A stretch of DNA of 64,000 nucleotides from Achromobacter insolitus (GTDB taxonomy: Bacteria; Pseudomonadota; Gammaproteobacteria; Burkholderiales; Burkholderiaceae_B). The stretch lies in NCBI RefSeq assembly GCF_002209555.1, contig NZ_NJIF01000004.1:186001-250000 (forward strand), written 5' to 3'. Below are positions 1 to 64,000 of the stretch, in pieces. Each line of letters starts with the position of its first letter. The stretch's first letter is position 1. Position numbers and translations under genes: made by a program. The notes below the pieces were generated by a model. It was not told the origin of the DNA. It ran no database searches and was given only the letters and a program-made list of their open reading frames with translations.

Positions 1-500
1 TCGCGGTCCCGGGCAGCCAGCGCCGTCTCCAGCGTGAAGGCGCCGGCGTACACGCCTGAGCCCATCATCACGGGAACGAAGCGCGAGCCCTCCTCGTTGG
101 TCCATACCACCACCTCCAGCGGCGCTTCGGTGGCGATGCCGCGCTCATGCAAGGTGCGCAGGACTTCAATGCCGGCAAGCACACCATAATTGCCGTCGAA
201 CTTGCCGCCGGTAGGCTGGGTATCGATATGGCTACCGGTCATCACAGCGGGCAGGTCATCCCGTAGCCCCGGACGGCGCATGAAGATGTTGCCTATGGCG
301 TCCACGCGCACGCTGCAGCCGAGCTCGCGGGCCCAGGCGCAGACCAGGTCGCGGCCCTGCCGGTCCAGGTCGCTCAGCGCCAAGCGGCACACACCGCCCT
401 TGTCGGTGGCACCGATACGCGCCAGCTCCATCAACGAATTCCAGAGACGGCTGCCGTCGATGCGGATGCCGCTAACGGCCTCCAAAGTGTTCATTTCCAT
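1..500 (-). CDS. M20-family N-carbamoyl-L-amino acid hydrolase / allantoate amidohydrolase, 3' part beyond left edge
   Basis: The N-terminal 166 residues of a zinc-dependent amidohydrolase are present; the C-terminus lies off the window. The M20 metal ligands are visible: His91 and Asp102 in the TGSHIDTQ...GKFDG region and the Glu136-Glu137 pair in WTNEEGSRF. These enzymes hydrolyse ureido compounds such as N-carbamoyl amino acids, ureidoglycolate or allantoate. The ATG at 500 follows an AAGGGA ribosome site; an in-frame ATG six bases later is the alternative start. It is the last visible gene of the livKHMGF-like block (same strand, about 86 bases after livF), so the importer probably brings in its substrate or a related amino acid. 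The exact substrate cannot be read from this fragment. Confidence 0.85.
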   Translation of the reverse strand, partial: MEMNTLEAVSGIRIDGSRLWNSLMELARIGATDKGGVCRLALSDLDRQGRDLVCAWARELGCSVRVDAIGNIFMRRPGLRDDLPAVMTGSHIDTQPTGGKFDGNYGVLAGIEVLRTLHERGIATEAPLEVVVWTNEEGSRFVPVMMGSGVYAGAFTLETALAARDR

Positions 501-586
501 GGATGTTCCCTTGCGATGCATGCTTCAAGTACGGGCGCCGGCAAGCTTTCGGGCCGGTGCAGCCTGAGAGGCGTCTTGCCCAGCCC

Positions 587-1285
587 CTAGACGCCCACGC
601 CCAGATAACGGTCCTTCACGTTTTCGTCGGCCACGAAGTCGGCGTTGCTGCCTTCATAGACGATGGCCCCCTGTTCGATGATGAAATGACGGTCGGCCAG
701 TTGGGTGCACACTTCCAGGTTCTGCTCCACCAGCAAGATCGTGACGCCCGCCTGTTTGATCGACTTTATCTGCGACACGATCTCCTCGACGATCACCGGC
801 GCCAGTCCTTCGACCGGTTCATCCAGCATCAGCACGCGCGGATGGTTCATAAGCGCGCGCCCGATCGCCAGCATCTGCTGTTCGCCGCCGGAGAGCTGGC
901 CGCCGCCGTTCTTGCGGCGCTCTTTCAGGCGGGGAAAAATGCGGTAGATGTCCTCGAGCTGCCAGGGCGAATCGCGGCGCATGCCCAACTTCAGGTTTTC
1001 CTCGACCGTCAGCAGCTTGAAGATGCCCCGGTGCTCGGGCACCAGGCAGATTCCCATGGACGCGATCTTGTGGGCCGGCAGCCCGGCGACGTCACGGCCG
1101 CCATACCGCACCGCCCCGCCCTTGGGTGCGATCACGCCGGCGATGGTCTTGAGCGTGGTCGATTTGCCGGCGCCATTGCGCCCCAGCAGTGTCACCACCT
1201 GGCCTTGCGGCAGCTGCAGCGACACGCCTTGCAGGATGTGGCTCTTGCCGTAGTAGCTGTGTACGGCGTCAACGTGCAGGATCAT
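587..1285 (-). CDS. livF: Liv-type ABC transporter ATP-binding protein LivF
   Basis: A 232-residue ATPase of the branched-chain amino acid (HAAT) importer family. It shows Walker A GRNGAGKST at residues 35-43, signature LSGGEQQ at 131-137 and Walker B VLMLDE at 151-156. The ATG overlaps the livG stop by four bases (ATGA), so the two are translationally coupled. With LivG it would form the cytoplasmic nucleotide-binding pair that drives the LivH/LivM permease. The family is certain. The substrate is not: HAAT importers also take up urea, amides and aromatic acids, and the neighbouring amidohydrolase argues for a ureido- or amide-type compound. Confidence 0.93.
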   Translation of the reverse strand: MILHVDAVHSYYGKSHILQGVSLQLPQGQVVTLLGRNGAGKSTTLKTIAGVIAPKGGAVRYGGRDVAGLPAHKIASMGICLVPEHRGIFKLLTVEENLKLGMRRDSPWQLEDIYRIFPRLKERRKNGGGQLSGGEQQMLAIGRALMNHPRVLMLDEPVEGLAPVIVEEIVSQIKSIKQAGVTILLVEQNLEVCTQLADRHFIIEQGAIVYEGSNADFVADENVKDRYLGVGV

Positions 1286-2061
1286 GCCCGGCCTCCCGTG
1301 ATCATGTTGCCCAGGTACGCGGCGCGGACGCGTTCGTCGTTGCGGATCGCGTGGGGCGTGCCTTCGACCAGCACGCGGCCTTGCTGCATCACCGTGATCG
1401 TGTCGGAGATGTCCATCACAATGTTCATGTTGTGCTCGATCAGCACCACCGTGTGGTCGTCGCGCAGGCTGCGGATCAAACGCTTCATTTCCTCCAGGTC
1501 GTCAACCCCCATGCCGGACGTAGGTTCATCCAGGAAGATGGCGCGCGGCTTGGCGGCCAGCGCCATGCCCACTTCCAGCCGCCGCTGCTGGCCGTGCGAC
1601 AGCGCGCCCGCCGTCACCTCGGCCAACCGCGATAAACCTAAGCGTTCCAGCGCGGCGTCGACAACCTCGCGCTGCGCCCGCGCGCCAGTGGGCGGATGCC
1701 AGCAGTCGAACGCGCCGGCGCGATGCGCGCCCTGCGCCGCCAGCCGCAGGTTTTCCCGCACCGACAGGTTGGCAAACAGGCTGGTGACCTGGAAGGAGCG
1801 CGCAATGCCACGCTGCACGCGCTGGAAATCGGCCTCCTGGGTCACGTCCTGTCCGTCGAATACGATGTTGCCCTCGCTGGTGCGCAGGGTGCCTGTCAGG
1901 ATGTGGAACAGCGTGGTCTTGCCGGCGCCGTTCGGGCCGATGACGGAATGCACGGTGCGCGGCCGCACCTGCAGGTCCACGCCATGCAGAGCCACGAATT
2001 TTCCGAAGCGCTTGACGATGCCGCTAGCCTGCAGCAGCGGCGCGGAAGTTGCGGGGTTCAT
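1282..2061 (-). CDS. livG: Liv-type ABC transporter ATP-binding protein LivG
   Basis: A 259-residue ATPase with Walker A GPNGAGKTT near residue 42, signature LSHGQQRR and Walker B AIFLDEP; it is the LivG partner of LivF. The start at 2061 was chosen because AAGGAGGGC lies just upstream and the ATG overlaps the livM stop by four bases. The open frame runs further upstream, but that part lies antisense-like inside livM and has no homology. It belongs to the livKHMGF unit. Confidence 0.92.
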   Translation of the reverse strand: MNPATSAPLLQASGIVKRFGKFVALHGVDLQVRPRTVHSVIGPNGAGKTTLFHILTGTLRTSEGNIVFDGQDVTQEADFQRVQRGIARSFQVTSLFANLSVRENLRLAAQGAHRAGAFDCWHPPTGARAQREVVDAALERLGLSRLAEVTAGALSHGQQRRLEVGMALAAKPRAIFLDEPTSGMGVDDLEEMKRLIRSLRDDHTVVLIEHNMNIVMDISDTITVMQQGRVLVEGTPHAIRNDERVRAAYLGNMITGGRA

Positions 2062-3053
2062 GCGCTGCCCTCCTTGGTGGCGGCCGGCTCCGAACCGGCG
2101 GGCCGGCGCCGCAACGCCAGCCAGATGCGGACTCCCAACCCCCACAGCCCTTTCTGCATGAACAGGCTCACCGCGATCAGCAGGAAGCCCAGCAGCATCA
2201 GCCAGCGCGGCCACAAGGTGGAGAGCCAATCGGCGAACAGCACGTAGAAGGCCGCGCCCAGCACCGACGCAAACAGGTTGCCGGTGCCGCCAATGACCGT
2301 CATGACCAGGATCATCTCGCTGCTGTGGTATTCAATGCTGGACAGCGGCGCAATGCCGGTCATCATGGCCAGAAAGGCGCCGGCCAGCGCAGTGACGGCG
2401 CCGGAGATGGCGAAGGCCGACAACTTGAAGAGGCGCACGTTGTAACCCACCGCCATGGCGCGCGCCTCGTTATCGCGTATTGCCAGCAAGGTGCGACCGA
2501 AGACCGAGTTGGTCACGCGCAGCAGCAGCCAGAACACCGCCATGAAACACACCGCAACGAACGCGTAGAACTGCCAGGGGGTGGCCAGCGACATAAGTTC
2601 CATGCCCGCCACCGAAAGCGGAGGACGCGGCACATCCAGCAGGCCGTTGTCGCCGCCCGTCAGCTCGGGCAGGCTGTATGCCAGGAAGTAGAACATCTGC
2701 GCGAATGCCAGCGTCAGCATCACGAAATACGTGCCCCGTTGGCGTATCGCGAACCAGCCCACCAGCGTGGCGCCCAGCGCGCCCACCACCATCGCCGCAA
2801 GCAGCGCCAGCGGCATGGGCAGGCCGGTACGTGTCAGCAGGATGCCGACGGCGTAGCTGCCCAGCCCAAAGAAAATACCCTGGCCGAAGGACAGCAGGCC
2901 GGTGAATCCCAGCAGCAGGTTGCAGCCCAGGACGGCAAGGGAATAGATCAGCACTTCGGTGGCCAGCGAACCCGACTGCATGCACAGCGGCAGCAACAGG
3001 ACCACGGCCAGGGCCAGCAGCAATTGCGCGTGCGATTTCAAGCCCGTCATCAT
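2058..3053 (-). CDS. livM: Liv-type ABC transporter permease LivM
   Basis: A 331-residue inner-membrane permease with about nine hydrophobic segments. It carries the LivM-type stretches LLGFTGLLSFGQG and AISGAVTALAGAF and ends in a short charged cytoplasmic tail. Two consecutive ATGs at 3053 and 3050 overlap the livH stop (ATGATGA), preceded by GGAGAGG. The second ATG has the more normal spacing, so the true start may be 3050. It forms the translocation pore with LivH. Confidence 0.9.
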   Translation of the reverse strand: MMTGLKSHAQLLLALAVVLLLPLCMQSGSLATEVLIYSLAVLGCNLLLGFTGLLSFGQGIFFGLGSYAVGILLTRTGLPMPLALLAAMVVGALGATLVGWFAIRQRGTYFVMLTLAFAQMFYFLAYSLPELTGGDNGLLDVPRPPLSVAGMELMSLATPWQFYAFVAVCFMAVFWLLLRVTNSVFGRTLLAIRDNEARAMAVGYNVRLFKLSAFAISGAVTALAGAFLAMMTGIAPLSSIEYHSSEMILVMTVIGGTGNLFASVLGAAFYVLFADWLSTLWPRWLMLLGFLLIAVSLFMQKGLWGLGVRIWLALRRRPAGSEPAATKEGSA

Positions 3054-3907
3054 CCTCTCCCCATCAGGCCGTGGGGACGCAGCAGCAGCACCGCCGCCAT
3101 CGCCACATAGATCATCAGCCGCGCGCCTTCCGGCCACAGGGTGCTCATCACACTCTGCACCACGCCGATCAGCAGGCCGCCGACGAGCGCGCCGAAGAAG
3201 CTGCCCATCCCGCCCACCACCACGATGACGAACGCAATGCCCAGCGCCTCGATCCCCATGAAGGGTTCCACGCCACGGATCGGCGCGGCCAGCACCCCGG
3301 CCAGCGCGGCGGTCGCCGCGCCCAGCGCAAACACCAGGCTGAACATGCGGAACACGTTGATGCCCAGCATCGACACCATTTCGGTCGATTCGCTGCCGGC
3401 GCGCACCGCGCTGCCGAGCCGGGTCCCTTCCAGCACGTACCAGAGCAGCAGCGAGAAGACGGCAGTGAAACCGATCACGAACAAGCGGTACTTGGGGTAG
3501 ATGAAGCTGCCCCACATGACCACGCCCTGCAAGGCGGACGGCGCTGCGACGTTGTCGCCTATCGGCCCCCAGATCACGATGACCAGTTCCTGGAGCACCA
3601 GCGCCAGGCCCACGGTGATCAGGATGTGGAACTCGTGCGCCTGTTCGTAAACGTGGCGCAACAGCACCTTTTCGACGACCCAGGCGCCAGCGCCCACCAG
3701 CAGCGGCACGATGGCCAGGGCCAGCCAGAAGTTCAGGCCCCACTGGATGGCCTGAAAACAGAAGTAGGCGCCCAGCAGATAGAACGCCCCGTGGGCGAAG
3801 TTAACGAAGCGCAACAGACCGAAGACGATGGACAGGCCGACTGCCAGGAGGAAGTACAGCATGCCTACCCCGATCCCATTGATGATCTGGAGGAGATAGA
3901 CGTTCAT
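3050..3907 (-). CDS. livH: Liv-type ABC transporter permease LivH
   Basis: A 285-residue permease with LivH-type segments (GLSIVFGLLRFVNFAHGAFY near the N-terminus, GGMGSFFGALVGGLLIG near the C-terminus). It is the first membrane gene after the binding protein, separated from it by an 86-base GC-rich gap with overlapping inverted repeats around 3935-3985. These may attenuate read-through, so that binding protein is made in excess over permease. That is a usual pattern for such operons but only an inference here. Confidence 0.92.
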   Translation of the reverse strand: MNVYLLQIINGIGVGMLYFLLAVGLSIVFGLLRFVNFAHGAFYLLGAYFCFQAIQWGLNFWLALAIVPLLVGAGAWVVEKVLLRHVYEQAHEFHILITVGLALVLQELVIVIWGPIGDNVAAPSALQGVVMWGSFIYPKYRLFVIGFTAVFSLLLWYVLEGTRLGSAVRAGSESTEMVSMLGINVFRMFSLVFALGAATAALAGVLAAPIRGVEPFMGIEALGIAFVIVVVGGMGSFFGALVGGLLIGVVQSVMSTLWPEGARLMIYVAMAAVLLLRPHGLMGRG

Positions 3908-3993
3908 TGGAATGCCCGGTGGAGGAAACGAAAGGCCGCGGGCGCGCCGGCCGCGGACGTGGCACGCCCGCGGCTGAGCGCCTCAAGGGCGCG

Positions 3994-5193
3994 CTACAGC
4001 TTGCAGCCGGTTTCCGCGGGCGGCAGGAAGGAGCGGCCGCTATGCACGATCTCGGCATAGTCGTCCTTGTCCTTCATGTCCTTCTTGGCGCGGCCCTTGA
4101 GCAGGTAATAGTTCTTCAGGACCTGGTGGTCTTCCTTGCGGATTTCCTCCCGGCCCGTCAGGCCTTCATAGCTCAGGCCCTCCATGACCGCTATCACCTT
4201 GGCCGGATCGGCGCTGCCTGCCTTGACGATGGCGTCCAGCATGATGCGGGTACAGATATAGGAGCCCGCGAGGCTGTAATTCGGGTTGGCGCGCGTCTTG
4301 TCCTTGGACAACTGCACCAGCTCCTTGTTAAGCGGCGAATCGATGCCGTGCCAGTACTGGGCGCCGAAGTACACGCCTTCGCACAGATCGGCGCCCAGTC
4401 CCTCGAACTGTTCCAGGCCCGAGGCCCAGGCCACCAGGATCGTGCAGTTCTGCTTCATGCCGAAGCTCACCGCCTGGCGCAGCGTATCCGAGGACTGCGA
4501 ACCGAAGTTCAGGATCAGCAGCACGTCCGGCTTGGCGGCCATGGCGTTGGTGAGATAGCCGCTGAATTCCTTTTCGGTCAGCGAGTGGTAGCTGTTGCCC
4601 ACGTGCTCGATGCCTTTTTCCTTGAAGATGGCCTTGGCTGCGCTGAGCAAGCCATCCCCGAACACGTACTGCGGCGTAATGGTGTACCAGCGCTTGGCGT
4701 TGGGCAGCTTTTCGAGCAAGGGACGCACGGTCTGCTCGATGGCGCCAAAGGTGGGCACCGACCAGCGGAAGGTAGCCCGGTTGCAGTCCTTGCCAGTGAT
4801 TTCATCGGCGCCTGCCGTGGTGATGAAGACCCCGCCGGCGCGTTCCACTTCCTTGCCCATGGCCAGCGCCTCCGACGACAGGATGCCGCCGGCAAAGAAC
4901 TTGACGCCCTTCTGTTGCGAGACTTCCTGCACCTTGCGCACCGCCGTGGCCGGCTTGCCTTCAGTGTCCAGCACGGTGTAGGCCAGCGGCCGGTCCAGCG
5001 CGCGGCCGTACTGCTCCAGCGCCAGTTTCATGCCGAGGTCGGCGTATTTGCCGTTGGCGGCAAAAGCGCCGGACATGGGCACAGGGCACCCGAACTGGAT
5101 CGCATCGGCTTGCGCCAGCGCGGACCTGGCGGTCCATAGTGATCCGGGCACAGCGCCTAGCGCGGCTAATTTCAGCAGGTTGCGGCGATTCAA
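3994..5193 (-). CDS. livK: Liv-type ABC transporter periplasmic substrate-binding protein
   Basis: A 399-residue type I periplasmic binding protein (peripla_BP_6/ANF fold). The start is taken as the TTG at 5193 because GGGAGA precedes it at good spacing and the protein then opens with NRRNLLKLAALG, a twin-arginine-like signal peptide with an AQA cleavage region. An in-frame ATG at 5232 and the far upstream ATG at 5289 lack a ribosome site and would bury the signal sequence. The mature domain begins IQFGCPVPMSGAFA, typical of the family. It leads the importer operon and is divergent from the GntR gene across a palindromic operator. The ligand is unknown. Confidence 0.88.
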   Translation of the reverse strand: MNRRNLLKLAALGAVPGSLWTARSALAQADAIQFGCPVPMSGAFAANGKYADLGMKLALEQYGRALDRPLAYTVLDTEGKPATAVRKVQEVSQQKGVKFFAGGILSSEALAMGKEVERAGGVFITTAGADEITGKDCNRATFRWSVPTFGAIEQTVRPLLEKLPNAKRWYTITPQYVFGDGLLSAAKAIFKEKGIEHVGNSYHSLTEKEFSGYLTNAMAAKPDVLLILNFGSQSSDTLRQAVSFGMKQNCTILVAWASGLEQFEGLGADLCEGVYFGAQYWHGIDSPLNKELVQLSKDKTRANPNYSLAGSYICTRIMLDAIVKAGSADPAKVIAVMEGLSYEGLTGREEIRKEDHQVLKNYYLLKGRAKKDMKDKDDYAEIVHSGRSFLPPAETGCKL

Positions 5194-5363
5194 GATGGTT
5201 CTCCCTGGCTGCCGCTGGCGGTGCCGCGGCATATTGACGATGTCGAGCGCGCACCATGCGCGTCCCCATTCCGACTCTGTCTGCTCCAAGCTCCCGTGCC
5301 AGGATTGCCGCCGCGCGTGCGTGCTCGCAAGTCCTGGCGCCTCATGCCTATACTGCGACTACC

Positions 5364-5389
5364 ATCCTATTTATCATGATAAATAGGAT
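5364..5389. promoter_or_regulatory. Perfect 26-bp palindrome, likely GntR operator of the liv operon
   Basis: The half-site ATCCTATTTATCA is followed directly by its exact reverse complement. It lies in the 318-base divergent region between the binding-protein gene and the GntR gene, in otherwise GC-rich DNA. FadR-subfamily regulators bind short AT-rich palindromes upstream of their own gene and neighbouring operons, which fits. No other gene lies in the region. Confidence 0.7.
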
Positions 5390-5391
5390 TA

Positions 5392-5402
5392 TTATCATGA
5401 TC
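5392..5402. promoter_or_regulatory. Second copy of the operator core (TTATCATGATC)
   Basis: The palindrome core TTATCATGATA at 5371-5381 recurs here with one change, exactly 21 bases further on, i.e. two helical turns and the same DNA face. This looks like a secondary site for cooperative binding of the GntR dimer. Confidence 0.5.
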
Positions 5403-5511
5403 AGTTTGGCGAGCCGGCTCTGTCAATAGCGGGCGCATCAGGTATAACCCGGGGTCCGCGCAGAACCACGGGGCAGGCGCCCCGCACACCACGCAGTAAC
5501 GGAGGAACGCA

Positions 5512-6348
5512 ATGGCGTTCAACAGTCACGACCTACAAGCCGCGGGCGCGTCGAGTCCGCCCAAGCGCAGCGACCTGGTCGCCGAGGAAATCAAGCGGCT
5601 GATCACCGCCAAGAACCTGTTGCCGGGCGACAAGCTGCCGCGCGAGAGCGAACTGCAAAGCATGTTCTCGGTCAGCAAGAGCACGATGCGCGAAGCCCTC
5701 AAGTCGCTGGAGGTACAAGGGCTGGTGAAGGTCAGCACCGGCCCGGGCGGCGGCGGCACGGTGGTGGAGGTGCCGCTGGATCGCACCTTCCAGCTGATGC
5801 AGAACTACCTGTTCTTCAAGGAAGTGCGGATCGAGGACATCTACCAGGTGCGCAAGCTGCTGGAGCCCGAACTCGCGGCCAGTGCCGTGCCCTTCCTGAC
5901 GGACGCGCATTTCGCCGCGCTGGAACAGAACATCGCCTGCTGCGATCCGTCCGCCGAGCATGTCGAGGACCCGCTGGCGCAGCGCCAGGAGGAAATGAAT
6001 TTCCACGATATCTTCGCGGCGGCCTGCCCCAATCCGTTCCTGCGCTTCAGCTGCGAAATGACCAACGAAATGATCCGGCAGCTCACTGTGTTCGACAACG
6101 AGATGCCCTTGGCCGAGCAGCAGCGCTTTGGCAGCGCCAACACGGGCTTTCACCGCAAGATCCTGGCGGCGGCGCGCGAGCGCGACGTCGAGAAAGTGCG
6201 CGCCCTGATGAGCGAGCACATGCAGGACGCCATGCGCTCGGTCAAGCGCATGCACGGCAAGCTGGAAGGCAGGCTGATCCTGGACTCGGAGATGTCGCGG
6301 CGCAACGTCACGCGCAACGCGCGCCGCGGCAGCCGCAAAAAGGCCTGA
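5512..6348 (+). CDS. FadR-subfamily GntR transcriptional regulator
   Basis: A 278-residue regulator. Residues about 17-85 are the winged helix (LPRESELQSMFSVSKSTMREALKSLEVQGLV is the GntR signature), followed by an FCD-type ligand domain (DIYQVRKLLEPELAASAV, later histidine/aspartate positions such as NFHDIF and FHRKIL). The tail RNARRGSRKKA is strongly basic. A GGAGG site sits six bases before the ATG. It is divergent from the liv importer and probably represses it, with the transported compound or a catabolite as inducer. Confidence 0.9.
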   Translation: MAFNSHDLQAAGASSPPKRSDLVAEEIKRLITAKNLLPGDKLPRESELQSMFSVSKSTMREALKSLEVQGLVKVSTGPGGGGTVVEVPLDRTFQLMQNYLFFKEVRIEDIYQVRKLLEPELAASAVPFLTDAHFAALEQNIACCDPSAEHVEDPLAQRQEEMNFHDIFAAACPNPFLRFSCEMTNEMIRQLTVFDNEMPLAEQQRFGSANTGFHRKILAAARERDVEKVRALMSEHMQDAMRSVKRMHGKLEGRLILDSEMSRRNVTRNARRGSRKKA

Positions 6349-6389
6349 GGGCGCGGCGCCCTTGCGGCAGGATGGCGCGCCCGTCCGCC

Positions 6390-7376
6390 TCAATCCAGCT
6401 TGATGGCGTTGGCCTTGATCACCTCGCCCCAGCGCTGGCGGTCTTCCTGCACATAGGCATCGATATCGGCCTGGCCGCGCGGCGCCTGGATCACCAGGCC
6501 CAGCGGCTCGAAGCGGCCGCGAAAGGCCGGATCCTTCAACACCTTGTCCACCGCTTCCCGCAGACGCTGCGCCTCGGCCTGCGGCACGGCGCTGGGCACG
6601 GCCACGCCAAACCAGGTGGCCGCGCGGAATCCCGGGAAACCGCTTTCCGCCACGGTCGGCACATCGGGCAGCACGGCCAGCCGCTCGCTGGTCGTGACGG
6701 CCAGCGCCTTGATCTTGCGCTCCCGCACCAGCGGCAGCGAGGTGCTGACCACGTCCACCATCAGCTGCGTGTCGTTGCCCATCAACGAGGTCAGCGCGGG
6801 CGCGCTGCCGTTATACGGGATGTGCGCCACGTCCATGCCGGTGCGCGATTTCAACAGTTCGGTCGCCAACTGCAACGGATTGCCTATGCCCACCGAGGCA
6901 TAGTTCAGCTTGCCGGGCCGCGCCTTGGCATAGCCAACGAACTCGGCCAGCGTGGCGGCCGGCACCTCGTTGTTGGCAACCACCACCAGCGGCAGTTCGG
7001 CAACAATGCCGAGCACGCGGAAATCGCGCGCCGCGTCGTAGGCGATGCGCTGATAGAGCATGGGATTGAGCACCATGCTGGCGTTGCTGGCAAGCAAGAG
7101 CGTGTAGCCATCGGGCGCGGATCGCGCCACCTGCGTGGCGGCAATCATGGTGTTGGCCCCTGGCTTGTTCTCTACCACCACGGGTTGCCCAAGATCGCGC
7201 GACAGGCCTTCGGCCAGCATCCGCGACAACTGGTCGGCGGACCCGCCGGGGGTATAGGGCACGACCAGCTTGACGGGCTTGTCCGGAAAGGATGCCAGCG
7301 CGGCGCAAGGGCCGGCGAGCGCGAAGATCGCCGCGGCCGCGATGCGACGCAGCCTGTATGTCAGTCTGTATGTCAT
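6390..7376 (-). CDS. Bug/TctC-family periplasmic binding protein
   Basis: A 328-residue extracytoplasmic receptor with an N-terminal signal peptide ending ...AALA and the family opening FPDKPVKLVVPYTPGGSADQ. The TctC motifs LGQPVVVENKPGANT and AHIPYNGSAPALT are present. Such receptors bind carboxylates; very many in Bordetella and its relatives are orphans without TctA/TctB, as here. The first codons contain a 12-base tandem duplication that doubles Thr-Tyr-Arg-Leu (MTYRLTYRLRR). It is probably transcribed with the acyl-CoA ligase upstream of it, so a carboxylic acid ligand is likely. Confidence 0.9.
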   Translation of the reverse strand: MTYRLTYRLRRIAAAAIFALAGPCAALASFPDKPVKLVVPYTPGGSADQLSRMLAEGLSRDLGQPVVVENKPGANTMIAATQVARSAPDGYTLLLASNASMVLNPMLYQRIAYDAARDFRVLGIVAELPLVVVANNEVPAATLAEFVGYAKARPGKLNYASVGIGNPLQLATELLKSRTGMDVAHIPYNGSAPALTSLMGNDTQLMVDVVSTSLPLVRERKIKALAVTTSERLAVLPDVPTVAESGFPGFRAATWFGVAVPSAVPQAEAQRLREAVDKVLKDPAFRGRFEPLGLVIQAPRGQADIDAYVQEDRQRWGEVIKANAIKLD

Positions 7377-7431
7377 TGCTTGTCTCCCGAGCTATCCAGC
7401 TCTTGTAATCGCGGCATTGCGCCGCTGTCTG

Positions 7432-8934
7432 CTATACCTTGCGCTGGCGCCCCGCCCAGAATTCTGCGCGCAGCCTGCGCTTGGCAATCTTGCCGTTATC
7501 GTCGCGCGGCAACTCCGGGCACAGGCGCAGATCACGCGGGACCTTGTAGCGCGCGATCCGCTCCGCCAGCCATTGCGTCATTTCCAAGGGGTCGGGCGAC
7601 GCGCCCGCCGCGGGCTGCACCAGTGCCATCAGGCGCTCTCCGTACTCATCATCCGGAACGCCAAACACCGCGCAATCCGCAACGCCCGGGTACTGCATGA
7701 GTTGATGCTCGACCTCGGCGGGATAAATGTTCACGCCGCCCGAGATCACCAGGTCCGACTCCCGGTCGCACACATACAGATAGCCGTCCGCATCCAGATA
7801 GCCCAGGTCTCCCAGGCCGATCAGTCCGTCCTTCTCCACCGCGGCACGGGCCTCTGGGTTATTGCGGTACGTGAAATCCGCGTAGGCCGGCTGGCGCACG
7901 TGGATCCGTCCGACCTCGTCCGTCTCGCAGAGTGTGCCGTCTTCGCGATAGATCCTTACCTGCGCGCCGCCGATGGGGCGGCCGGCGCTGCCCGGACGGG
8001 CAAGCGCCTCCCGCGAATCGATGACCGTCACCATGCCGGCCTCGCTCGATGCATAGGTTTCATGCACGACGGGCCCCAGCCATTCGATCATGGCGCGCTT
8101 GATCTCGGGCGCGCAGGGCGCCCCGGTCGATGCGACAAAGCGCAGCGACGACAGGTCATGCGCAGCGCGCGTGGCGGCATCCAGTTTCAACATGCGTACA
8201 TACATGATCGGCACCAGGTAGACCGTGTCGATGCGGTGCGCTTCTATCAGGCGCAGGACCTCGACGGGATCGAACCTGTCGGTCAGGACAAAGGTTTCGC
8301 AGACCCGCAGGGCCACCTGCGCAAACACGCTGGGCGCGCTGTGGTAGATCGGCGCGGGCAGCAACGCGCGGCATCCCGGGCGCAGGCCATAGGCCGCCTC
8401 CACCACGGCCTCAACCTGCTCCAGATGCCTTGCCAGATGCTCCAGCGGGAATGGCGCGCGTACCACGCCCTTGGGCCTGCCCGTCGTGCCGGAGGTATAA
8501 GCCATGTGGCCGCGCGGCGCCACGCGCGGCCCGTCATAGGGAAGCTGGCGGTCGCGCCAGGCGTCGTAGTCCTCCGCTTCTGACCGCGCCGCGCCGGGGC
8601 CGGCCAGCAGCACAGGCAGCCCGGGAGGCAACGTGTCGCGCAGCGGCAGCCACAGGTCGGTATTGGCAATCAGCAATCGGGCGCCGCTGTCCTCGATCAG
8701 GAAGGCCACCTCCGCCGCGGTGAAATGCCAGTTGATCGGGCAGTAGTAGCAGCCCAGCCGTTTGCAGGCCTGGATGATTTCAAGATAGGGCAAACCGTTG
8801 CGCAGCAAGACGGCGATCACGTCGCCTTCCCGCACGCCGCGCGCGGCCAAGCCGGCGGCGACCTGCTCGCCGCGCGCGGTCAGCGCCGCGCCCGACAGAC
8901 TCTGGCCGCCCGCATGGATATTGCTGCCGGTCAT
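7432..8934 (-). CDS. AMP-forming acyl-CoA synthetase
   Basis: A 500-residue member of the ANL superfamily. Visible motifs: P-loop-like YTSGTTGRPKGV (A3), YASSEAG (A5), GDLGYLDADGYLYVCDRESDLVISGG (A7/A8) and the C-terminal lysine motif NGKIAKRRL (A10). It activates a carboxylic acid to its CoA thioester. The ATG at 8934 overlaps the stop of the SDR gene by four bases, so the two enzymes are made together. Context (carboxylate receptor, dienoyl-reductase-like SDR) suggests degradation of an unusual fatty or alicyclic acid. Confidence 0.88.
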   Translation of the reverse strand: MTGSNIHAGGQSLSGAALTARGEQVAAGLAARGVREGDVIAVLLRNGLPYLEIIQACKRLGCYYCPINWHFTAAEVAFLIEDSGARLLIANTDLWLPLRDTLPPGLPVLLAGPGAARSEAEDYDAWRDRQLPYDGPRVAPRGHMAYTSGTTGRPKGVVRAPFPLEHLARHLEQVEAVVEAAYGLRPGCRALLPAPIYHSAPSVFAQVALRVCETFVLTDRFDPVEVLRLIEAHRIDTVYLVPIMYVRMLKLDAATRAAHDLSSLRFVASTGAPCAPEIKRAMIEWLGPVVHETYASSEAGMVTVIDSREALARPGSAGRPIGGAQVRIYREDGTLCETDEVGRIHVRQPAYADFTYRNNPEARAAVEKDGLIGLGDLGYLDADGYLYVCDRESDLVISGGVNIYPAEVEHQLMQYPGVADCAVFGVPDDEYGERLMALVQPAAGASPDPLEMTQWLAERIARYKVPRDLRLCPELPRDDNGKIAKRRLRAEFWAGRQRKV

Positions 8935-9857
8935 GCGCCCCCCGTGCTGCGCAGCGCCTTGTCCTGCGCCGTGCGCGCTTCGATCGCCTGGCGCGCGGCG
9001 GCCCAGTCCGCATCGCTCCATTCGGCGTACTGCTTGAAATAGGCGCCGTTGGCCAGATAGTCGCCGCCATCCAGCGCAATGGTCTGACCGTTGATCCAGT
9101 CGTAGCCCGGACTCAGCAGAAAGGCCGCCAGTTCACCGATGTCGTGCCCGGTGCCCAGGCGCCGCATGGGGTTCTGCTGGGCCTGGGCATCTGCGCCTGT
9201 GTCCTTGGGCCGCAGCCGCGCGCTGGCCCCTTCGGTCGGAATCACGCCTGGCGCGATGGCATTCAGGCGTATGCCGTGGCGGCCCCATTCGATGGCCAGC
9301 GATTTGGTCATGGCGTCTATGCCGGCCTTGGACATTGCCGACGGGACCACAAAGGGCGAACCGGTCCAGACCCAGGTCACAACAATGGACAGCACCGCGC
9401 CGCTGCGGCCCTCCGCGATCCAGCGCTTGCCCACGGCCTGGGTGGTATAGAAGGTGCCGCGAAACACGGTATCGGCGATGGCATTGAAGCCGCGCGGCGA
9501 CAGTTTCTCCGTGGGGCTGATGAAGTTGCCCGCGGCATTGTTGATCAAGCCCGTCAGAGCCCCGCGATCCGTCCAGATGGCCTGGACTGCGGCGTCCACG
9601 GCCTCGGCGTCGCGGATATCCACCGCCTGCACGTGAACTTCGGCGCCATGGCGTGCGCGCAAGCCGGCGGCGGCCTCCTCCAGCACGGCCGCGCGGCGCC
9701 CCCACAGATGCAACGACGCGCCCAGGGACGCCAGCCGTTCGGCCATGGCATGGCCCAGGCCGGTGCCGCCGCCGGTGACGAGAATGCGCTGACCGCGGAA
9801 CAGGTCCGCGCGGAACATGGTTTCGGGGGGACTTGCGGTAAGCGGGGTTTGCGGCAT
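8931..9857 (-). CDS. SDR-family oxidoreductase, 2,4-dienoyl-CoA reductase-like
   Basis: A 308-residue short-chain dehydrogenase with NADP-binding motif TGGGTGLG, the NNAAGNF motif and a C-terminal DWINGQTIALDGG. The region TWVWTGSPFVVPSAMSKAG aligns by eye with mammalian and bacterial 2,4-dienoyl-CoA reductases, which lack the canonical YxxxK; the lysine is kept. A tryptophan occupies the place where human DECR1 has its active-site tyrosine. It probably reduces an unsaturated acyl-CoA made by the ligase encoded next to it. The ATG at 9857 is used; an internal Met (MFRADLF) is an alternative. Confidence 0.82.
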   Translation of the reverse strand: MPQTPLTASPPETMFRADLFRGQRILVTGGGTGLGHAMAERLASLGASLHLWGRRAAVLEEAAAGLRARHGAEVHVQAVDIRDAEAVDAAVQAIWTDRGALTGLINNAAGNFISPTEKLSPRGFNAIADTVFRGTFYTTQAVGKRWIAEGRSGAVLSIVVTWVWTGSPFVVPSAMSKAGIDAMTKSLAIEWGRHGIRLNAIAPGVIPTEGASARLRPKDTGADAQAQQNPMRRLGTGHDIGELAAFLLSPGYDWINGQTIALDGGDYLANGAYFKQYAEWSDADWAAARQAIEARTAQDKALRSTGGA

Positions 9858-9966
9858 GGCCTGGTCTCCTGTTTATTGACGATCAGAATATCAATGAGCG
9901 CCATTGCGCGACAATCCCGCGCTTTGCGTAAACTATGTTTCCTCACAGTCAACAATAAGACTGCCC

Positions 9967-10896
9967 ATGCCCACCCTGCCCGCGCTGGACCTCAACCTGA
10001 TCCAGCTGTTCGTCACCATCGTCGACGCCGGCACCTTGAGCGAGGCTGCGCTGCGCCACGGCGTCACCCGCTCGCACGTAAGCCGCAACCTGCAAAAGCT
10101 CGAGCGCGCCTTCGGTGCCCAGCTCATCCGGCGCAGCACGCGGCGTCTGGAACTGACGCAACAGGGTTCGGTGCTTTATGAGCACGGCGCGCGCATGGCG
10201 CGCGAGGTCGAGTCCGCCCGCCACGCCCTGCAGAAGCTCGGCTCCGAGCCTACGGGCCACGTCCGCCTGAGCATTCCTACCGGCCTGGGAGAACTGGACA
10301 CCTTGCGCCCGCTGCTGGTGAGCTTCGCCCTGCGGCATCCCTCGCTGACCTTGCGCGTGCTGTTCTCCAATCGGGTAAGCGACCTGATCTCGTCGGAAAT
10401 CGATGTGGCGTTGCGGGTAATGAGCACCCCGCCCCAAGACTACGTGGCGCGCGCGCTCGGCGATGTGAAATGGGTGCTTTGCGCGGCGCCGGCCTATCTG
10501 GCGCAGTTCGGCCAGCCGGCCCATCCGCGCGACCTCGTCCGCCTGCATTTCCTGGGCCCGCCAGACCCCAGGCCCCAAGTCACGCTGCGCCTGCGCCGCA
10601 AAGACCAGCAGCACGAGGCCAAGCTCGCGCCGCGGCTGCAATCGGAGTACTTCCCGTTTCTGGCGCAGGCCGCCCGCGCCGGCGCGGGCGTGGCGCTGCT
10701 GCCAGCCTATGTGGTGCATGAAGACATCGCCGCCGGACGGCTGACGCCGGTGCTGCCCGCCTATCAGGCCATGGGACCGGGCGAAAAGCTCTTCATCCTG
10801 ACCACGCCCACCCCCTATCCATCGACCGCCCAGCGCGCGGTGGTCGATTTCCTGCGCACCGAAGTGCCCGCGCTGTTGCGCGGCCTTCTTGAGTAG
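9967..10896 (+). CDS. LysR-family transcriptional regulator
   Basis: A 309-residue regulator: N-terminal winged helix (LDLNLIQLFVTIVDAGTLSEAA, SHVSRNLQKLERAFG) followed by a LysR substrate-binding domain. The start at 9967 puts the helix-turn-helix at the usual distance from the N-terminus; the frame stays open upstream to 9904. It is divergent from the SDR/acyl-CoA ligase/TctC genes with a gap of about 109 bases, the classical arrangement for a LysR activator of the neighbouring operon. Confidence 0.88.
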   Translation: MPTLPALDLNLIQLFVTIVDAGTLSEAALRHGVTRSHVSRNLQKLERAFGAQLIRRSTRRLELTQQGSVLYEHGARMAREVESARHALQKLGSEPTGHVRLSIPTGLGELDTLRPLLVSFALRHPSLTLRVLFSNRVSDLISSEIDVALRVMSTPPQDYVARALGDVKWVLCAAPAYLAQFGQPAHPRDLVRLHFLGPPDPRPQVTLRLRRKDQQHEAKLAPRLQSEYFPFLAQAARAGAGVALLPAYVVHEDIAAGRLTPVLPAYQAMGPGEKLFILTTPTPYPSTAQRAVVDFLRTEVPALLRGLLE

Positions 10897-11039
10897 ATTT
10901 CCCGCTCGGCCGCAACATCGGCGTAGGACTTTCTTGATAAAAGAGGCTTGCGAGTCGCGCGCGCCTCGGCCAGAGTATCGGGTAAGGCCGACGGCCGCCC
11001 GCCACATTACCGGACGGGAACTTTGACGGCCCGGCCAAG

Positions 11040-11058
11040 TCTTATATAAGATATAAGA
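11040..11058. promoter_or_regulatory. AT-rich palindromic operator upstream of acnA
   Basis: TCTTATATAAGA (11040-11051) is a perfect 12-base palindrome, and its right half-site ATATAAGA is repeated directly at 11051-11058. It lies about 100 bases before the acnA ATG in GC-rich surroundings, where a promoter and operator are expected. A GntR-type regulator is a plausible binder; this is inference. Confidence 0.5.
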
Positions 11059-11155
11059 CATACGGCCGCACACGCGCGAGTCTCACATAGAATGACAAAT
11101 GCGCAAAAACGCCAGAAAATGCCGGCTTCAGCCGGGCAAAACCACGGAGTCCATC

Positions 11156-13861
<2,706 letters not shown>

Positions 13862-13878
13862 TCCCTCGGGAACAAAAC

Positions 13879-13912
13879 AATGGCCCGGGAACCGCAAGGT
13901 TCCCGGGCCATT
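13879..13912 (+). terminator. Intrinsic terminator after acnA
   Basis: A perfect 15-bp stem (AATGGCCCGGGAACC and its complement) with a GCAA tetraloop and a short T-rich tail. It lies between the convergent acnA and dioxygenase genes, so it can serve both. Confidence 0.8.
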
Positions 13913-13952
13913 TCCTTTGCATGCGCGAGAACGCGGCGCCCGCGCGCCGCGA

Positions 13953-14729
13953 TCAGTCCGCGAACTCGTAGGCGTCCATCGCCAGCGCGCCGTACGACAC
14001 CTCGTCGTTCAGGCGCCGAAAACCGGCTCCGCCCGCCCCCAGCGCAACGTACAGCGGCATGAGGTGATCGTCATGCGGGTGGGCCTGCGCCGCGCCCGGT
14101 GCCTGGGCCTGCCAGTCCAGCAGCGCTGGCAGGTCGTGAACGCCCAGCTTCTCCGCGTACCACTGCTGGAAAGCCGGCACGTAAGGCAGCGCGGGCGCGT
14201 CCTGCGGCATCCGCACGTGGCGCAGATTGTGAGTCAGCGAACCCGAGCCGATGACCAGGATGTCCTCATCCCGCAGCCGGGCCAGCGCGCGGCCCAGTTC
14301 CAACTGTCCGGCGGCGTCGCGCCCCATGTCCAGCGACAGTTGCACCACCGGTACATCCGCCTCCGGGTAGAGATAGCGCAGCGGCACCCAGGCGCCGTGG
14401 TCCAGCGGGCGGCGGGGGTCGAGATCGGCGGCAATGCCCGACTCCGCCAGCAAGGCCTGCACCCGCGCCGCCAGGGAGGGCGAACCGGGCGCCGTGTACT
14501 GCAATTGGTAGAGTTCCGGCGGAAAACCGCCAAAATCGTGCCACGCAACCTGGCGATCACGCGTGGACAATGCCAAGCCCTCGCCCATCCAGTGCGGCGA
14601 CACCACCAGGATGCCCCGGGGCTTGCGGCCCTGCGCGGCGCTCCAGGCGGCAAGCGCGGGGCCGGTCAGGCCGGGCTCGACGGCGAGCATGGGAGATCCA
14701 TGGGAAACGAAAAGCGTAGGCCAGCGCAT
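13953..14729 (-). CDS. LigB/DODA-type extradiol aromatic ring-opening dioxygenase family protein
   Basis: A 258-residue protein of the class III extradiol dioxygenase (4,5-DOPA dioxygenase, YgiD-like) family. It has the N-terminal metal histidine in LFVSHGSPMLAVE, the HDFGGFPPELY motif, LDHGAWVPLRYLYP and SGSLTHNLRHV. The start at 14729 follows AGGAGG at ideal spacing; the frame extends nine codons further without support. Members cleave catechol-type rings using a single metal ion; the natural substrate of stand-alone bacterial members is usually unknown. Confidence 0.88.
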   Translation of the reverse strand: MRWPTLFVSHGSPMLAVEPGLTGPALAAWSAAQGRKPRGILVVSPHWMGEGLALSTRDRQVAWHDFGGFPPELYQLQYTAPGSPSLAARVQALLAESGIAADLDPRRPLDHGAWVPLRYLYPEADVPVVQLSLDMGRDAAGQLELGRALARLRDEDILVIGSGSLTHNLRHVRMPQDAPALPYVPAFQQWYAEKLGVHDLPALLDWQAQAPGAAQAHPHDDHLMPLYVALGAGGAGFRRLNDEVSYGALAMDAYEFAD

Positions 14730-14938
14730 GGCGATGCCTCCTGATGTTGAGTCCATGGCTGTATTCTCCGTGGTTTCGTCTCAGCAATAAACCACCCATA
14801 TCGGCATTATCTGTTGCCACATTGAGAACAATGCGTCACTACCGCTGTAGAGGCGGGCTGCGTACGAGGCTTCGCGCTACGAAGCGCGCCGGGCGTTAAA
14901 CTACACAGTTGCACACTTACTGGACGCTCCCCGAAGTT

Positions 14939-16141
14939 ATGGCCCGATCCCGCAGCCAATCCACTCCCCGCCTCACCCGTGACGCCGCCCGCCTGGTCGC
15001 GCTTGCCCAGGCGCTCAACCGCTCGGGCAGCCGCCTCGAAGACGTGTTCTGGGAGAATCAGCTTGGCGAAGCGATTCCAAAGCTGCTGAAAGGCGGGCAG
15101 GATGCCCCCCTGGAAGCCGCCCTGGACCACCTCGCCCAGAGCGACGTGGGCGCCTACGAGATCCTGATCGAACAGGCCGAGACCCTGTCCGAATCGATGA
15201 AGATCGAGAAAAATGGCGTCCGGTACGACGTTTTGCTGGTCGTGGCGCCCATCGTTGCCTGGACTCGCTACGCCATCCCCACCGGCCCGATCGCCGCGCC
15301 TGCGCAACAGGCGCTGATGGCGCAGTTGCATGGTCATGTGCTGTCCAGCAAGGCGCGTAGCGCGCTGATGCCGATGCTGGTCAGCGTGGACCAGATGCCG
15401 CGCACCTTCTCCGAAACCTGGCAATGGCTGCAGCGCCTGGGCACCCAGGCGCTGGGCGCCGAGACCGCCAAGCCCGCGCTGAACACCGAGGTCGAGACGG
15501 CCAACATGCTGGCCGACACGCGCTACATCGTGGCCGCTGTCGCGGTGCCGGAAGGCGAGCCGATCTTCCGCTGGCAGGAACAACTGGGCGAAGCCGATGC
15601 CAGCCGCGATGCCAGCCAGGAGCAATGGGCGGCGCAGGCCCAGCCCACGCTGGCCAATCTGCTGCCCGGCTGCGGTTTCGAAGCCCTGCTGCCTGACGCC
15701 TACTATGTCAGTAACCGCGAGGCCGACCGCCGGGTGCGCCCGCTGTCGCTGCGCGCGGCGGTCAGCTGGCTCGAAGGCGCGGTCAGCCTCGAGGCCTCTC
15801 AGCTGCGGGCCGTGGTGGCCGGCTGCGGTGAAAGCCGCATCGACGAATACCGCATCGGCTTCACGGCGCGCAGCAGCAACGATGTCTACTACGGCTGCGT
15901 CTGGCCCCTCTACGGACGCGAAGAAGACCTGCCGGCCGACGAAGGCCAGCCCGACGTCGTCGACGAAATTGCGGCGCTGCTCAAGGAATATGGGGTCACC
16001 GAAGTGCGCCGCATTCCCGGCGTGCTGCCGCCCGAGTACTGCGAAGACTGCGGCGCGCCCTATTTCCCGAATCCGCTGGGCGAACTGGTGCATGCCGAAC
16101 TGCCCGAGGATGCCGAAGCCTCGCCCGCCAAGTTCCACTAG
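14939..16141 (+). CDS. DUF2863 family protein
   Basis: A 400-residue soluble protein of unknown function, recognised as DUF2863, a family I know only from betaproteobacteria. No membrane segment or signal peptide is seen. The C-terminus holds CEDCGAPYFPNP, a possible half zinc-knuckle. Start chosen at the second in-frame ATG (MARSRSQSTPR); the first, at 14909, adds an unlikely hydrophobic stretch. It lies six bases before earP and so probably shares a transcript with the EF-P modification gene. Confidence 0.75.
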   Translation: MARSRSQSTPRLTRDAARLVALAQALNRSGSRLEDVFWENQLGEAIPKLLKGGQDAPLEAALDHLAQSDVGAYEILIEQAETLSESMKIEKNGVRYDVLLVVAPIVAWTRYAIPTGPIAAPAQQALMAQLHGHVLSSKARSALMPMLVSVDQMPRTFSETWQWLQRLGTQALGAETAKPALNTEVETANMLADTRYIVAAVAVPEGEPIFRWQEQLGEADASRDASQEQWAAQAQPTLANLLPGCGFEALLPDAYYVSNREADRRVRPLSLRAAVSWLEGAVSLEASQLRAVVAGCGESRIDEYRIGFTARSSNDVYYGCVWPLYGREEDLPADEGQPDVVDEIAALLKEYGVTEVRRIPGVLPPEYCEDCGAPYFPNPLGELVHAELPEDAEASPAKFH

Positions 16142-16147
16142 GCTGCC

Positions 16148-17260
16148 ATGCAAGCCGACATCTTCTGCCGGGTCGTCGACAATTACGGCGACATCGGCGT
16201 TTGCTGGCGGCTGGCGCGCCGGCTGGCGCATGGCCGCGGCTGGGACGTGCGCTTGTGGGTCGATGACCTGACCAGCTTCGCCCGCATCCAGCCGGGCATC
16301 GTCCCGGGCTTGCCGCGCCAGCAACTGGCCGGCATCGACATCGTGCACTGGTCCGACTCTCCGGACCCGGCGCTCGCCGCCCGCGACGTCGTGATCGAGG
16401 CCTTCGCCTGCGATCCCCCCGCGCCGTTCCTGGACAGCATGCGGCGCGCGCATCCGGCCTGGATCAATCTGGAGTACCTGAGCGCCGAATCCTGGGTGGA
16501 AAGCTGCCACGGGCTGCCTTCGCAGCGCCCGGACGGGCTGGTGAAACACTTTTTCTTCCCCGGCTTCACCAACGCCACCGGCGGTCTGCTGCGCGAACCC
16601 GGCCTGTCCGCCGAGCGGGACGCCCTGCAGGCCTCTCCGCAAGACCAGGAAGTCTTTCTGCGCTCGCTGGGCGTGGCGCCCGAGCTGCTATCGCGCCGCC
16701 GCGCGGGCGCGCGTACCGTGTCCTTGTTTTGCTATCCCGCGGCGCCGGTGCCGGCACTGGCCGAAGCGCTCGCGGCCGACCCACGCCCCAGCGTGCTGCT
16801 GGCCCCCGAAGGAGTGGCTTCCGGCCTGGAAGCTGCCTGCGCGGCGCGGGGTGCGCCCATGGTGGCCCGTCTGCCCTTCGTAGCACAGCCTGATTTCGAC
16901 CGCCTGCTCTGGTGTTGCGACCTCAATTTCGTGCGAGGCGAGGACTCCTTCGTCCGAGCCGCCTGGGCCGCGCGCCCCCTCGTCTGGCAAATCTATCCCC
17001 AGGACGAGAACGTGCACCTGGAAAAACTGGAAGCCTGGCTGGCCCGCTATCCGGCCCCGGAAACCGCCCACGCCTTGATCCGGGCCTGGAACCAATCCGG
17101 CACAGGCCAAACCGCATCCGCGCTGTCGGCCGCGCTGGCGCCTGCCGCCTGGGAGAACTGGACCGCCGCCGCGATGGCATGGGATGCGAGCCAGGCCGGG
17201 CTGCCGGACCTTGCCGAAAATTTGGCTGATTTTTGCGCAGACTTGGCCAAGAAACGTTAG
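16148..17260 (+). CDS. earP: EF-P arginine rhamnosyltransferase EarP
   Basis: A 370-residue protein of the EarP (DUF2331) family, which transfers rhamnose from dTDP-L-rhamnose to Arg32 of elongation factor P. The N-terminal Rossmann motif NYGDIGVCWRLARRLA with Asp11 and Asp15, and the C-terminal RGEDSFVRAAWA (Glu265) with PQDENVHLEKL, correspond to the catalytic and nucleotide-sugar residues of characterised EarP. The gene lies directly upstream of efp, the hallmark arrangement of this system. The substrate EF-P here indeed has arginine at position 32. Confidence 0.95.
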   Translation: MQADIFCRVVDNYGDIGVCWRLARRLAHGRGWDVRLWVDDLTSFARIQPGIVPGLPRQQLAGIDIVHWSDSPDPALAARDVVIEAFACDPPAPFLDSMRRAHPAWINLEYLSAESWVESCHGLPSQRPDGLVKHFFFPGFTNATGGLLREPGLSAERDALQASPQDQEVFLRSLGVAPELLSRRRAGARTVSLFCYPAAPVPALAEALAADPRPSVLLAPEGVASGLEAACAARGAPMVARLPFVAQPDFDRLLWCCDLNFVRGEDSFVRAAWAARPLVWQIYPQDENVHLEKLEAWLARYPAPETAHALIRAWNQSGTGQTASALSAALAPAAWENWTAAAMAWDASQAGLPDLAENLADFCADLAKKR

Positions 17261-17328
17261 AATAGAGAGTTTTCCGAGCGCCCTGTATCTGTCGGGCCTC
17301 AACTATGACGCCTCCCGGGGTGTGCACG

Positions 17329-17356
17329 AAGCCGCTAGATCCAGGTGCGGCGGCTT
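17329..17356 (+). promoter_or_regulatory. Hairpin in the efp leader
   Basis: AAGCCGC and GCGGCTT form a seven-bp stem around a 14-base loop, about 45 bases before the efp ATG. There is no T-run, so it is not a clear terminator; it may stabilise or modulate the efp message. Confidence 0.35.
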
Positions 17357-17401
17357 TATGCAAGCACGGCGAGTGCACCCATCACCCCCGGAGTTTTATC
17401 G

Positions 17402-17962
17402 ATGAAAACCGCTCAGGAATTGCGAGTCGGCAACGTGGTCATGGTCGGCAAGGATCCCCTCGTGGTCCAGAAGGCCGAATACAACAAGTCCGGCCGTAAC
17501 GCCGCTGTTGTGAAGCTGAAGTTCAAGAACCTCTTGACCGCCTCGGCCAGCGAATCGGTCTACAAGGCCGACGAAAAGTTCGAAGTCGTCCAGCTCGATC
17601 GCAAGGAGTGCACCTACTCCTACTTCGGCGACCCGATGTACGTCTTCATGGACGAAGAGTACAACCAGTACGAAATCGAAGCCGAAAGCATGGGCGACGC
17701 CCTGAACTACCTGGAAGAAGCGATGCCCGTGGAAGTGGTCTTCTACGACGGCCGCGCCATTTCGGTTGAACTGCCCACCACCATCGTGCGCGAAATCACC
17801 TACACCGAACCCGCCGTGCGTGGCGATACGTCGGGCAAGGTGACCAAGCCCGCCAAGATCAACACCGGCTACGAACTGAACGTGCCGCTGTTCTGCGCCA
17901 TCGGCGACAAGATCGAAATCGACACCCGCACGAACGAATACCGCAGCCGCGTCAACAACTGA
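17402..17962 (+). CDS. efp: Translation elongation factor P (arginine type)
   Basis: A 186-residue EF-P with its usual three beta-barrel domains. It relieves ribosomes stalled at polyproline stretches. The loop KSGRNAA places arginine at residue 32, the site rhamnosylated by EarP; the lysine of EpmA/B-type EF-P is absent. Start at 17402 ([11 protein letters not shown]) with CGGAG upstream; the frame runs open further 5' without homology. EF-P would help translate Pro-rich proteins, which the Tad locus (CpaE, DUF3613, Flp) contains. Confidence 0.97.
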
Positions 17963-17976
17963 TCCGGCAAGCAGGG

Positions 17977-18010
17977 AAAAAAACCAGACCTTCGGGTCTG
18001 GTTTTTTTTT
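17977..18010 (+). terminator. Intrinsic terminator after efp
   Basis: AAACCAGACC, a TTCG loop and GGTCTGGTTT form a stable stem followed by an uninterrupted T-run. Confidence 0.93.
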
Positions 18011-18078
18011 GCTGTCCACCTGACCCATCTTGCGGCCCTTGCTGGAAGGCATCTAGCCGGACCACATGGGAATTCAAC

Positions 18079-18140
18079 GTGAGCATCGTCTACGTGAAGT
18101 TCATCGGCACTCACGCGGAGTACGACAAGGTTGATGCATT
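18079..18140 (+). pseudogene. Remnant of a HigB-type toxin gene (3' end only)
   Basis: In this frame the first residues read VYVKFIGTHAEYDKVDA, which matches the conserved C-terminus of HigB mRNA-interferase toxins. The rest of the toxin (about 80 residues) and any HigA antitoxin are missing. The frame then runs into unrelated sequence. No ribosome site is evident for the GTG at 18079. This is most simply the tail left after deletion of a toxin-antitoxin module. Confidence 0.6.
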
Positions 18141-18196
18141 CATCGACGACTTTCTGTCGAAGCGGAATGCTTGCGCCGACCGCGGCAACACTCTGC

Positions 18197-18413
18197 CTGA
18201 GCTGGAGAACTGCGGCTGTGGAAATTCGCCGTGCAAAGTTCTGGGTTGGCCGCGCGTGCGAGCGCCAAATGGCCTCTGTTCCGGAATCCGGCAGAGCAGT
18301 GGTATCGCGGCAATGACGTTGAAATCGGCGTGCGCGAGTTCCTGGTCCAGGACCCTGATGGTTATCTGCTGCGCTTCTCGGCCAAGATCGGTGAACGCAG
18401 GCATAGCACCTGA
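18197..18413 (+). pseudogene. Remnant of a VOC/glyoxalase-bleomycin-resistance family gene (C-terminal part)
   Basis: The frame ending at 18413 encodes WPLFRNPAEQWYRGNDVEIGV then REFLVQDPDGYLLRFSAKIGER, the typical C-terminal half of a VOC-fold protein. Stop codons lie upstream in the same frame (18132 and about 18198) and the N-terminal half is absent. Together with the HigB tail it makes this 500-base gap a graveyard of truncated genes. No intact gene is seen between efp and the DUF1178 gene. Confidence 0.6.
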
Positions 18414-18465
18414 CGTCCCGCGCGCCCGTTCCCCTGTCCGAATCGGCTAGAGGCGGCGCACCGGG

Positions 18466-18924
18466 TCACTGCAGCCGTTCGTCGTCGAGGAAGTCGGGCA
18501 CCGCCATGACATCGATACCCTCTTCGGCCAGCGATTCACGTTCCTCGGGGGTCGCGGTGCCGCGGATGGGACGGTCGTCGGCATCGCCTTCGTGGATGCG
18601 GCGCGCCTCTTCCGCAAAGCGCGGACCGACATTCTCGGTATTGCGCAACAGCGCGCGCACCTGACGCATGACTGCCGCCTGCAATGCGGCCATTTTGTCG
18701 GCGTCGGAAGCATTGGCGGGCAGCGCGGGCTGAGCCGCCGGCGCATGCAGATGGGCGACGTTCAGGCGTGGCGCGGACAAGCGCTTGGTGATGCTGGCGG
18801 AGCCGCAAACCGGGCACGTGACGAGGCCACGCGCCTGCTGCGCGTCATAGTCTTCGTGCGAACTGAACCAGCCTTCGAAAATGTGGCTGTGTTCGCACTG
18901 GAGGTCGAAAACTTTAAGTGCCAT
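18466..18924 (-). CDS. DUF1178 family protein
   Basis: A 152-residue small protein beginning MALKVFDLQCEHSHIFEGWF, the DUF1178 signature. Cys residues in LQCEHSH and TCPVCGS suggest a zinc ribbon at the N-terminus. The C-terminal half is acidic. Function unknown; the family is widespread in alpha- and betaproteobacteria. The start at 18924 is fixed by family similarity; the frame extends upstream without similarity. Confidence 0.85.
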   Translation of the reverse strand: MALKVFDLQCEHSHIFEGWFSSHEDYDAQQARGLVTCPVCGSASITKRLSAPRLNVAHLHAPAAQPALPANASDADKMAALQAAVMRQVRALLRNTENVGPRFAEEARRIHEGDADDRPIRGTATPEERESLAEEGIDVMAVPDFLDDERLQ

Positions 18925-19063
18925 GGCATCAATATGGGGTGCAACTCCCAGAATACAAGAAAGCGCGCCCGGCAGGCGATCACCCCCCTGGCGCGCAGGC
19001 CCTTTTTTTGGCCGCCCAGGACAAAGCGGGCCCGCAGGCCCGCTTTTCTGCCTGGCCAGGCGC

Positions 19064-19768
19064 TTACTTGCCGCGCTTCTGCGCGGGCGGATTTCCCACC
19101 TGGGCCTGCTGGGCCTGCAGGGCGTCGATCTGGCGCTGCAGATCGCGCAATTGCTGGCGCACGTCCTTTTGCTGATCGGCCAATGCCGTGGCTTCCTGGC
19201 GCGATTGTTCCTGGCGCGCCGCAACTTGCTCTTCCTGTTGCATGCGCAGCGTGCGGTCCGCCTGCAGCGTGCTGAGTTCGGCGCTGCGGCTGGCCAGCAG
19301 CTTCTCGGCATGCGCGTATTCAGCCTGCATCTTGATGCGCTTGATGTCCACTTCCGCCAGATCGGCGGATTGGCTGACAAAAGCGCGGTAAGTCGCTTCG
19401 GCCTGCTTGTCCGACTGCGTCTTCACCACGCGCCAGAAATCCTTTTGCTGGAACAGCGCGACGTAATAGGTCAGGTCGTCCGGCTTGAACAGCAGGCTGG
19501 CGCCGTACGTGCCGTTATAGGCAGTGCGCAGCTCCGACACCTGGCGGCTCTGAATCAGGCCCTGCAGCTCCGACAGCGTGGACGCCGGGCGCGCGGCAGG
19601 AGGCGGCGCGGGAGGAGTCACCGGAGTGGATGCCGCCTGCGTGTCCTCGACCTGTTTAACCGTGGGCCGGGGCGCTTCGGATTGCGCGCTGGCGCAAGCA
19701 GCCAGGCCGGACAGGGCCGTGCCCAACAGCGCCATGCGGGCGGCGCCACGGATAAATTGGACGTTCAT
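19064..19768 (-). CDS. DUF2968 family lipoprotein
   Basis: A 234-residue predicted lipoprotein: signal peptide with lipobox LAAC (Cys25), an Ala/Pro-rich linker, then the DUF2968 core (SELRTAYNGTYGASLLFKPDDLTYYVALFQQKDFW). A long coiled coil (residues about 150-225, Gln/Glu/Arg-rich) ends in PAQKRGK. GGGGAAGG lies before the ATG. Function unknown. It sits downstream of, and in the same direction as, the sigma-54 regulator that ends the Tad locus. The coiled coil suggests an envelope scaffold or periplasmic tether. Confidence 0.82.
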   Translation of the reverse strand: MNVQFIRGAARMALLGTALSGLAACASAQSEAPRPTVKQVEDTQAASTPVTPPAPPPAARPASTLSELQGLIQSRQVSELRTAYNGTYGASLLFKPDDLTYYVALFQQKDFWRVVKTQSDKQAEATYRAFVSQSADLAEVDIKRIKMQAEYAHAEKLLASRSAELSTLQADRTLRMQQEEQVAARQEQSRQEATALADQQKDVRQQLRDLQRQIDALQAQQAQVGNPPAQKRGK

Positions 19769-19794
19769 GCCTTCCCCAAAAAAATCGTTGCGGA

Positions 19795-19803
19795 ACTATA
19801 GCA
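19795..19803 (-). promoter_or_regulatory. Possible extended -10 promoter of the DUF2968 gene
   Basis: Read on the minus strand the sequence is TGCTATAGT, a good extended -10 element about 27 bases before the ATG. The -35 match is weak (CTGTCT). Confidence 0.35.
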
Positions 19804-19885
19804 ATTTCTTGCGATCGAGACAGATACGCTTACAACCGCCCTCTCTCTGACTGTCGCCCCCTACGGGCCATTCCCTATTGCGCGT

Positions 19886-21280
19886 TCAAAGCGCCTCGGC
19901 GATGCCGTCGGCCGGTTCGCCCTGCCCCGCCCCCAACTGCAGCTTGCGCATTTTTTCCCACAGCACCTTGCGGCTGATGCCCAAAGTGTGCGCGGTATCC
20001 TGGCGGCGCCAGCCATTGGCGTCCAGCGCCGCGAGCACGCGCTCGCGCTCGGCGCGCTCGGCGTCGGTGAATACGGCAGGTTCGGCGCGTGCGGCGGCGG
20101 CCGCCCCCGCCACGCGCAGCGGCTCGGCCAGCTGGTCGAAGATGCGTTCGATGCGCGGCCGATCCCAAGCCTGGAATTGCCGCCGCGCAATCGCGACGCG
20201 TTCCGCCACGTTGGAGAGTTCTCGCACATTGCCCTCGTAGCGCGTGCGTGAGACGCGCTCCAGCAGCCACGGGGGCAGCTCGTCCTCCACGCCCTGGCTA
20301 TGAAGCAAAGAGCGAAAAATCGCCGCCTTCTCTTCCGGCCCGCGCTGCTCCAGGTTGGGAATGCGCAGCTCGATGACCGCCAGCCGGTAGTAGAGGTCCG
20401 CGCGGAATTCGTCCTGCCCCACGAGCGCCCGCAAATCCTTGTTGGTGGCAGCGACCAGACGGAAGTCCACCGGCACCTCCACCGTCGAACCCAGCCGCGT
20501 CACCGTGTTCTGTTCCAGCACGCGCAACAGCTTGACCTGCTGATAGAGCGGAAGATCGCCGATTTCGTCCAGGAACAGCGTGCCGCCGCTGGCCTGCTCG
20601 AAGTAACCCTTGTGGGCCCCGATCGCGCCCGTGAAGGCGCCCTTGGCATGGCCGAAGAAGTGCGCCTCGAAGAGGCCTTCGGGGATAGCCCCGCAGTTGA
20701 CCGCCACGAAGGGGCCGTCGGACCAGGCGGCGCGATCATGCAGCAGGCGCGCGATGCGCTCCTTGCCCACGCCGGTTTCGCCGTGGATCAGCACGTTGCT
20801 GCGGCAATCGGCATACATTTCCGCTTCGGCCAGCAGGTCTTGCATGGTCGTGGACACGGCGATCAGCGGCTGCTCGCGGCGGGGCGTGGCACGATTGAGC
20901 TGATTCAGCGTGCCCAGCAGTTGGTACAGCAGCTTGCGCAGGTCGGCCGGAGTGAAGGCCAAGGGCAGCGTATAGGAGTACTCGGGCGGGTAGTAGCGCG
21001 GGTCGCGTCCACGCGCTTCCGCGGCCACCCAGATGACCGGCATGCCTTGCGCCGCCAGCCAGTCATAGCCGCTGAACCGCTTGTCTCCCATCACCGATAC
21101 CGACACCAGGGCGACCGCCGGCCGCGCCAGGTCGCGGGGCGGCGGAAACGCGGTGCCGGCGTCCGCCCGCAGCAGCGACACGTCCATGCCCGCCAGGCAG
21201 CGCTCGGCGCGGCTGGCAATGTCGGAGGTGCCTTCCCAGACGTACACGTCGAACTCTTCGCGCGCGAAATTCTGGCTCAT
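19886..21280 (-). CDS. Sigma-54-dependent enhancer-binding protein
   Basis: A 464-residue NtrC-class regulator. Residues about 1-125 are a divergent receiver-like domain ([10 protein letters not shown]...[13 protein letters not shown]) without a clear phosphoacceptor aspartate pattern. The AAA+ domain has Walker A GETGVGKE, the sigma-54 contact loop GAFTGA and [11 protein letters not shown]-terminal Fis-type helix-turn-helix ([18 protein letters not shown]) binds enhancers. It lies directly after tadG on the same strand (gap about 50 bases), so it is likely the dedicated regulator of pilus or adhesin genes. Start 21280 is preferred over 21292; neither has a strong ribosome site. Confidence 0.9.
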
Positions 21281-21329
21281 CGCTGGGACCATGCCGGAAA
21301 AAGAAGGATACGGGTCACGGAACTCATCA

Positions 21330-23423
21330 TCAGTACACCAGGCGGGGCTTGCCGCAATCCACGGAAATCAGCGAAACATCGGTCTGGCCCACGCTCATGC
21401 CCAGCACGTTGAGCAACTGCTGCAGTACCGCAGACAGCGAATTCAGCAGGGGATCCAGCAAAGTCATGACCACCGACAGCACTCCGCCCACCTGTCCGCC
21501 GCCGTTCAGGGCCAATGCGCCGACCGCATCGACACGGCACTGACGAATGGCATTCGGCGTCAGCGCCAGGGCGCAGGTCACATCGCTGAGCGGAGCCAGC
21601 AGCAACGAATTCAAGATGCCTCCCACCAGCTGCAGCGTGCCTCCGAGCACCCCCGTCAAGCCTCCGGTCGTCAGGCGGGCGCCGAGCTGGTCCATCGCAG
21701 TCTTGGACCACTGCATGTCATTGACGACTTTCGAGACGGTCTTGCCGGCATTGTTCTTGTCTCCGCCCACGAGCTGGGTCGCCAATTCATTGCGCTGCGC
21801 CTCGGTCAGCGGCGTGCCGGTGTTGTAAAGATCCCCCAGGATGCCGCCTATCACCGCGTCGGTCAGGTTGGAGGCAAGCTTGGACAGGTCGATGTTGGTG
21901 GCGCTGACGGTGGCGGTGGAATCAGGCGACGGCGGCGCGGTCAGGGTCACGGACACGGGCGCCGAGGAACTGAAGACAGGCAGCGTGACCTTGGCGGTCA
22001 ACGGCAGTATGCCCAGCACGTTCAAGACCTGATGACGTCCTATGGCGTTGAATGCGCTGGGTTCGCAGCGATTCGTCAGCGACTGGAAATTCGCGGCGTT
22101 GGAGTCGGTGGCGGACGCCATGCCCGGAAAGCGTCCGAGGCAGACGCTGGCTGCCGCCGACGTCACGTCGATCACGGCCTGGTTCTCGGCAAGCGGTGCT
22201 TCGCACAGCTTGCGCAACGTGCCCATGGATTGCGCCACGTCGATGATGATGGGCAGGTCCACCCTTGTGTTCAAGGTGTTGGCCAACAAGGGGCCGACTA
22301 GCGGGATGTTGCTGGTGTTGACGCGCAGATACACCCGTATGCCTGCGCTGATCGCTTGCGCACCCACCCCGCCTACGCCCACGGCGGGCGGCTCGACGAT
22401 GCGCACCCGCGCGTCCAGGCCCAACAGCGGCACGCTCAGGCCCAAGTTGATCAGATTGCTGCCATTGGCAATGGCGAGGCCGGTTTCCAGGATGTTGAGC
22501 GCGTTGACCTCCGCCTGCAAGGCAGCGCCGGGATCGCCGCCCACCACATTCAGATTCAATACGCCTCCGTCTCCGAACAGTTTCACCGGCAGGTTCAGCG
22601 GCATCAGGTCCAAGACCGTGTTGATGGCCGAACTCAGTATCCCGACGTCGGCGTTCACCGTCTTTTGCTTGTCGATGACACTCAGCGTCGCCCTGAGCAA
22701 CTGGCCCAGGGTCAGATTGTCCAGCGCCGTCAATTGCTCGGGCGTGCCCACGCCGGCAGCGGCCGACAGGGGCAGGCCCAGCGCTTCGAGCAGGCCGGCC
22801 GGCGTGATGTTCACCTTGGCCAGGCCGGCGGCGTCCAGCACGTCCAGCTGCGAAGGCGACGCCCCGACCGTGGCGAGCAATTGCGACAGCAGACCGCCCC
22901 GCTCCAGGCGCAACAGGCGCGAGCCCACCGTGAAAGCCGCGACAGGCTGCGTGTTGGTCGCCACCGCCGCGACCGACGCCGTGACACCGCCCACGCCGGG
23001 GATGAGGTTGGCCAGTTGCTTGCGGACGGCGACCCGCACGGCGTTATAGGCCTGCCCGCCCGCGGCGTCGAAGACATGCATGCCGGACGCGTCGGAACGT
23101 GTCGGATCCCATACCTTGCATTCCACCGTGAAGTCGGCAGCCGTGAACGCGTCCAGGATATTCGGCACATTGGACAGGGCAGACGCCTTGCCCGCGGCGA
23201 CGGCCCGCGTGCAGTCTGCGCTGGAGCCGAGATTCAGGACCTGTACCGCCGACAGCGCCGCCAGGTCCGCCGCCTTCTGCATCTCGCGCTTCATGTAGAA
23301 CCCGTAGCCGAGTTGCAGGACGCCCAGCAGGACGACTCCAACCAGCACCGCGAAAACGACGGCCACGGTCATGCTTCCGCGTTGACGCGGCAGACTGGCA
23401 GAAGGTAGACAGCCGGCTGACAT
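21330..23423 (-). CDS. tadG: TadG-family pilus assembly protein
   Basis: A 697-residue protein with an N-terminal TadE/TadG-type membrane anchor ([21 protein letters not shown]) followed by [18 protein letters not shown] and a very long periplasmic part rich in Leu/Val/Asn/Ala repeats. It lacks an obvious VWA MIDAS motif. Start at 23423 (ATG with GGAG upstream); the longer frame would need a GTG at 23447. In Tad systems such proteins span the periplasm. It is the last structural gene of the locus. Confidence 0.85.
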
Positions 23424-23474
23424 GCTTTTTCGACTCCGTATCCGCACGCGGCGGGAACCAACGGCTCCCGGGAT

Positions 23475-23906
23475 TTACTGGATGTTGGGCACTTCCACAT
23501 TCCGGTCGAACCACTCCGGAATCGGATGCTTGAAGCTTTCAAGGTAGCGATTCCAGGCCGCCGTGGAGACGGGCCCCAGCACGGGCAAGGCGTTGCCTGC
23601 GCGCCTGCCGTCGGCCTGCGCCGCCAGCAGGCCCCGCGTCACGTCGCCAAAGCCCTCCTGCGCCGGTGGCGCGGCGGCGGATGCGGCGGCGGGCGTTTGC
23701 GGCATGGGGGTCTGCACCTGCTGCACCACCGGGCGGTCCGGCATGGAGGCGGCGGAGGGCACCGCGGCGGGCGCAGGCGCGTTGCTGGAGGCGTCCGACA
23801 TGCTGCCCGTCAGCGGGGCGTTGGATTGCGCCTGGCCGAGGGACGGCGTCAGCGCGGTCAGGGCGCAGGCAAGAGAGAATAAAGCGCGTTGAATCAAACT
23901 GGACAT
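23475..23906 (-). CDS. DUF3613 protein of the Tad locus
   Basis: A 143-residue exported protein: signal peptide ending GQAQS, a long Pro/Ala-rich central linker, then a C-terminal domain (GNALPVLGPVSTAAWNRYLESFKHPIPEWF) characteristic of DUF3613. Unknown function, but the family is usually found between tadD and tadG in betaproteobacterial Tad loci, as here. It is probably a periplasmic accessory of pilus assembly. Confidence 0.8.
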   Translation of the reverse strand: MSSLIQRALFSLACALTALTPSLGQAQSNAPLTGSMSDASSNAPAPAAVPSAASMPDRPVVQQVQTPMPQTPAAASAAAPPAQEGFGDVTRGLLAAQADGRRAGNALPVLGPVSTAAWNRYLESFKHPIPEWFDRNVEVPNIQ

Positions 23907-23929
23907 GGCGGTCTTCCTTGGATTGGGGG

Positions 23930-24808
23930 TCAGCGCACGATGGGGCCGTTGCCCAGCCCTTCCATCAAGGGGCTCATCATCGGCATGACGGCCTGGCCGC
24001 CACTGGAAACGCGGGTGGCAGGCTCATGGGACAAATGAGACACGGCGGGCGCCGGCGCCAATTGGCCGCGGATCTCGGCCGCCAGGCGCAGCACCTGGCC
24101 GCGCGCCTCTTCGCTCAATTGCGCGCGTTCCATCAGGCGCTGCGCCTTGAGCGGATCGCCCTCGACCAGCAGCAGCACCGCCAGGTTCGCCAGCACCTTG
24201 CCGCTTTCCGGCGTCAGTTCGGCAGCCTGCCCCAGGGGCACCCGCGCTCCCGCCGGGTCCCCGGCCCGCAAGCGCGCATAGCCCAGGTCGCCCAGGATCC
24301 GAGCGTCCATGGGCGCCAGCCTGGCCGCGCGAGAAAAATAGTCGGCCGCCTGGTCGAATTGTCCGCGCGAACCGGCGATCAGGCCCAGGCCATGCCAACC
24401 CTCGGCTGCCTGGTCGGTGGTGGTCAGGGCACGGTACGCCTGTTCGCTGAGCGCCGCCTGCCCGGTCTGGCGCAGCGCTTCGGCACGCAGGACCGCCACC
24501 CGAGCGTCGTTGCCGTACTTCTGCTGATAGCCGTCGATGTACGCAAGCGACGCGAAATAGCGCTCCTGGCGCTGCGCTTCGACGATCATCGACAACATCA
24601 TTTCCGGTTCCTTGGGCCGGCGCTTGCTCTCGGCCTCGTCCTCCTTCTGCCGCATCAAGGCCTGTTCCTGCTGCTGTTGCTGGATCAGTTGCCAGGCGGA
24701 TTCCGCACTATTGGTTTTGCAGCCGCTCAAGCCCGCGCCCGCGGCCACCACCGTAGCCACCAGCGCGCATCGCCATGCGCATGCCCCGCCCTTCGTCGCG
24801 CCATCCAT
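23930..24808 (-). CDS. tadD: TadD-type tetratricopeptide-repeat lipoprotein
   Basis: A 292-residue lipoprotein (lipobox LSGC, Cys30) with a Gln-rich segment (QQQQQEQ) and then TPR units (ALRQTGQAALSEQAYRALTT, GLIAGSRGQFDQAADYFSRA, GYARLRAGDPAGARVPLGQA). TadD helps secretin assembly at the outer membrane. The ATG at 24808 shares one base with the tadC stop (TGATG), with GGGGGGA upstream. Confidence 0.9.
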   Translation of the reverse strand: MDGATKGGACAWRCALVATVVAAGAGLSGCKTNSAESAWQLIQQQQQEQALMRQKEDEAESKRRPKEPEMMLSMIVEAQRQERYFASLAYIDGYQQKYGNDARVAVLRAEALRQTGQAALSEQAYRALTTTDQAAEGWHGLGLIAGSRGQFDQAADYFSRAARLAPMDARILGDLGYARLRAGDPAGARVPLGQAAELTPESGKVLANLAVLLLVEGDPLKAQRLMERAQLSEEARGQVLRLAAEIRGQLAPAPAVSHLSHEPATRVSSGGQAVMPMMSPLMEGLGNGPIVR

Positions 24809-25803
24809 CACATTCCCCCCATGCGCGACAAACCGCGCAACACCGCGATAAATCCCGCCCCGCCCGTCACGATCAACAGCGCGGGCAGCAGGGTAACGAT
24901 CATGACCCCCGTCATCTTGACCGTGGTCTTGCCCACCTTCTCCTTCAGCTCCAGCCTCCGCTTGTCCCGCAAGCGCTCGCCAAACCGGTTCAGGGGCTCT
25001 TGGACAGCTCCCCCGTGCTGATCGACCTGCGCGATAAGGCGGCAGATGGCGGACAGGTCGTCGTTGTCGAATCCCGTCGCCAGCCTGGCCAGGGATTGTT
25101 CGCGGCTTCGGCCGCGCACATAGAGTTCGGAGGCCAGGCGCAATTCGAACGACAGCACCGGCAGCACCTGGCCGAACTCTTTGACCAGCACCTGCAGGCT
25201 CTGGTCGATCGACAGGCCCACGCCTTGCAACAGGCGCAACAGGTCGATCAACAAGGGCAGCTCGTCGGCCGCCTGCCGACGCCTGCGCGCCAGGCGCCGC
25301 TGCACGATCCATTTGGGCAACATGTAGCCGATCGCGAAGCCGACAAAAGCGGCGACGAAGGCGCCCAGCGGCATGTCGGGGAGATGCTGGCGCAGATCCA
25401 GCATGACCGCCGCCACGGGCAACAGGATCGCCAGTCCGAAGCGGATCAGCACGAAGCGTGAGCGCGCGGTGCCGGGGTTGGCATAACCTGCCATGTCGAC
25501 CAGCTTGCGGTCTTCGGCCGCCAGCAATGCATCGGCCAGCCGCCCTTCGCTCAGGCGTTTGCCAAAGGTGTCGGCCGCGCGCGCGGCCGCCGCCAGCCGG
25601 CCTTGCCCGCCATCGGCCTGCGGGGCCGCGGATGTCGCCCCCCCTGCGCGCGCGGCAAGCGCCTGATCCACCACCTGGCGGCTGCGTCCCTGGCTGCGCA
25701 GGCGTCGCGCCATGCTCAGGCCCAGCACCAAGAGGCCGGCCGCCACCAGCATCAGCGCCATCGCCAGCAAGGTGGAAGCGTTCCAGGATCGCAGGATGTC
25801 CAT
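24808..25803 (-). CDS. tadC: Tad inner-membrane platform protein TadC
   Basis: A 331-residue T2SSF-domain protein. It has an N-terminal membrane segment, a cytoplasmic domain with the T2SSF motif LPLLIDLLRLLQGVGLSIDQSLQVL, and two C-terminal membrane segments. With TadB it forms the platform that couples TadA ATPase activity to Flp extrusion. Confidence 0.92.
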   Translation of the reverse strand: MDILRSWNASTLLAMALMLVAAGLLVLGLSMARRLRSQGRSRQVVDQALAARAGGATSAAPQADGGQGRLAAAARAADTFGKRLSEGRLADALLAAEDRKLVDMAGYANPGTARSRFVLIRFGLAILLPVAAVMLDLRQHLPDMPLGAFVAAFVGFAIGYMLPKWIVQRRLARRRRQAADELPLLIDLLRLLQGVGLSIDQSLQVLVKEFGQVLPVLSFELRLASELYVRGRSREQSLARLATGFDNDDLSAICRLIAQVDQHGGAVQEPLNRFGERLRDKRRLELKEKVGKTTVKMTGVMIVTLLPALLIVTGGAGFIAVLRGLSRMGGM

Positions 25804-25816
25804 GCGGCGCCTCCCT

Positions 25817-26740
25817 TCAAATTGCCTTGGCCATGCGGTACAGCCAGTAGCAACCGCCGATCTGCAGGCAGACGGCGGTGACCAGCATCCTGAAGCCCTG
25901 CGGGTCTTCCCACAGGCCCATGAACAGATTGTTGTTGGCGACGATGATGAAGCCCGCGATTCCGACGGGCAGCAACGCCAGGATCCACGCGGATAGCCGG
26001 ACCTCCGCCGAACTCGCGGTCAACTCGTTGCGCGCCTGCGCCACATCGCGCATGAAGGCCGCCATGCGTTCAAGCACCTGGTCGCTGCGGCCGCCAAAGC
26101 GCATCGCCAGCGACACCACCGCCGCGACCATGTACAGCTCCTTCAGTCCATACAGGCGAGATACGTGCGCCAAAGCCGCGTCCAGTTCCTTGGAACGGCT
26201 GAGGCTCGCCGCGGTTTCCACCACCTCGCGCAGGGGCTCGTCCGTGGTGCTGGCGGCGGTCTGGAAGGCAGCGCCCATGCTGTTGCCAATCGTGATCAGG
26301 CGCACGATGTTGTCCAGGAACGCCGGCAACTGCGAGATCATCCGCCGCTGGCGCTTTTCGGCGCGCAGCCATAGCAGGAAGTATGCGAACACAGCCAGCA
26401 GCAAGCAGGTCACGGCCGCGGAAAGCACACCAAGGAATATCCAGGCCAGCACGGCCCCCGCGATGATGGGAAGTGCGATGCGCAGATACAGGCCGGCGCT
26501 TTGCCGCAGGCCCGCCAGCCGCAGCAGGCGGTCCCAACCGGCGTACCCGCTACGGAACTCTCGCGCGCCTTCGGCGAAAGGCGCGCCGCCGGCGGCCTCG
26601 TCGCGACCGCGCTGAAGCTGGCTTTCCAGAAACGCCGAGCTGGCCGCACGGCGGGCGCTGCGGTCGGCATGCCGCCACAGCAGCACCGCCCCGACGGCCA
26701 GCACCACCGCCAGACTCGCGAGCACCAGGACTTCGAGCAT
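25817..26740 (-). CDS. tadB: Tad inner-membrane platform protein TadB
   Basis: A 307-residue T2SSF-domain protein (LPAFLDNIVRLITIGNSMGAAFQTA) with two membrane segments on each side of the cytoplasmic domain. The start at 26740 shares one base with the tadA stop (TGATG) and is preceded by GGAGG; the longer upstream frame lies inside tadA. Confidence 0.92.
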   Translation of the reverse strand: MLEVLVLASLAVVLAVGAVLLWRHADRSARRAASSAFLESQLQRGRDEAAGGAPFAEGAREFRSGYAGWDRLLRLAGLRQSAGLYLRIALPIIAGAVLAWIFLGVLSAAVTCLLLAVFAYFLLWLRAEKRQRRMISQLPAFLDNIVRLITIGNSMGAAFQTAASTTDEPLREVVETAASLSRSKELDAALAHVSRLYGLKELYMVAAVVSLAMRFGGRSDQVLERMAAFMRDVAQARNELTASSAEVRLSAWILALLPVGIAGFIIVANNNLFMGLWEDPQGFRMLVTAVCLQIGGCYWLYRMAKAI

Positions 26741-28101
26741 CAGCGCCTCCTGCTCCAGAATCCGCCGCCCCCGCCGTCGCGGTCGTCGGTCGCGTTGTCG
26801 TTGGCGCGCGCCTCGTTGCGCAGCTTGGCCAGCTTGGACGTGTGGGGGTGGATGCCCAGCCAATTCCAGCGGTCCTTTTCCTCGCCGTCCGGTGTCGCAT
26901 AGGATTCGTGGCGATAGAGTTCCTGCGTGGAGATCACGTTGTCGCCCATGCCAGTGATTTCAGTCACGGAGAGCACGCGGCGCTTGCCGTTGGACAGGCG
27001 CCCGATCTGCACGATGAAATCCAGCGCGCTGGCGATTTGCCTGCGCAGACTGTCCTCGCTGCCCTGGAAGCCGGCAAAGCCAGCCAGCATTTCGATCCGG
27101 TACAGGCATTCGCGCGGGGAGTTGGCGTGTATGGTCGCCATCGATCCCTCATGCCCGGTGTTCATGGCCTGCAACATGTCCATGACTTCGGCGCCGCGCA
27201 CTTCGCCCACGACCACACGGTCCGGACGCATCCGCAGGCTGTTGCGGATCAGCTCCCGGATGGTGACCGCGCCACTGCCATCGAAGCCGCCTTGGCGTGA
27301 CTCGAGCCGTACCACGTGCGGATGGTTGAGCGACAACTCCGCGGTGTCCTCCACCGTCACCACACGCTCCGTCTCGGGAATGAAGAACGCCAACGCGTTC
27401 AGCAATGACGTCTTGCCCGAGCTGGTGCCGCCGGACACCAGCACATTGCAGCGGTTCTTCACGGCTTCGTGCAGCAGCCGGTAGATTTCTTCATCGAACG
27501 TGCCCAGGGTCAACAGGTCGGCCGGCTTGAGCGGGTCCTGGCGAAACTTCCGGATCGACACCATGGGGCCATCCACGGCCAGAGGCTCGATCACCACGTT
27601 CAGGCGGCCACCATCCGGCAGCCGCGCATCCACCATGGGGCTGGATTCGTCCAGCCGCCTGCCGATCGGCGCCAGGATGCGGCGCACGATGCGCAGCACA
27701 TGCTGATTGTCGGTAAATCGGAGCGTCTCGCGCGCCAGTACGCCTCGGCGCGAGACGAAGACGTTGTCGTAGCCGTTGATCAGGATGTCTTCCACGGCGG
27801 GATCGGCCAGCAGGTCTTCCAGTGGCCCCAGGCCGGCCAGTTCCTTGGTCAGGGCTTCAGCGATGGCGCGCATTTCGCCTTCGTTGATCGGCACCCGGCG
27901 CAGGCGCACGAAACTCGCGACCTCGATGTCCACGAATTCCTGGATGGCCGACCTGGCCCAGCGGCCGAACTCCGCGCCCAATTCCTCGATGCGGGAGAGC
28001 AGGTGCTCGTAAGCGGCCGTCTTCACTTCCTGGTAGCGGTCCGACGCCGAAAAGCCTTTGTCGCCATCGCCGCCGAACTCTATCGTCGCTGTCATGATCA
28101 T
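26740..28101 (-). CDS. tadA: Tad secretion ATPase TadA/CpaF
   Basis: A 453-residue type II/IV secretion ATPase. It shows Walker A SGGTSSGKTSLLN, the Asp box/Walker B RPDRVVVGEVRGAEV and the His box GHEGSMATIHANS. It powers Flp pilin polymerisation. Two in-frame ATGs lie at 28101 and 28095. The C-terminal tail is rich in Asp/Arg/Gly (DDRDGGGGGFWSRRR). Confidence 0.95.
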   Translation of the reverse strand: MIMTATIEFGGDGDKGFSASDRYQEVKTAAYEHLLSRIEELGAEFGRWARSAIQEFVDIEVASFVRLRRVPINEGEMRAIAEALTKELAGLGPLEDLLADPAVEDILINGYDNVFVSRRGVLARETLRFTDNQHVLRIVRRILAPIGRRLDESSPMVDARLPDGGRLNVVIEPLAVDGPMVSIRKFRQDPLKPADLLTLGTFDEEIYRLLHEAVKNRCNVLVSGGTSSGKTSLLNALAFFIPETERVVTVEDTAELSLNHPHVVRLESRQGGFDGSGAVTIRELIRNSLRMRPDRVVVGEVRGAEVMDMLQAMNTGHEGSMATIHANSPRECLYRIEMLAGFAGFQGSEDSLRRQIASALDFIVQIGRLSNGKRRVLSVTEITGMGDNVISTQELYRHESYATPDGEEKDRWNWLGIHPHTSKLAKLRNEARANDNATDDRDGGGGGFWSRRR

Positions 28102-28136
28102 GTCGGATCCCGTAGCCGTCCGTCTCTGTCTGTCCG

Positions 28137-29456
28137 TCAACCGACCACCATGCGGCGATGCACGCCCGGCAGCCAGGTAGCCAGCCAGCTTGCCCGCCCG
28201 CCGGGCGTGCTCTCTTCGGCGCACAGGCGTTCCGCCAGTCCCTGCACCGCGCGCACGTAGACGTCGCGCTCAGCCTCCTCGTGCAGCAGGTGGCCGCGGT
28301 TCGTGCACACCATCAAGGCCAGCGCGCGGTCCGGCAGCGTGCCCACCAATTCCAGCTGGAAGCGTTCCGCGATCTGCTGTGCCGTCATGCCATAGCGCTC
28401 GTCATAGCGATTGACGACCAGCCCCAGGCTGCGCCTGTCCACGTGCAGTTGCTCCAGTTCCTGCAGCAGGCCCGCCAGGGACACCAGCGCGCCGACGCTC
28501 TGGTCGGTCACGATCCAGTTCAATTGCGAGGCGCGTGCCAGGCCGGAAACGAATTCAGGATTGGTGAAGCCGCCGGTATCGGCCACCACGATCGAGAAAT
28601 GCTGGCGCATGCGCTCAAACACCAGCAAGGAATCCGACTGCGAGACATCGCGCATCTGGCCCAGGTCGCGCGGCAGCGACAGCACGCTCAGCCCATTGGC
28701 CGTATGCGCCATGGCCGATCCCAGCAGCGTGGAATCGAGGCGCCGCAGATTGCGCGCCGCCTCGGCGAAGTCGAAATCGCCGCCGATGTTGAGATAGAGC
28801 TGGCAATCACCCACCGGCCAGCCCATGTCCATCAGCGCGACGCGGCTGGACAAGGGCAGCGGTTCGCCGGACGGCTTGGGCAGCTTGGCGCCCGCCGCCG
28901 TGGCGCGCTGGTTGTGCGCAAGCTTGAGGCGATCCTGCACCATGCCCGCCAGATGGACGGCCAGCGTGCTGGTGCCCACGCCGGGACGCGCGCCCAGCAG
29001 CACAACGCTGCGCCGCGTGCCATCCATGCGCCCGCCTGCCGGCCTGTCGAGCAGGCGCAGCACCACTTCCTTGATTTCCTGCGGCGCCACCGAAGGGTCG
29101 ACAAAATCGCTGACGCCAGCCCGCAACGCAGCGATCGCCCCCTCCGGCTGGCTCAGGTATCCGACAGCCACGCGCGGCACGGTCGGCGCGATGCGCGCCA
29201 GCAGACGCGCCAGTTCCGCCGACTTGAACAGCTTTCCGGGTTCGTCGTCGCTGAGCGTGAAGTCCAGAAACACCACTTGCGGCCCGATCTCGGTCAAACG
29301 CCGCGCCAGTTCTTCTATACGCGGGAATTCCTGGGTCAGCATCCCCAGGTCGCCCAAAGCCTGTCCCAATTGCGCGGCAACTCCATTGCCCTGAGAGCAG
29401 AACAGGAACCGGGTGCCGTTTTGCAGGCCCACCCATTCGCTGGCATGTGTCTTCAT
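28137..29456 (-). CDS. tadZ: CpaE/TadZ pilus-localisation ATPase-like protein
   Basis: A 439-residue protein with an N-terminal receiver-like domain (residues about 20-130) and a MinD/ParA-like domain. The phosphate-binding loop reads GARPGVGTSTL, so the lysines of the deviant Walker A motif are missing and it may bind but not hydrolyse ATP. TadZ/CpaE places the Tad machinery at the cell pole. Start at 29456 (MKTHASEW), five bases after the cpaC stop. Confidence 0.88.
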   Translation of the reverse strand: MKTHASEWVGLQNGTRFLFCSQGNGVAAQLGQALGDLGMLTQEFPRIEELARRLTEIGPQVVFLDFTLSDDEPGKLFKSAELARLLARIAPTVPRVAVGYLSQPEGAIAALRAGVSDFVDPSVAPQEIKEVVLRLLDRPAGGRMDGTRRSVVLLGARPGVGTSTLAVHLAGMVQDRLKLAHNQRATAAGAKLPKPSGEPLPLSSRVALMDMGWPVGDCQLYLNIGGDFDFAEAARNLRRLDSTLLGSAMAHTANGLSVLSLPRDLGQMRDVSQSDSLLVFERMRQHFSIVVADTGGFTNPEFVSGLARASQLNWIVTDQSVGALVSLAGLLQELEQLHVDRRSLGLVVNRYDERYGMTAQQIAERFQLELVGTLPDRALALMVCTNRGHLLHEEAERDVYVRAVQGLAERLCAEESTPGGRASWLATWLPGVHRRMVVG

Positions 29457-29461
29457 ATTGC

Positions 29462-30823
29462 TCACCGTGAAAAGCCCGGCATCTGCTGGCCACCCACCGG
29501 ACCAGTCAGGTAATAGCCCCAAGCGTTGAATGCCGTATCCGTCTGCTCCTGCTTGGCTCCCGGCAGCGGCAGGGCCACGCCGCGCGCAATGGGGCGCACC
29601 AGGCGCGGGGTCACGACGATGACCAGCTCGGTGTCCTCCTGGGAATAATCCACGCTGCGAAAGAAGGCTCCGATGATGGGCAGGTCGCCCAACATCGGCA
29701 CCTTGTTGACCATGGCCTTGGTCTGTCGCGATACCAGGCCGCTGATGACGAAGCTCTCGCCGTCACCCAATTCCACGGTGGTGTCCGCGCGCCGCGTGCG
29801 CAGGGCCGGAATGATGGTGCTGGTGTCCGTGCTGGTATTGATGGCGATGCCATTCGTGTAGTCCAGCTCGCTGGCCTCGGGCGCCACCTTCAGCGAAATG
29901 CGGTCACGCGACAGCACGGTCGGCGTGACGGTCAGGCCGATGCCGAAGGGCTTGAAGGTCACGTTGACCGTCCCCAGGCCGCCGGCCTGGGGAATGGGCA
30001 GCTCGCCGCCAGCCAGGAAACTGGCGCTCTGCCCCGTCAAGGCCACCAGCGTCGGCTCGGCCAGGACTCGCGCCATGCCGTTGGTTTGAAGCAGGCGCAG
30101 CCGCGCCGCAAAATTGTTGGAATCGTAGAAAAGCGAAAAGCCCGACGCCACCAGGCCGCCAAGGCTGGCGGGCATGGTGGAGCTGCCTCCGCTCCAGGGC
30201 CCATTGCTGGCCGTGAAGCTGATGCCAGCCGCCTTCATCACCGAACGCGACACTTCCACGACCTTGACTTCCACTTGCACCACGCCGCCGGTGCCCGCGG
30301 TGGACAGGTCCACCACGTTCTTTTCGCCGCCCACGGTGGACGCTGCCATGGTGGCCGAGGCGATCTGCCCCAGCGGCGAATCGGCATGGCCGGACACGAC
30401 GGCGCGGCCGTCCGCGAAGTCCACGTTGGCGCCGCCCTCCAGGCCGCGGCTCGCCAATGCTCCCTGCACGCCGCCACCCACGCGCACGTTCCATATCTGC
30501 GGCGCGGCGCTACCGCCGGTCCAGACCTGCAACTGCGTGGTGCCGGGCTTCTTGCCATAGAGCAGCACGGCGCCCGCGCGCTTGCCGGTGGCGGGCAGCA
30601 CCTTCACGTCCGCCACCTCAGGATCGCCGATGGCGATGCGCGTAGGCGCGCCGCTACCCAGCGTAACGGTCTGCTGCCCCTTGACCGACATCGAGATATC
30701 TCGCGCCGGCGCGCTTGCGCTGGCCGTGGGCGCTGTGCTTTGTGCCAGGCTGAGGCCACCGTGCGTCATCGCTGCCGCGGCCGACAAGAGGCAGATCATG
30801 GTGGTGCGCTGATGTTTCTTCAT
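29462..30823 (-). CDS. cpaC: Tad outer-membrane secretin CpaC/RcpA
   Basis: A 453-residue secretin: signal peptide (ending SLAQ), N-terminal pilus/BON-like domain (GAPTRIAIGDPEVADVKVL) and C-terminal secretin domain ending MLGDLPIIGAFFRS...LVIVVTPRLV. It forms the outer-membrane ring through which the Flp pilus emerges. Start at 30823 (MKKHQRTT), since the upstream extension lacks a signal sequence. Confidence 0.93.
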   Translation of the reverse strand: MKKHQRTTMICLLSAAAAMTHGGLSLAQSTAPTASASAPARDISMSVKGQQTVTLGSGAPTRIAIGDPEVADVKVLPATGKRAGAVLLYGKKPGTTQLQVWTGGSAAPQIWNVRVGGGVQGALASRGLEGGANVDFADGRAVVSGHADSPLGQIASATMAASTVGGEKNVVDLSTAGTGGVVQVEVKVVEVSRSVMKAAGISFTASNGPWSGGSSTMPASLGGLVASGFSLFYDSNNFAARLRLLQTNGMARVLAEPTLVALTGQSASFLAGGELPIPQAGGLGTVNVTFKPFGIGLTVTPTVLSRDRISLKVAPEASELDYTNGIAINTSTDTSTIIPALRTRRADTTVELGDGESFVISGLVSRQTKAMVNKVPMLGDLPIIGAFFRSVDYSQEDTELVIVVTPRLVRPIARGVALPLPGAKQEQTDTAFNAWGYYLTGPVGGQQMPGFSR

Positions 30824-30888
30824 TGTGCAGGACCTGATAATGGAAAAAGTCCGGCTGCGGCCAGCGCCTGGTCCGCCCGCAGCCCCGT

Positions 30889-31848
30889 TCAATAGCGCAC
30901 GCGCTCGGATTTTTCTCCTCGGATGATTTCCACTGTCCGGCCACCGCCGGAACCCGCCGGGCGGACCGCCGCGCGGGCCGCTGGCGCCAGCGCCGCGGGC
31001 GTAGTGCCGTCCAGCTGCACCAGGCTCTCGCCGGCATAGGCGCGGTTGGGTCCGGACAGCAGCGCCTCGCGCTGGGAGGGAGTCAGGTCGGCGCGGACTG
31101 GCAACACCGTGCCGCGCTGCGCAAACAGCTGCGCGTCCGGCATGCCCTCATCCCCGACCGGCCGCAGGGCCAGTTGCAGACGGCCCGCGCGGCTGGCCAG
31201 CATGAGTTCGTTGACGCGGTCGACCGGCACGGCCAGCACCGCGGTACGCGCCGGTTGGCCGGGGCCGCCCTGTTGCAGGGAGGACTTCTCGTCCGGCCCT
31301 TCCACCGACGCCTTGCCATAGGCCAGCACGCGCACCTGGGACTGCAGCAGGCGAGCCTGTCCGACAGCCACTTCGGCATTTTTCTCGATCATGAAAAACA
31401 CATCCACCATGTCGCCGGGCACGATGCGATTACCGCCGCCCACCACTTCGTCCACGGCGATGGCGACGGCGCGTTCCCCTGGCTTCAGTTGGCGTGCCAG
31501 ACCTTGGGTCAGCAGGCTGGGCACGATGGGATCGCCCGCAGCAATGTCGACCTTCGTCACCGCGCCTTCCAGCGGCGCGATATCGGCAAAGCCTCCCGAC
31601 AGCGCGACCTGCCATTGCGCCACCGTCAACATTCTTGCGCTGTCGATGCGCGATCCTGCCGGTATCGGCTCTCGGGCCACCACTACCGGATAAAGCTTGA
31701 CCGGCTCGGCCGGGGACGCCGCGACAGGCGCTGGCGCCACGGTGGCCGGCGCGCTTACAGGCGCCGACGCCAGCCGCCATGCCACGAAGGCCAGCACCAG
31801 GCCTGCCACCAGCAACAACCCCGCGACGATCTTGCTCAGACTGCTCAT
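30889..31848 (-). CDS. cpaB: Tad pilus assembly protein CpaB/RcpC
   Basis: A 319-residue protein: N-terminal membrane anchor (IVAGLLLVAGLVLAFVAWRL), a SAF domain (VVAREPIPAGSRIDSARM) and a C-terminal domain with DRVNELMLASRAGRLQLALRP typical of CpaB. It is a periplasmic partner of the secretin. Start at 31848 with AGGGGA upstream and a four-base overlap with the preceding pseudopilin gene. Confidence 0.92.
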   Translation of the reverse strand: MSSLSKIVAGLLLVAGLVLAFVAWRLASAPVSAPATVAPAPVAASPAEPVKLYPVVVAREPIPAGSRIDSARMLTVAQWQVALSGGFADIAPLEGAVTKVDIAAGDPIVPSLLTQGLARQLKPGERAVAIAVDEVVGGGNRIVPGDMVDVFFMIEKNAEVAVGQARLLQSQVRVLAYGKASVEGPDEKSSLQQGGPGQPARTAVLAVPVDRVNELMLASRAGRLQLALRPVGDEGMPDAQLFAQRGTVLPVRADLTPSQREALLSGPNRAYAGESLVQLDGTTPAALAPAARAAVRPAGSGGGRTVEIIRGEKSERVRY

Positions 31849-32336
31849 GGTGTCCCCTGCGATATCTGCACAATGGCCTGCGAATACAACTTGCTCGGTA
31901 TCCAGTTCCGGTTGGTGCCCGGCAACGCAGTGATCAGCCCCCGCACCGTCTCCAGCAATGGCCAGGATTGGGTGGTGTAGGTCATGGCGACGGTGGCGCA
32001 ATCGGCCTGCCGGCCTCCGGCTCCGGTCCAGGCGCAAGGCGCCCGTGTCGTGCTGCACAACACCGCGGACCCCGCCGAAAAAGTGCCCATCGCCGCCAGA
32101 CAGGCGGCTGCCGGCACGTCGGCCTGGCCGTTGAAGCGGGCATAGACGGCCGCGCGCGCGCCGTCGGCCGCGGCGGCGGCCAATTGCTGCTGCATCCAGA
32201 ACAGCGCGCCGAACCCGACCACTCCGCAGATGAAGAGCAACAGCATGGTCAGCGTCAGGGAGAACTCGAGCGCCGCAATGCCGCGCTGCCGCGCACGCAA
32301 CGGACGCCCCCTTCGAAGTTGCGGACTGGCGCGCAT
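31845..32336 (-). CDS. tadE: TadE-like pseudopilin
   Basis: A 163-residue protein with a basic N-terminus, the TadE motif GIAALEFSLTLTMLLLFICG and a periplasmic domain with several cysteines. It is probably processed by CpaA at the glycine before IAALEF. The start at 32336 follows GGAGGGGG; the frame also offers 32360. Confidence 0.85.
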   Translation of the reverse strand: MRASPQLRRGRPLRARQRGIAALEFSLTLTMLLLFICGVVGFGALFWMQQQLAAAAADGARAAVYARFNGQADVPAAACLAAMGTFSAGSAVLCSTTRAPCAWTGAGGRQADCATVAMTYTTQSWPLLETVRGLITALPGTNRNWIPSKLYSQAIVQISQGTP

Positions 32337-32337
32337 A

Positions 32338-32823
32338 TCAGCCCCCTCCCCCCAGCGCATTGCCCAGATGCACTGTCGCGCGCGCGCTCAGCACGCTGGA
32401 CGCCGGCATCAGCGCCGTCTGCAGGAATGGCAGCGACGGAATGAGCGGATGGGCGCCATAGGCATAGGACACGTTCACCTCGACCTGGTCCTGCGCCAAT
32501 GGCAGGCCGCTGCAGGCGCCGCCAGCGGCGCTGCTCAGCGTGCCCCCGTTACCGCAGACGGCCACCTGGACCGGAGCCGCGGACATGGTGCTGATCCATT
32601 CCGCCTGGTAAAGCGCCGAATCGCGCCCGGCGTCCGCCCGGGCGGTCAAGGATGCTGAGCCCGCCTGCCATTGCAATACCTTGCGCGCGCCATCCTGCGC
32701 AGCCAGCGTGACGGAATGCTGCGCGGCCACCACCAGCGAATAGGTCAGGATCCCGTAAAGCACCAGGAAGAACACCACGAATACCAGGGCGAATTCCACG
32801 GAATAAGAACCGCGCTGACGGCG
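32338..32823 (-). CDS. Second TadE/TadF-like pseudopilin, start codon unresolved
   Basis: The frame encodes RRQRGSYSVEFALVFVVFFLVLYGI, a clear TadE-type membrane anchor, then about 135 periplasmic residues ending HLGNALGGGG. No ATG, GTG or TTG lies in frame at a sensible place: the region before RRQRG overlaps the cpaA 3' end, and the nearest in-frame ATG is about 50 codons or more upstream inside cpaA. An ATG at 32845 is one frame off; a one-base shift would give a normal N-terminus. So either a rare start codon, frameshifting, a sequence error or a decayed gene. The 5' coordinate given is where homology begins. Confidence 0.65.
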   Translation of the reverse strand, partial: RRQRGSYSVEFALVFVVFFLVLYGILTYSLVVAAQHSVTLAAQDGARKVLQWQAGSASLTARADAGRDSALYQAEWISTMSAAPVQVAVCGNGGTLSSAAGGACSGLPLAQDQVEVNVSYAYGAHPLIPSLPFLQTALMPASSVLSARATVHLGNALGGGG

Positions 32824-33266
32824 GCCAGGCCCAGATACGCAGCATAGGGAATCTGGCGTGCCCGGTGGCTGAGCGCCCAGACCCGCGACACTGCCAGATA
32901 CAGAAGGCCATGCAGTCCGGCCAGCACGCTGGCCAGCGCCAGCGTCACCATCAGCGGCGCAAACCCCAGCAACAGCCCAAGCACGGCGATGGCCTTGATA
33001 TCGCCTGCGCCCATCTGACGCCTTGCCCACAGCGGCAGAAACGGCACGGCCGCCAGAAAACCCGCCAGCGCCATCAGCCATCCCGACCAGCGCGGCGGGT
33101 AGGCCCATCCGGGCACCAGCAAGGCCGCCAACAGCCACAGCAACTGCCCCGCGAGTCCCGCGACGACCAGCCGGTTTGGAACACGGCGATAGCGCAGATC
33201 CGCGTGAATCAGCGCCAGAATCCAGCATGCAAACAACAGCCACCACAGCACTTCCCCTGGATACAA
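32745..33266 (-). CDS. cpaA: Prepilin peptidase CpaA/TadV (A24 family)
   Basis: A 173-residue membrane protease that processes Flp pilin and the pseudopilins. The two catalytic aspartates lie in IHADLRYRRVPN and GAGDIKAIAVLG. The TTG at 33266 was chosen because GGAAGG lies seven bases upstream; a longer version from the TTG at 33335 has no ribosome site. The 3' end overlaps the second TadE-like gene. Confidence 0.9.
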   Translation of the reverse strand: MYPGEVLWWLLFACWILALIHADLRYRRVPNRLVVAGLAGQLLWLLAALLVPGWAYPPRWSGWLMALAGFLAAVPFLPLWARRQMGAGDIKAIAVLGLLLGFAPLMVTLALASVLAGLHGLLYLAVSRVWALSHRARQIPYAAYLGLAAVSAVLIPWNSPWYSWCSSWCFTGS

Positions 33267-33409
33267 GGCAGGACCTTCCGAAAAAACGAAGCCGACGACA
33301 GGCGCGCCAGAACTGACGCGGACTCCTTCAATCAAGTGATGTCGTATTGCGGGTGCGCGCCGCGGCGGCTAGACACTCACCACCGCCACGGCACGAACTG
33401 ACTTGCGGT

Positions 33410-33625
33410 TCAGCCACCGGCGGGTGGTGTGGTGCCCCCGCCGGAGGTGCCGGTCTTGGCGTTGTCAAGCTTGGTGCCAAGCTCCTCGAACATGCCTTTG
33501 AGCGAACCGGTAAACGCGCCCACCGCGACAATGAGGGCTACCGCCACCATTCCCGCGATCAGCCCGTACTCCAGTGCGGTGATGCCATCTTCGTCATTCC
33601 AGAACTGCGCAAGCGTTGCTTTCAT
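33410..33625 (-). CDS. flp: Flp-type prepilin
   Basis: A 71-residue type IVb prepilin. The leader MKATLAQFWNDEDG is cut after Gly14, leaving ITALEYGLIAGMVAVALIVAVG with the Glu5/Tyr6 pair of Flp pilins. The C-terminus is a short Gly/Thr/Pro tail (SGGGTTPPAGG). GGAG lies before the ATG. It is the first gene and major subunit of the Tad locus. No convincing -24/-12 promoter is visible directly upstream. Confidence 0.95.
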   Translation of the reverse strand: MKATLAQFWNDEDGITALEYGLIAGMVAVALIVAVGAFTGSLKGMFEELGTKLDNAKTGTSGGGTTPPAGG

Positions 33626-33747
33626 GTCGAGCTCCATGGGTCTCGATTGATCACCGGGGCCGGTTTTCATAACGCCGGGCCAGCCCCCTAAAGCCTGGAA
33701 CTGCTCGCAAGCCGCCATCATTCTCGCGGCCCGCGTCCAGGGTCCAA

Positions 33748-34575
33748 CTAGGGCCCTGGCGTGGCTCTGGGCAATCTGTCCGTAGCCATGCCAGGCGCCG
33801 ATTCAATGATCGAGTCGATGCGCTGCGCCGTGCGCGCGCGAAAGCGTTTCGAGGCGCGCTGCAAGTGCCAGCGCATAAGCAACAAGATGACGGCCGACAG
33901 TGCGAACGCGATATAGGGCAGCATGGCGCCGCCGATATGCACGCCCATGGCATCGTTGGTCGTCGTGCAGACGACCGCGCCGGCCGCGGCGCCCGTGTAA
34001 TGCATACCGCATACCGCAACGGCCATCAGGATGGCCGCGCCGATACGTTGGCGTTCATTCTGGATGTTGAAGGCGAGCCACAGCGCCGCCGTGGCCGCGA
34101 TGACGGCGATCAGCACCGACAAAATCACCAGCGGCAGGTTCCAGAGCAATACCGCCGGCATGCGCGCAGCGCTCATGCCGACATAATGCATGGACGCCAC
34201 GCCAAACCCCGCGGCGCAGCCTCCGACCAGGCAGCGCAAGAAAGTAAAACGGTCGCGGCCGACATACCAGAAAGCCCATCCGGAAAATCCGGCGGCAACC
34301 ACGAAGCTGAGTATCGTCAGGCCAGCTTGGTAACCAACTTCAAAAGGCAGGTTCTGCGCCAGCATGCCGATGAAATGCATGCTCCAGATACCGACGCCGC
34401 CCATCGCCATCGCGCCAATGACGATATAGCCGACGCGGATTTCGCCATCCTGGGTTTCCGCGCGGATACCCGCCGCCGCCAGCAGGGCGACATACGAGCC
34501 CAACGCAGCAATCAAGAAAGACAGCGCCACCAGGCTGCTGTTGAAAGAGAGCGGAACGACGTCGCCCGGACTCAT
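33748..34575 (-). CDS. Stand-alone MHYT-domain membrane sensor
   Basis: A 275-residue integral membrane protein with about seven hydrophobic helices and the three MHYT repeats (SMHFIGM, SMHYVGM, GMHYTGA) thought to bind copper and sense O2, CO or NO. Most MHYT domains are fused to GGDEF, EAL or kinase domains; here only a short basic cytoplasmic tail follows, so any output would need a partner protein. Start at 34575 with GGGAG upstream. It is divergent from the TpsB gene across an AT-rich region of 480 bases. Confidence 0.88.
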   Translation of the reverse strand: MSPGDVVPLSFNSSLVALSFLIAALGSYVALLAAAGIRAETQDGEIRVGYIVIGAMAMGGVGIWSMHFIGMLAQNLPFEVGYQAGLTILSFVVAAGFSGWAFWYVGRDRFTFLRCLVGGCAAGFGVASMHYVGMSAARMPAVLLWNLPLVILSVLIAVIAATAALWLAFNIQNERQRIGAAILMAVAVCGMHYTGAAAGAVVCTTTNDAMGVHIGGAMLPYIAFALSAVILLLMRWHLQRASKRFRARTAQRIDSIIESAPGMATDRLPRATPGP

Positions 34576-34697
34576 GAGCGCTCCCTGTGTGGCAAGCGGC
34601 AGCGCCAGTGCGCGGCCGGCAGGCAGTTGCAATGCTTCTTGCGGTAATCCCCAGCCATCTTCGCCTCCGGGCGGGTCCACACATTTTGCGTATTTTT

Positions 34698-34707
34698 GAT
34701 ACGTATC
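34698..34707. promoter_or_regulatory. TACGTA-centred palindrome GATACGTATC
   Basis: A perfect 10-base palindrome about 240 bases upstream of the TpsB -24/-12 element and about 120 bases upstream of the MHYT start. It shares the TACGTA core with the repeat array upstream of the lipoprotein gene, so it may be an upstream activator site. Confidence 0.4.
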
Positions 34708-34864
34708 TTTAGTTTATATATTGCCAAATCATACACATCAGGGTTTTCACTGAATTTCGCGATATTGCGACATAAGATGTGTAACAAACACTCCTAAGTT
34801 TTCGAAAACATTAATAAAACCACCTAATTAGCGCTTATCTTTGCGCGAAAACATATTACGCAAC

Positions 34865-34877
34865 AATCAAAAATTTC
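34865..34877 (+). promoter_or_regulatory. IHF-like site upstream of the TpsB gene
   Basis: AATCAAAAATTTC matches the IHF consensus WATCAANNNNTTR at all but the last base. It lies 70 bases before the -24 element, the usual place for a DNA bend between enhancer and sigma-54 promoter. ATTACGCAAC lies directly beside it at 34855-34864. Confidence 0.5.
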
Positions 34878-34946
34878 GAAATAATGTAAATCCACCAGGT
34901 TTATGAGGGCAAAATCTGAAATGAATTGTCATTCAGCAGGAAATAC

Positions 34947-34962
34947 TGGCACCATATACGCA
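34947..34962 (+). promoter_or_regulatory. Candidate sigma-54 promoter of the TpsB gene
   Basis: CTGGCACCATATACGCA: the -24 box TGGCAC is perfect, GG and GC are exactly ten bases apart, and the -12 box is ACGCA instead of TTGCA. Transcription would begin near 34973, giving a leader of about 83 bases. Confidence 0.5.
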
Positions 34963-35055
34963 CCTGGAAATGCAACCTTTTCTTAACAGTGTTGCGACCC
35001 CTTTCCATTGGATACTCGACCGATATCGGGTATCCGCACAGAAGCGCCAGCGGAA

Positions 35056-36783
35056 ATGAGAGACAAAAAAAGCAAGAGATGCATATCCCCGGCGGGTTCG
35101 ATTTACCTCGCCCTCTTTTGCGCACTGGCAGCCGGTTCCCAAGTTCAGGCGGAAGGCCCTCTACGGGGCAATCCGGTGGATGCCATGCCCAGGCTGGAGC
35201 GTCCGCCCTCTGCTACGCAACCGCCGCCCTATGTCCAGACCGCCACGCCGGAACAACTCGCCTTGCAAGCCCGGCTGGCGCAGCGCATCGTGCCGCGCAA
35301 TTTCGATGTCAGCGGCGTGCGGGCGATTCCTTTCGAGGAAGTGTCGGGACTGCTCAGCCCGCTGGCAGGCAAGGAAATCAGCCTGGGCGAACTGGTCCAG
35401 GAAGTCGACAAGATCACGCAGCTCTACCGTGACAAGGGCTTTCCCTTGTCCTTCGCACTGCTGCAGAACCAGACGTTCGCCAATGGCTTGGTCGTGGTGA
35501 CCGTGGTCGAGGGCTATATCGGCAACGTGCGGATCGAAGGCGATATCGGCAATGCGCGGGACAGGCTTGAAACCCTGGCCGCACCCATGCAGGAAGAAAG
35601 GCCGCTCAAACAGGCCACGCTAGAGCGCCAACTGAATCTGATGCGAACCGTGCCGGGGGTGAAGTTCACGCCCAGCCTGGACCTGCCTCGCCGCGCGGAC
35701 GGCGCCACCGAGTTGGTACTGGCCGCCAGCCGCCAGCCCGTCAGCCTGACCGGCGGCATCGCGGACTTGGGCACCGGCATGCAGCCCATCGTGAACATGG
35801 CGACCAACAGCCTCACGCCCCTGGGCGAGCAAGTAAAGCTGACCGCCTCGGTACCTTTCAATACCGATGACGTGAAGTATGTGTCCGGAGAAATCCGCGT
35901 GCCCATAGGGGCGGATGGTCTGGCGGTGAAGATCGACGGTTATCACTACGATGCCCGTCCGCAGGACGATGCCATCGAGATGCTGGGCTTCGAGCGACGA
36001 GTGAAGAACGACCGTATCGGCGTTGGCGTGAGCTACCCGTTCCTCTTGAACAACACCCGCTCGCTGACCGGGACCCTGGGCGTCTATGCCGCCAATTCCA
36101 AGGACCGGTACGAAGCCCGCAACACCGACCGGTGGCTGCAGCAGGATGCGCAAGTACGCGCCGCCACGGCCGAAATGCGCTACATCCAGGTGTCGGAAAC
36201 CAAAGCGACGGACGTCACACTGAGCGTGGCCAAGGGTTTCGACGCGGCGGGCGCGAAAAAAGATATCTCGACCAACTACGGCTACTCCGCCACTCCGCTG
36301 CTGGACCTGGATTTCACCCGCTACAACCTGAACGCAAAGCAGACATTCGTGCTGCCCGCACAGATCGGCCTGGTTTTCTCGGGCGCGGCGCAATACTCCA
36401 GCAATATCCTGCCGTCTTCCGAACAGGTCTCGTACGGCAGCTGGCGCTACGCCATGGGCTATCCCCAAGGCGAACAAAGCGGCGACAAAGGCGTTGGCGT
36501 CTCGGCGGAAATCAACCGCCGCTTCGGCGTGGGCTGGGAATACCTGTCCAGTGTCCAGCCCTACGCCCTGGTCGACTACGCCCGCACTTGGTACAACAAC
36601 AAGGATCTGCAAACCCTGAACCAGCGCCACCTGTCTTCCGTGGCGCTGGGTTTGCGCTTCACCGACGACAAATACTATCTGTTCGACTTCAACGTGGCCA
36701 AACCCGTGGGATCGGCCACCGTCAACGACGACCGCAACGTGCGCTTCAACGCCAATTATTCGTTGTTCTATGACGCGTTCTAG
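35056..36783 (+). CDS. TpsB / ShlB-FhaC-HecB-type two-partner secretion transporter (orphan)
   Basis: A 575-residue outer-membrane protein: signal peptide ending QVQA, a Pro-rich linker, two POTRA domains (NFDVSGVRAIPFEEV; VVVTVVEGYIGNVRIEG) and a C-terminal 16-strand barrel ending FYDAF with terminal phenylalanine. TpsB proteins export large TpsA adhesins or haemolysins, but no TpsA gene lies nearby. The usual VRGY/F motif of loop 6 reads YAMGYPQGEQSGD, with Met467 where the motif has its conserved arginine. Start at 35056 (ATG after AGCGGAA); a TTG at 35008 is in frame. A strong terminator follows. Confidence 0.87.
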   Translation: MRDKKSKRCISPAGSIYLALFCALAAGSQVQAEGPLRGNPVDAMPRLERPPSATQPPPYVQTATPEQLALQARLAQRIVPRNFDVSGVRAIPFEEVSGLLSPLAGKEISLGELVQEVDKITQLYRDKGFPLSFALLQNQTFANGLVVVTVVEGYIGNVRIEGDIGNARDRLETLAAPMQEERPLKQATLERQLNLMRTVPGVKFTPSLDLPRRADGATELVLAASRQPVSLTGGIADLGTGMQPIVNMATNSLTPLGEQVKLTASVPFNTDDVKYVSGEIRVPIGADGLAVKIDGYHYDARPQDDAIEMLGFERRVKNDRIGVGVSYPFLLNNTRSLTGTLGVYAANSKDRYEARNTDRWLQQDAQVRAATAEMRYIQVSETKATDVTLSVAKGFDAAGAKKDISTNYGYSATPLLDLDFTRYNLNAKQTFVLPAQIGLVFSGAAQYSSNILPSSEQVSYGSWRYAMGYPQGEQSGDKGVGVSAEINRRFGVGWEYLSSVQPYALVDYARTWYNNKDLQTLNQRHLSSVALGLRFTDDKYYLFDFNVAKPVGSATVNDDRNVRFNANYSLFYDAF

Positions 36784-36815
36784 CCGCGCCGGATGATGCG
36801 CCCGGCAGACAGATC

Positions 36816-36842
36816 AACGCCCGTTACGACGGGCGTTTTTCT
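36816..36842 (+). terminator. Intrinsic terminator after the TpsB gene
   Basis: AACGCCCGT, TACG loop and ACGGGCGTT followed by a T-run. It separates the TpsB gene from the downstream lipoprotein gene. Confidence 0.9.
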
Positions 36843-36857
36843 TGCACGGGTGCCCCG

Positions 36858-36890
36858 ACGTTACGTAACGTCCACCGTAACGTAACGTGG
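36858..36890. promoter_or_regulatory. GTAACGT repeat array, possible enhancer (UAS)
   Basis: ACGTTACGTAACGT (36858-36871) is a perfect 14-base palindrome. It is followed by CCGTAACGTAACGTGG, so the heptamer GTAACGT occurs three times on this strand and once inverted within 33 bases. It lies about 170-200 bases upstream of a -24/-12 promoter match, the usual distance for binding of a sigma-54 activator. The gap 36784-37130 holds no gene. Confidence 0.55.
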
Positions 36891-36980
36891 GAATGACGGT
36901 CATTCGTAACATTCGCAGGCTGCGCGCGATCGCAAATGTGCGGTTTTTTCACATCTGAGGAAAACCCTTATTTTTGTTGA

Positions 36981-36993
36981 TAAGGCATTGATA
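36981..36993 (-). promoter_or_regulatory. IHF site upstream of the Gly-rich lipoprotein gene
   Basis: On the minus strand TATCAATGCCTTA matches the IHF consensus WATCAANNNNTTR at every fixed position. It lies between the GTAACGT array and the -24/-12 element, 65 bases from the latter, inside an AT-rich stretch. Confidence 0.55.
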
Positions 36994-37057
36994 ATAAAGA
37001 AATTCAAATCACCAAAATTCTGTGGAATTATCGTTTTGAACAAGGCTTGAAAATTCT

Positions 37058-37073
37058 TGGCATGGTTTGTGCA
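37058..37073 (+). promoter_or_regulatory. Candidate sigma-54 promoter of the Gly-rich lipoprotein gene
   Basis: TGGCATGGTTTGTGCA agrees with TGGCACGNNNNTTGCW at ten of twelve positions, including GG and GC ten bases apart. The predicted start near 37083 leaves a 48-base leader with AGGAG before the ATG. Confidence 0.65.
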
Positions 37074-37130
37074 TGGAAGGGCGTATCGGGTTGTTTCCAC
37101 GCCTGAGTCTTCCAACAACAGGAGTACGCC

Positions 37131-38804
37131 ATGCAAACCCATTCCGAAGCGCGCAGCCTGCAGCGCATCCTGACTGCCACCGTAATGGCCACCGCCCTGG
37201 TGAGCGCCTTGGCCGCTTGCGGCGGCGGTGGCGGCGGAAAGAAAACCGCCGGCCTGCCGGGCACGGACATTCCTACGAACCCTGGCGGCGGCGGCCTCGA
37301 TCCTGGCGGCGGCCTCAACCCTGGTGGCGGCACCAATCCTGGCGGCGGCACCAATCCCGGTGGCGGTACCAATCCCGGTGGCGGCACCGATCCTGGCGGT
37401 GGCACCGATCCGGGAACCCCGCCGCGCGTGGTCGGCCTGCTCGAAACAACGCTGGGCAATACCGGCGCGGCAGTGGACAACACCCTGCCCCTGAATCTCG
37501 ACTCGACACTGGGCGGCGTGGGCAAGGCGCTGGACCCCACGATCAAGCCGGTAGCCGATACGGTGGTCGGCCTGACGCAGCAGATCGGCGCCACCACGGG
37601 ATTGGGACAACCCACCGACGGCGTCGTCAAGCAGGTGGGCGGCCTGGTCAGTGACCTGGGCACCTCGGTCAAGGGCTCGGGCTTGCCAGGAGGATTGGGC
37701 GCAGGCGTGGGCGGCCTGGTGGATGGCCTGGGCAAAACGGTCGCCAGCACGGGCGGCCTGCTGCACGCGGACGCCAACAACCCTAATCCCCTGACAACCG
37801 TGCTCGGCAATGCGACCGGTGCCGTGGGCGCCTTGACCGGCGCATTGTCGGGCCAGGGCGGACTCTTGCAGCCCATTACCCAGGTAGTCGGCGGCGTGAC
37901 CGGAGGCGCACTGAGCGGTCCCACCACGCCGCTGCTCGAACCCGCGCTGGGCAACGTCGGCAAGACAGTGGACAACGTACTGCCGCTGGGCCTGCAACCC
38001 GTGCTCGCGGGCGTGGGTGGCGCGCTGGATCCCACCGCGAGTCCGCTGGCCGGCAAGGTCACGGGCCTGACACAACAAGTGGGCGATACCACCAAACTGG
38101 GCGCACCCGTCGCCGGCCTGTTGAGCAGCCTGGGCGGCACGGTCACCAATCTGGGCGGCGCGTTGCCGGGCGGCACGCCGGGCTTGAACGGCGTGCTGCA
38201 GGGCCTGGGCGGCGCCGTCGCCAGCGCGGGCGGCCTGCTGCATGCCACGCCGGGCAACACCAATCCCCTGGGCTCGACGCTGGCCAATGCCACCGGCGCG
38301 GTTGCCTCGTTGACGGGCGGCCTGGGCCTGGGCGGCGTGACCGGCGGTCTGACCGGCGGCGGCAACGGCGCGGGCGGCCTGCTGGCCCCGGTGACGGGCC
38401 TGCTCGGAGGCGTGACCGGCGCAGTGGGGGGCTCGACCGGCGGCAACAGCGGCGCGGGCGGTTTGTTGGCGCCGGTTACGGGGCTCTTGGGCGGCGTGAC
38501 CGGCGCCGTAGGAGGCACGGCAGGTGGCGCAGCGGGCGGCGGATTGCTGGGCGGACTGGTAGGCGGGGTGAGTGTCGCCGCCAACGCTTCGGCGGGCGGA
38601 GCTGCCGGCGGATCCGCCGGTGCGCCTGCCAGCTCGGGGGGATCGGGGGCAGGCGCTGCGGCCAATGGCGGCCTGCTCGGCGGGCTGCTGGGCGGCGTGA
38701 CCGGCAGCCTGACAGGCGGCGCGGCCGCGGGCGGCTCTGCCGGTGGAACCGCGAACGGCGGACTGCTGGGCGGATTGCTTGGCGGGCTGGCCGGCAAGAA
38801 GTGA
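37131..38804 (+). CDS. Low-complexity Gly-rich repeat lipoprotein
   Basis: A 557-residue predicted surface lipoprotein: signal peptide with lipobox LAAC (Cys30) followed by six glycines. Next come hexapeptide repeats N/D-P-G-G-G-T/L (residues about 50-92). A region of two homologous units follows, with period 165 residues starting at Leu103 (LLETTLGN) and Leu268 (LLEPALGN), each containing VDNxLPLxL, GLTQQxG and ASxGGLLHA. The C-terminus is Gly/Ala/Leu-rich with 28-residue repeats (GAGGLLAPVTGLLGGVTGAVGG) and NGGLLGGLLGG units. It resembles proteins annotated as collagen-like in Bordetella, but strict Gly-X-Y triplets are not seen. AGGAG precedes the ATG. It is probably an adhesin or matrix component. 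Confidence 0.75.
   Translation: MQTHSEARSLQRILTATVMATALVSALAACGGGGGGKKTAGLPGTDIPTNPGGGGLDPGGGLNPGGGTNPGGGTNPGGGTNPGGGTDPGGGTDPGTPPRVVGLLETTLGNTGAAVDNTLPLNLDSTLGGVGKALDPTIKPVADTVVGLTQQIGATTGLGQPTDGVVKQVGGLVSDLGTSVKGSGLPGGLGAGVGGLVDGLGKTVASTGGLLHADANNPNPLTTVLGNATGAVGALTGALSGQGGLLQPITQVVGGVTGGALSGPTTPLLEPALGNVGKTVDNVLPLGLQPVLAGVGGALDPTASPLAGKVTGLTQQVGDTTKLGAPVAGLLSSLGGTVTNLGGALPGGTPGLNGVLQGLGGAVASAGGLLHATPGNTNPLGSTLANATGAVASLTGGLGLGGVTGGLTGGGNGAGGLLAPVTGLLGGVTGAVGGSTGGNSGAGGLLAPVTGLLGGVTGAVGGTAGGAAGGGLLGGLVGGVSVAANASAGGAAGGSAGAPASSGGSGAGAAANGGLLGGLLGGVTGSLTGGAAAGGSAGGTANGGLLGGLLGGLAGKK
37299..37406 (+). repeat. Six 18-bp tandem repeats in the lipoprotein gene
   Basis: Six in-frame units of the form RAYCCYGGYGGCGGYMYC (for example AATCCTGGCGGCGGCACC), preceded by a 21-base variant. 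Copy number could change by slippage without breaking the frame, altering stalk length. Confidence 0.85.
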
Positions 38805-38832
38805 TCCCTCTCAACCGCCAGGAACCTACATC

Positions 38833-39378
38833 ATGCTGCAACAACAGACCTACTTTCACCACGAGCATGTGACCGGCATGGCTGAATCATCAGGAAGCGA
38901 GCGGCGATCCGGCATGCTGGACGACATCGTCCTGCTGCTGGGCCGGCAGTTCGCCGCCTACAACGCGGCATGCCAGTCGGCCCTGGCGGAAAAGCTGGGC
39001 ATCCCCCTGGCGGACCTGAAGGCGCTGGAACTGGTGATGGAGTTCGATGCTCTGCCCACGGGGCATCTGGCCCAGTTGATGGGCATCAGCTCGGGCGGCG
39101 CAACGGCATTGATCAACCGGCTGGAAGCGGCTGGCTATGTCCAGCGAGGCCGTCATCCACTGGATCGCAGAATGATCGTGATCCGGCCGGTGGAGGAGCA
39201 GTGCCAACAGCTGGCGCAGGAACGGCAGTGGATCGCCGAGGCCATTGCGACCACCGCGCGCGGTTATGACACCGCTGAACTGGAAATGGTGCACGCCTTC
39301 CTGACGCGCAGCGGCCGCAATGTGAAGCGCGACACGCTGGCCTGGCTGGAAACGGGCGGCGCGCATCACGCCGTGTAG
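38833..39378 (+). CDS. MarR-family transcriptional regulator
   Basis: A 181-residue winged-helix regulator with a long N-terminal extension. The DNA-binding part is LPTGHLAQLMGISSGGATALINRLEAAGYVQRGRHPLDRRMIVIRP, the MarR wing with its DxR motif. The start at 38833 has AGGAA upstream; Met16 (38878) is an alternative. It lies 28 bases after the Gly-rich lipoprotein gene on the same strand and is probably co-transcribed with it, possibly as a feedback regulator. Confidence 0.88.
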   Translation: MLQQQTYFHHEHVTGMAESSGSERRSGMLDDIVLLLGRQFAAYNAACQSALAEKLGIPLADLKALELVMEFDALPTGHLAQLMGISSGGATALINRLEAAGYVQRGRHPLDRRMIVIRPVEEQCQQLAQERQWIAEAIATTARGYDTAELEMVHAFLTRSGRNVKRDTLAWLETGGAHHAV

Positions 39379-39380
39379 AC

Positions 39381-39408
39381 CGGCAGCGGGGGCCCGCCCC
39401 CGCTGCCG
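39381..39408. terminator. Bidirectional hairpin between the MarR and yejF genes
   Basis: A perfect 12-bp GC stem (CGGCAGCGGGGG and its complement) around CCCG between convergent genes. There is no T-run on either side. Confidence 0.6.
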
Positions 39409-39410
39409 CA

Positions 39411-41108
39411 TCAGGCCGCTTCGGACGGTCCGAAGTGCAGGCGCGGCACCGCGGCCAGCAGCCTGCGAGTCATGTCCTGCCGCGGCGCATGCAGCACCGC
39501 GTCGGCCGGCCCCAACTCGACGATGCGCCCGCCGTCCATGACGGCGATGCGGTCGGCCAGGTACTCGACTACGCCGAAGTTGTGCGTAATGAACAGATAG
39601 GCGATGCCCAGTTCGAGCTGCAACTCGCGCAGCAGGTCGAGGATCTGCGCCTGCACGGAGACGTCCAGCGCCGACGTGGGCTCATCGCAGATCAGCACTT
39701 TCGGCTCGACCGCCAGAGCCCGGGCGATCGCAATCCGCTGGCGCTGGCCGCCCGAGAATTCGTGGGGATAGCGCGCCAGCGTATTGGCGGGCAGGCCCAC
39801 GCGCTCGATCAGCCCCGCGGCGTGCGCACGGCGCGCATCTTTGTCCATGCCCCTGCGCAGGGACGCAAGCCCTTCATCCAGGATATCTCCCACGCGCATG
39901 CGCGGGTCCAGCGACGCATAGGGGTCCTGGAAAACGATCTGGATGTCCTGCCTCAGGCGTTGCAGCGTGCGCCGGTCCGCCGACAGCACGTCCTGGCCCC
40001 GCAGCATCGCGCGGCCGGAAATGCGCGCGCCGTCGATCAGCCGCAGCAGCGCCTTGCCGGTGGTGGTCTTGCCGCAGCCGGATTCGCCCAGCAGCGCCAG
40101 GGTTTCGCCCGCCCTCAGGGAGAAGGTCACGCCGTCCACCGCCTTGACCCATGACGCGATGCGGCGCAGCGGTCCCTTGCGCACGGGGTAATGGACCTTC
40201 AGGTCCTGCACGTCCAGCACCATCTCCGCATTGCGCGCCCGCGGGGCCGCGGCCTGCAGGTCTGCGTCGCGGGCCATGGCCTCGCGACCGCTTTCCGTGA
40301 GCGGAGTACCGCGTTTTTCGAACGTGGGAATCGCCTCGAACAGCTGCCGCGCATAGGGATGCTTGGGCGCGCGGAAGAACGCTTCGGCAGCGGCGCTTTC
40401 CACGATCTCGCCACCGCGCATCAGGGCCACGTGGTGGGCCACGTTCTTCACCACCGCTAGATCGTGAGTGATCAGCAGCACAGCCATGCCCATTTCCCGC
40501 TGAATGTCAGCCAGCAGGTCCAGCACCTGCGCTTGCACGGTGACGTCCAGCGCCGTGGTCGGCTCGTCCGCGATGAGCAGCAAGGGCTCGGCCGCCAGCG
40601 CGATGGCAATCATGACGCGCTGCTTCTGTCCGCCCGAGAACTGGAAGGGATAGTCGTCGATGCGCCGTTCGGGCTCGGGAATGCCCACTCGCCGCAGCCA
40701 GTCCACGGCCCGGGCGCGCGCGGCGGCGCCGCGCAGGGGCGTATGGGCGACCAGGGTCTCGATGATCTGGTCGCCCACCCGCATGACCGGATTCAGGCTG
40801 GTGGAGGGTTCCTGGAAGATGATGCCGATGCGCCCGCCCCGCACGCCGCGCATGGCGCTTTCGGGCAGGCGGTTGAGGTCCTCTCCGTCCAGGTCGATCT
40901 GCCCGCCCACGATACGTCCGGCGTCGGGCAGCAACCGCAACAGCGCCAACGCCGTCATGCTCTTGCCGCAGCCCGACTCGCCGACCAGCGCGAAGGTCTG
41001 TCGCCGCGAAATCGCCAACTGCAGACGCTTGACCGCATGGGTCATGCCGCTTTCGCCGGCGATGTCCACGTCCAGGCCGTGCACCTCAAGCAAGGAAGAC
41101 TGGCTCAT
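39411..41108 (-). CDS. yejF: Oligopeptide/microcin C ABC transporter ATPase YejF (double NBD)
   Basis: A 565-residue fusion of two DppD/DppF-like ATPase domains. Walker A GESGCGKS appears near residue 38 and again near 340; both halves have LSGGQ-type signatures ([16 protein letters not shown]) and Walker B LLIADEP / VLICDEP. It energises the YejB/YejE permease. Its start overlaps the yejE stop by four bases. Confidence 0.92.
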
Positions 41109-42613
41109 GGCGCATCTCCAGGACGGGACGAACGGGTGTCCGTGGCCAGCGCCGTGCGGGGGCCGCGGCCAAACAGGCCCAGGCGGGCCATGCGGCCGGG
41201 CTTGTAGCGGCGAGTACGCGGATCAAAGGCGTCGCGCACCGCATCGGCAAACAGATTGGCCGCCAGCACCAGCGCCAGCATGAAGAGAAAGGCCGTCATC
41301 AGGTTCCACCAGATCATGGGATCGCGGGACATCTCCAGCCGCGCGCCGTCGATCATGGAACCGAAAGAATTCATGCTGGGATCCACGCCTATGCCCAGAT
41401 AGGACAGCACCGCCTCGTACAGGACCAGGCCAGAGAACTCGAGCACCACGGTGATCAGGACCAGGTGAGCCACGTTGGGCAGCAGATGGCGGGTCATGAT
41501 GCGCCAGTGCGATACGCCAAACGCGCGAGCGGCCTGCACGTATTCCAGCTCGCGCAGCTTGAGGGTTTCGGCGCGCAACAGGCGGCACAGGCCAGCCCAG
41601 CCGGTGAAGCCCAGGATCATGCAGAGCAGGAACAGCCGCAGGTCGGCGCGCGCGGCCGAGGTGTCGAACAGGTCTGCGTGGTTGTCTATGTAGACCTGCA
41701 TCATCAGCGCGCAGGCAGCCACCAGCAGCACCCCCGGGATCGAGGTAATGGTGGTGTAGAGATACTGGATGCCGTCGTCGACCTTGCCCTTGAAATAGCC
41801 GGCGGCAATGCCGAACACAATGGCCGGGGGCAGCATCGCGATGGTGGTGAGGCTGCCGATGACGAGCGCCGTGCGGATACTCTTGAGCGCCTGCCACAGC
41901 ACATCGTTGCCGATGCGGTCGGTGCCCAGCGCGTGATAGCCGCTGGACAGCCCAACCAGCGCCCCGGTCACCAGGCATAGCAACGTGAAAGTGACGGCCA
42001 TGGCGCGCCAGGGCACTTCCGAGAGCCCGCCCTGCGCGTCCTCTGCCTGCGCCCGCGCGCCGCGCCGCCTTGCCAGGCCGGCATAGGCCAGCCCGATCAC
42101 GACGGCCGCGACGGCCAGCCCCGCGGCCAGCCCCAGCCCGAGCCGTTTGGCCACGTCGCCCAGGTAGTCGCGGTCAGGGTCGTCCAGGTGCACGCCCGCG
42201 CCCCGCAGCCGGGGAAAGTCGCGCACCGGCTTGTCGTTGACGAGCATGGTTTCCTTGGTGAACTGACGCACCGCCAAGGGTTCGGAATAGGTTTTTTCGG
42301 GGGTGGTCAGCACGGTGCCGGCCAGCAAGCCGTCCAGCGCGGAACGCACCGCGGGCGCGTAGGCAGGAGGCGCGTCGGCGGCGGCGCCCGGAGCCGGCGG
42401 CAGCAGCGGCCGATAATGCACCGAGTCCAGCAGGCCAATCGTCACGAACGCGGCAAGAATCACTGCCGAGCACATGGCAGGCGTGTCGCGGGCCACCCGC
42501 GCCCACGTCGCGCGCAGGTTCGGGCTGCGGCGCACGTGCCAGGCATAGGCCAGCGCGCCCAGGGTCATGAGCCATAGCGCGATATCGGTCCAGAGGAAGA
42601 CGAACTTGGGCAT
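41105..42613 (-). CDS. yejE: Oligopeptide ABC transporter permease YejE, with long N-terminal insert
   Basis: A 502-residue DppC-family permease. The C-terminal 300 residues carry the usual six-helix core and the EAA loop (ARAFGVSHWRIMTRHLLPN). Between the first membrane segments lies a periplasmic insert of about 100 residues (from VHYRPLLPP to DYLGDVAKR), followed by an extra hydrophobic pair; E. coli YejE is about 340 residues. The start at 42613 is five bases after the yejB stop. Confidence 0.9.
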   Translation of the reverse strand: MPKFVFLWTDIALWLMTLGALAYAWHVRRSPNLRATWARVARDTPAMCSAVILAAFVTIGLLDSVHYRPLLPPAPGAAADAPPAYAPAVRSALDGLLAGTVLTTPEKTYSEPLAVRQFTKETMLVNDKPVRDFPRLRGAGVHLDDPDRDYLGDVAKRLGLGLAAGLAVAAVVIGLAYAGLARRRGARAQAEDAQGGLSEVPWRAMAVTFTLLCLVTGALVGLSSGYHALGTDRIGNDVLWQALKSIRTALVIGSLTTIAMLPPAIVFGIAAGYFKGKVDDGIQYLYTTITSIPGVLLVAACALMMQVYIDNHADLFDTSAARADLRLFLLCMILGFTGWAGLCRLLRAETLKLRELEYVQAARAFGVSHWRIMTRHLLPNVAHLVLITVVLEFSGLVLYEAVLSYLGIGVDPSMNSFGSMIDGARLEMSRDPMIWWNLMTAFLFMLALVLAANLFADAVRDAFDPRTRRYKPGRMARLGLFGRGPRTALATDTRSSRPGDAP

Positions 42614-42618
42614 GGCGG

Positions 42619-43596
42619 CTACTCGAATCTGACGCGGGGGTCGGCCAGCGTGTAGGAAATGTCGGCCAGGATCAGCCCCACGATGTAGAGGGCGGCCCCG
42701 AGGAACACCATGGCGCGCACGATGGAGAAATCCTGCGCGTTGATGGCGTCGATGGTGTAGCTGCCCAACCCCGGAATGCCGAAGAAGGACTCTGCGATCA
42801 GGCTGCCCATGAACAGCAGCGGCAAGGCGGCCACCGTGCTGGTCAGTATGGGCAGCATCGCGTTTCGCAGCACGTGCCGGAACAGCACGACGCGTTCGGC
42901 CAGCCCCTTGGAGCGCGCGGTGCGCACATAGTCCTTGCCGATCTCCTCCAGGAACAAGGTGCGGTAGAAGCGCGCTTCCGGACCCAGCCGCGAGACGATC
43001 GCGACAAGCACCGGCAGCGCCAGGAACTTGACCACGTCCAGCCCGCCCGAAAAACCCGAGAACGGCACCAGGCGCAGCAGCTTGGCGAATACCCATTGGC
43101 CGGCAATGATGTAGAACAGGCTGGAAATGGACAGCAGCAGCACGCAGACCACCACGCCCCAGAAGTCGAGGCGCGTCGCCCGGAAATACACCAGCGTCAG
43201 GGAAAAGACGATGCTGACGAACAGCCCCAGGAAAAAGGTCGGCACCGCCAGGGCCAGACTGGGGCCCATGCGCGTCTTGATCTCGCGGCCGATGTCGCGC
43301 CCGCCATCGGATGCGCCGAAGTCCATGACAAGCAGAGGCACCGAGCGCTGGTAGAACACCGTGTCGGTCAGTTGGGCCGCGCCTTCGGCTTTGGCGTTGA
43401 AGAACAAGGGCTTGTCGTAGCCCCGCTCGGCCTTCCACTTTTCTACCGCGTCCTGGTTGACGCGCTGCCCGCCGATCGCCAGCCGCGCCATATCGTCGGG
43501 CGTATTCACCGCGAAGAACAGGATGAAGGTGAAGAGATTCACGCCGATCAGGATCAGCACGCCGTACAGCAACCGGCGGATCACGTAGCCGATCAT
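42619..43596 (-). CDS. yejB: Oligopeptide ABC transporter permease YejB
   Basis: A 325-residue DppB-family permease beginning MIGYVIRRLLYGVLILIGVN with the EAA loop TARSKGLAERVVLFRHVLRNAMLP and the end LADPRVRFE typical of YejB. AAGGAG lies upstream. Its ATG overlaps the yejA stop by four bases. Confidence 0.93.
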   Translation of the reverse strand: MIGYVIRRLLYGVLILIGVNLFTFILFFAVNTPDDMARLAIGGQRVNQDAVEKWKAERGYDKPLFFNAKAEGAAQLTDTVFYQRSVPLLVMDFGASDGGRDIGREIKTRMGPSLALAVPTFFLGLFVSIVFSLTLVYFRATRLDFWGVVVCVLLLSISSLFYIIAGQWVFAKLLRLVPFSGFSGGLDVVKFLALPVLVAIVSRLGPEARFYRTLFLEEIGKDYVRTARSKGLAERVVLFRHVLRNAMLPILTSTVAALPLLFMGSLIAESFFGIPGLGSYTIDAINAQDFSIVRAMVFLGAALYIVGLILADISYTLADPRVRFE

Positions 43597-45830
43597 GATT
43601 GATGCTCCTTGCCCTGGGACGGCACGAAGGCCGTCTGGCGCTCGCGCCGCTTCAGCGCCACATAGGAAGGCCATATCGCCAGCGCCAGCAACAGCGCAAA
43701 CAGGCCTATGGGCCACCACTTCGGGTAGTTCCACTCGTCGATCTTCTGCTGCCGCAGGACCGGGTCGATCTTCAGGTACTGCAGCGTGTTGCGGACCATC
43801 TGGGTCGGCTTGGCATTGCCGACCCATTGCTGGTAGGCACCGCCCGACATCGGGAAGTAGCCGAACATCCAGGGCGCATCGCGCTGCACGATGGCGACCA
43901 TTCGCGCGATGAGCTGTTCTTTTTCTGGGCCATCGTCCAGGAACTTCATTTGCTCGAAGAGGCGGTCGTACTCGGGGCTGGCATAGTTGGCCGCATTCTC
44001 GCCGCCGCCCTTGGCCTTGGCATTGGGGCCATAAAGCAGGAACAGGAAGTTCTCGGCATCGGGATAGTCGGCGTTCCAGCCCCACAGGAAGATCTGCGCG
44101 GACCCGCGCATCATCTTGTCCTGGAAGCGGTTGTAGTCGGTGGCGCGCACGTCCAGTTGCACCCCGATCTTGGCCAGCTGGCGCCGCATCCAGTCGAACT
44201 GCGGATTGGAGCCGCCCCCCACCATCGAGTCGTAGTAGAGCACCAGCGGCGCGCCCGTCTTGGCGTTGCGGCCGTCGGGATAGCCGGCCTCGGCCAGCAG
44301 GCGGCGGGCCACGTCCACGGACTTGCGCACCGGCTTGCCGTCCACCAGGTCATAGACCACCGGGTTCACGCCTTCGGGGGGCTCACGATAGCCAAGCACG
44401 CCAGGCGGCACCGGGCCATAAGCCACCGAGGCCTGGCTGTTCTCGAACACCGCGACGTACTCTTCCCAGTCGAAGGCGATGCTGATGGCCTGGCGCAGTT
44501 TGCGGTTCTTTTCCTCCTGCTCCGGCGTATCGCCCTTGCCCACCACGGGGTCCAGCCAGTTGAAACCCATGTACCAGTTGGCAGTCTCGACCGTGGTCGG
44601 CAGTTTGATGCCGTGCTCGCGATACTGGCGCGCCTTGTCCTGGCTGTCGCCCGCGGCGACCAGCATGGCCACCCCGTACTCGCCGCGCTCGATCTGGGGC
44701 ACGTCGTAATAGCCCTGCATGAACTTGCCGACCAGCGGTATGGCTTCCTTTTCGACGCTGAACTCCGCGCGGTCGATGAAGGGCGTGGGCTTGCCGCAGT
44801 CGGCCAGGAGGCCCGCAGCCGCGTCGCCCGGCTCGCCTTCGCAGGGATAGGGTTCGCCGTGGAAGTTGGGATTGCGGCCCAGCACATGACGCCGGTTCTG
44901 CAGCGACTCCACCAGCATGTAGGGCCCGGTGCCCACCGGCCAGGTGTTGAATGACAGGTCGTGCGCCGCCATGCCCGGCTGGCTGTAGAAGCGATCGGCC
45001 TCCCAGGGAATAGGCGCGGTGAAGGTCATGGCCAGCCAGTACTTGAACTGCGGGTACTTGCCGTTGACGCGGATGCGCAGCGTGTGCGGGTCCAGCGCCT
45101 GCACCCCGGTAAAGCCGTCGGGTTCGCGCAGGTCCAGCCACGGAGGCGTGCCGGCGCCGCCCGGCATGTCGCTGCGCAGCGCCTGGTCGCGCTGGCGCAG
45201 ACGCTCCGCGTACTCTTTCAGGCCGGCCACATGCTCAATCATGAGACCGGAGATCGGCGACACGACACGCGGACTGACCAGGCGCCGGAACGCATAGACA
45301 TAGTCGTCCGCGGTCAGCTCGCGCGTGCCGGTGCGCGGGAAATCTGGGATGTAGAACTTGTCGTCCAGCTCGCCCGGCGCCAGCGGGAAGTAGTCGTAGC
45401 TGCCATCCGTCTTGCGCGCGAAAGCCGGATGCGGCGCATAACGCGCGCCGGGCCGGATCTTGATGTCGTAGATGCTTTGCGCGATCCGCTCGCCGGGCGT
45501 GTCGGCGGGCAGCGTGTTGCCCTGCGCATCCAGGTAGACGGGCGGGTCGATGGCCGCGGCCGCGCGCGGCACCAGCTCGTAGGGCCGCTTCAGGTAGTGG
45601 TAGCCGTACAGCGTCTCATAGATGTTGTACGTATAAGGGGTCTCGTCGCCAGAATAAGAGCTGGCCGGATCCAGGTACTTCGGGGACCGTTTGACGAAGG
45701 CGGAAAACAGCGTGTTCTGGCTTTCGGCGCCGGACGCGTAGGGGCTGTTGATGGGGCTTTCTTGCGAGCAGCCCGCCATCGCCAGCGACAGCAGCATGGC
45801 CGCCGCCCAGAGCCGCTTCAATCCGCGCAT
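43593..45830 (-). CDS. yejA: Oligopeptide ABC transporter binding lipoprotein YejA, with C-terminal membrane anchor
   Basis: A 745-residue SBP_bac_5 protein with a lipoprotein signal (LAMAGC, Cys21). The binding domain spans roughly residues 70-690. The C-terminus is odd: WWPIGLFALLLALAIWPSYVAL at 705-726 looks like a membrane helix and is followed by a basic tail KRRERQ, so the protein could be anchored at both ends. E. coli YejA is about 600 residues and lacks this. AAGGGAAGG precedes the ATG. Confidence 0.9.
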   Translation of the reverse strand: MRGLKRLWAAAMLLSLAMAGCSQESPINSPYASGAESQNTLFSAFVKRSPKYLDPASSYSGDETPYTYNIYETLYGYHYLKRPYELVPRAAAAIDPPVYLDAQGNTLPADTPGERIAQSIYDIKIRPGARYAPHPAFARKTDGSYDYFPLAPGELDDKFYIPDFPRTGTRELTADDYVYAFRRLVSPRVVSPISGLMIEHVAGLKEYAERLRQRDQALRSDMPGGAGTPPWLDLREPDGFTGVQALDPHTLRIRVNGKYPQFKYWLAMTFTAPIPWEADRFYSQPGMAAHDLSFNTWPVGTGPYMLVESLQNRRHVLGRNPNFHGEPYPCEGEPGDAAAGLLADCGKPTPFIDRAEFSVEKEAIPLVGKFMQGYYDVPQIERGEYGVAMLVAAGDSQDKARQYREHGIKLPTTVETANWYMGFNWLDPVVGKGDTPEQEEKNRKLRQAISIAFDWEEYVAVFENSQASVAYGPVPPGVLGYREPPEGVNPVVYDLVDGKPVRKSVDVARRLLAEAGYPDGRNAKTGAPLVLYYDSMVGGGSNPQFDWMRRQLAKIGVQLDVRATDYNRFQDKMMRGSAQIFLWGWNADYPDAENFLFLLYGPNAKAKGGGENAANYASPEYDRLFEQMKFLDDGPEKEQLIARMVAIVQRDAPWMFGYFPMSGGAYQQWVGNAKPTQMVRNTLQYLKIDPVLRQQKIDEWNYPKWWPIGLFALLLALAIWPSYVALKRRERQTAFVPSQGKEHQS

Positions 45831-45929
45831 GGAAACCTTCCCTTCAAATCGTTGCGACAGAGGATAGCAAACACCGGCGCCGGCCCATACCCAGGCATCC
45901 CCCAGGGCCGGCAGCGTTCACGCGCCGGC

Positions 45930-46589
45930 TCAACCGCACTGGCGCTGCCGCCAGCAGTCATAGCGCCACTTCCAGGGTTGCATGGCGCCAGGCTGCGCCC
46001 ACAGGCCGCGCCCGGCCGCCTTGGCCTGGCGTTGAAGGTCCGGCATGGCCTTGTCGCGCAGGTAGTCGCCCTGGCGCGCCGTGTACGCCCAAGCGTAACC
46101 GGCCTCCACCTGCAGGCGATTGGCCGAGCGGCCGTCGTCCAGGATCAGGGCGCAGACTTCCCGTCCGTACTGGTCCTTTTCGTAGCATTGCGCGGTGAGC
46201 GTCTTGCCCGCGACCAGGCCGGCCAGGTTCTTGCGCGCCGCCTCGGCATAAGGCTGGCCGGGCTGCTCGGACCCATGACCCTCTTCGGGCGCGTCGATGC
46301 TGTCCATGCGGATGCGATGCTGGCCGTCCGGCGCGCGCAGGGTCACGGTATCGCCGTCAGCGACATTCACGATCATGCCCGTCAGGGTGTAGCTGCCCTG
46401 GGGCACGCCGCCCGCTAGCGCCGCGCCCGGCCTGTCCTGGGTCGAGGAGGTCGGCCGTTCGGCCCGGTCCAGCCCCTCCCTTCCCGAGGGCTGCAACCCA
46501 TTGACGATGGCGCCCGCCGCCGCAAGGATCAAGGCGACGATCAGAGCGGTCAGCTTGCTGCCGCCGCGAAAGGGAGATTTGCCACGCAC
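45930..46589 (-). CDS. Membrane-anchored or secreted staphylococcal-nuclease-like protein
   Basis: A 219-residue protein with an N-terminal hydrophobic anchor (LTALIVALILAAAGAIV) and an SNase domain: VNVADGDTVTL, HRIRMDSIDAPE, KDQYGREVCALIL, QVEAGYAWAY. The catalytic Arg/Glu positions appear retained. The start is a GTG at 46589 with GGAG eight bases upstream. It would degrade nucleic acid in the periplasm or outside the cell. Confidence 0.85.
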   Translation of the reverse strand: MRGKSPFRGGSKLTALIVALILAAAGAIVNGLQPSGREGLDRAERPTSSTQDRPGAALAGGVPQGSYTLTGMIVNVADGDTVTLRAPDGQHRIRMDSIDAPEEGHGSEQPGQPYAEAARKNLAGLVAGKTLTAQCYEKDQYGREVCALILDDGRSANRLQVEAGYAWAYTARQGDYLRDKAMPDLQRQAKAAGRGLWAQPGAMQPWKWRYDCWRQRQCG

Positions 46590-46668
46590 CAGCCCGGCTC
46601 CAGATAGGAAAACGCAGGCAGTTTGCCATAAAGGTGGTGGTGGCGGTCGTGCTGAAAGCAGCCCTGGT

Positions 46669-47673
46669 CTACAGCCAGCCCGACTTGCGGAAACGCCAAT
46701 ACAGGACCGAACAGACCGACGCGATGACGCCCAGCGTGACCGGGTAGCCCCAGGGCGACTTCAGCTCGGGCATGAATTCGAAGTTCATGCCGTAAATGCC
46801 CGCGATGGCCGTGGGCACCGCCAGGATGGCGGCCCAGGAGGCCAGCTTGCGGGTAGTGTCATTCTGCGCGGCCTGGCCTATCATCAGGCTGGCTTCAAAG
46901 GCGAAGGCCAGGGATTCGCGCAGCGAGTTGAAGAGTTCGTCCACGCGCAGCACGCGGTCGGCGACCTCGCCGAAGTACGGGCGAGCGTGCTCGTCCACCG
47001 CCGACATCTCGACGCGCGCCAGACGGCGGCAGATCTCCGCCAGCGGCGACACGACGGTGTGGATGCGCAGCAGGTCACGGCGCTGCCGGTACAGCCTGCG
47101 GATATCGGAGTCCTTGGCGCCGCGGATCAGCAGCTTCTGTTCGGCGCCTTCGACCACGGTTTCGATCTTGCCCGCCGCCGCGACATAACGGTCCACCAGC
47201 CAATCCAGCAATTCGGACGCGACGTAATCGCTGCCCCGCTTGAGCAGGTCGGGCGAAGCCTCCAGCCGTTCGCGCAAGGGGCTGTGGCCCGCGGTCGCGC
47301 CGCGCCGCACCGTGACCAGGAAACCGTCGCCGATAAGGAACTGGGTTTCGCCGAAGATGGGACGCTCGGCCTCGACCTCCACCGTAATGGCCACGATGAG
47401 GATCATGTTGCCGTAGTCGATGATCTTCGGCCGCCGGTGGGTTTCCAGCATCTCTTCCTGGTTCTTGTCGCAGGCGCCGAGTTCGCTGGCAACCTTGGCC
47501 AGCACTTCCGGGCGCGGATTGCGCAGGCCGATCCACAGCATGCCGTGGTCCTGGCTGACGTACTGGGCGACTTCGTCGATGGGGACCTCGCGGTCCCGCC
47601 GTCCGTTCACGTAGGCGATCGATGCGACGACTTCGGTCTTCGAGCCGTCGGCCGCATGTTCTTCAGTAGACAT
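46669..47673 (-). CDS. corA: CorA-family magnesium/cobalt transporter
   Basis: A 334-residue CorA protein: large cytoplasmic N-terminal domain, two C-terminal membrane helices and the selectivity motif YGMNFEFMPEL between them. The start at 47673 (MSTEEH) follows AAGGG; two codons earlier a GTG is in frame. It imports Mg2+ and other divalent ions. Confidence 0.93.
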   Translation of the reverse strand: MSTEEHAADGSKTEVVASIAYVNGRRDREVPIDEVAQYVSQDHGMLWIGLRNPRPEVLAKVASELGACDKNQEEMLETHRRPKIIDYGNMILIVAITVEVEAERPIFGETQFLIGDGFLVTVRRGATAGHSPLRERLEASPDLLKRGSDYVASELLDWLVDRYVAAAGKIETVVEGAEQKLLIRGAKDSDIRRLYRQRRDLLRIHTVVSPLAEICRRLARVEMSAVDEHARPYFGEVADRVLRVDELFNSLRESLAFAFEASLMIGQAAQNDTTRKLASWAAILAVPTAIAGIYGMNFEFMPELKSPWGYPVTLGVIASVCSVLYWRFRKSGWL

Positions 47674-47738
47674 ACACACCCTTGGTCAATGCGATCCCTG
47701 CCGGACAGCTTATATATATCGGCCGATGATAGCCCAGC

Positions 47739-49847
47739 CTACGAGAACAGGTTGCGCACCCGCTTGGCGACGTCCACGGCGGGCGCCTGCGGTTCCTTGG
47801 GCGCGGCGCGCCCGGCCGGCAAATCGGGCAGCTTGGGCAAGTGATCAAACAGTGGCAGCATGGCGTTCGTGATGTAGCGCGTGCGCGATCCATAAACGTG
47901 CCGGTCGCCCATGCCGGTCTGCTGGTGCACATAGAAGCGCTGCGGCACGATGAGCTGCAGGCGCTCTTTGGCCCGCGTCATCGCCACATAGAGCAGGCGG
48001 CGCTCTTCTTCGATTTCCTCGGCCGTGCCGGTACTCATGTCGGAAGGGATACAGCCGTCCACCACGTTCAGCACATAGACCGCCTTCCATTCCTGGCCCT
48101 TGGCGGAATGGATGGTGGACAGGATCATGTAGTCCTCGTCGCGATGCGGCGCGCCGGACTCGTCGCTGGTGGCATCGGGCGGATCGAGCGTCAGTTCGGT
48201 CAGGAAGCGTTCACGCGTGCCGTAGCCCGCGGCGATGCGCGCCAGCTGGTCCAGGTCAGCGCGCCGCACGCGCGCATCGTCGTACAGGCGTTCCAGCTGC
48301 GCCCCATACCAGCGCAGGGCCAGGTCCACGTCGGCCGGCCATTTCTGCGCGGGATCGCACAGCGCCGCGTAGGTGTCGGCAAAAGCGCCCCACTCCGCCT
48401 GGGCCGCGGAACCCGGTTTGAACTCGCGCAGCGCGCGCAGGGGCTCGGCGGACGCGGACATCGCGTCCATCAGCTTGCCCGCCGTGGCCGGGCCGATGCC
48501 GGGCAGCAGCTGAGCCACACGAAATCCCGCCATGCGGCCGCGCGGGTTTTCCGCCCAGCGCAATATCGACAGCAGGTCCTTCACGTGCGCGGCCTCCAGG
48601 AAGCGCAAGCCGCCGAATTTCACGAAGGGAATATTGCGGCGAGTCAGTTCCAGTTCCAGCGCGGCGCTGTGGCTGGCGGTGCGGAACAGCGCCGCCTGCG
48701 ACTTGAGCGTGGCGCCGCCCTCGCGCTGCGCCAGCACCTGGTCGGCCACCCAGCGGGCCTGGCCGGCTTCGTCGCTGACCGTCACCAGTTCGGGCAGCTG
48801 GGACGATTGCCGGTCGGTCCACAGGTCCTTGGCGTAGCGTTCCGTGGCCAGGCCTATCACGGCGTTGGACGCGTTCAGGATGGGCTGCGTGGAGCGGTAA
48901 TTGCGGTCCAGCGTAATCACGCGGGCGGGCGAGGGAAATTGTCCCGGGAAGTCCAGGATGTTGCGCACCGTGGCCGCGCGGAACGAATAGATGGACTGGG
49001 CGTCGTCGCCCACTACCGTCAGGCCGCGGCCGTCCGGCTTCATGGCCAGCAGGATCGCGGACTGCAGGCGATTGGTGTCCTGGTATTCGTCCACCAGCAC
49101 GTGGTCGAAACGCGCGCCCACGTCGGCCGCGATGCCTGGCTCTCCCATCATCTCGGCCCAATAAAGCAGCAGGTCGTCGTAGTCCAGCACCTGCTGGTCC
49201 TGTTTGGCCGCGACGTAGGCGCGGAACAGGTTCTTGAGTTCGTCCTCCCATTGGGCGCACCAGGGAAAGGACGTCTTCAGGACGTCGGCCACCGGGGTCT
49301 GGCTGTTGACCACGCGCGAATAGATGGCCAGGCAAGTGCCTTTGAGGGGAAAGCGGGACTTGGTGGACGACAGGCCCAGCTCGTGGCGCACCATCCCCAT
49401 CAGGTCTTCGGCGTCGCCCCGGTCATGGATGGTGAAGGCCTCGGACAGGCCGATGCGTTGCGCGCAGTCGCGCAACAGCCGCGCGCCGATGGCGTGGAAG
49501 GTGCCCGCCCATGGCAGCGAGGGGGCCTGTTGCGTCGCGCGCAGATTCATCACCCGCTGCAGCACCGAGCCCACGCGCCGCTCCATTTCCAGCGCGGCGC
49601 GGCGCGAGAAGGTCAAGAGCAGCATGCGCTGCGGATCCGCGCCGTTCAGGATCAGGTGCGCGACCCGGTGGGCCAGCGTATTGGTCTTGCCCGAACCCGC
49701 CCCCGCAATTACCAGCAAGGGGCCGTCGTCTCCAGGCGCGCCCGCCACACCGAACTCGGCGGCTTCGCGTTGGGCGGGGTTGAGATCGGCCAGGGGATCG
49801 GGGCGGTCGGCGGCGGACGGGGATGGCGGATTGGTTTGGTCGGACAT
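47739..49847 (-). CDS. UvrD/Rep-like SF1A DNA helicase
   Basis: A 702-residue helicase. It shows Walker A GAGSGKTN at residues 49-56, motif II VDEYQDTN, motif III GDDAQSIYSFR and the C-terminal motifs STIHSAKGQEWKAVYVLNVVDG (V) and LLYVAMTRAKERL (VI). It unwinds DNA 3'-5' in repair or replication restart. An upstream ATG at 49862 with AGAGG is a serious alternative start, adding MRPRF. A perfect LexA box lies 69-84 bases upstream of the ATG used, so SOS induction is likely. Confidence 0.92.
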   Translation of the reverse strand: MSDQTNPPSPSAADRPDPLADLNPAQREAAEFGVAGAPGDDGPLLVIAGAGSGKTNTLAHRVAHLILNGADPQRMLLLTFSRRAALEMERRVGSVLQRVMNLRATQQAPSLPWAGTFHAIGARLLRDCAQRIGLSEAFTIHDRGDAEDLMGMVRHELGLSSTKSRFPLKGTCLAIYSRVVNSQTPVADVLKTSFPWCAQWEDELKNLFRAYVAAKQDQQVLDYDDLLLYWAEMMGEPGIAADVGARFDHVLVDEYQDTNRLQSAILLAMKPDGRGLTVVGDDAQSIYSFRAATVRNILDFPGQFPSPARVITLDRNYRSTQPILNASNAVIGLATERYAKDLWTDRQSSQLPELVTVSDEAGQARWVADQVLAQREGGATLKSQAALFRTASHSAALELELTRRNIPFVKFGGLRFLEAAHVKDLLSILRWAENPRGRMAGFRVAQLLPGIGPATAGKLMDAMSASAEPLRALREFKPGSAAQAEWGAFADTYAALCDPAQKWPADVDLALRWYGAQLERLYDDARVRRADLDQLARIAAGYGTRERFLTELTLDPPDATSDESGAPHRDEDYMILSTIHSAKGQEWKAVYVLNVVDGCIPSDMSTGTAEEIEEERRLLYVAMTRAKERLQLIVPQRFYVHQQTGMGDRHVYGSRTRYITNAMLPLFDHLPKLPDLPAGRAAPKEPQAPAVDVAKRVRNLFS

Positions 49848-49915
49848 GAAGCGGGGCCGCATTGCCGCGGCCTCTGGAAATTGGAGGGTGAGCGTTGCCC
49901 GGCCCTCGATCGGCA

Positions 49916-49931
49916 CTGTATATTTATACAG
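49916..49931. promoter_or_regulatory. LexA (SOS) box between the helicase and DUF72 genes
   Basis: CTGTATATTTATACAG fits the proteobacterial LexA consensus CTGT-N8-ACAG exactly, with an AT-rich centre. It lies between two divergent genes, 35 bases before the DUF72 ATG, and can control both. Confidence 0.85.
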
Positions 49932-49965
49932 AAATTTTTCAATTCCGTCTGATTTGCCCTCGGCC

Positions 49966-50862
49966 ATGCGCCTACTGACCGGCACCGCCTCCTGGACCGA
50001 TCCCACCCTCCTGGCCTGCGGCCGCTTCTATCCCCCGGATGTCCGCAGCGCCGAGGCCAGGCTGCGCTTTTATGCATCGCGCTTTCCCATGGCCGAGGTG
50101 GATTCCAGCTACTACGCCATGCCCACGGCGGAAAATGCCTACCTTTGGTCGCTGCGCACGCCGGACGATTTCATCTTCAATATCAAGGCCTTCCGGCTGT
50201 TCACCGGCCATCAGACGCCGCTTTCCGCCCTGCCCGCGGACATCCGGCGCGAACTGCCTGGCTGGCCCGAACCCGTCATCTACCACGACCGGATGCCGGC
50301 GGACCTGCGCGACGAACTCTGGCGCCGCTACCAGCTTGCGCTGGAGCCGCTGCGCATGTCGGACAAGCTGGGCGCGGTGCATTTCCAGTTTCCGCCCTGG
50401 ATCCGGCGCGACGCGCGCGGCCGGACCCGGGTCGCCGATTGCGCGCGGCGCATGGAGGAACACCTGGTGTCGGTGGAGTTCCGCCACCGCAGCTGGTTCG
50501 AGTCGCCCGCCGCCACCGCGGATACCCTGGCCTTGGAACGCGACCTGGGGCTGGCGCATACGGTGGTCGACAGCCCGCAGGGGTTTGACAATTCAGTGCC
50601 CGCCATATGGGAATGCACCCACCCGGAACTGACGCTGCTGCGCCTGCACGGACGCAACGCCGCCACCTGGAACGTATCCGGCGCCGCATCCTCGGGACGC
50701 TTCCAATACGAATACTCCGAACAGGAACTGGCCGAACTCGCCGAGCGCTTCGCTCGCCTGGCGGCCCAAAGCGCCCAGGCCCACGCGGTGTTCAACACCA
50801 ACTTCGAAGACCAGGGCATGCGCAACGCCGCGGCCTTCGCGGCCGCGCTAGCGCCCGCCTGA
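49966..50862 (+). CDS. DUF72 family protein
   Basis: A 298-residue TIM-barrel protein of the DUF72 (YecE) family beginning MRLLTGTASWTDPTLL, with EVDSSYYAMPTAENAYLWSLRTPDDF and FVFN-like NIKAFRLFTGHQ. Function unknown. The start is set by the family N-terminus; the open frame upstream is the shadow of the helicase gene. Its promoter lies under or beside the LexA box. Confidence 0.9.
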   Translation: MRLLTGTASWTDPTLLACGRFYPPDVRSAEARLRFYASRFPMAEVDSSYYAMPTAENAYLWSLRTPDDFIFNIKAFRLFTGHQTPLSALPADIRRELPGWPEPVIYHDRMPADLRDELWRRYQLALEPLRMSDKLGAVHFQFPPWIRRDARGRTRVADCARRMEEHLVSVEFRHRSWFESPAATADTLALERDLGLAHTVVDSPQGFDNSVPAIWECTHPELTLLRLHGRNAATWNVSGAASSGRFQYEYSEQELAELAERFARLAAQSAQAHAVFNTNFEDQGMRNAAAFAAALAPA

Positions 50863-52368
50863 AGCGGCGAGGGGCTGCGCCGCGGCAGGTGCGCGCGCCA
50901 CTTCGGCCAGGCTTTCCAGCAGCACCTCGAACTTGCGCGCGATATCGTGCTCGGGCACGCAGGCGTAGCCCAGCAGCAGGCCCGGCCGCCGGCCTTCGTC
51001 ATTGACGTAATAGCGCGACAGCGCGCGCGTCAGCACGCCCTTGCCGCGCGCCACGTCCACCACGCGCAGGTCATCCATGTCCGGGGGCAGCGTCAGCACC
51101 AGGTGCAGCCCCGCCATGCTGGCGTCGCGATGCAGCCAATCGGGTCCCAGCCGCCGTTCGATCAGGTTGACGAGCATGGCGCGGCGGCGCCCGTACAGCA
51201 TGCGCATGCGGCGGATGTGGGCCGCGTAATGGCCCTCCGAGATGAACGTGGCCAGGGCGGCGTGCGTCATCAGATGGCCTTCGCGGTAGAGCTCCGCGTG
51301 CGCCGCCTGGAACGCGGCGGTGAGGGTCTTGGGCAGCACCAGGTACCCCACGCGCAGGCCCGGGTACAGGGTCTTGCTGAACGTGCCCATGTAGATCACG
51401 GGAGCATCCGGTTCCAGCCCCAGGAGCGACGCGATGGGCCGGCCCGAGAAGCGGAATTCGCTGTCGTAGTCGTCTTCGATGATCCAGCTGCCGCTCTGCC
51501 GCGCCACCGCCAGCAGTTGGCGCCGGCGCGTCAGCGACATGACCGGGCCCAGCGGATACTGATGCGATGGCGTGACGAAGATAAAGCGCGGCGGCGTGCC
51601 CACCGTGTCTGGCAGGCGCATGCCCTCTTCGTCCACTGGCAGGTGCACCGTGCGCAGGCCGTTGGCCTGCAGAATGGTGCGCGCGCCCCAGTAGCCGGGG
51701 TCCTCGACCCAGGCGGTCTCGCCAGCCTCGCCCAGGATGCGGGTGGTCAGGTCGATGGCCTGGTGCGAGCCTTCGGTAATGATGATCTGCTCGGGATCGC
51801 AATCGATCGAACGGGTCAACGCCAGATGTTGCGCCAGCGCCTCGCGCAAAGCCGGCAGTCCGCCGCCATAGGCGTAGGTCAGCAGGTCGGGCGAGGGATT
51901 GCGCCACAGGCTGCTGACGATGCGGCCAAACTTTTTATGCGGAAACTCCGTCAGGTCGGGCACGCCGGGCATGAACGCCCCCCACTGGTAGGGCGAGGCC
52001 GACACGCCATCCACAATGGCCGCGCCGCGCGGCGACAGCGCCGCACGCGCTTGCGCCGGCGGCGGCAGGTGCTTGCGCCGGCCGCTGGCCAGGTAGGAAT
52101 CCGGGACCGAGGCGTTGACGAAGGTACCGTTGCCCTGGCGGCTGCGGGTATAGCCTTCCGCCAGCAGCTGGCTGTAGACGTGGACCACGGTGTTGCGGGC
52201 GATGCCGAGCTCGGCCGCGAGATCGCGCGTGGCCGGCAGCCGCGAGTCCGCCGCGATGGCGCCGTCCAGGATGGCCTCCCGGATGCCGCGGTACAGCCGC
52301 TTGTTCATCGGCTCGCTGGAGCCGTCCGCCAGCCGCAGCTGCAGCAAGTCACCGACAATGGACCGCAA
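50848..52368 (-). CDS. gabR: MocR/GabR-type transcriptional regulator (wHTH-aminotransferase fusion)
   Basis: A 506-residue fusion. Residues about 18-85 are a GntR-type winged helix (LPATRDLAAELGIARNTVVHVYSQLLAEGY); residues about 120-490 are a fold-type I aminotransferase domain with the PLP lysine Lys332 in GTFSKTLYPGLRVGYLV. It is divergent from gabT, so it probably senses GABA or PLP-GABA and activates gabTD, as GabR does in Bacillus. The start is a TTG at 52368 without a good ribosome site; the next candidates would cut into the HTH. Its 3' end overlaps the DUF72 3' end by 15 bases. Confidence 0.85.
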   Translation of the reverse strand: MRSIVGDLLQLRLADGSSEPMNKRLYRGIREAILDGAIAADSRLPATRDLAAELGIARNTVVHVYSQLLAEGYTRSRQGNGTFVNASVPDSYLASGRRKHLPPPAQARAALSPRGAAIVDGVSASPYQWGAFMPGVPDLTEFPHKKFGRIVSSLWRNPSPDLLTYAYGGGLPALREALAQHLALTRSIDCDPEQIIITEGSHQAIDLTTRILGEAGETAWVEDPGYWGARTILQANGLRTVHLPVDEEGMRLPDTVGTPPRFIFVTPSHQYPLGPVMSLTRRRQLLAVARQSGSWIIEDDYDSEFRFSGRPIASLLGLEPDAPVIYMGTFSKTLYPGLRVGYLVLPKTLTAAFQAAHAELYREGHLMTHAALATFISEGHYAAHIRRMRMLYGRRRAMLVNLIERRLGPDWLHRDASMAGLHLVLTLPPDMDDLRVVDVARGKGVLTRALSRYYVNDEGRRPGLLLGYACVPEHDIARKFEVLLESLAEVARAPAAAQPLAASGGR

Positions 52369-52369
52369 T

Positions 52370-52402
52370 TGGTTCTACCCGATTTATAAAAGTGGTTCCC
52401 AC
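52370..52402. promoter_or_regulatory. TGGTTC repeats in the gabR-gabT intergenic region
   Basis: TGGTTC occurs at 52370 and 52393, 23 bases apart. The second copy is part of the small palindrome GTGGTTCCCAC (52392-52402). MocR regulators bind direct repeats spaced by about two helical turns, so this is a candidate GabR site. TTAAAT near 52421 could be the gabT -10. Confidence 0.4.
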
Positions 52403-52465
52403 AAATGGGGCCATCGTAGCATTAAATAAGGTTTTTGCCGCCGGGCCGCCCCAAGGTAAAAAGCG

Positions 52466-52508
52466 CCCCCAGGGGCAGCTAGCCAAAGGCGCGCCGTGGG
52501 GGTTTTTT
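52466..52508 (+). terminator. Terminator-like hairpin in the gabT leader
   Basis: CCCCCA (52466-52471) can pair with TGGGGG (52497-52502), followed directly by six T. The same C-run can pair with GGGGC at 52472-52476 instead, giving a mutually exclusive alternative. It lies 28 bases before the gabT ATG, so it may act as an attenuator. Confidence 0.45.
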
Positions 52509-52536
52509 CCCGCCCATCATGCTCTCCGAGGCTGAG

Positions 52537-53802
52537 ATGAAGAATCAGGACCTGAATACCCGCCGTTCCCTGGCCACGCCCCGTGGCGTCGGCGTCATGT
52601 GCGACTTCTACGCGGTGCGCGCCGAAAACGCCACCCTGTGGGATGCCAATGGCAAGGAATACATCGATTTCGCAGGCGGCATCGCCGTCCTGAACACGGG
52701 CCACCTGCACCCGAAGGTCAAAGCCGCGGTTGCCGCGCAACTGGACAACTTCACGCACACGGCCTACCAGATCGTCCCGTACGAAGGCTATGTCTCGCTG
52801 GCCGAGCGCATCAACCGCCTGGCCCCCATCGACGGCCTGAAGAAGAGCGCCTTCTTCACCACTGGCGTGGAAGCCGTCGAAAACGCCATCAAGATCGCGC
52901 GTTCGGCCACCGGCCGCTCGGGCGTCATCGCCTTCTCGGGCTCGTTCCATGGCCGCACCATGCTGGGCATGGCCCTGACCGGCAAGGTCGCGCCGTACAA
53001 GCTGTCCTTCGGTCCGATGCCGGGCGACATCTATCACGTGCCGTTCCCCAACGCCACTCAATCCATCACCGTGGCGGACTCGCTCAAGGCGCTGGACCTG
53101 CTGTTCAAGTGCGACATCGATCCGAAGCGCGTCGCGGCCATCATCATCGAGCCCGTGCAAGGCGAAGGCGGCTTCAACATCACCCCGCCCGAACTGATGA
53201 CCGCGCTGCGCAAGGTCTGCGACGAGCACGGCATCCTGCTGATCGCCGACGAAGTCCAGACCGGCTTCGGCCGCACCGGAAAGCTGTTCGCCATGGAACA
53301 CCACTCGGTCCAGGCCGACCTGATCACCATGGCCAAGAGCCTGGGCGGCGGCTTCCCGATCTCGGGTGTGGTCGGCCGCGCCGAGATCATGGACGGCCCG
53401 GCCGCGGGCGGCCTGGGCGGCACCTACGCCGGTAACCCGCTGGCGGTAGCGGCGGCGCATGCCGTGCTGGACGTGATCGCCGAGGAAAAGCTGTGCGAAC
53501 GCGCCGTGGTCCTGGGCGACAAGCTGCGCGCGCACCTGGAAGGCCTGCGCGCCAAGGTTCCGGGCATCGCCGACGTGCGCGGCCTGGGCTCCATGGTCGC
53601 GCTGGAGCTGAACGACGCAGCCACCGGCAAGCCGGATGCGGAAGCGGTCAAGCGCGTGCAAGCCCGCGCCATCGAAAAGGGCCTGATTTTGCTAAGCTGC
53701 GGTGTGTACGGCAACGTCCTGCGCTTCCTGTACCCCTTGACCATCCCCGACGCCCAGTTCGATCGCGCGCTGGCCATCCTGTCCGAGGCGCTCGCCGCCT
53801 GA
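52537..53802 (+). CDS. gabT: 4-aminobutyrate aminotransferase GabT
   Basis: A 421-residue class III aminotransferase that converts GABA and 2-oxoglutarate into succinate semialdehyde and glutamate. The PLP lysine is Lys267 in MAKSLGGGFP; LIADEVQTGFGRTG and HGRTMLGMALTG are family motifs. The start at 52537 (MKNQDLNTRRSLATPRGVG) aligns with E. coli GabT and has GAGG upstream; the ATG at 52519 does not. Confidence 0.96.
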   Translation: MKNQDLNTRRSLATPRGVGVMCDFYAVRAENATLWDANGKEYIDFAGGIAVLNTGHLHPKVKAAVAAQLDNFTHTAYQIVPYEGYVSLAERINRLAPIDGLKKSAFFTTGVEAVENAIKIARSATGRSGVIAFSGSFHGRTMLGMALTGKVAPYKLSFGPMPGDIYHVPFPNATQSITVADSLKALDLLFKCDIDPKRVAAIIIEPVQGEGGFNITPPELMTALRKVCDEHGILLIADEVQTGFGRTGKLFAMEHHSVQADLITMAKSLGGGFPISGVVGRAEIMDGPAAGGLGGTYAGNPLAVAAAHAVLDVIAEEKLCERAVVLGDKLRAHLEGLRAKVPGIADVRGLGSMVALELNDAATGKPDAEAVKRVQARAIEKGLILLSCGVYGNVLRFLYPLTIPDAQFDRALAILSEALAA

Positions 53803-53850
53803 CGAACAGGGCCTGAACAACCGGTTCTTCGGCAGGCAGGCACAAGTTTT

Positions 53851-53905
53851 GCGGGCGTAGCGGGTTTCCGGCTTGATCATCAAGCCGCCTACCCGCCACG
53901 CCCGC
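53851..53905. repeat. 55-bp imperfect inverted repeat between gabT and gabD
   Basis: Two 27-base arms (53851-53877 and 53879-53905) around a single central base pair at 23 of 27 positions; the centre is CTTGATCATCAAG. No T-run follows. It may be a REP-like element or a hairpin that sets the gabT:gabD ratio. Confidence 0.7.
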
Positions 53906-53951
53906 AAGCCGTTTCCTGGCCGGCCGCAATCCATTCAAGGAGACTCCAACA

Positions 53952-55421
53952 ATGACAGCACTGACCCAACCCCTGGCACGCCCCGATCTGCTGCGCGACG
54001 CCTGCTACATCGACGGCAAGTGGGTAGGCGCCGGCAGCGGCGCGTCCATTCCCGTGACCAACCCCTCCACCGGCAAGACCATCCTGTCGGTGCCGAAGCT
54101 GGGCCGCAAGGAAACCGAACAGGCCATCGCCAGCGCCGAGGCCGCCCTGCCCGCCTGGAGCGCCAAGACCGGCAAGGAACGCGCCGCGATCCTGCTGAAG
54201 TGGTCGCAGCTCATGATGCAGAACCAGAAGGATCTGGCCGCCATCATGACGTCCGAACAGGGCAAGCCCGTGACCGAGGCCGCTGGCGAAATCGCGTACG
54301 CCGCCTCGTTCCTGGAGTGGTTCGCCGAGGAAGCCAAGCGCATCGACGGCGACATCCTGCAAAGCCCCAAGGCGGGTCAACGGCTGATGGCGCTCAAGCA
54401 ACCCATCGGCGTGACCGCCGCGATCACGCCGTGGAACTTTCCGGCTGCGATGATCACGCGCAAGGTCGGTCCCGCCCTGGCGGCCGGCTGCACCATGGTG
54501 GTCAAGCCCGCTCAGCAGACCCCGCTGACGGCGCTGGCGCTGGCCGTGCTGGCCGAGGAAGCCGGCGTGCCCGCAGGCGTTTTCCACGTCATCACCGGCA
54601 GCTCGCGCGATATCGGCGCGGCCCTGTGCGAAAGCGACGTGGTGCGCAAGCTGAGCTTCACCGGCTCCACCGAAGTCGGTCGCACGCTGATGGAGCAATG
54701 CGCGCCCACCATCAAGAAGCTGTCGCTGGAATTGGGCGGCAACGCGCCCTTCATCGTGTTCGACGACGCCGACCTGGACCGCGCCGTCGACGGCATCCTG
54801 GCATCCAAGTACCGCAATGCCGGCCAGACCTGCGTCTGCGCCAACCGCATCTACGTGCAGGCCGGCGTCTATGAAGAGATTGCCAAGCGCCTGGTTGCCA
54901 AGGTCGAAGCCATGAAGGTCGGCGACGGCTTTGCCGACGGCGTGACCCAGGGTCCGCTGATCGACAGCAGCGCGGTGGAAAAGGTGCAGGAACACATCGC
55001 CGACGCGACCTCGCACGGCGCCCGTGTCATCGCCGGCGGCAAGCCCCATGCGCTGGGCGGCACGTTCTTCGAGCCGACGGTGGTGCGCGACGTGACGCAG
55101 TCCATGCGTTTCGCGACCGAGGAAACCTTCGGCCCGGTGGCTCCGCTGTTCCGCTTCGAAACCGAAGAAGAAGTCATCGGCATGGCCAACGACACCATCT
55201 TCGGCCTGGCCGCCTACTTCTTCACTCGCGACTACGCCCGCATCTGGCGCGTGTCCGAAGCGCTGGAGTACGGCATTGTCGGCATCAACACCGGCATCAT
55301 CTCCAACGAAGTCGGTCCGTTTGGCGGCGTCAAGCAATCCGGCCTGGGACGCGAAGGCTCTAAGTACGGCATCGAAGACTACCTGGAAATCAAGTACCTC
55401 TGCGTGGACCTGGGCGCCTGA
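53952..55421 (+). CDS. gabD: NAD(P)-dependent succinate-semialdehyde dehydrogenase GabD
   Basis: A 489-residue aldehyde dehydrogenase oxidising succinate semialdehyde to succinate. The catalytic Cys294 lies in NAGQTCVCANR and Glu260 in LELGGNAPF; KPAQQTPLTALAL and FTGSTEVGR are the cofactor-binding region. AAGGAG precedes the ATG. Together with gabT it completes the GABA shunt into the TCA cycle. Confidence 0.96.
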   Translation: MTALTQPLARPDLLRDACYIDGKWVGAGSGASIPVTNPSTGKTILSVPKLGRKETEQAIASAEAALPAWSAKTGKERAAILLKWSQLMMQNQKDLAAIMTSEQGKPVTEAAGEIAYAASFLEWFAEEAKRIDGDILQSPKAGQRLMALKQPIGVTAAITPWNFPAAMITRKVGPALAAGCTMVVKPAQQTPLTALALAVLAEEAGVPAGVFHVITGSSRDIGAALCESDVVRKLSFTGSTEVGRTLMEQCAPTIKKLSLELGGNAPFIVFDDADLDRAVDGILASKYRNAGQTCVCANRIYVQAGVYEEIAKRLVAKVEAMKVGDGFADGVTQGPLIDSSAVEKVQEHIADATSHGARVIAGGKPHALGGTFFEPTVVRDVTQSMRFATEETFGPVAPLFRFETEEEVIGMANDTIFGLAAYFFTRDYARIWRVSEALEYGIVGINTGIISNEVGPFGGVKQSGLGREGSKYGIEDYLEIKYLCVDLGA

Positions 55422-55440
55422 TCGCGCCAGATCGACGACA

Positions 55441-55465
55441 CCCCGCTGGCCGGCCGCCAGCGGGG
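55441..55465 (+). terminator. Hairpin after gabD
   Basis: CCCCGCTGGC, loop CGGCC, GCCAGCGGGG: a perfect 10-bp GC stem 20 bases after the gabD stop, without a T-run. Confidence 0.55.
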
Positions 55466-55565
55466 CCAGGCTGCGGCCTACGCGGGTACCCCGGGCCGGC
55501 GATGTTGCATCCCGGCCCGCGCCAGGCATGGTAGATTTGCGCGTTCCCCGAACGAACGAGTCCGT

Positions 55566-56420
55566 ATGAGCAGAACCTTTACCCGCGAGGACACCCGCCG
55601 GCTCGCCGCCATCCTGGCTGAAACGGCGCAAACGGAAGTCATGCCGCGCTTTCGCAATCTGCCGGAAGGCGCGGTGCGCGGCAAAAGCTCCGCGCGGGAT
55701 CTCGTGACCGACGCGGACGAAGCGGCCGAGCGCCTGATCGCGGCCCGTCTGGCCAAACTGCACCCCGGCGCCGTCCTGATCGGCGAAGAAGCCTCGGCTC
55801 GCAATCCCGCCCTGCTGAACATGCTGGTCGACGCCGACCTGGCATTCCTGATCGACCCCATCGACGGTACCCGCAACTATGTGGCGGGCTTGCCTCTGTT
55901 CGGCATGATGATTGCCGCCTGCCATCGCGGCGACGTGATCGCAGGAGTCATCTACGATCCGGTCAGCCGCGACAGCGCGCTGGCCGTGCGCGGCGAAGGC
56001 GCCTGGATGGAATACGAAAACGGCAAGCAGACCCAACTGGCCGTGGCCAGCCCCGTGCCTCCCGAAGACATGGACGGCCTGATTTCGACCGGCGCGCTGC
56101 CCCAGCCGCTGCGCACCGCCGTCAACAGCAATCTGGCGCGCCTGGGCAGCACCGCCTCGCTGCGCTGCGCCGCGCACGAGTACCGCATGCTGGCTGCGGG
56201 GCACTGCCACGTCGCGCTGTACAACCAACTGACCGCCTGGGACCATGCCGCCGGCTGGCTGCTGCACCGCGAGGCCGGCGGTTACGCCGCCCATTTCGAT
56301 GGCTCCCCCTATAAGCCCACGCATCGCACTGGCGGCCTGCTCTACGCGCCGGACGCCGGCAGCTGGCACGCCGCCCGCAAGGCCTTATTGGGGGACATGG
56401 CGGATACCCCCGAGGCTTGA
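55566..56420 (+). CDS. Inositol monophosphatase family protein
   Basis: A 284-residue member of the IMPase/FBPase/histidinol-phosphatase superfamily. Metal-site motifs: LIGEEAS at 71-77, LIDPIDGTRNYVAG at 95-108 and WDHAAGWLLHREAGG near residue 222. It dephosphorylates a sugar- or polyol-phosphate; the substrate is not evident. Same direction as gabD but separated by a hairpin. Confidence 0.88.
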   Translation: MSRTFTREDTRRLAAILAETAQTEVMPRFRNLPEGAVRGKSSARDLVTDADEAAERLIAARLAKLHPGAVLIGEEASARNPALLNMLVDADLAFLIDPIDGTRNYVAGLPLFGMMIAACHRGDVIAGVIYDPVSRDSALAVRGEGAWMEYENGKQTQLAVASPVPPEDMDGLISTGALPQPLRTAVNSNLARLGSTASLRCAAHEYRMLAAGHCHVALYNQLTAWDHAAGWLLHREAGGYAAHFDGSPYKPTHRTGGLLYAPDAGSWHAARKALLGDMADTPEA

Positions 56421-56454
56421 CAGAAGCCCCTAAAGAGAGGTCGAAATCTCGGGG

Positions 56455-56490
56455 TTATCCCTAGGAGTTATCCCCAGTTCCTGTGGACAA
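56455..56490. promoter_or_regulatory. Cluster of three DnaA-box-like sequences
   Basis: TTATCCCTA (56455), TTATCCCCA (56468) and TGTGGACAA (56482, complement TTGTCCACA) each differ by one or two bases from the DnaA box TTATCCACA, within 36 bases of a 161-base gap between convergent genes. No AT-rich unwinding element or other origin gene accompanies them. Confidence 0.4.
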
Positions 56491-56581
56491 CCCTATGGAA
56501 AGGTCTGTAACAGCGGAAAAAAACCTTTTCTGGGCAAGCACTTGCTTAGACCGGTCAAAAACCGGCCGCCCGCGGACGGCT

Positions 56582-57400
56582 TTACAGCGCGTCCAGCGCC
56601 ACGGCACTAGGCAGTTCCACTTTCAGGGTCAGCATGCTGTCGGCCCGGGTGCGCCCCAGGTTGATGGCAGCTATCGGCATGCCGTTGCGCGCCGCCGCGG
56701 ACACGAATCGGTAGCCCGAATACACCATTAACGAAGACCCCACCACCAGCACCGCGTCCGCGTTCATGAGGCCTGTGTTGGCCCTGTCCACGCGTTCGCG
56801 CGGCACGGTCTCGCCAAAAAAGACCACGTCCGGCTTGACGATGCCGTTGCAGCGCGGACACGGAGGCACATTGAAGCTCGCGAAGTCCTCGCCCTCGAGA
56901 TCGGCGTCGCCATCGGGCGCATCCGTGGCATCCAGCAGCGCCCAGTCCGGATTGGCCTCCAGCAAGGCTTCCTGCCAGGCCTGGCGGCCGCCGCGCCAGT
57001 CGCATGTCATGCAGCGCACCGCGTCCAGCCGGCCGTGCAAGTCCACGACCTCGCGGCTGCCGGCGGCTTCGTGCAGGCCATCGACGTTCTGGGTAACCAG
57101 TACCGAAACACGGCCGCGCGACTCCAGCCGGGCCAGCGCCCGGTGCGACGCATTGGGTTGCACGTGGCCGAAACGTCTCCAGCCCACCATGCTGCGCGCC
57201 CAATAGCGCGCCCGCGCCAGGGGTCCGCCCATGAAGGTCTGAAGGGTCATGGGCGGCTTGCGCTTCCATTCACCTTCGGTGTCGCGGTAATCGGGAATGC
57301 CGGAGTCGGTGCTGACGCCCGCTCCGGTGAGCACGAACAGCCGCGGGTGGCGGTCGACAAAGCCGCGCAGCGCGGCCAGATCAGAGACTCGTGTGTCCAT
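56582..57400 (-). CDS. Sir2-family NAD-dependent deacylase (class II sirtuin)
   Basis: A 272-residue sirtuin. It has the NAD-binding motif GAGVSTDSGIPDYRD at 27-40, TQNVDGLH at 103-110, the catalytic His122 in DLHGRL and four zinc cysteines (130, 133, 181, 184). The ordering resembles the SIRT4-like class II group, whose members remove acyl groups or ADP-ribosylate. It lies on the same strand as, and about 60 bases downstream of, the serine acetyltransferase gene. Confidence 0.92.
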   Translation of the reverse strand: MDTRVSDLAALRGFVDRHPRLFVLTGAGVSTDSGIPDYRDTEGEWKRKPPMTLQTFMGGPLARARYWARSMVGWRRFGHVQPNASHRALARLESRGRVSVLVTQNVDGLHEAAGSREVVDLHGRLDAVRCMTCDWRGGRQAWQEALLEANPDWALLDATDAPDGDADLEGEDFASFNVPPCPRCNGIVKPDVVFFGETVPRERVDRANTGLMNADAVLVVGSSLMVYSGYRFVSAAARNGMPIAAINLGRTRADSMLTLKVELPSAVALDAL

Positions 57401-57460
57401 CCAGGCTCCTAAGTGCCTGCCGCCACGCGGGCACGCGGCGGCGCTGGCCGCAATCGCCGT

Positions 57461-58408
57461 TCAGCCGCCCAGCCCACAGTCGGGCATGTCGCTGACCAGG
57501 CTGGCCTGGGTCACGTTGCTGCCCGGCGGCACGCTGCGGGTCAGCCAGACGTTGCCGCCGATGGTCGAGCCCTTGCCAATGGTGACGCGGCCCAGAATCG
57601 TCGCGCCAGCGTAGATCACCACGTCGTCCTCGATCAAGGGGTGGCGCGCCAGGCCTTTCTTGAGTTCGCCGTTTTCACCCGGCGGGAAGCGCTTGGCGCC
57701 CAGGGTGACCATCTGATAGAGGCGCACACGGTCGCCGATGATGGCGGTCTCGCCGATCACGACGCCCGTGCCGTGGTCGATGAAGAAACTGCGGCCGATG
57801 GTGGCGCCCGGGTGGATGTCAATGCCCGTGTCCGCATGCGCGATCTCCGCCACGATGCGCGCCAGCATGGGCACGCCCAGGCGGTACAGCACATTGGCCA
57901 GGCGGTGATGGATCATGGCCGCCACGCCCGGATAGCACAGCAGCACTTCGTCCACGTTGTGCGCGGCCGGGTCGCCCTGGTAGGCGGCGGTCACGTCCAG
58001 GTCCAGCGCCGCGCGCACGCGGGGCAGTTCGGCGCCGAACTGGCGCACGATCTCGATCGCGCGCTGGCGCGTATCCGCGGGCGCAGCCTGTTCGGGCCGG
58101 CCCACGTATTGCAGCTCAAGACAGACCTGGTGCAGCAGCGCGTCGAGCGCCGCGCCGATGGTATGCCCGACGTAGAAGTCCTCGACCTCTTCGCGCAGGT
58201 CTATCGGCCCCAAGCGCATGGGGAACAGGGCGCCGCAGAGATCCTTGACGATCTGGCGCAGGCTTTCCTGCGAGGGGAACTCGCGCAGGCCGGCATCTTC
58301 GCGCAAACGGCCGCGCGGACCGCGCCAGGCCACGCGCGCTTCGCGCAGGCCCGACACGATGCTGTCCAGGTTCCAGTGAGCCGGCGCGCTGTAGGTCGGC
58401 CCGCTCAT
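57461..58408 (-). CDS. epsC: Serine O-acetyltransferase, EpsC type
   Basis: A 315-residue left-handed beta-helix acyltransferase, with an alpha-helical N-terminal domain and hexapeptide repeats (IDIHPGATIGRSFFIDHGTGVVIGE, VVIYAGATILGRVTIGKGSTIGGN). It makes O-acetylserine for cysteine synthesis. It is longer than E. coli CysE and of the EpsC subtype often seen beside polysaccharide genes. AGGAG lies eight bases before the ATG. Confidence 0.9.
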   Translation of the reverse strand: MSGPTYSAPAHWNLDSIVSGLREARVAWRGPRGRLREDAGLREFPSQESLRQIVKDLCGALFPMRLGPIDLREEVEDFYVGHTIGAALDALLHQVCLELQYVGRPEQAAPADTRQRAIEIVRQFGAELPRVRAALDLDVTAAYQGDPAAHNVDEVLLCYPGVAAMIHHRLANVLYRLGVPMLARIVAEIAHADTGIDIHPGATIGRSFFIDHGTGVVIGETAIIGDRVRLYQMVTLGAKRFPPGENGELKKGLARHPLIEDDVVIYAGATILGRVTIGKGSTIGGNVWLTRSVPPGSNVTQASLVSDMPDCGLGG

Positions 58409-58488
58409 GAACGCGGCTCCTGCCGGGAACCGGCGCGACGGGAAAACGGAGTGAATTCAAACATGGGTGCGCCTCGTTGACGGTGCTT

Positions 58489-58512
58489 GCGCGGCGGCCC
58501 GGGCCGCCGCGC
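58489..58512 (-). terminator. GC-rich palindrome downstream of galE
   Basis: GCGCGGCGGCCC followed by its exact complement, 80 bases after the galE stop. No T-run; it may slow or end transcription of the EPS block. Confidence 0.45.
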
Positions 58513-58590
58513 GATGCTGCTTCGCAATATTTCCGTCCACTGTAACCGCTCCCGCCGTTTTCGCGGAAACCAACCGACACGCCGCAGGGG

Positions 58591-59640
58591 TTATGCCGCA
58601 GCGTCCTGCTCGTAGCCCTGTGGGTTCCCCTGCTGCCAACGCCAGCCGTCCGCGCACATGGCATCCACGTCGTGCGTGCTGTGCCAGCCCAGCAGCGAGG
58701 CCGCGAGGGCCGGGTCCGCCCACATCCGTTCGATATCGCCAGGACGCCTGGCCTGCGTGCGCACCGGAATCCGACAGCCATTGACCCGTTCGAAGGCGTG
58801 CACCAGCTCCAGCACGCTGGTGCCCTGCCCCGTGCCCAGGTTCACCGCCACGAACCCGGGATGGCCTTCCGAGTACGCCAACGCCTGCACATGCCCCTGC
58901 GCCAGGTCCATGACGTGCAGGTAGTCGCGCACTCCCGTGCCGTCCACGGTGTCGTAGTCGTCGCCGAATACCCGCAGAAAGGGTTGGCGGCCCACCGCTA
59001 CCTGGGTGATGAACGGGAACAGATTGTTCGGCACGTCGCGCGGGCTTTCGCCGATCTGCCCGCTGTGGTGCGCGCCGATGGGATTGAAATAGCGCAGCGT
59101 GACGGCGCTGAAGGCCGGGTCCGCGGCGCAGGCGTCGCGCAGGATTTCCTCCACCATCAGCTTGGTGCGGCCATAGGGATTGGTGGGCGCCAAGGGGTGC
59201 GCCTCGGTGAACGGCAGATAGCGAGGCTCGCCGTATACGGTGGCGGACGAACTGAACACCATGCGCGACACGCCTGTTTCGCGCATGGCGCGCAGCAGCG
59301 CCACCGAACCGCCAACATTGTTGTCGTAGTACTTGAGGGGATCGGCGACGGACTCCCCCACCGCCTTGCTGCCGGCCAGGTGCAGCACCGCCTTCACCGC
59401 CGCGCCGCGCGCGGCGGACTCGGCCAGCACCGACTCGACCAGCCCGGGGCTGCGGATGTCCCCTTCCACCAGCGGAATCTCCACACCGCACAGACGTTCG
59501 ACGCGGCGCACGGCCTCGCGGCTGCCGTTGCTGAAGTTGTCCAGCACCAGCGGCCGCTGGCCCGCCGCCACCATCGCCACCAGCGTGTGCGTGCCGATAT
59601 AGCCGGCGCCGCCCGTCACCAACACATGCAGGTCCGGCAT
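58591..59640 (-). CDS. galE: UDP-glucose 4-epimerase GalE
   Basis: A 349-residue extended SDR: VTGGAGYIGTHT binds NAD, SSSATVYGEP and YGRTKLM give the catalytic Ser/Tyr/Lys. It interconverts UDP-glucose and UDP-galactose for polysaccharide synthesis. Start at 59640 with AAGGAGG upstream, 14 bases after the pgi stop. Confidence 0.95.
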   Translation of the reverse strand: MPDLHVLVTGGAGYIGTHTLVAMVAAGQRPLVLDNFSNGSREAVRRVERLCGVEIPLVEGDIRSPGLVESVLAESAARGAAVKAVLHLAGSKAVGESVADPLKYYDNNVGGSVALLRAMRETGVSRMVFSSSATVYGEPRYLPFTEAHPLAPTNPYGRTKLMVEEILRDACAADPAFSAVTLRYFNPIGAHHSGQIGESPRDVPNNLFPFITQVAVGRQPFLRVFGDDYDTVDGTGVRDYLHVMDLAQGHVQALAYSEGHPGFVAVNLGTGQGTSVLELVHAFERVNGCRIPVRTQARRPGDIERMWADPALAASLLGWHSTHDVDAMCADGWRWQQGNPQGYEQDAAA

Positions 59641-59654
59641 GGACGCGGCCTCCT

Positions 59655-61322
59655 TCACAGATGCGCGGCCACACCGGGCACCCAGGCGTGGCGCGGACGC
59701 GGCGCCTGCGCGTGGCTGCGGTAGCGGTTGATCCAATACGAGGTGGACGCGTCATGCCCCCAATCCACCACGCCCGCGGACACGGGCACCGCCAACTCGC
59801 GCTCGATGCCGGTGGCCAGGCGCTTGCCCAGCTCCACGCCCCATTGGTCAAAGGGATTGATGCCCCAGACCACGCTCTGCACGAACACCTTGTGCTCGTA
59901 CAGCGCCAAGAGCGCGCCCAGCCCCCGCGGATCCAGCTGGCGCAACACAATCAGGGTGGAGGGCCGTCCGCCCGGATGCACCATGTGCTGCGCCAGGCTC
60001 AGCGCGCGCTCCTGGTCATCGATGTGCGCCACGTCCATCAAGGCCTGCTCCAGGCATTTGCCGCGCAGCAGCGCCTGGCGCTGCGCGAGGCAGTTGGCCA
60101 GCAGCATGCGGTGCGCGTCCGGACTGTCCGCATGGCCCTGCAGGCTGGCAATGAAGTCCACCGGCGCGCCGTCCTCGCTTTGATGCAGCCACTGGAAGAA
60201 GGTGTGCTGGCCATCGGTGCCTGGCATGCCCCAGATGATGGGAGCCGTGGGCACGCCAACCGCCGCGCCGTCGCCCGCCACGCGCTTGCCCAGCGATTCC
60301 ATTTCCAGCTGCTGCAGGTAGGTGACCAGATGCAGCAGGCGCGCGCTGTACGCCGCGATATTCAGCGAGTTATGCCCGAGCACGCTGCAGTTGACCAGGC
60401 CCGCCAGCGCCAGCTGGATGGGCGCGTTCGACGCGAACGGCGCCTGCTGGAAGTGCTGGTCCATCGCTTCGGCGCCCGCCCGCATGCCGATCAGCACGTC
60501 GGCGCCAACCGTCAGCGCGATCGACAGGCCCGCCACCGACCAGACGGAGTAGCGGCCGCCCACCCAGTCGCACATCTTGAATATCTGGCTGGAAGGCACG
60601 CCCAGCGCGCGCGCCGCCGACACATTGGCGGTGACCGCCGCCAAATGCTCCGAAACGTCGGCCACGCCGCCCTGCTTGAGCCACGCGATGGCGGCCCGCG
60701 CATTGTGCAGCGTCTCGGCGGTAGTGAAGGACTTGGAGGACACCACCACCAGGCAGCGGCGCGGATCCAGCCCGGCCACTGCGTCATGGAAGGCATGGCC
60801 GTCGATATTGGACACGAAGCGGATCTGCCGGCGTTGCGACGCGCCTCCGAAAGCCTGGACCGCCAGGCGCGGCCCCCAATCGCTGCCGCCGATGCCGATA
60901 TGCAGCACCGTATTGAAATCGGCCGTCTGGTCGACCCGGCGCACGAAGTCCGTCATGCGCGAATGCTCGCAGACGGAGTCCGCGTCCTGCCCATCGGGCT
61001 GCTCCCGCGTGCGCCCGGCGCGCAGCGCCGTATGCCAGGCCGGCTTGCCTTCGGTCCAGTTGACCGGCTCTCCCGCGAACAGCGCCTGGCGCGCATCCGC
61101 CACGCCGCGCGCCTGCAGCAGCGACATGGCCGCGGCTTCCAGCGCCGGCGACTGCCGCTGCATGCTCAGGTCCACGCACAGACCCGCTGCCTCGATGACC
61201 TTAAGCGCGGCGCCATCCAGCTCCGCGGCGCGCGCGGCCTGCGCGAACGCCTGCCACTCCGGGCTGTCCGCCAGGCCCGAATTCGCCCTTAGCGCCTCAA
61301 CCGCATATTTGGCCTTTCCCAT
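59655..61322 (-). CDS. pgi: Glucose-6-phosphate isomerase
   Basis: A 555-residue PGI with the signatures GIGGSDWGPRLAVQAF and SKSFTTAETLHNA, and the C-terminal GINPFDQWGVELGKRLA. It interconverts glucose-6-phosphate and fructose-6-phosphate. Start at 61322 (MGKAKYAVEAL) behind AAGGAG; the longer frame overlaps the upstream gene. Confidence 0.95.
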   Translation of the reverse strand: MGKAKYAVEALRANSGLADSPEWQAFAQAARAAELDGAALKVIEAAGLCVDLSMQRQSPALEAAAMSLLQARGVADARQALFAGEPVNWTEGKPAWHTALRAGRTREQPDGQDADSVCEHSRMTDFVRRVDQTADFNTVLHIGIGGSDWGPRLAVQAFGGASQRRQIRFVSNIDGHAFHDAVAGLDPRRCLVVVSSKSFTTAETLHNARAAIAWLKQGGVADVSEHLAAVTANVSAARALGVPSSQIFKMCDWVGGRYSVWSVAGLSIALTVGADVLIGMRAGAEAMDQHFQQAPFASNAPIQLALAGLVNCSVLGHNSLNIAAYSARLLHLVTYLQQLEMESLGKRVAGDGAAVGVPTAPIIWGMPGTDGQHTFFQWLHQSEDGAPVDFIASLQGHADSPDAHRMLLANCLAQRQALLRGKCLEQALMDVAHIDDQERALSLAQHMVHPGGRPSTLIVLRQLDPRGLGALLALYEHKVFVQSVVWGINPFDQWGVELGKRLATGIERELAVPVSAGVVDWGHDASTSYWINRYRSHAQAPRPRHAWVPGVAAHL

Positions 61323-61335
61323 CGCGTGATGCTCC

Positions 61336-62739
61336 TTAAAACGGTAAACGAACATGAGGGGCAATGCGCCGGAACGCGTTGCGGAAGTCCTCCTCGATAC
61401 GGGCCAATGCGGCCACGGTGTCCCCTTCAAAACGCAATACCACCGTCGGCGTGGTGTTGGACGGACGCGCCAGGCCGAAGCCGTCGGCGTAGTCCACGCG
61501 GATGCCGTCCAGGTCGTTGATGGACTGCGCGCCGGGGAACTGCCCTTGCGCGCGCAGCGCCGCCACCAGATCGAACTGCTCGCCTTCAGCGGTTTCCAGC
61601 TTGATTTCGGGAGTGGCGCAGGACTGCGGCAGGCTTTCCAGCAATGCCGACGGATCTGGCGCCCCAGACAGGATCTCCAGCAGCCGCGCCGCCGCGTAGA
61701 TGCCGTCGTCAAAGCCATACCAGCGCTCTTTGAAAAAGATGTGGCCGCTCATCTCGCCGGCCAGCAGCGCGCCGGTCTCCCGCATCTTGGCTTTGATCAG
61801 CGAATGGCCGGTCTTCCACATCGTCGCCTTGCCGCCGGCCTCGGTGATCGCGCGGGCCACGTGGCGGCTGCATTTGACGTCGTAGATGATTTCGGCGCCC
61901 GGGTTGCGCGACAGCACGTCGCGCGCGAACAGGATCAGCTGGCGATCCGGCCAGATGATCTGGCCCGTCTTGGTCACCACGCCCAGCCGGTCGCCGTCGC
62001 CGTCGAACGCCAGGCCGACTTCGCAATCCGAGTAGCGCAGGCAGTAGATGAGATCCTGCAGGTTCTGCGGGTCGGCCGGATCCGGATGGTGGCCGGGGAA
62101 CGAACCGTCGACCTCGCAGAACAGCTCGACCACTTCGCAGCCGAGGGCGCGGAACAACGCCGGCGCCGCGGCGCCGGCGACGCCATTGCCGCAATCGATG
62201 GCGATCTTCATCGGCCGCGCCATGCGGATGTCGCCCATCAGGCGCGCCGTATAGCACGGCATGATCTGCATCTGCGTGCGCCCGCCCGCGGCGCTGGCCG
62301 ACTCGATCGGCAGGCGCATTGCGTCGCGCAGCGCGGTGATGCCTTCGCCATACAAGGACGCGCCGTCCAGCACGATCTTGAAGCCGTTGTGCGCGGGCGG
62401 ATTGTGGCTGCCCGTGACCGCGATGCCCGCGCCCGTGTCCATCAGCCGGGTCGCGAAGTACACCATCGGCGTGGTGGCCATGCCGATGTCGATGACATGC
62501 ATGCCCGCCGAGCGCAGGCCTGCCTGCAAGGCGGCCGCCAGCTCGACGCTGCTCAGCCTGCCATCCCTCCCCACCACGATCGACCGGGCCCCTTGCTCCC
62601 GCGCCTGGGTCCCCGCCGCCATCCCCAGGCTGTGCGCAAACCGCGCGTCGATCTCGTCCGGCACTGTGCCGCGTATGTCATAAGCCTTGAAAACCGCATC
62701 CAGAATTTGCGGCGTATCCCAGCCAAAAGTTCCGTGCAT
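61336..62739 (-). CDS. manB: Phosphomannomutase/phosphoglucomutase (AlgC/ManB type)
   Basis: A 467-residue alpha-D-phosphohexomutase. The catalytic serine is Ser111 in VTGSHNPPAHNG; the metal loop is AFDGDGDRLGVV; the sugar-binding loop is GEMSGHIFF; the phosphate-binding end is RPSNTTPTVVLRFEG. It supplies mannose-1-P and glucose-1-P for nucleotide-sugar synthesis, linking pgi with galE and the autokinase gene upstream. Confidence 0.94.
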   Translation of the reverse strand: MHGTFGWDTPQILDAVFKAYDIRGTVPDEIDARFAHSLGMAAGTQAREQGARSIVVGRDGRLSSVELAAALQAGLRSAGMHVIDIGMATTPMVYFATRLMDTGAGIAVTGSHNPPAHNGFKIVLDGASLYGEGITALRDAMRLPIESASAAGGRTQMQIMPCYTARLMGDIRMARPMKIAIDCGNGVAGAAAPALFRALGCEVVELFCEVDGSFPGHHPDPADPQNLQDLIYCLRYSDCEVGLAFDGDGDRLGVVTKTGQIIWPDRQLILFARDVLSRNPGAEIIYDVKCSRHVARAITEAGGKATMWKTGHSLIKAKMRETGALLAGEMSGHIFFKERWYGFDDGIYAAARLLEILSGAPDPSALLESLPQSCATPEIKLETAEGEQFDLVAALRAQGQFPGAQSINDLDGIRVDYADGFGLARPSNTTPTVVLRFEGDTVAALARIEEDFRNAFRRIAPHVRLPF

Positions 62740-62760
62740 GCCAGTTTCTCCGGGTGGCGT

Positions 62761-64000
62761 TTATTTAGGGCCGTTCTGTTTGAAATCGCCGTAATACGCC
62801 GCACGGGAGTAGCGATAACTGCCGTACTTGGACCGGAAGCCGAAGCGTTCCGGCAGGAGTTTGAGACCGTTGAAGAGCACGCCATCCACGGGCGCGCCGG
62901 CCTGGATCAGGCGCTTGGCCGTTTCACGGATTTCCCCCACCGTGTTCATGCCCGAGCGCACCACCACCATTACCGCGGCGGCATGCGTGCCGACCACGGC
63001 CGCGTCCGGAGACGACAGCACGGGCGCCGTGTCCAGGATGACCATGTCGTACTGCGATGCGAGCTCGCGCAGGGTTGCGCCAAAAACGGGCGAGGCCAGC
63101 AGTTCGGAAGGGTCGAAGGTGACCGCGCCCGTGGCGATGAAGTCCACGCCCTCGGACACGCTGTGCTTGCGGACCTGGGTCAACGGTATCGTGCCCGACA
63201 GGACTTCGAACAGGCCGTCCTCCTTGGGCACGCCGAAGTAGCGGTTGAGCTGGCCCTTGCGGAAGTCAGCGTCGATCAGCAGCACCCGCTTGCCCACGCC
63301 GCCCTGGATGAAGGCGAAGTTGGCCGACAGGAACGACTTTCCCACGCCCGCCACCGGGCCGGTGAACATGACCATGTTGTTGGCGGACTGGCGCAGCGAC
63401 GCCTGCAGCACGTTGCGGAACGATCTCAGGCTTTCTATGGGTGGCGCGTTGCCCTGGCTCTGCGCAAGCAGCGCGGGCACCATCGCGTTCTTGCGCCGGC
63501 TGCGCCGCCACAGCTTGTCCTGCATGTCGCTGTACGGGATGGCGGCCAGCACCGGCAAGCCGGTATGGCGCTCGACGTCGTCGGGTTCGGACAAGCCGCC
63601 GAACAAGGCGTTGCGGACAAAGGCGCAGAGCATGCCGAAGATGAGGCCGAAGGCGGTCGCCACGCCGATGATGATGGCGGCCTTCGGGCGTACCGGCTTG
63701 TCGGGCTGCACCGCCGAGTCCAGGATGCGCACGTTGCCCACCTTGCCCGCACGGATCAGGCGCAGTTGCTGGGCGTTGTTGAGCAGCGCAGTGTAGAGCT
63801 CGGTGTTGACGCGCACGTCGCGCACCAGGCGCACCACGTCCTGCTCCAGGTCGGGAAGCTGCCGGATGTTGTTGCCGATGCGGTTCACGTCCCCGGTCAG
63901 GCCCGCGATCTGGCGATCCAGCGACACGATGGCCGGGTGGGTCGGCGCAAAGCGCGTGATCATCTCCTGACGCTTGGAGCGCAGTTCCATCACCTTCGTC
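62761..64000 (-). CDS. Polysaccharide-biosynthesis tyrosine autokinase (Wzc/EpsB type), N-terminus beyond right edge
   Basis: The C-terminal 410 residues or so of a BY-kinase. Seen in order: the end of the Wzz-type coiled coil, the second membrane helix (AAIIIGVATAFGLIFGMLCAFV), Walker A GPVAGVGKSFLSANFAF, Walker A' VLLIDADFRKG and Walker B DMVILDTAPVLSSPDA. The Tyr-cluster tail SKYGSYRYSRAAYYG carries five tyrosines for autophosphorylation. It controls polymer length and export of exopolysaccharide or capsule. The gene enters from the right edge and leads the manB-pgi-galE block. Confidence 0.93.
   Translation of the reverse strand, partial: TKVMELRSKRQEMITRFAPTHPAIVSLDRQIAGLTGDVNRIGNNIRQLPDLEQDVVRLVRDVRVNTELYTALLNNAQQLRLIRAGKVGNVRILDSAVQPDKPVRPKAAIIIGVATAFGLIFGMLCAFVRNALFGGLSEPDDVERHTGLPVLAAIPYSDMQDKLWRRSRRKNAMVPALLAQSQGNAPPIESLRSFRNVLQASLRQSANNMVMFTGPVAGVGKSFLSANFAFIQGGVGKRVLLIDADFRKGQLNRYFGVPKEDGLFEVLSGTIPLTQVRKHSVSEGVDFIATGAVTFDPSELLASPVFGATLRELASQYDMVILDTAPVLSSPDAAVVGTHAAAVMVVVRSGMNTVGEIRETAKRLIQAGAPVDGVLFNGLKLLPERFGFRSKYGSYRYSRAAYYGDFKQNGPK

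Follow-up and report, generated by a model that had tools for sequence, protein, structure and literature searches.

The gene for a Gly-rich, collagen-like lipoprotein in this stretch of Achromobacter insolitus DNA appears to be read from a sigma-54 promoter assisted by integration host factor (IHF) and an upstream enhancer, a reading supported by strong conservation of all three elements among relatives. The likely activator of this promoter is a sigma-54 enhancer-binding protein (EBP) whose gene stands last among the nearby tad/Flp pilus genes, and the neighbouring gene for a TpsB-type transporter probably does not share the switch. We hold this explanation as a whole, a sigma-54 switch for the lipoprotein with the transporter transcribed separately, with good though not full confidence.

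Gene content of the locus

The window, by which we mean the whole 64,000-nucleotide stretch that was analysed, belongs to a 6.4-Mb genome with two rpoN genes. The genes that matter here are:

19886..21292, minus strand: sigma-54 EBP at the end of the tad genes, AAA+ with GAFTGA and a Fis-type HTH
33410..33625, minus strand: Flp pilin gene of the tad cluster
33748..34575, minus strand: MHYT-domain gene
35056..36783, plus strand: TpsB/ShlB-type outer-membrane transporter gene, ATG at 35056
37131..38804, plus strand: Gly-rich lipoprotein with a Collagen_mid domain (PF15984, from Pfam; lipobox found by eye in the translation)

The EBP belongs to the sigma-54 activators by its domains (PF00158, 216.7 bits; PF02954, 42.3 bits) and by the GAFTGA motif in its translation. 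Between it and the Flp pilin gene, on the same minus strand, lie relatives of RcpC/CpaB, secretin, T2SSE and T2SSF, and that strand also encodes Tad and TPR proteins; no obvious sigma-54 promoter for the flp gene was seen by eye in 33560-33800. The transporter carries a POTRA domain (PF08479) and a ShlB-type barrel (PF03865) in Pfam, the composition of a two-partner secretion transporter, and neither of its neighbours, the Collagen_mid lipoprotein downstream and the MHYT protein upstream, has a Pfam TPS domain that would mark a TpsA partner alongside. Rfam gave sub-threshold matches only.

A conserved, probable sigma-54 promoter ahead of the lipoprotein gene

The first-pass annotation had proposed that the transporter and lipoprotein genes share one promoter layout, with a palindromic site, an IHF site and a -24/-12 element in front of each. 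All the elements it named are present with the letters described, and the IHF-to-promoter distances it gave, 65 and 70 bp, hold up. Ahead of the lipoprotein gene they are:

36858..36911: enhancer-like array, half-sites GTTAC at 36860 and GTAAC at 36865, 36877, 36882 and 36906
36981..36993, minus strand: IHF-type site TATCAATGCCTTA; from its left end to the -24 element is 76 bp
37057..37073, plus strand: sigma-54 -24/-12 element TTGGCATGGTTTGTGCA
37083..37090, plus strand: predicted transcription start region GTATCGGG, placed by convention

The array reads ACGTTACGTAACGTCCACCGTAACGTAACGTG from 36858, which includes a 14-bp palindrome, and its half-site centres fall at -195, -190, -178, -173 and -149 relative to the first base of the -24 element. 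The last of these, CGTAACATTC (GTAAC at 36906-36910), makes the array longer than first noted and is kept in 34 of the 38 loci compared below. The IHF-type site has 0 mismatches to the consensus, the sole perfect one among 32 IHF-like sites in the window, and the -24/-12 element scores 12/14, the top sigma-54 score of the window, tied with two other sites.

Within the window, such matches carry little weight when taken one at a time. TGGCAYNNNNNNNGCA occurs 5 times where 2.7 are expected, a number that 17 of 100 shuffles attain, and GTTACGTAAC with at most 2 mismatches, a pattern that covers the palindrome ahead of the transporter, occurs 9 times against 6.5 expected, a count reached by 19 of 100 shuffles. 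IHF-like sites with at most 1 mismatch number 32 against 20.75 in shuffles, with 1 shuffle in 100 reaching 32, and a single site of this kind near a gene says little because such sites are too common. Since its -24/-12, GTTACGTAAC-like and IHF-like matches are all either near chance level or common in the window, the trio ahead of the transporter gene could be chance. What decides between the two trios is conservation: the one ahead of the lipoprotein gene is kept among relatives and the one ahead of the transporter is not, so that the shared layout proposed at first survives for one gene of the two.

We compared 38 distinct loci (35 Achromobacter-type, 3 Bordetella), left from 52 TpsB loci once 13 duplicates and one partial locus (L052) were removed. 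All 38 have GG-N10-GC (TGGCA-N8-GC) ahead of the lipoprotein gene with exact spacing, and all 38 have GTAYCGGG (GTA[TC]CGGG), the predicted start region, 9-10 nt past the -12 GC. A wider lipoprotein set held 88 loci, of which 86 gave a match and 78 upstream regions were used; the others had no callable lipobox and ATG, lay too near an edge or had an identical upstream (L137 is among those missing). Nine of these loci (L137-L145) were chosen for having the array and the rest for TpsB or the EBP. Many of the 78 are Achromobacter, and the counts ignore relatedness; among them 73 have a GG-N10-GC element scoring at least 11/14 (0.8% in shuffles) and five score below 11. The distance from the end of the element to the called ATG is 47-71 bp in 71 of the 73 and 93-95 bp in the other two. 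Every one of the 73 also has at least two half-site 6-mers within 230 bp (shuffles 9.5%), the CGTTACG/CGTAACG half-sites lying mostly 150-200 bp upstream and their centre spacings clustering at 5, 12 and 24 bp in a tally dominated by Achromobacter. An IHF site with at most 1 mismatch lies within 110 bp of the promoter in 58 of the 73 (shuffles 26%), on the minus strand in 53 of those 58 and mostly 74-77 bp before the element, and 32 of the 73 have one with 0 mismatches (shuffles 1.8%). As far as sequence can tell, this is the order of an IHF-assisted enhancer, with the IHF site between array and promoter.

The -24/-12 match might instead be fortuitous and the gene might use another sigma factor, a reading that draws on the pattern alone being near chance in one window. 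Against it stand the element and its distance to the conserved start region, kept in 38/38 loci, and the 73 of 78 upstreams across genera, and we regard it as very improbable. We thus favour the sigma-54/IHF/enhancer promoter that the first pass proposed for the lipoprotein gene, and infer from these patterns that its transcription would depend on sigma-54 and start near 37083. The mechanism is already known in kind. In sigma-54 promoters of the NtrC/NifA class an enhancer lies 100-200 bp upstream of the -24/-12 element, with IHF in between; the lipoprotein promoter is like them in this layout and differs in its binding site and in the branch of its regulator.

The transporter gene is probably transcribed separately

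The corresponding features around the transporter gene are:

34698..34707, no strand: palindrome GATACGTATC
34865..34877, plus strand: IHF-like site AATCAAAAATTTC, 1 mismatch to WATCARNNNNTTR
34926..34955, plus strand: likelier promoter, TTGTCA-N18-CACCAT with TGG before the second hexamer, of sigma-70, extended -10 type
34946..34962, plus strand: -24/-12 candidate CTGGCACCATATACGCA, judged not to be a sigma-54 promoter
36816..36845, plus strand: intrinsic terminator after the transporter gene

If the first-pass proposal held in this genome, twin sigma-54 promoters would place transporter and lipoprotein in one regulon. The candidate CTGGCACCATATACGCA does keep the -24 part and scores 11/14, as do ten other sites in the window, and the window and its five nearest relatives keep GG-N10-GC there with scores of 10-11. 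These account for six of the seven loci with that spacing at the aligned place; the other loci among the 38 have a spacing of N9 (19), neither spacing (9) or no TGGCA (3). The remaining elements fare no better, with the palindrome GATACGTATC in 6/38 (the window and five relatives whose TpsB is 95-96% identical), an IHF site with at most 1 mismatch at the aligned place in 2/38 (the window and L048) and at least two half-site 6-mers in 1/38. Outside the genus, 1 of 34 transporter upstreams scores at least 11 and none pairs such a score with two or more half-sites. All of this speaks against twin promoters, which we now consider improbable, and the claim that the transporter gene has the same promoter layout is not borne out.

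What is kept ahead of the transporter instead is TTGTCATT, about 10 bases and then CTGGCAMCAT, a block that fits a -35 hexamer TTGTCA followed by an extended -10 (TGG-CAMCAT) at 17-18 bp. A scan with a stricter consensus did not pick out a sigma-70 site at 34926..34955. We suggest that the transporter gene is probably transcribed on its own from a sigma-70-type promoter. A single transcript covering both genes is also unlikely, given the terminator that follows the transporter gene and a hairpin with a T-run between that gene and the array in 30 of the 38 loci. Lying upstream of the lipoprotein gene and ending in a terminator, the transporter gene does not fit the single transporter-lipoprotein regulon proposed earlier for this genome, a proposal that becomes plausible in other families, as described below.

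The tad-cluster EBP as the likely activator

The first-pass annotation had suggested the EBP at 19886 as the driver, and its distribution fits that suggestion. Of 268 family genomes, 66 show the strict array pattern and 88 encode the EBP (E <= 1e-100); a count by hand puts both in 63, the array without the EBP in 3, the EBP without the array in 25 and neither in 177 (Fisher 1e-36, with relatedness ignored). Of the three genomes with an array and no EBP, G027 is 78% complete, and the matches in G177 and G245, where the loci examined (L133 and L134) showed no array with a promoter, were judged to be chance. Of the 25 genomes with the EBP and no strict array we examined 18, and in all 18 array-type 6-mers and a sigma-54 element (score at least 11) precede a lipoprotein gene. 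The exact 12-mer CGTTACGTAACG is found at one place in this genome and at one place each, just behind TpsB, in 8/8 EBP-bearing Achromobacter genomes searched; it is found in none of four Achromobacter genomes lacking the EBP. It also occurs in six of nine EBP genomes of other genera, the exceptions being G053, G093 and G103. Because its backward-read control is also present in some genomes and three EBP genomes are without it, this one 12-mer alone proves little.

It is also possible that the lipoprotein promoter is of the sigma-54 type and that another EBP, or a factor that is not an EBP, binds the array. The genome has nine strong EBP genes to choose from, and in family f49 no array was seen in two regions that carry the EBP. 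Yet when three Achromobacter genomes lacking the array are compared, eight of the nine have a relative of at least 70% identity in one or more of them and just the tad EBP has none (best 42%); a second, unlinked array in EBP-bearing genomes of genus g31, described below, also speaks against another binder, and we think this alternative unlikely, if somewhat less so than twin promoters. The distance between EBP and array is usually no more than about 17 kb, and because of this linkage their joint absence from some Achromobacter may reflect one deletion. With 63 of 66 array-bearing genomes having the EBP, and with the unlinked second target, the tad EBP is the likely activator of the lipoprotein promoter, and we infer that it would do so by binding the array.

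Candidate binding sites elsewhere in the genome were set aside. The rpoN2 cluster (L087), considered as the home of a cognate site, has one near-match (9643-9652), inside open frames and at chance level. Among 19 near-matches in this genome, 15 have no sigma-54 element scoring at least 11 at 60-260 bp and the remaining four are the lipoprotein site. A single half-site with a sigma-54 element at the right distance was matched four times at three places, the lipoprotein site and two more, as against six matches for the backward control, and those two (L176 and L177), with one half-site each, were taken as chance.

A probable second target and the spread to other families

In genus g31, eight genomes (L126-L132 and L136) have a second array with a promoter away from the EBP, so far the one genus from which evidence for an unlinked array comes. 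The element ATGGCAYANNTTTTGCW lies about 170-210 bp behind this second array. The five genes read there have alike starts (...NKxYRTVWS...) with an ESPR-like beginning, and ESPR and YadA domains were found in both of the proteins that were scanned, making these two trimeric autotransporters.

Across the order the EBP is present in 12 of 399 genomes, nine of them outside the family. Six of these nine regions (L167, L168 and L170-L173) have half-sites and GG-N10-GC scoring at least 10 before the lipoprotein gene, on the TpsB strand, and in four of the six the score is at least 11. L169 has half-sites, and the 150 bp next to its lipoprotein start contain no sigma-54 element; the two regions of family f49 (L174 and L175) have the EBP and no array, lipoprotein or TpsB in the stretch examined. 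Counting duplicates, 86 of 88 scanned loci keep transporter and lipoprotein genes together, in either order, on one strand and within 5 kb; the remaining two have neither gene. In the seven non-family regions with both genes, the lipoprotein gene lies upstream of TpsB on the same strand, so that the sigma-54 transcript may in these regions include TpsB. Transporter and lipoprotein as one regulon is therefore plausible, judging by gene order, in families f7, f31 and f34.

Comparison with known systems

The EBP matches PDB 7vbs over residues 8-454, near its full length (E 6e-147). In Burkholderia cenocepacia, GtrR is BCAL1536 (PMC12838280, PMC9684580), a gene contained in the putative Flp operon BCAL1525-1537 (PMC2753556), and the collagen-like lipoproteins BCAL1523 and BCAL1524 lie beside that Flp cluster (PMC10224339). 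Contact with vesicles from the host raises the pilus and lipoprotein genes of that species together (PMC7970998), and BCAL1524 is present in outer-membrane vesicles and promotes autoaggregation (PMC10303873). The locus here resembles BCAL1520-1537: both have an EBP in a Flp/tad cluster along with Collagen_mid lipoproteins, and the outer-membrane gene there, BCAL1522, is similar in size (PMC10224339, PMC2753556, PMC12838280). By locus order, family and literature, rather than by direct sequence alignment, we would call the window's EBP GtrR-like. The two loci differ in that the B. cenocepacia lipoprotein gene comes first and the outer-membrane gene after it, whereas here TpsB lies upstream and is followed by a terminator. 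GtrR is also called a global regulator, whereas the exact 12-mer CGTTACGTAACG marks one place in this genome. BerB (BCAM1342), which with RpoN controls berA in B. cenocepacia, is similar in that an EBP governs a surface or biofilm function together with RpoN (PMC9684580), but it differs in locus and target, and the part of its description available names no Flp or collagen-like gene. The literature searched, which did not cover the 2017 GtrR paper, held no description of this promoter, the EBP-lipoprotein pairing, the binding grammar or the unlinked autotransporter target.

Proposed mechanism and meaning

We propose that the GtrR-like EBP of the tad/Flp pilus cluster would bind the CGTTACG/CGTAACG array 150-200 bp upstream of the promoter, that IHF would bend the DNA between the two, and that the AAA+ activator would then open RpoN polymerase at 37057-37073 for transcription from near 37083. 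The pilus cluster's own regulator would in this way control a collagen-like, pilus-linked surface protein, with TpsB transcribed separately, probably from its sigma-70-type promoter, and ending at its own terminator. More tentatively, and with rather less than even confidence, we speculate that the TpsB-type pore exports the collagen-like lipoprotein, making the lipoprotein rather than a TpsA the two-partner substrate, that the EBP serves adhesion as a dedicated switch, to which one genus has added a trimeric autotransporter, and that the transporter has left the sigma-54 regulon in this family.

The analysis corrects the proposal that the neighbouring transporter has the lipoprotein's type of promoter, and it offers a testable DNA grammar for a GtrR-like Flp/Tad regulator: a CGTTACG/CGTAACG array with IHF about 76 bp before the -24/-12 element. 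This grammar spans several families of one order and predicts a collagen-like surface protein as a direct target of the regulator. Should this hold, Achromobacter may have one main strict site for a regulator that is called global in B. cenocepacia.

Related elements and assembly gaps

In another genus carrying the enhancer-binding protein (EBP), g31, the same CGTTACG/CGTAACG array and sigma-54 element precede a gene whose protein starts in an ESPR-like manner at all five loci whose gene beginnings were read (L126-L129 and L136), and Pfam identifies ESPR together with YadA head and stalk domains in the L126 and L127 proteins. Array and promoter are likewise both present at L130-L132.

The genome that contains the window (G000) also encodes a distant TpsB homologue and a second rpoN gene. 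The latter adjoins two EBP genes, one encoding a receiver-domain protein, as well as the gene for a hybrid PAS/GAF histidine kinase.

G000:C11:366095-367720, second TpsB homologue, 26% identity
L087 (G000:C22:304000-323000), 6229-13414, rpoN/EBP/kinase group

Within the window, the MHYT gene is separated from TpsB by an AT-rich conserved non-coding block (34700-34760; GATACGT...ATACACATCAGGGTTT), partially retained in Bordetella in the TpsB-locus comparison, and this block is perhaps a divergent promoter. At nine fetched loci (L033, L034, L037, L038, L040-L043 and L046) the contig ends no more than ~2 kb from the TpsB end, within or near the repetitive lipoprotein gene, and assemblies therefore probably often split this gene.
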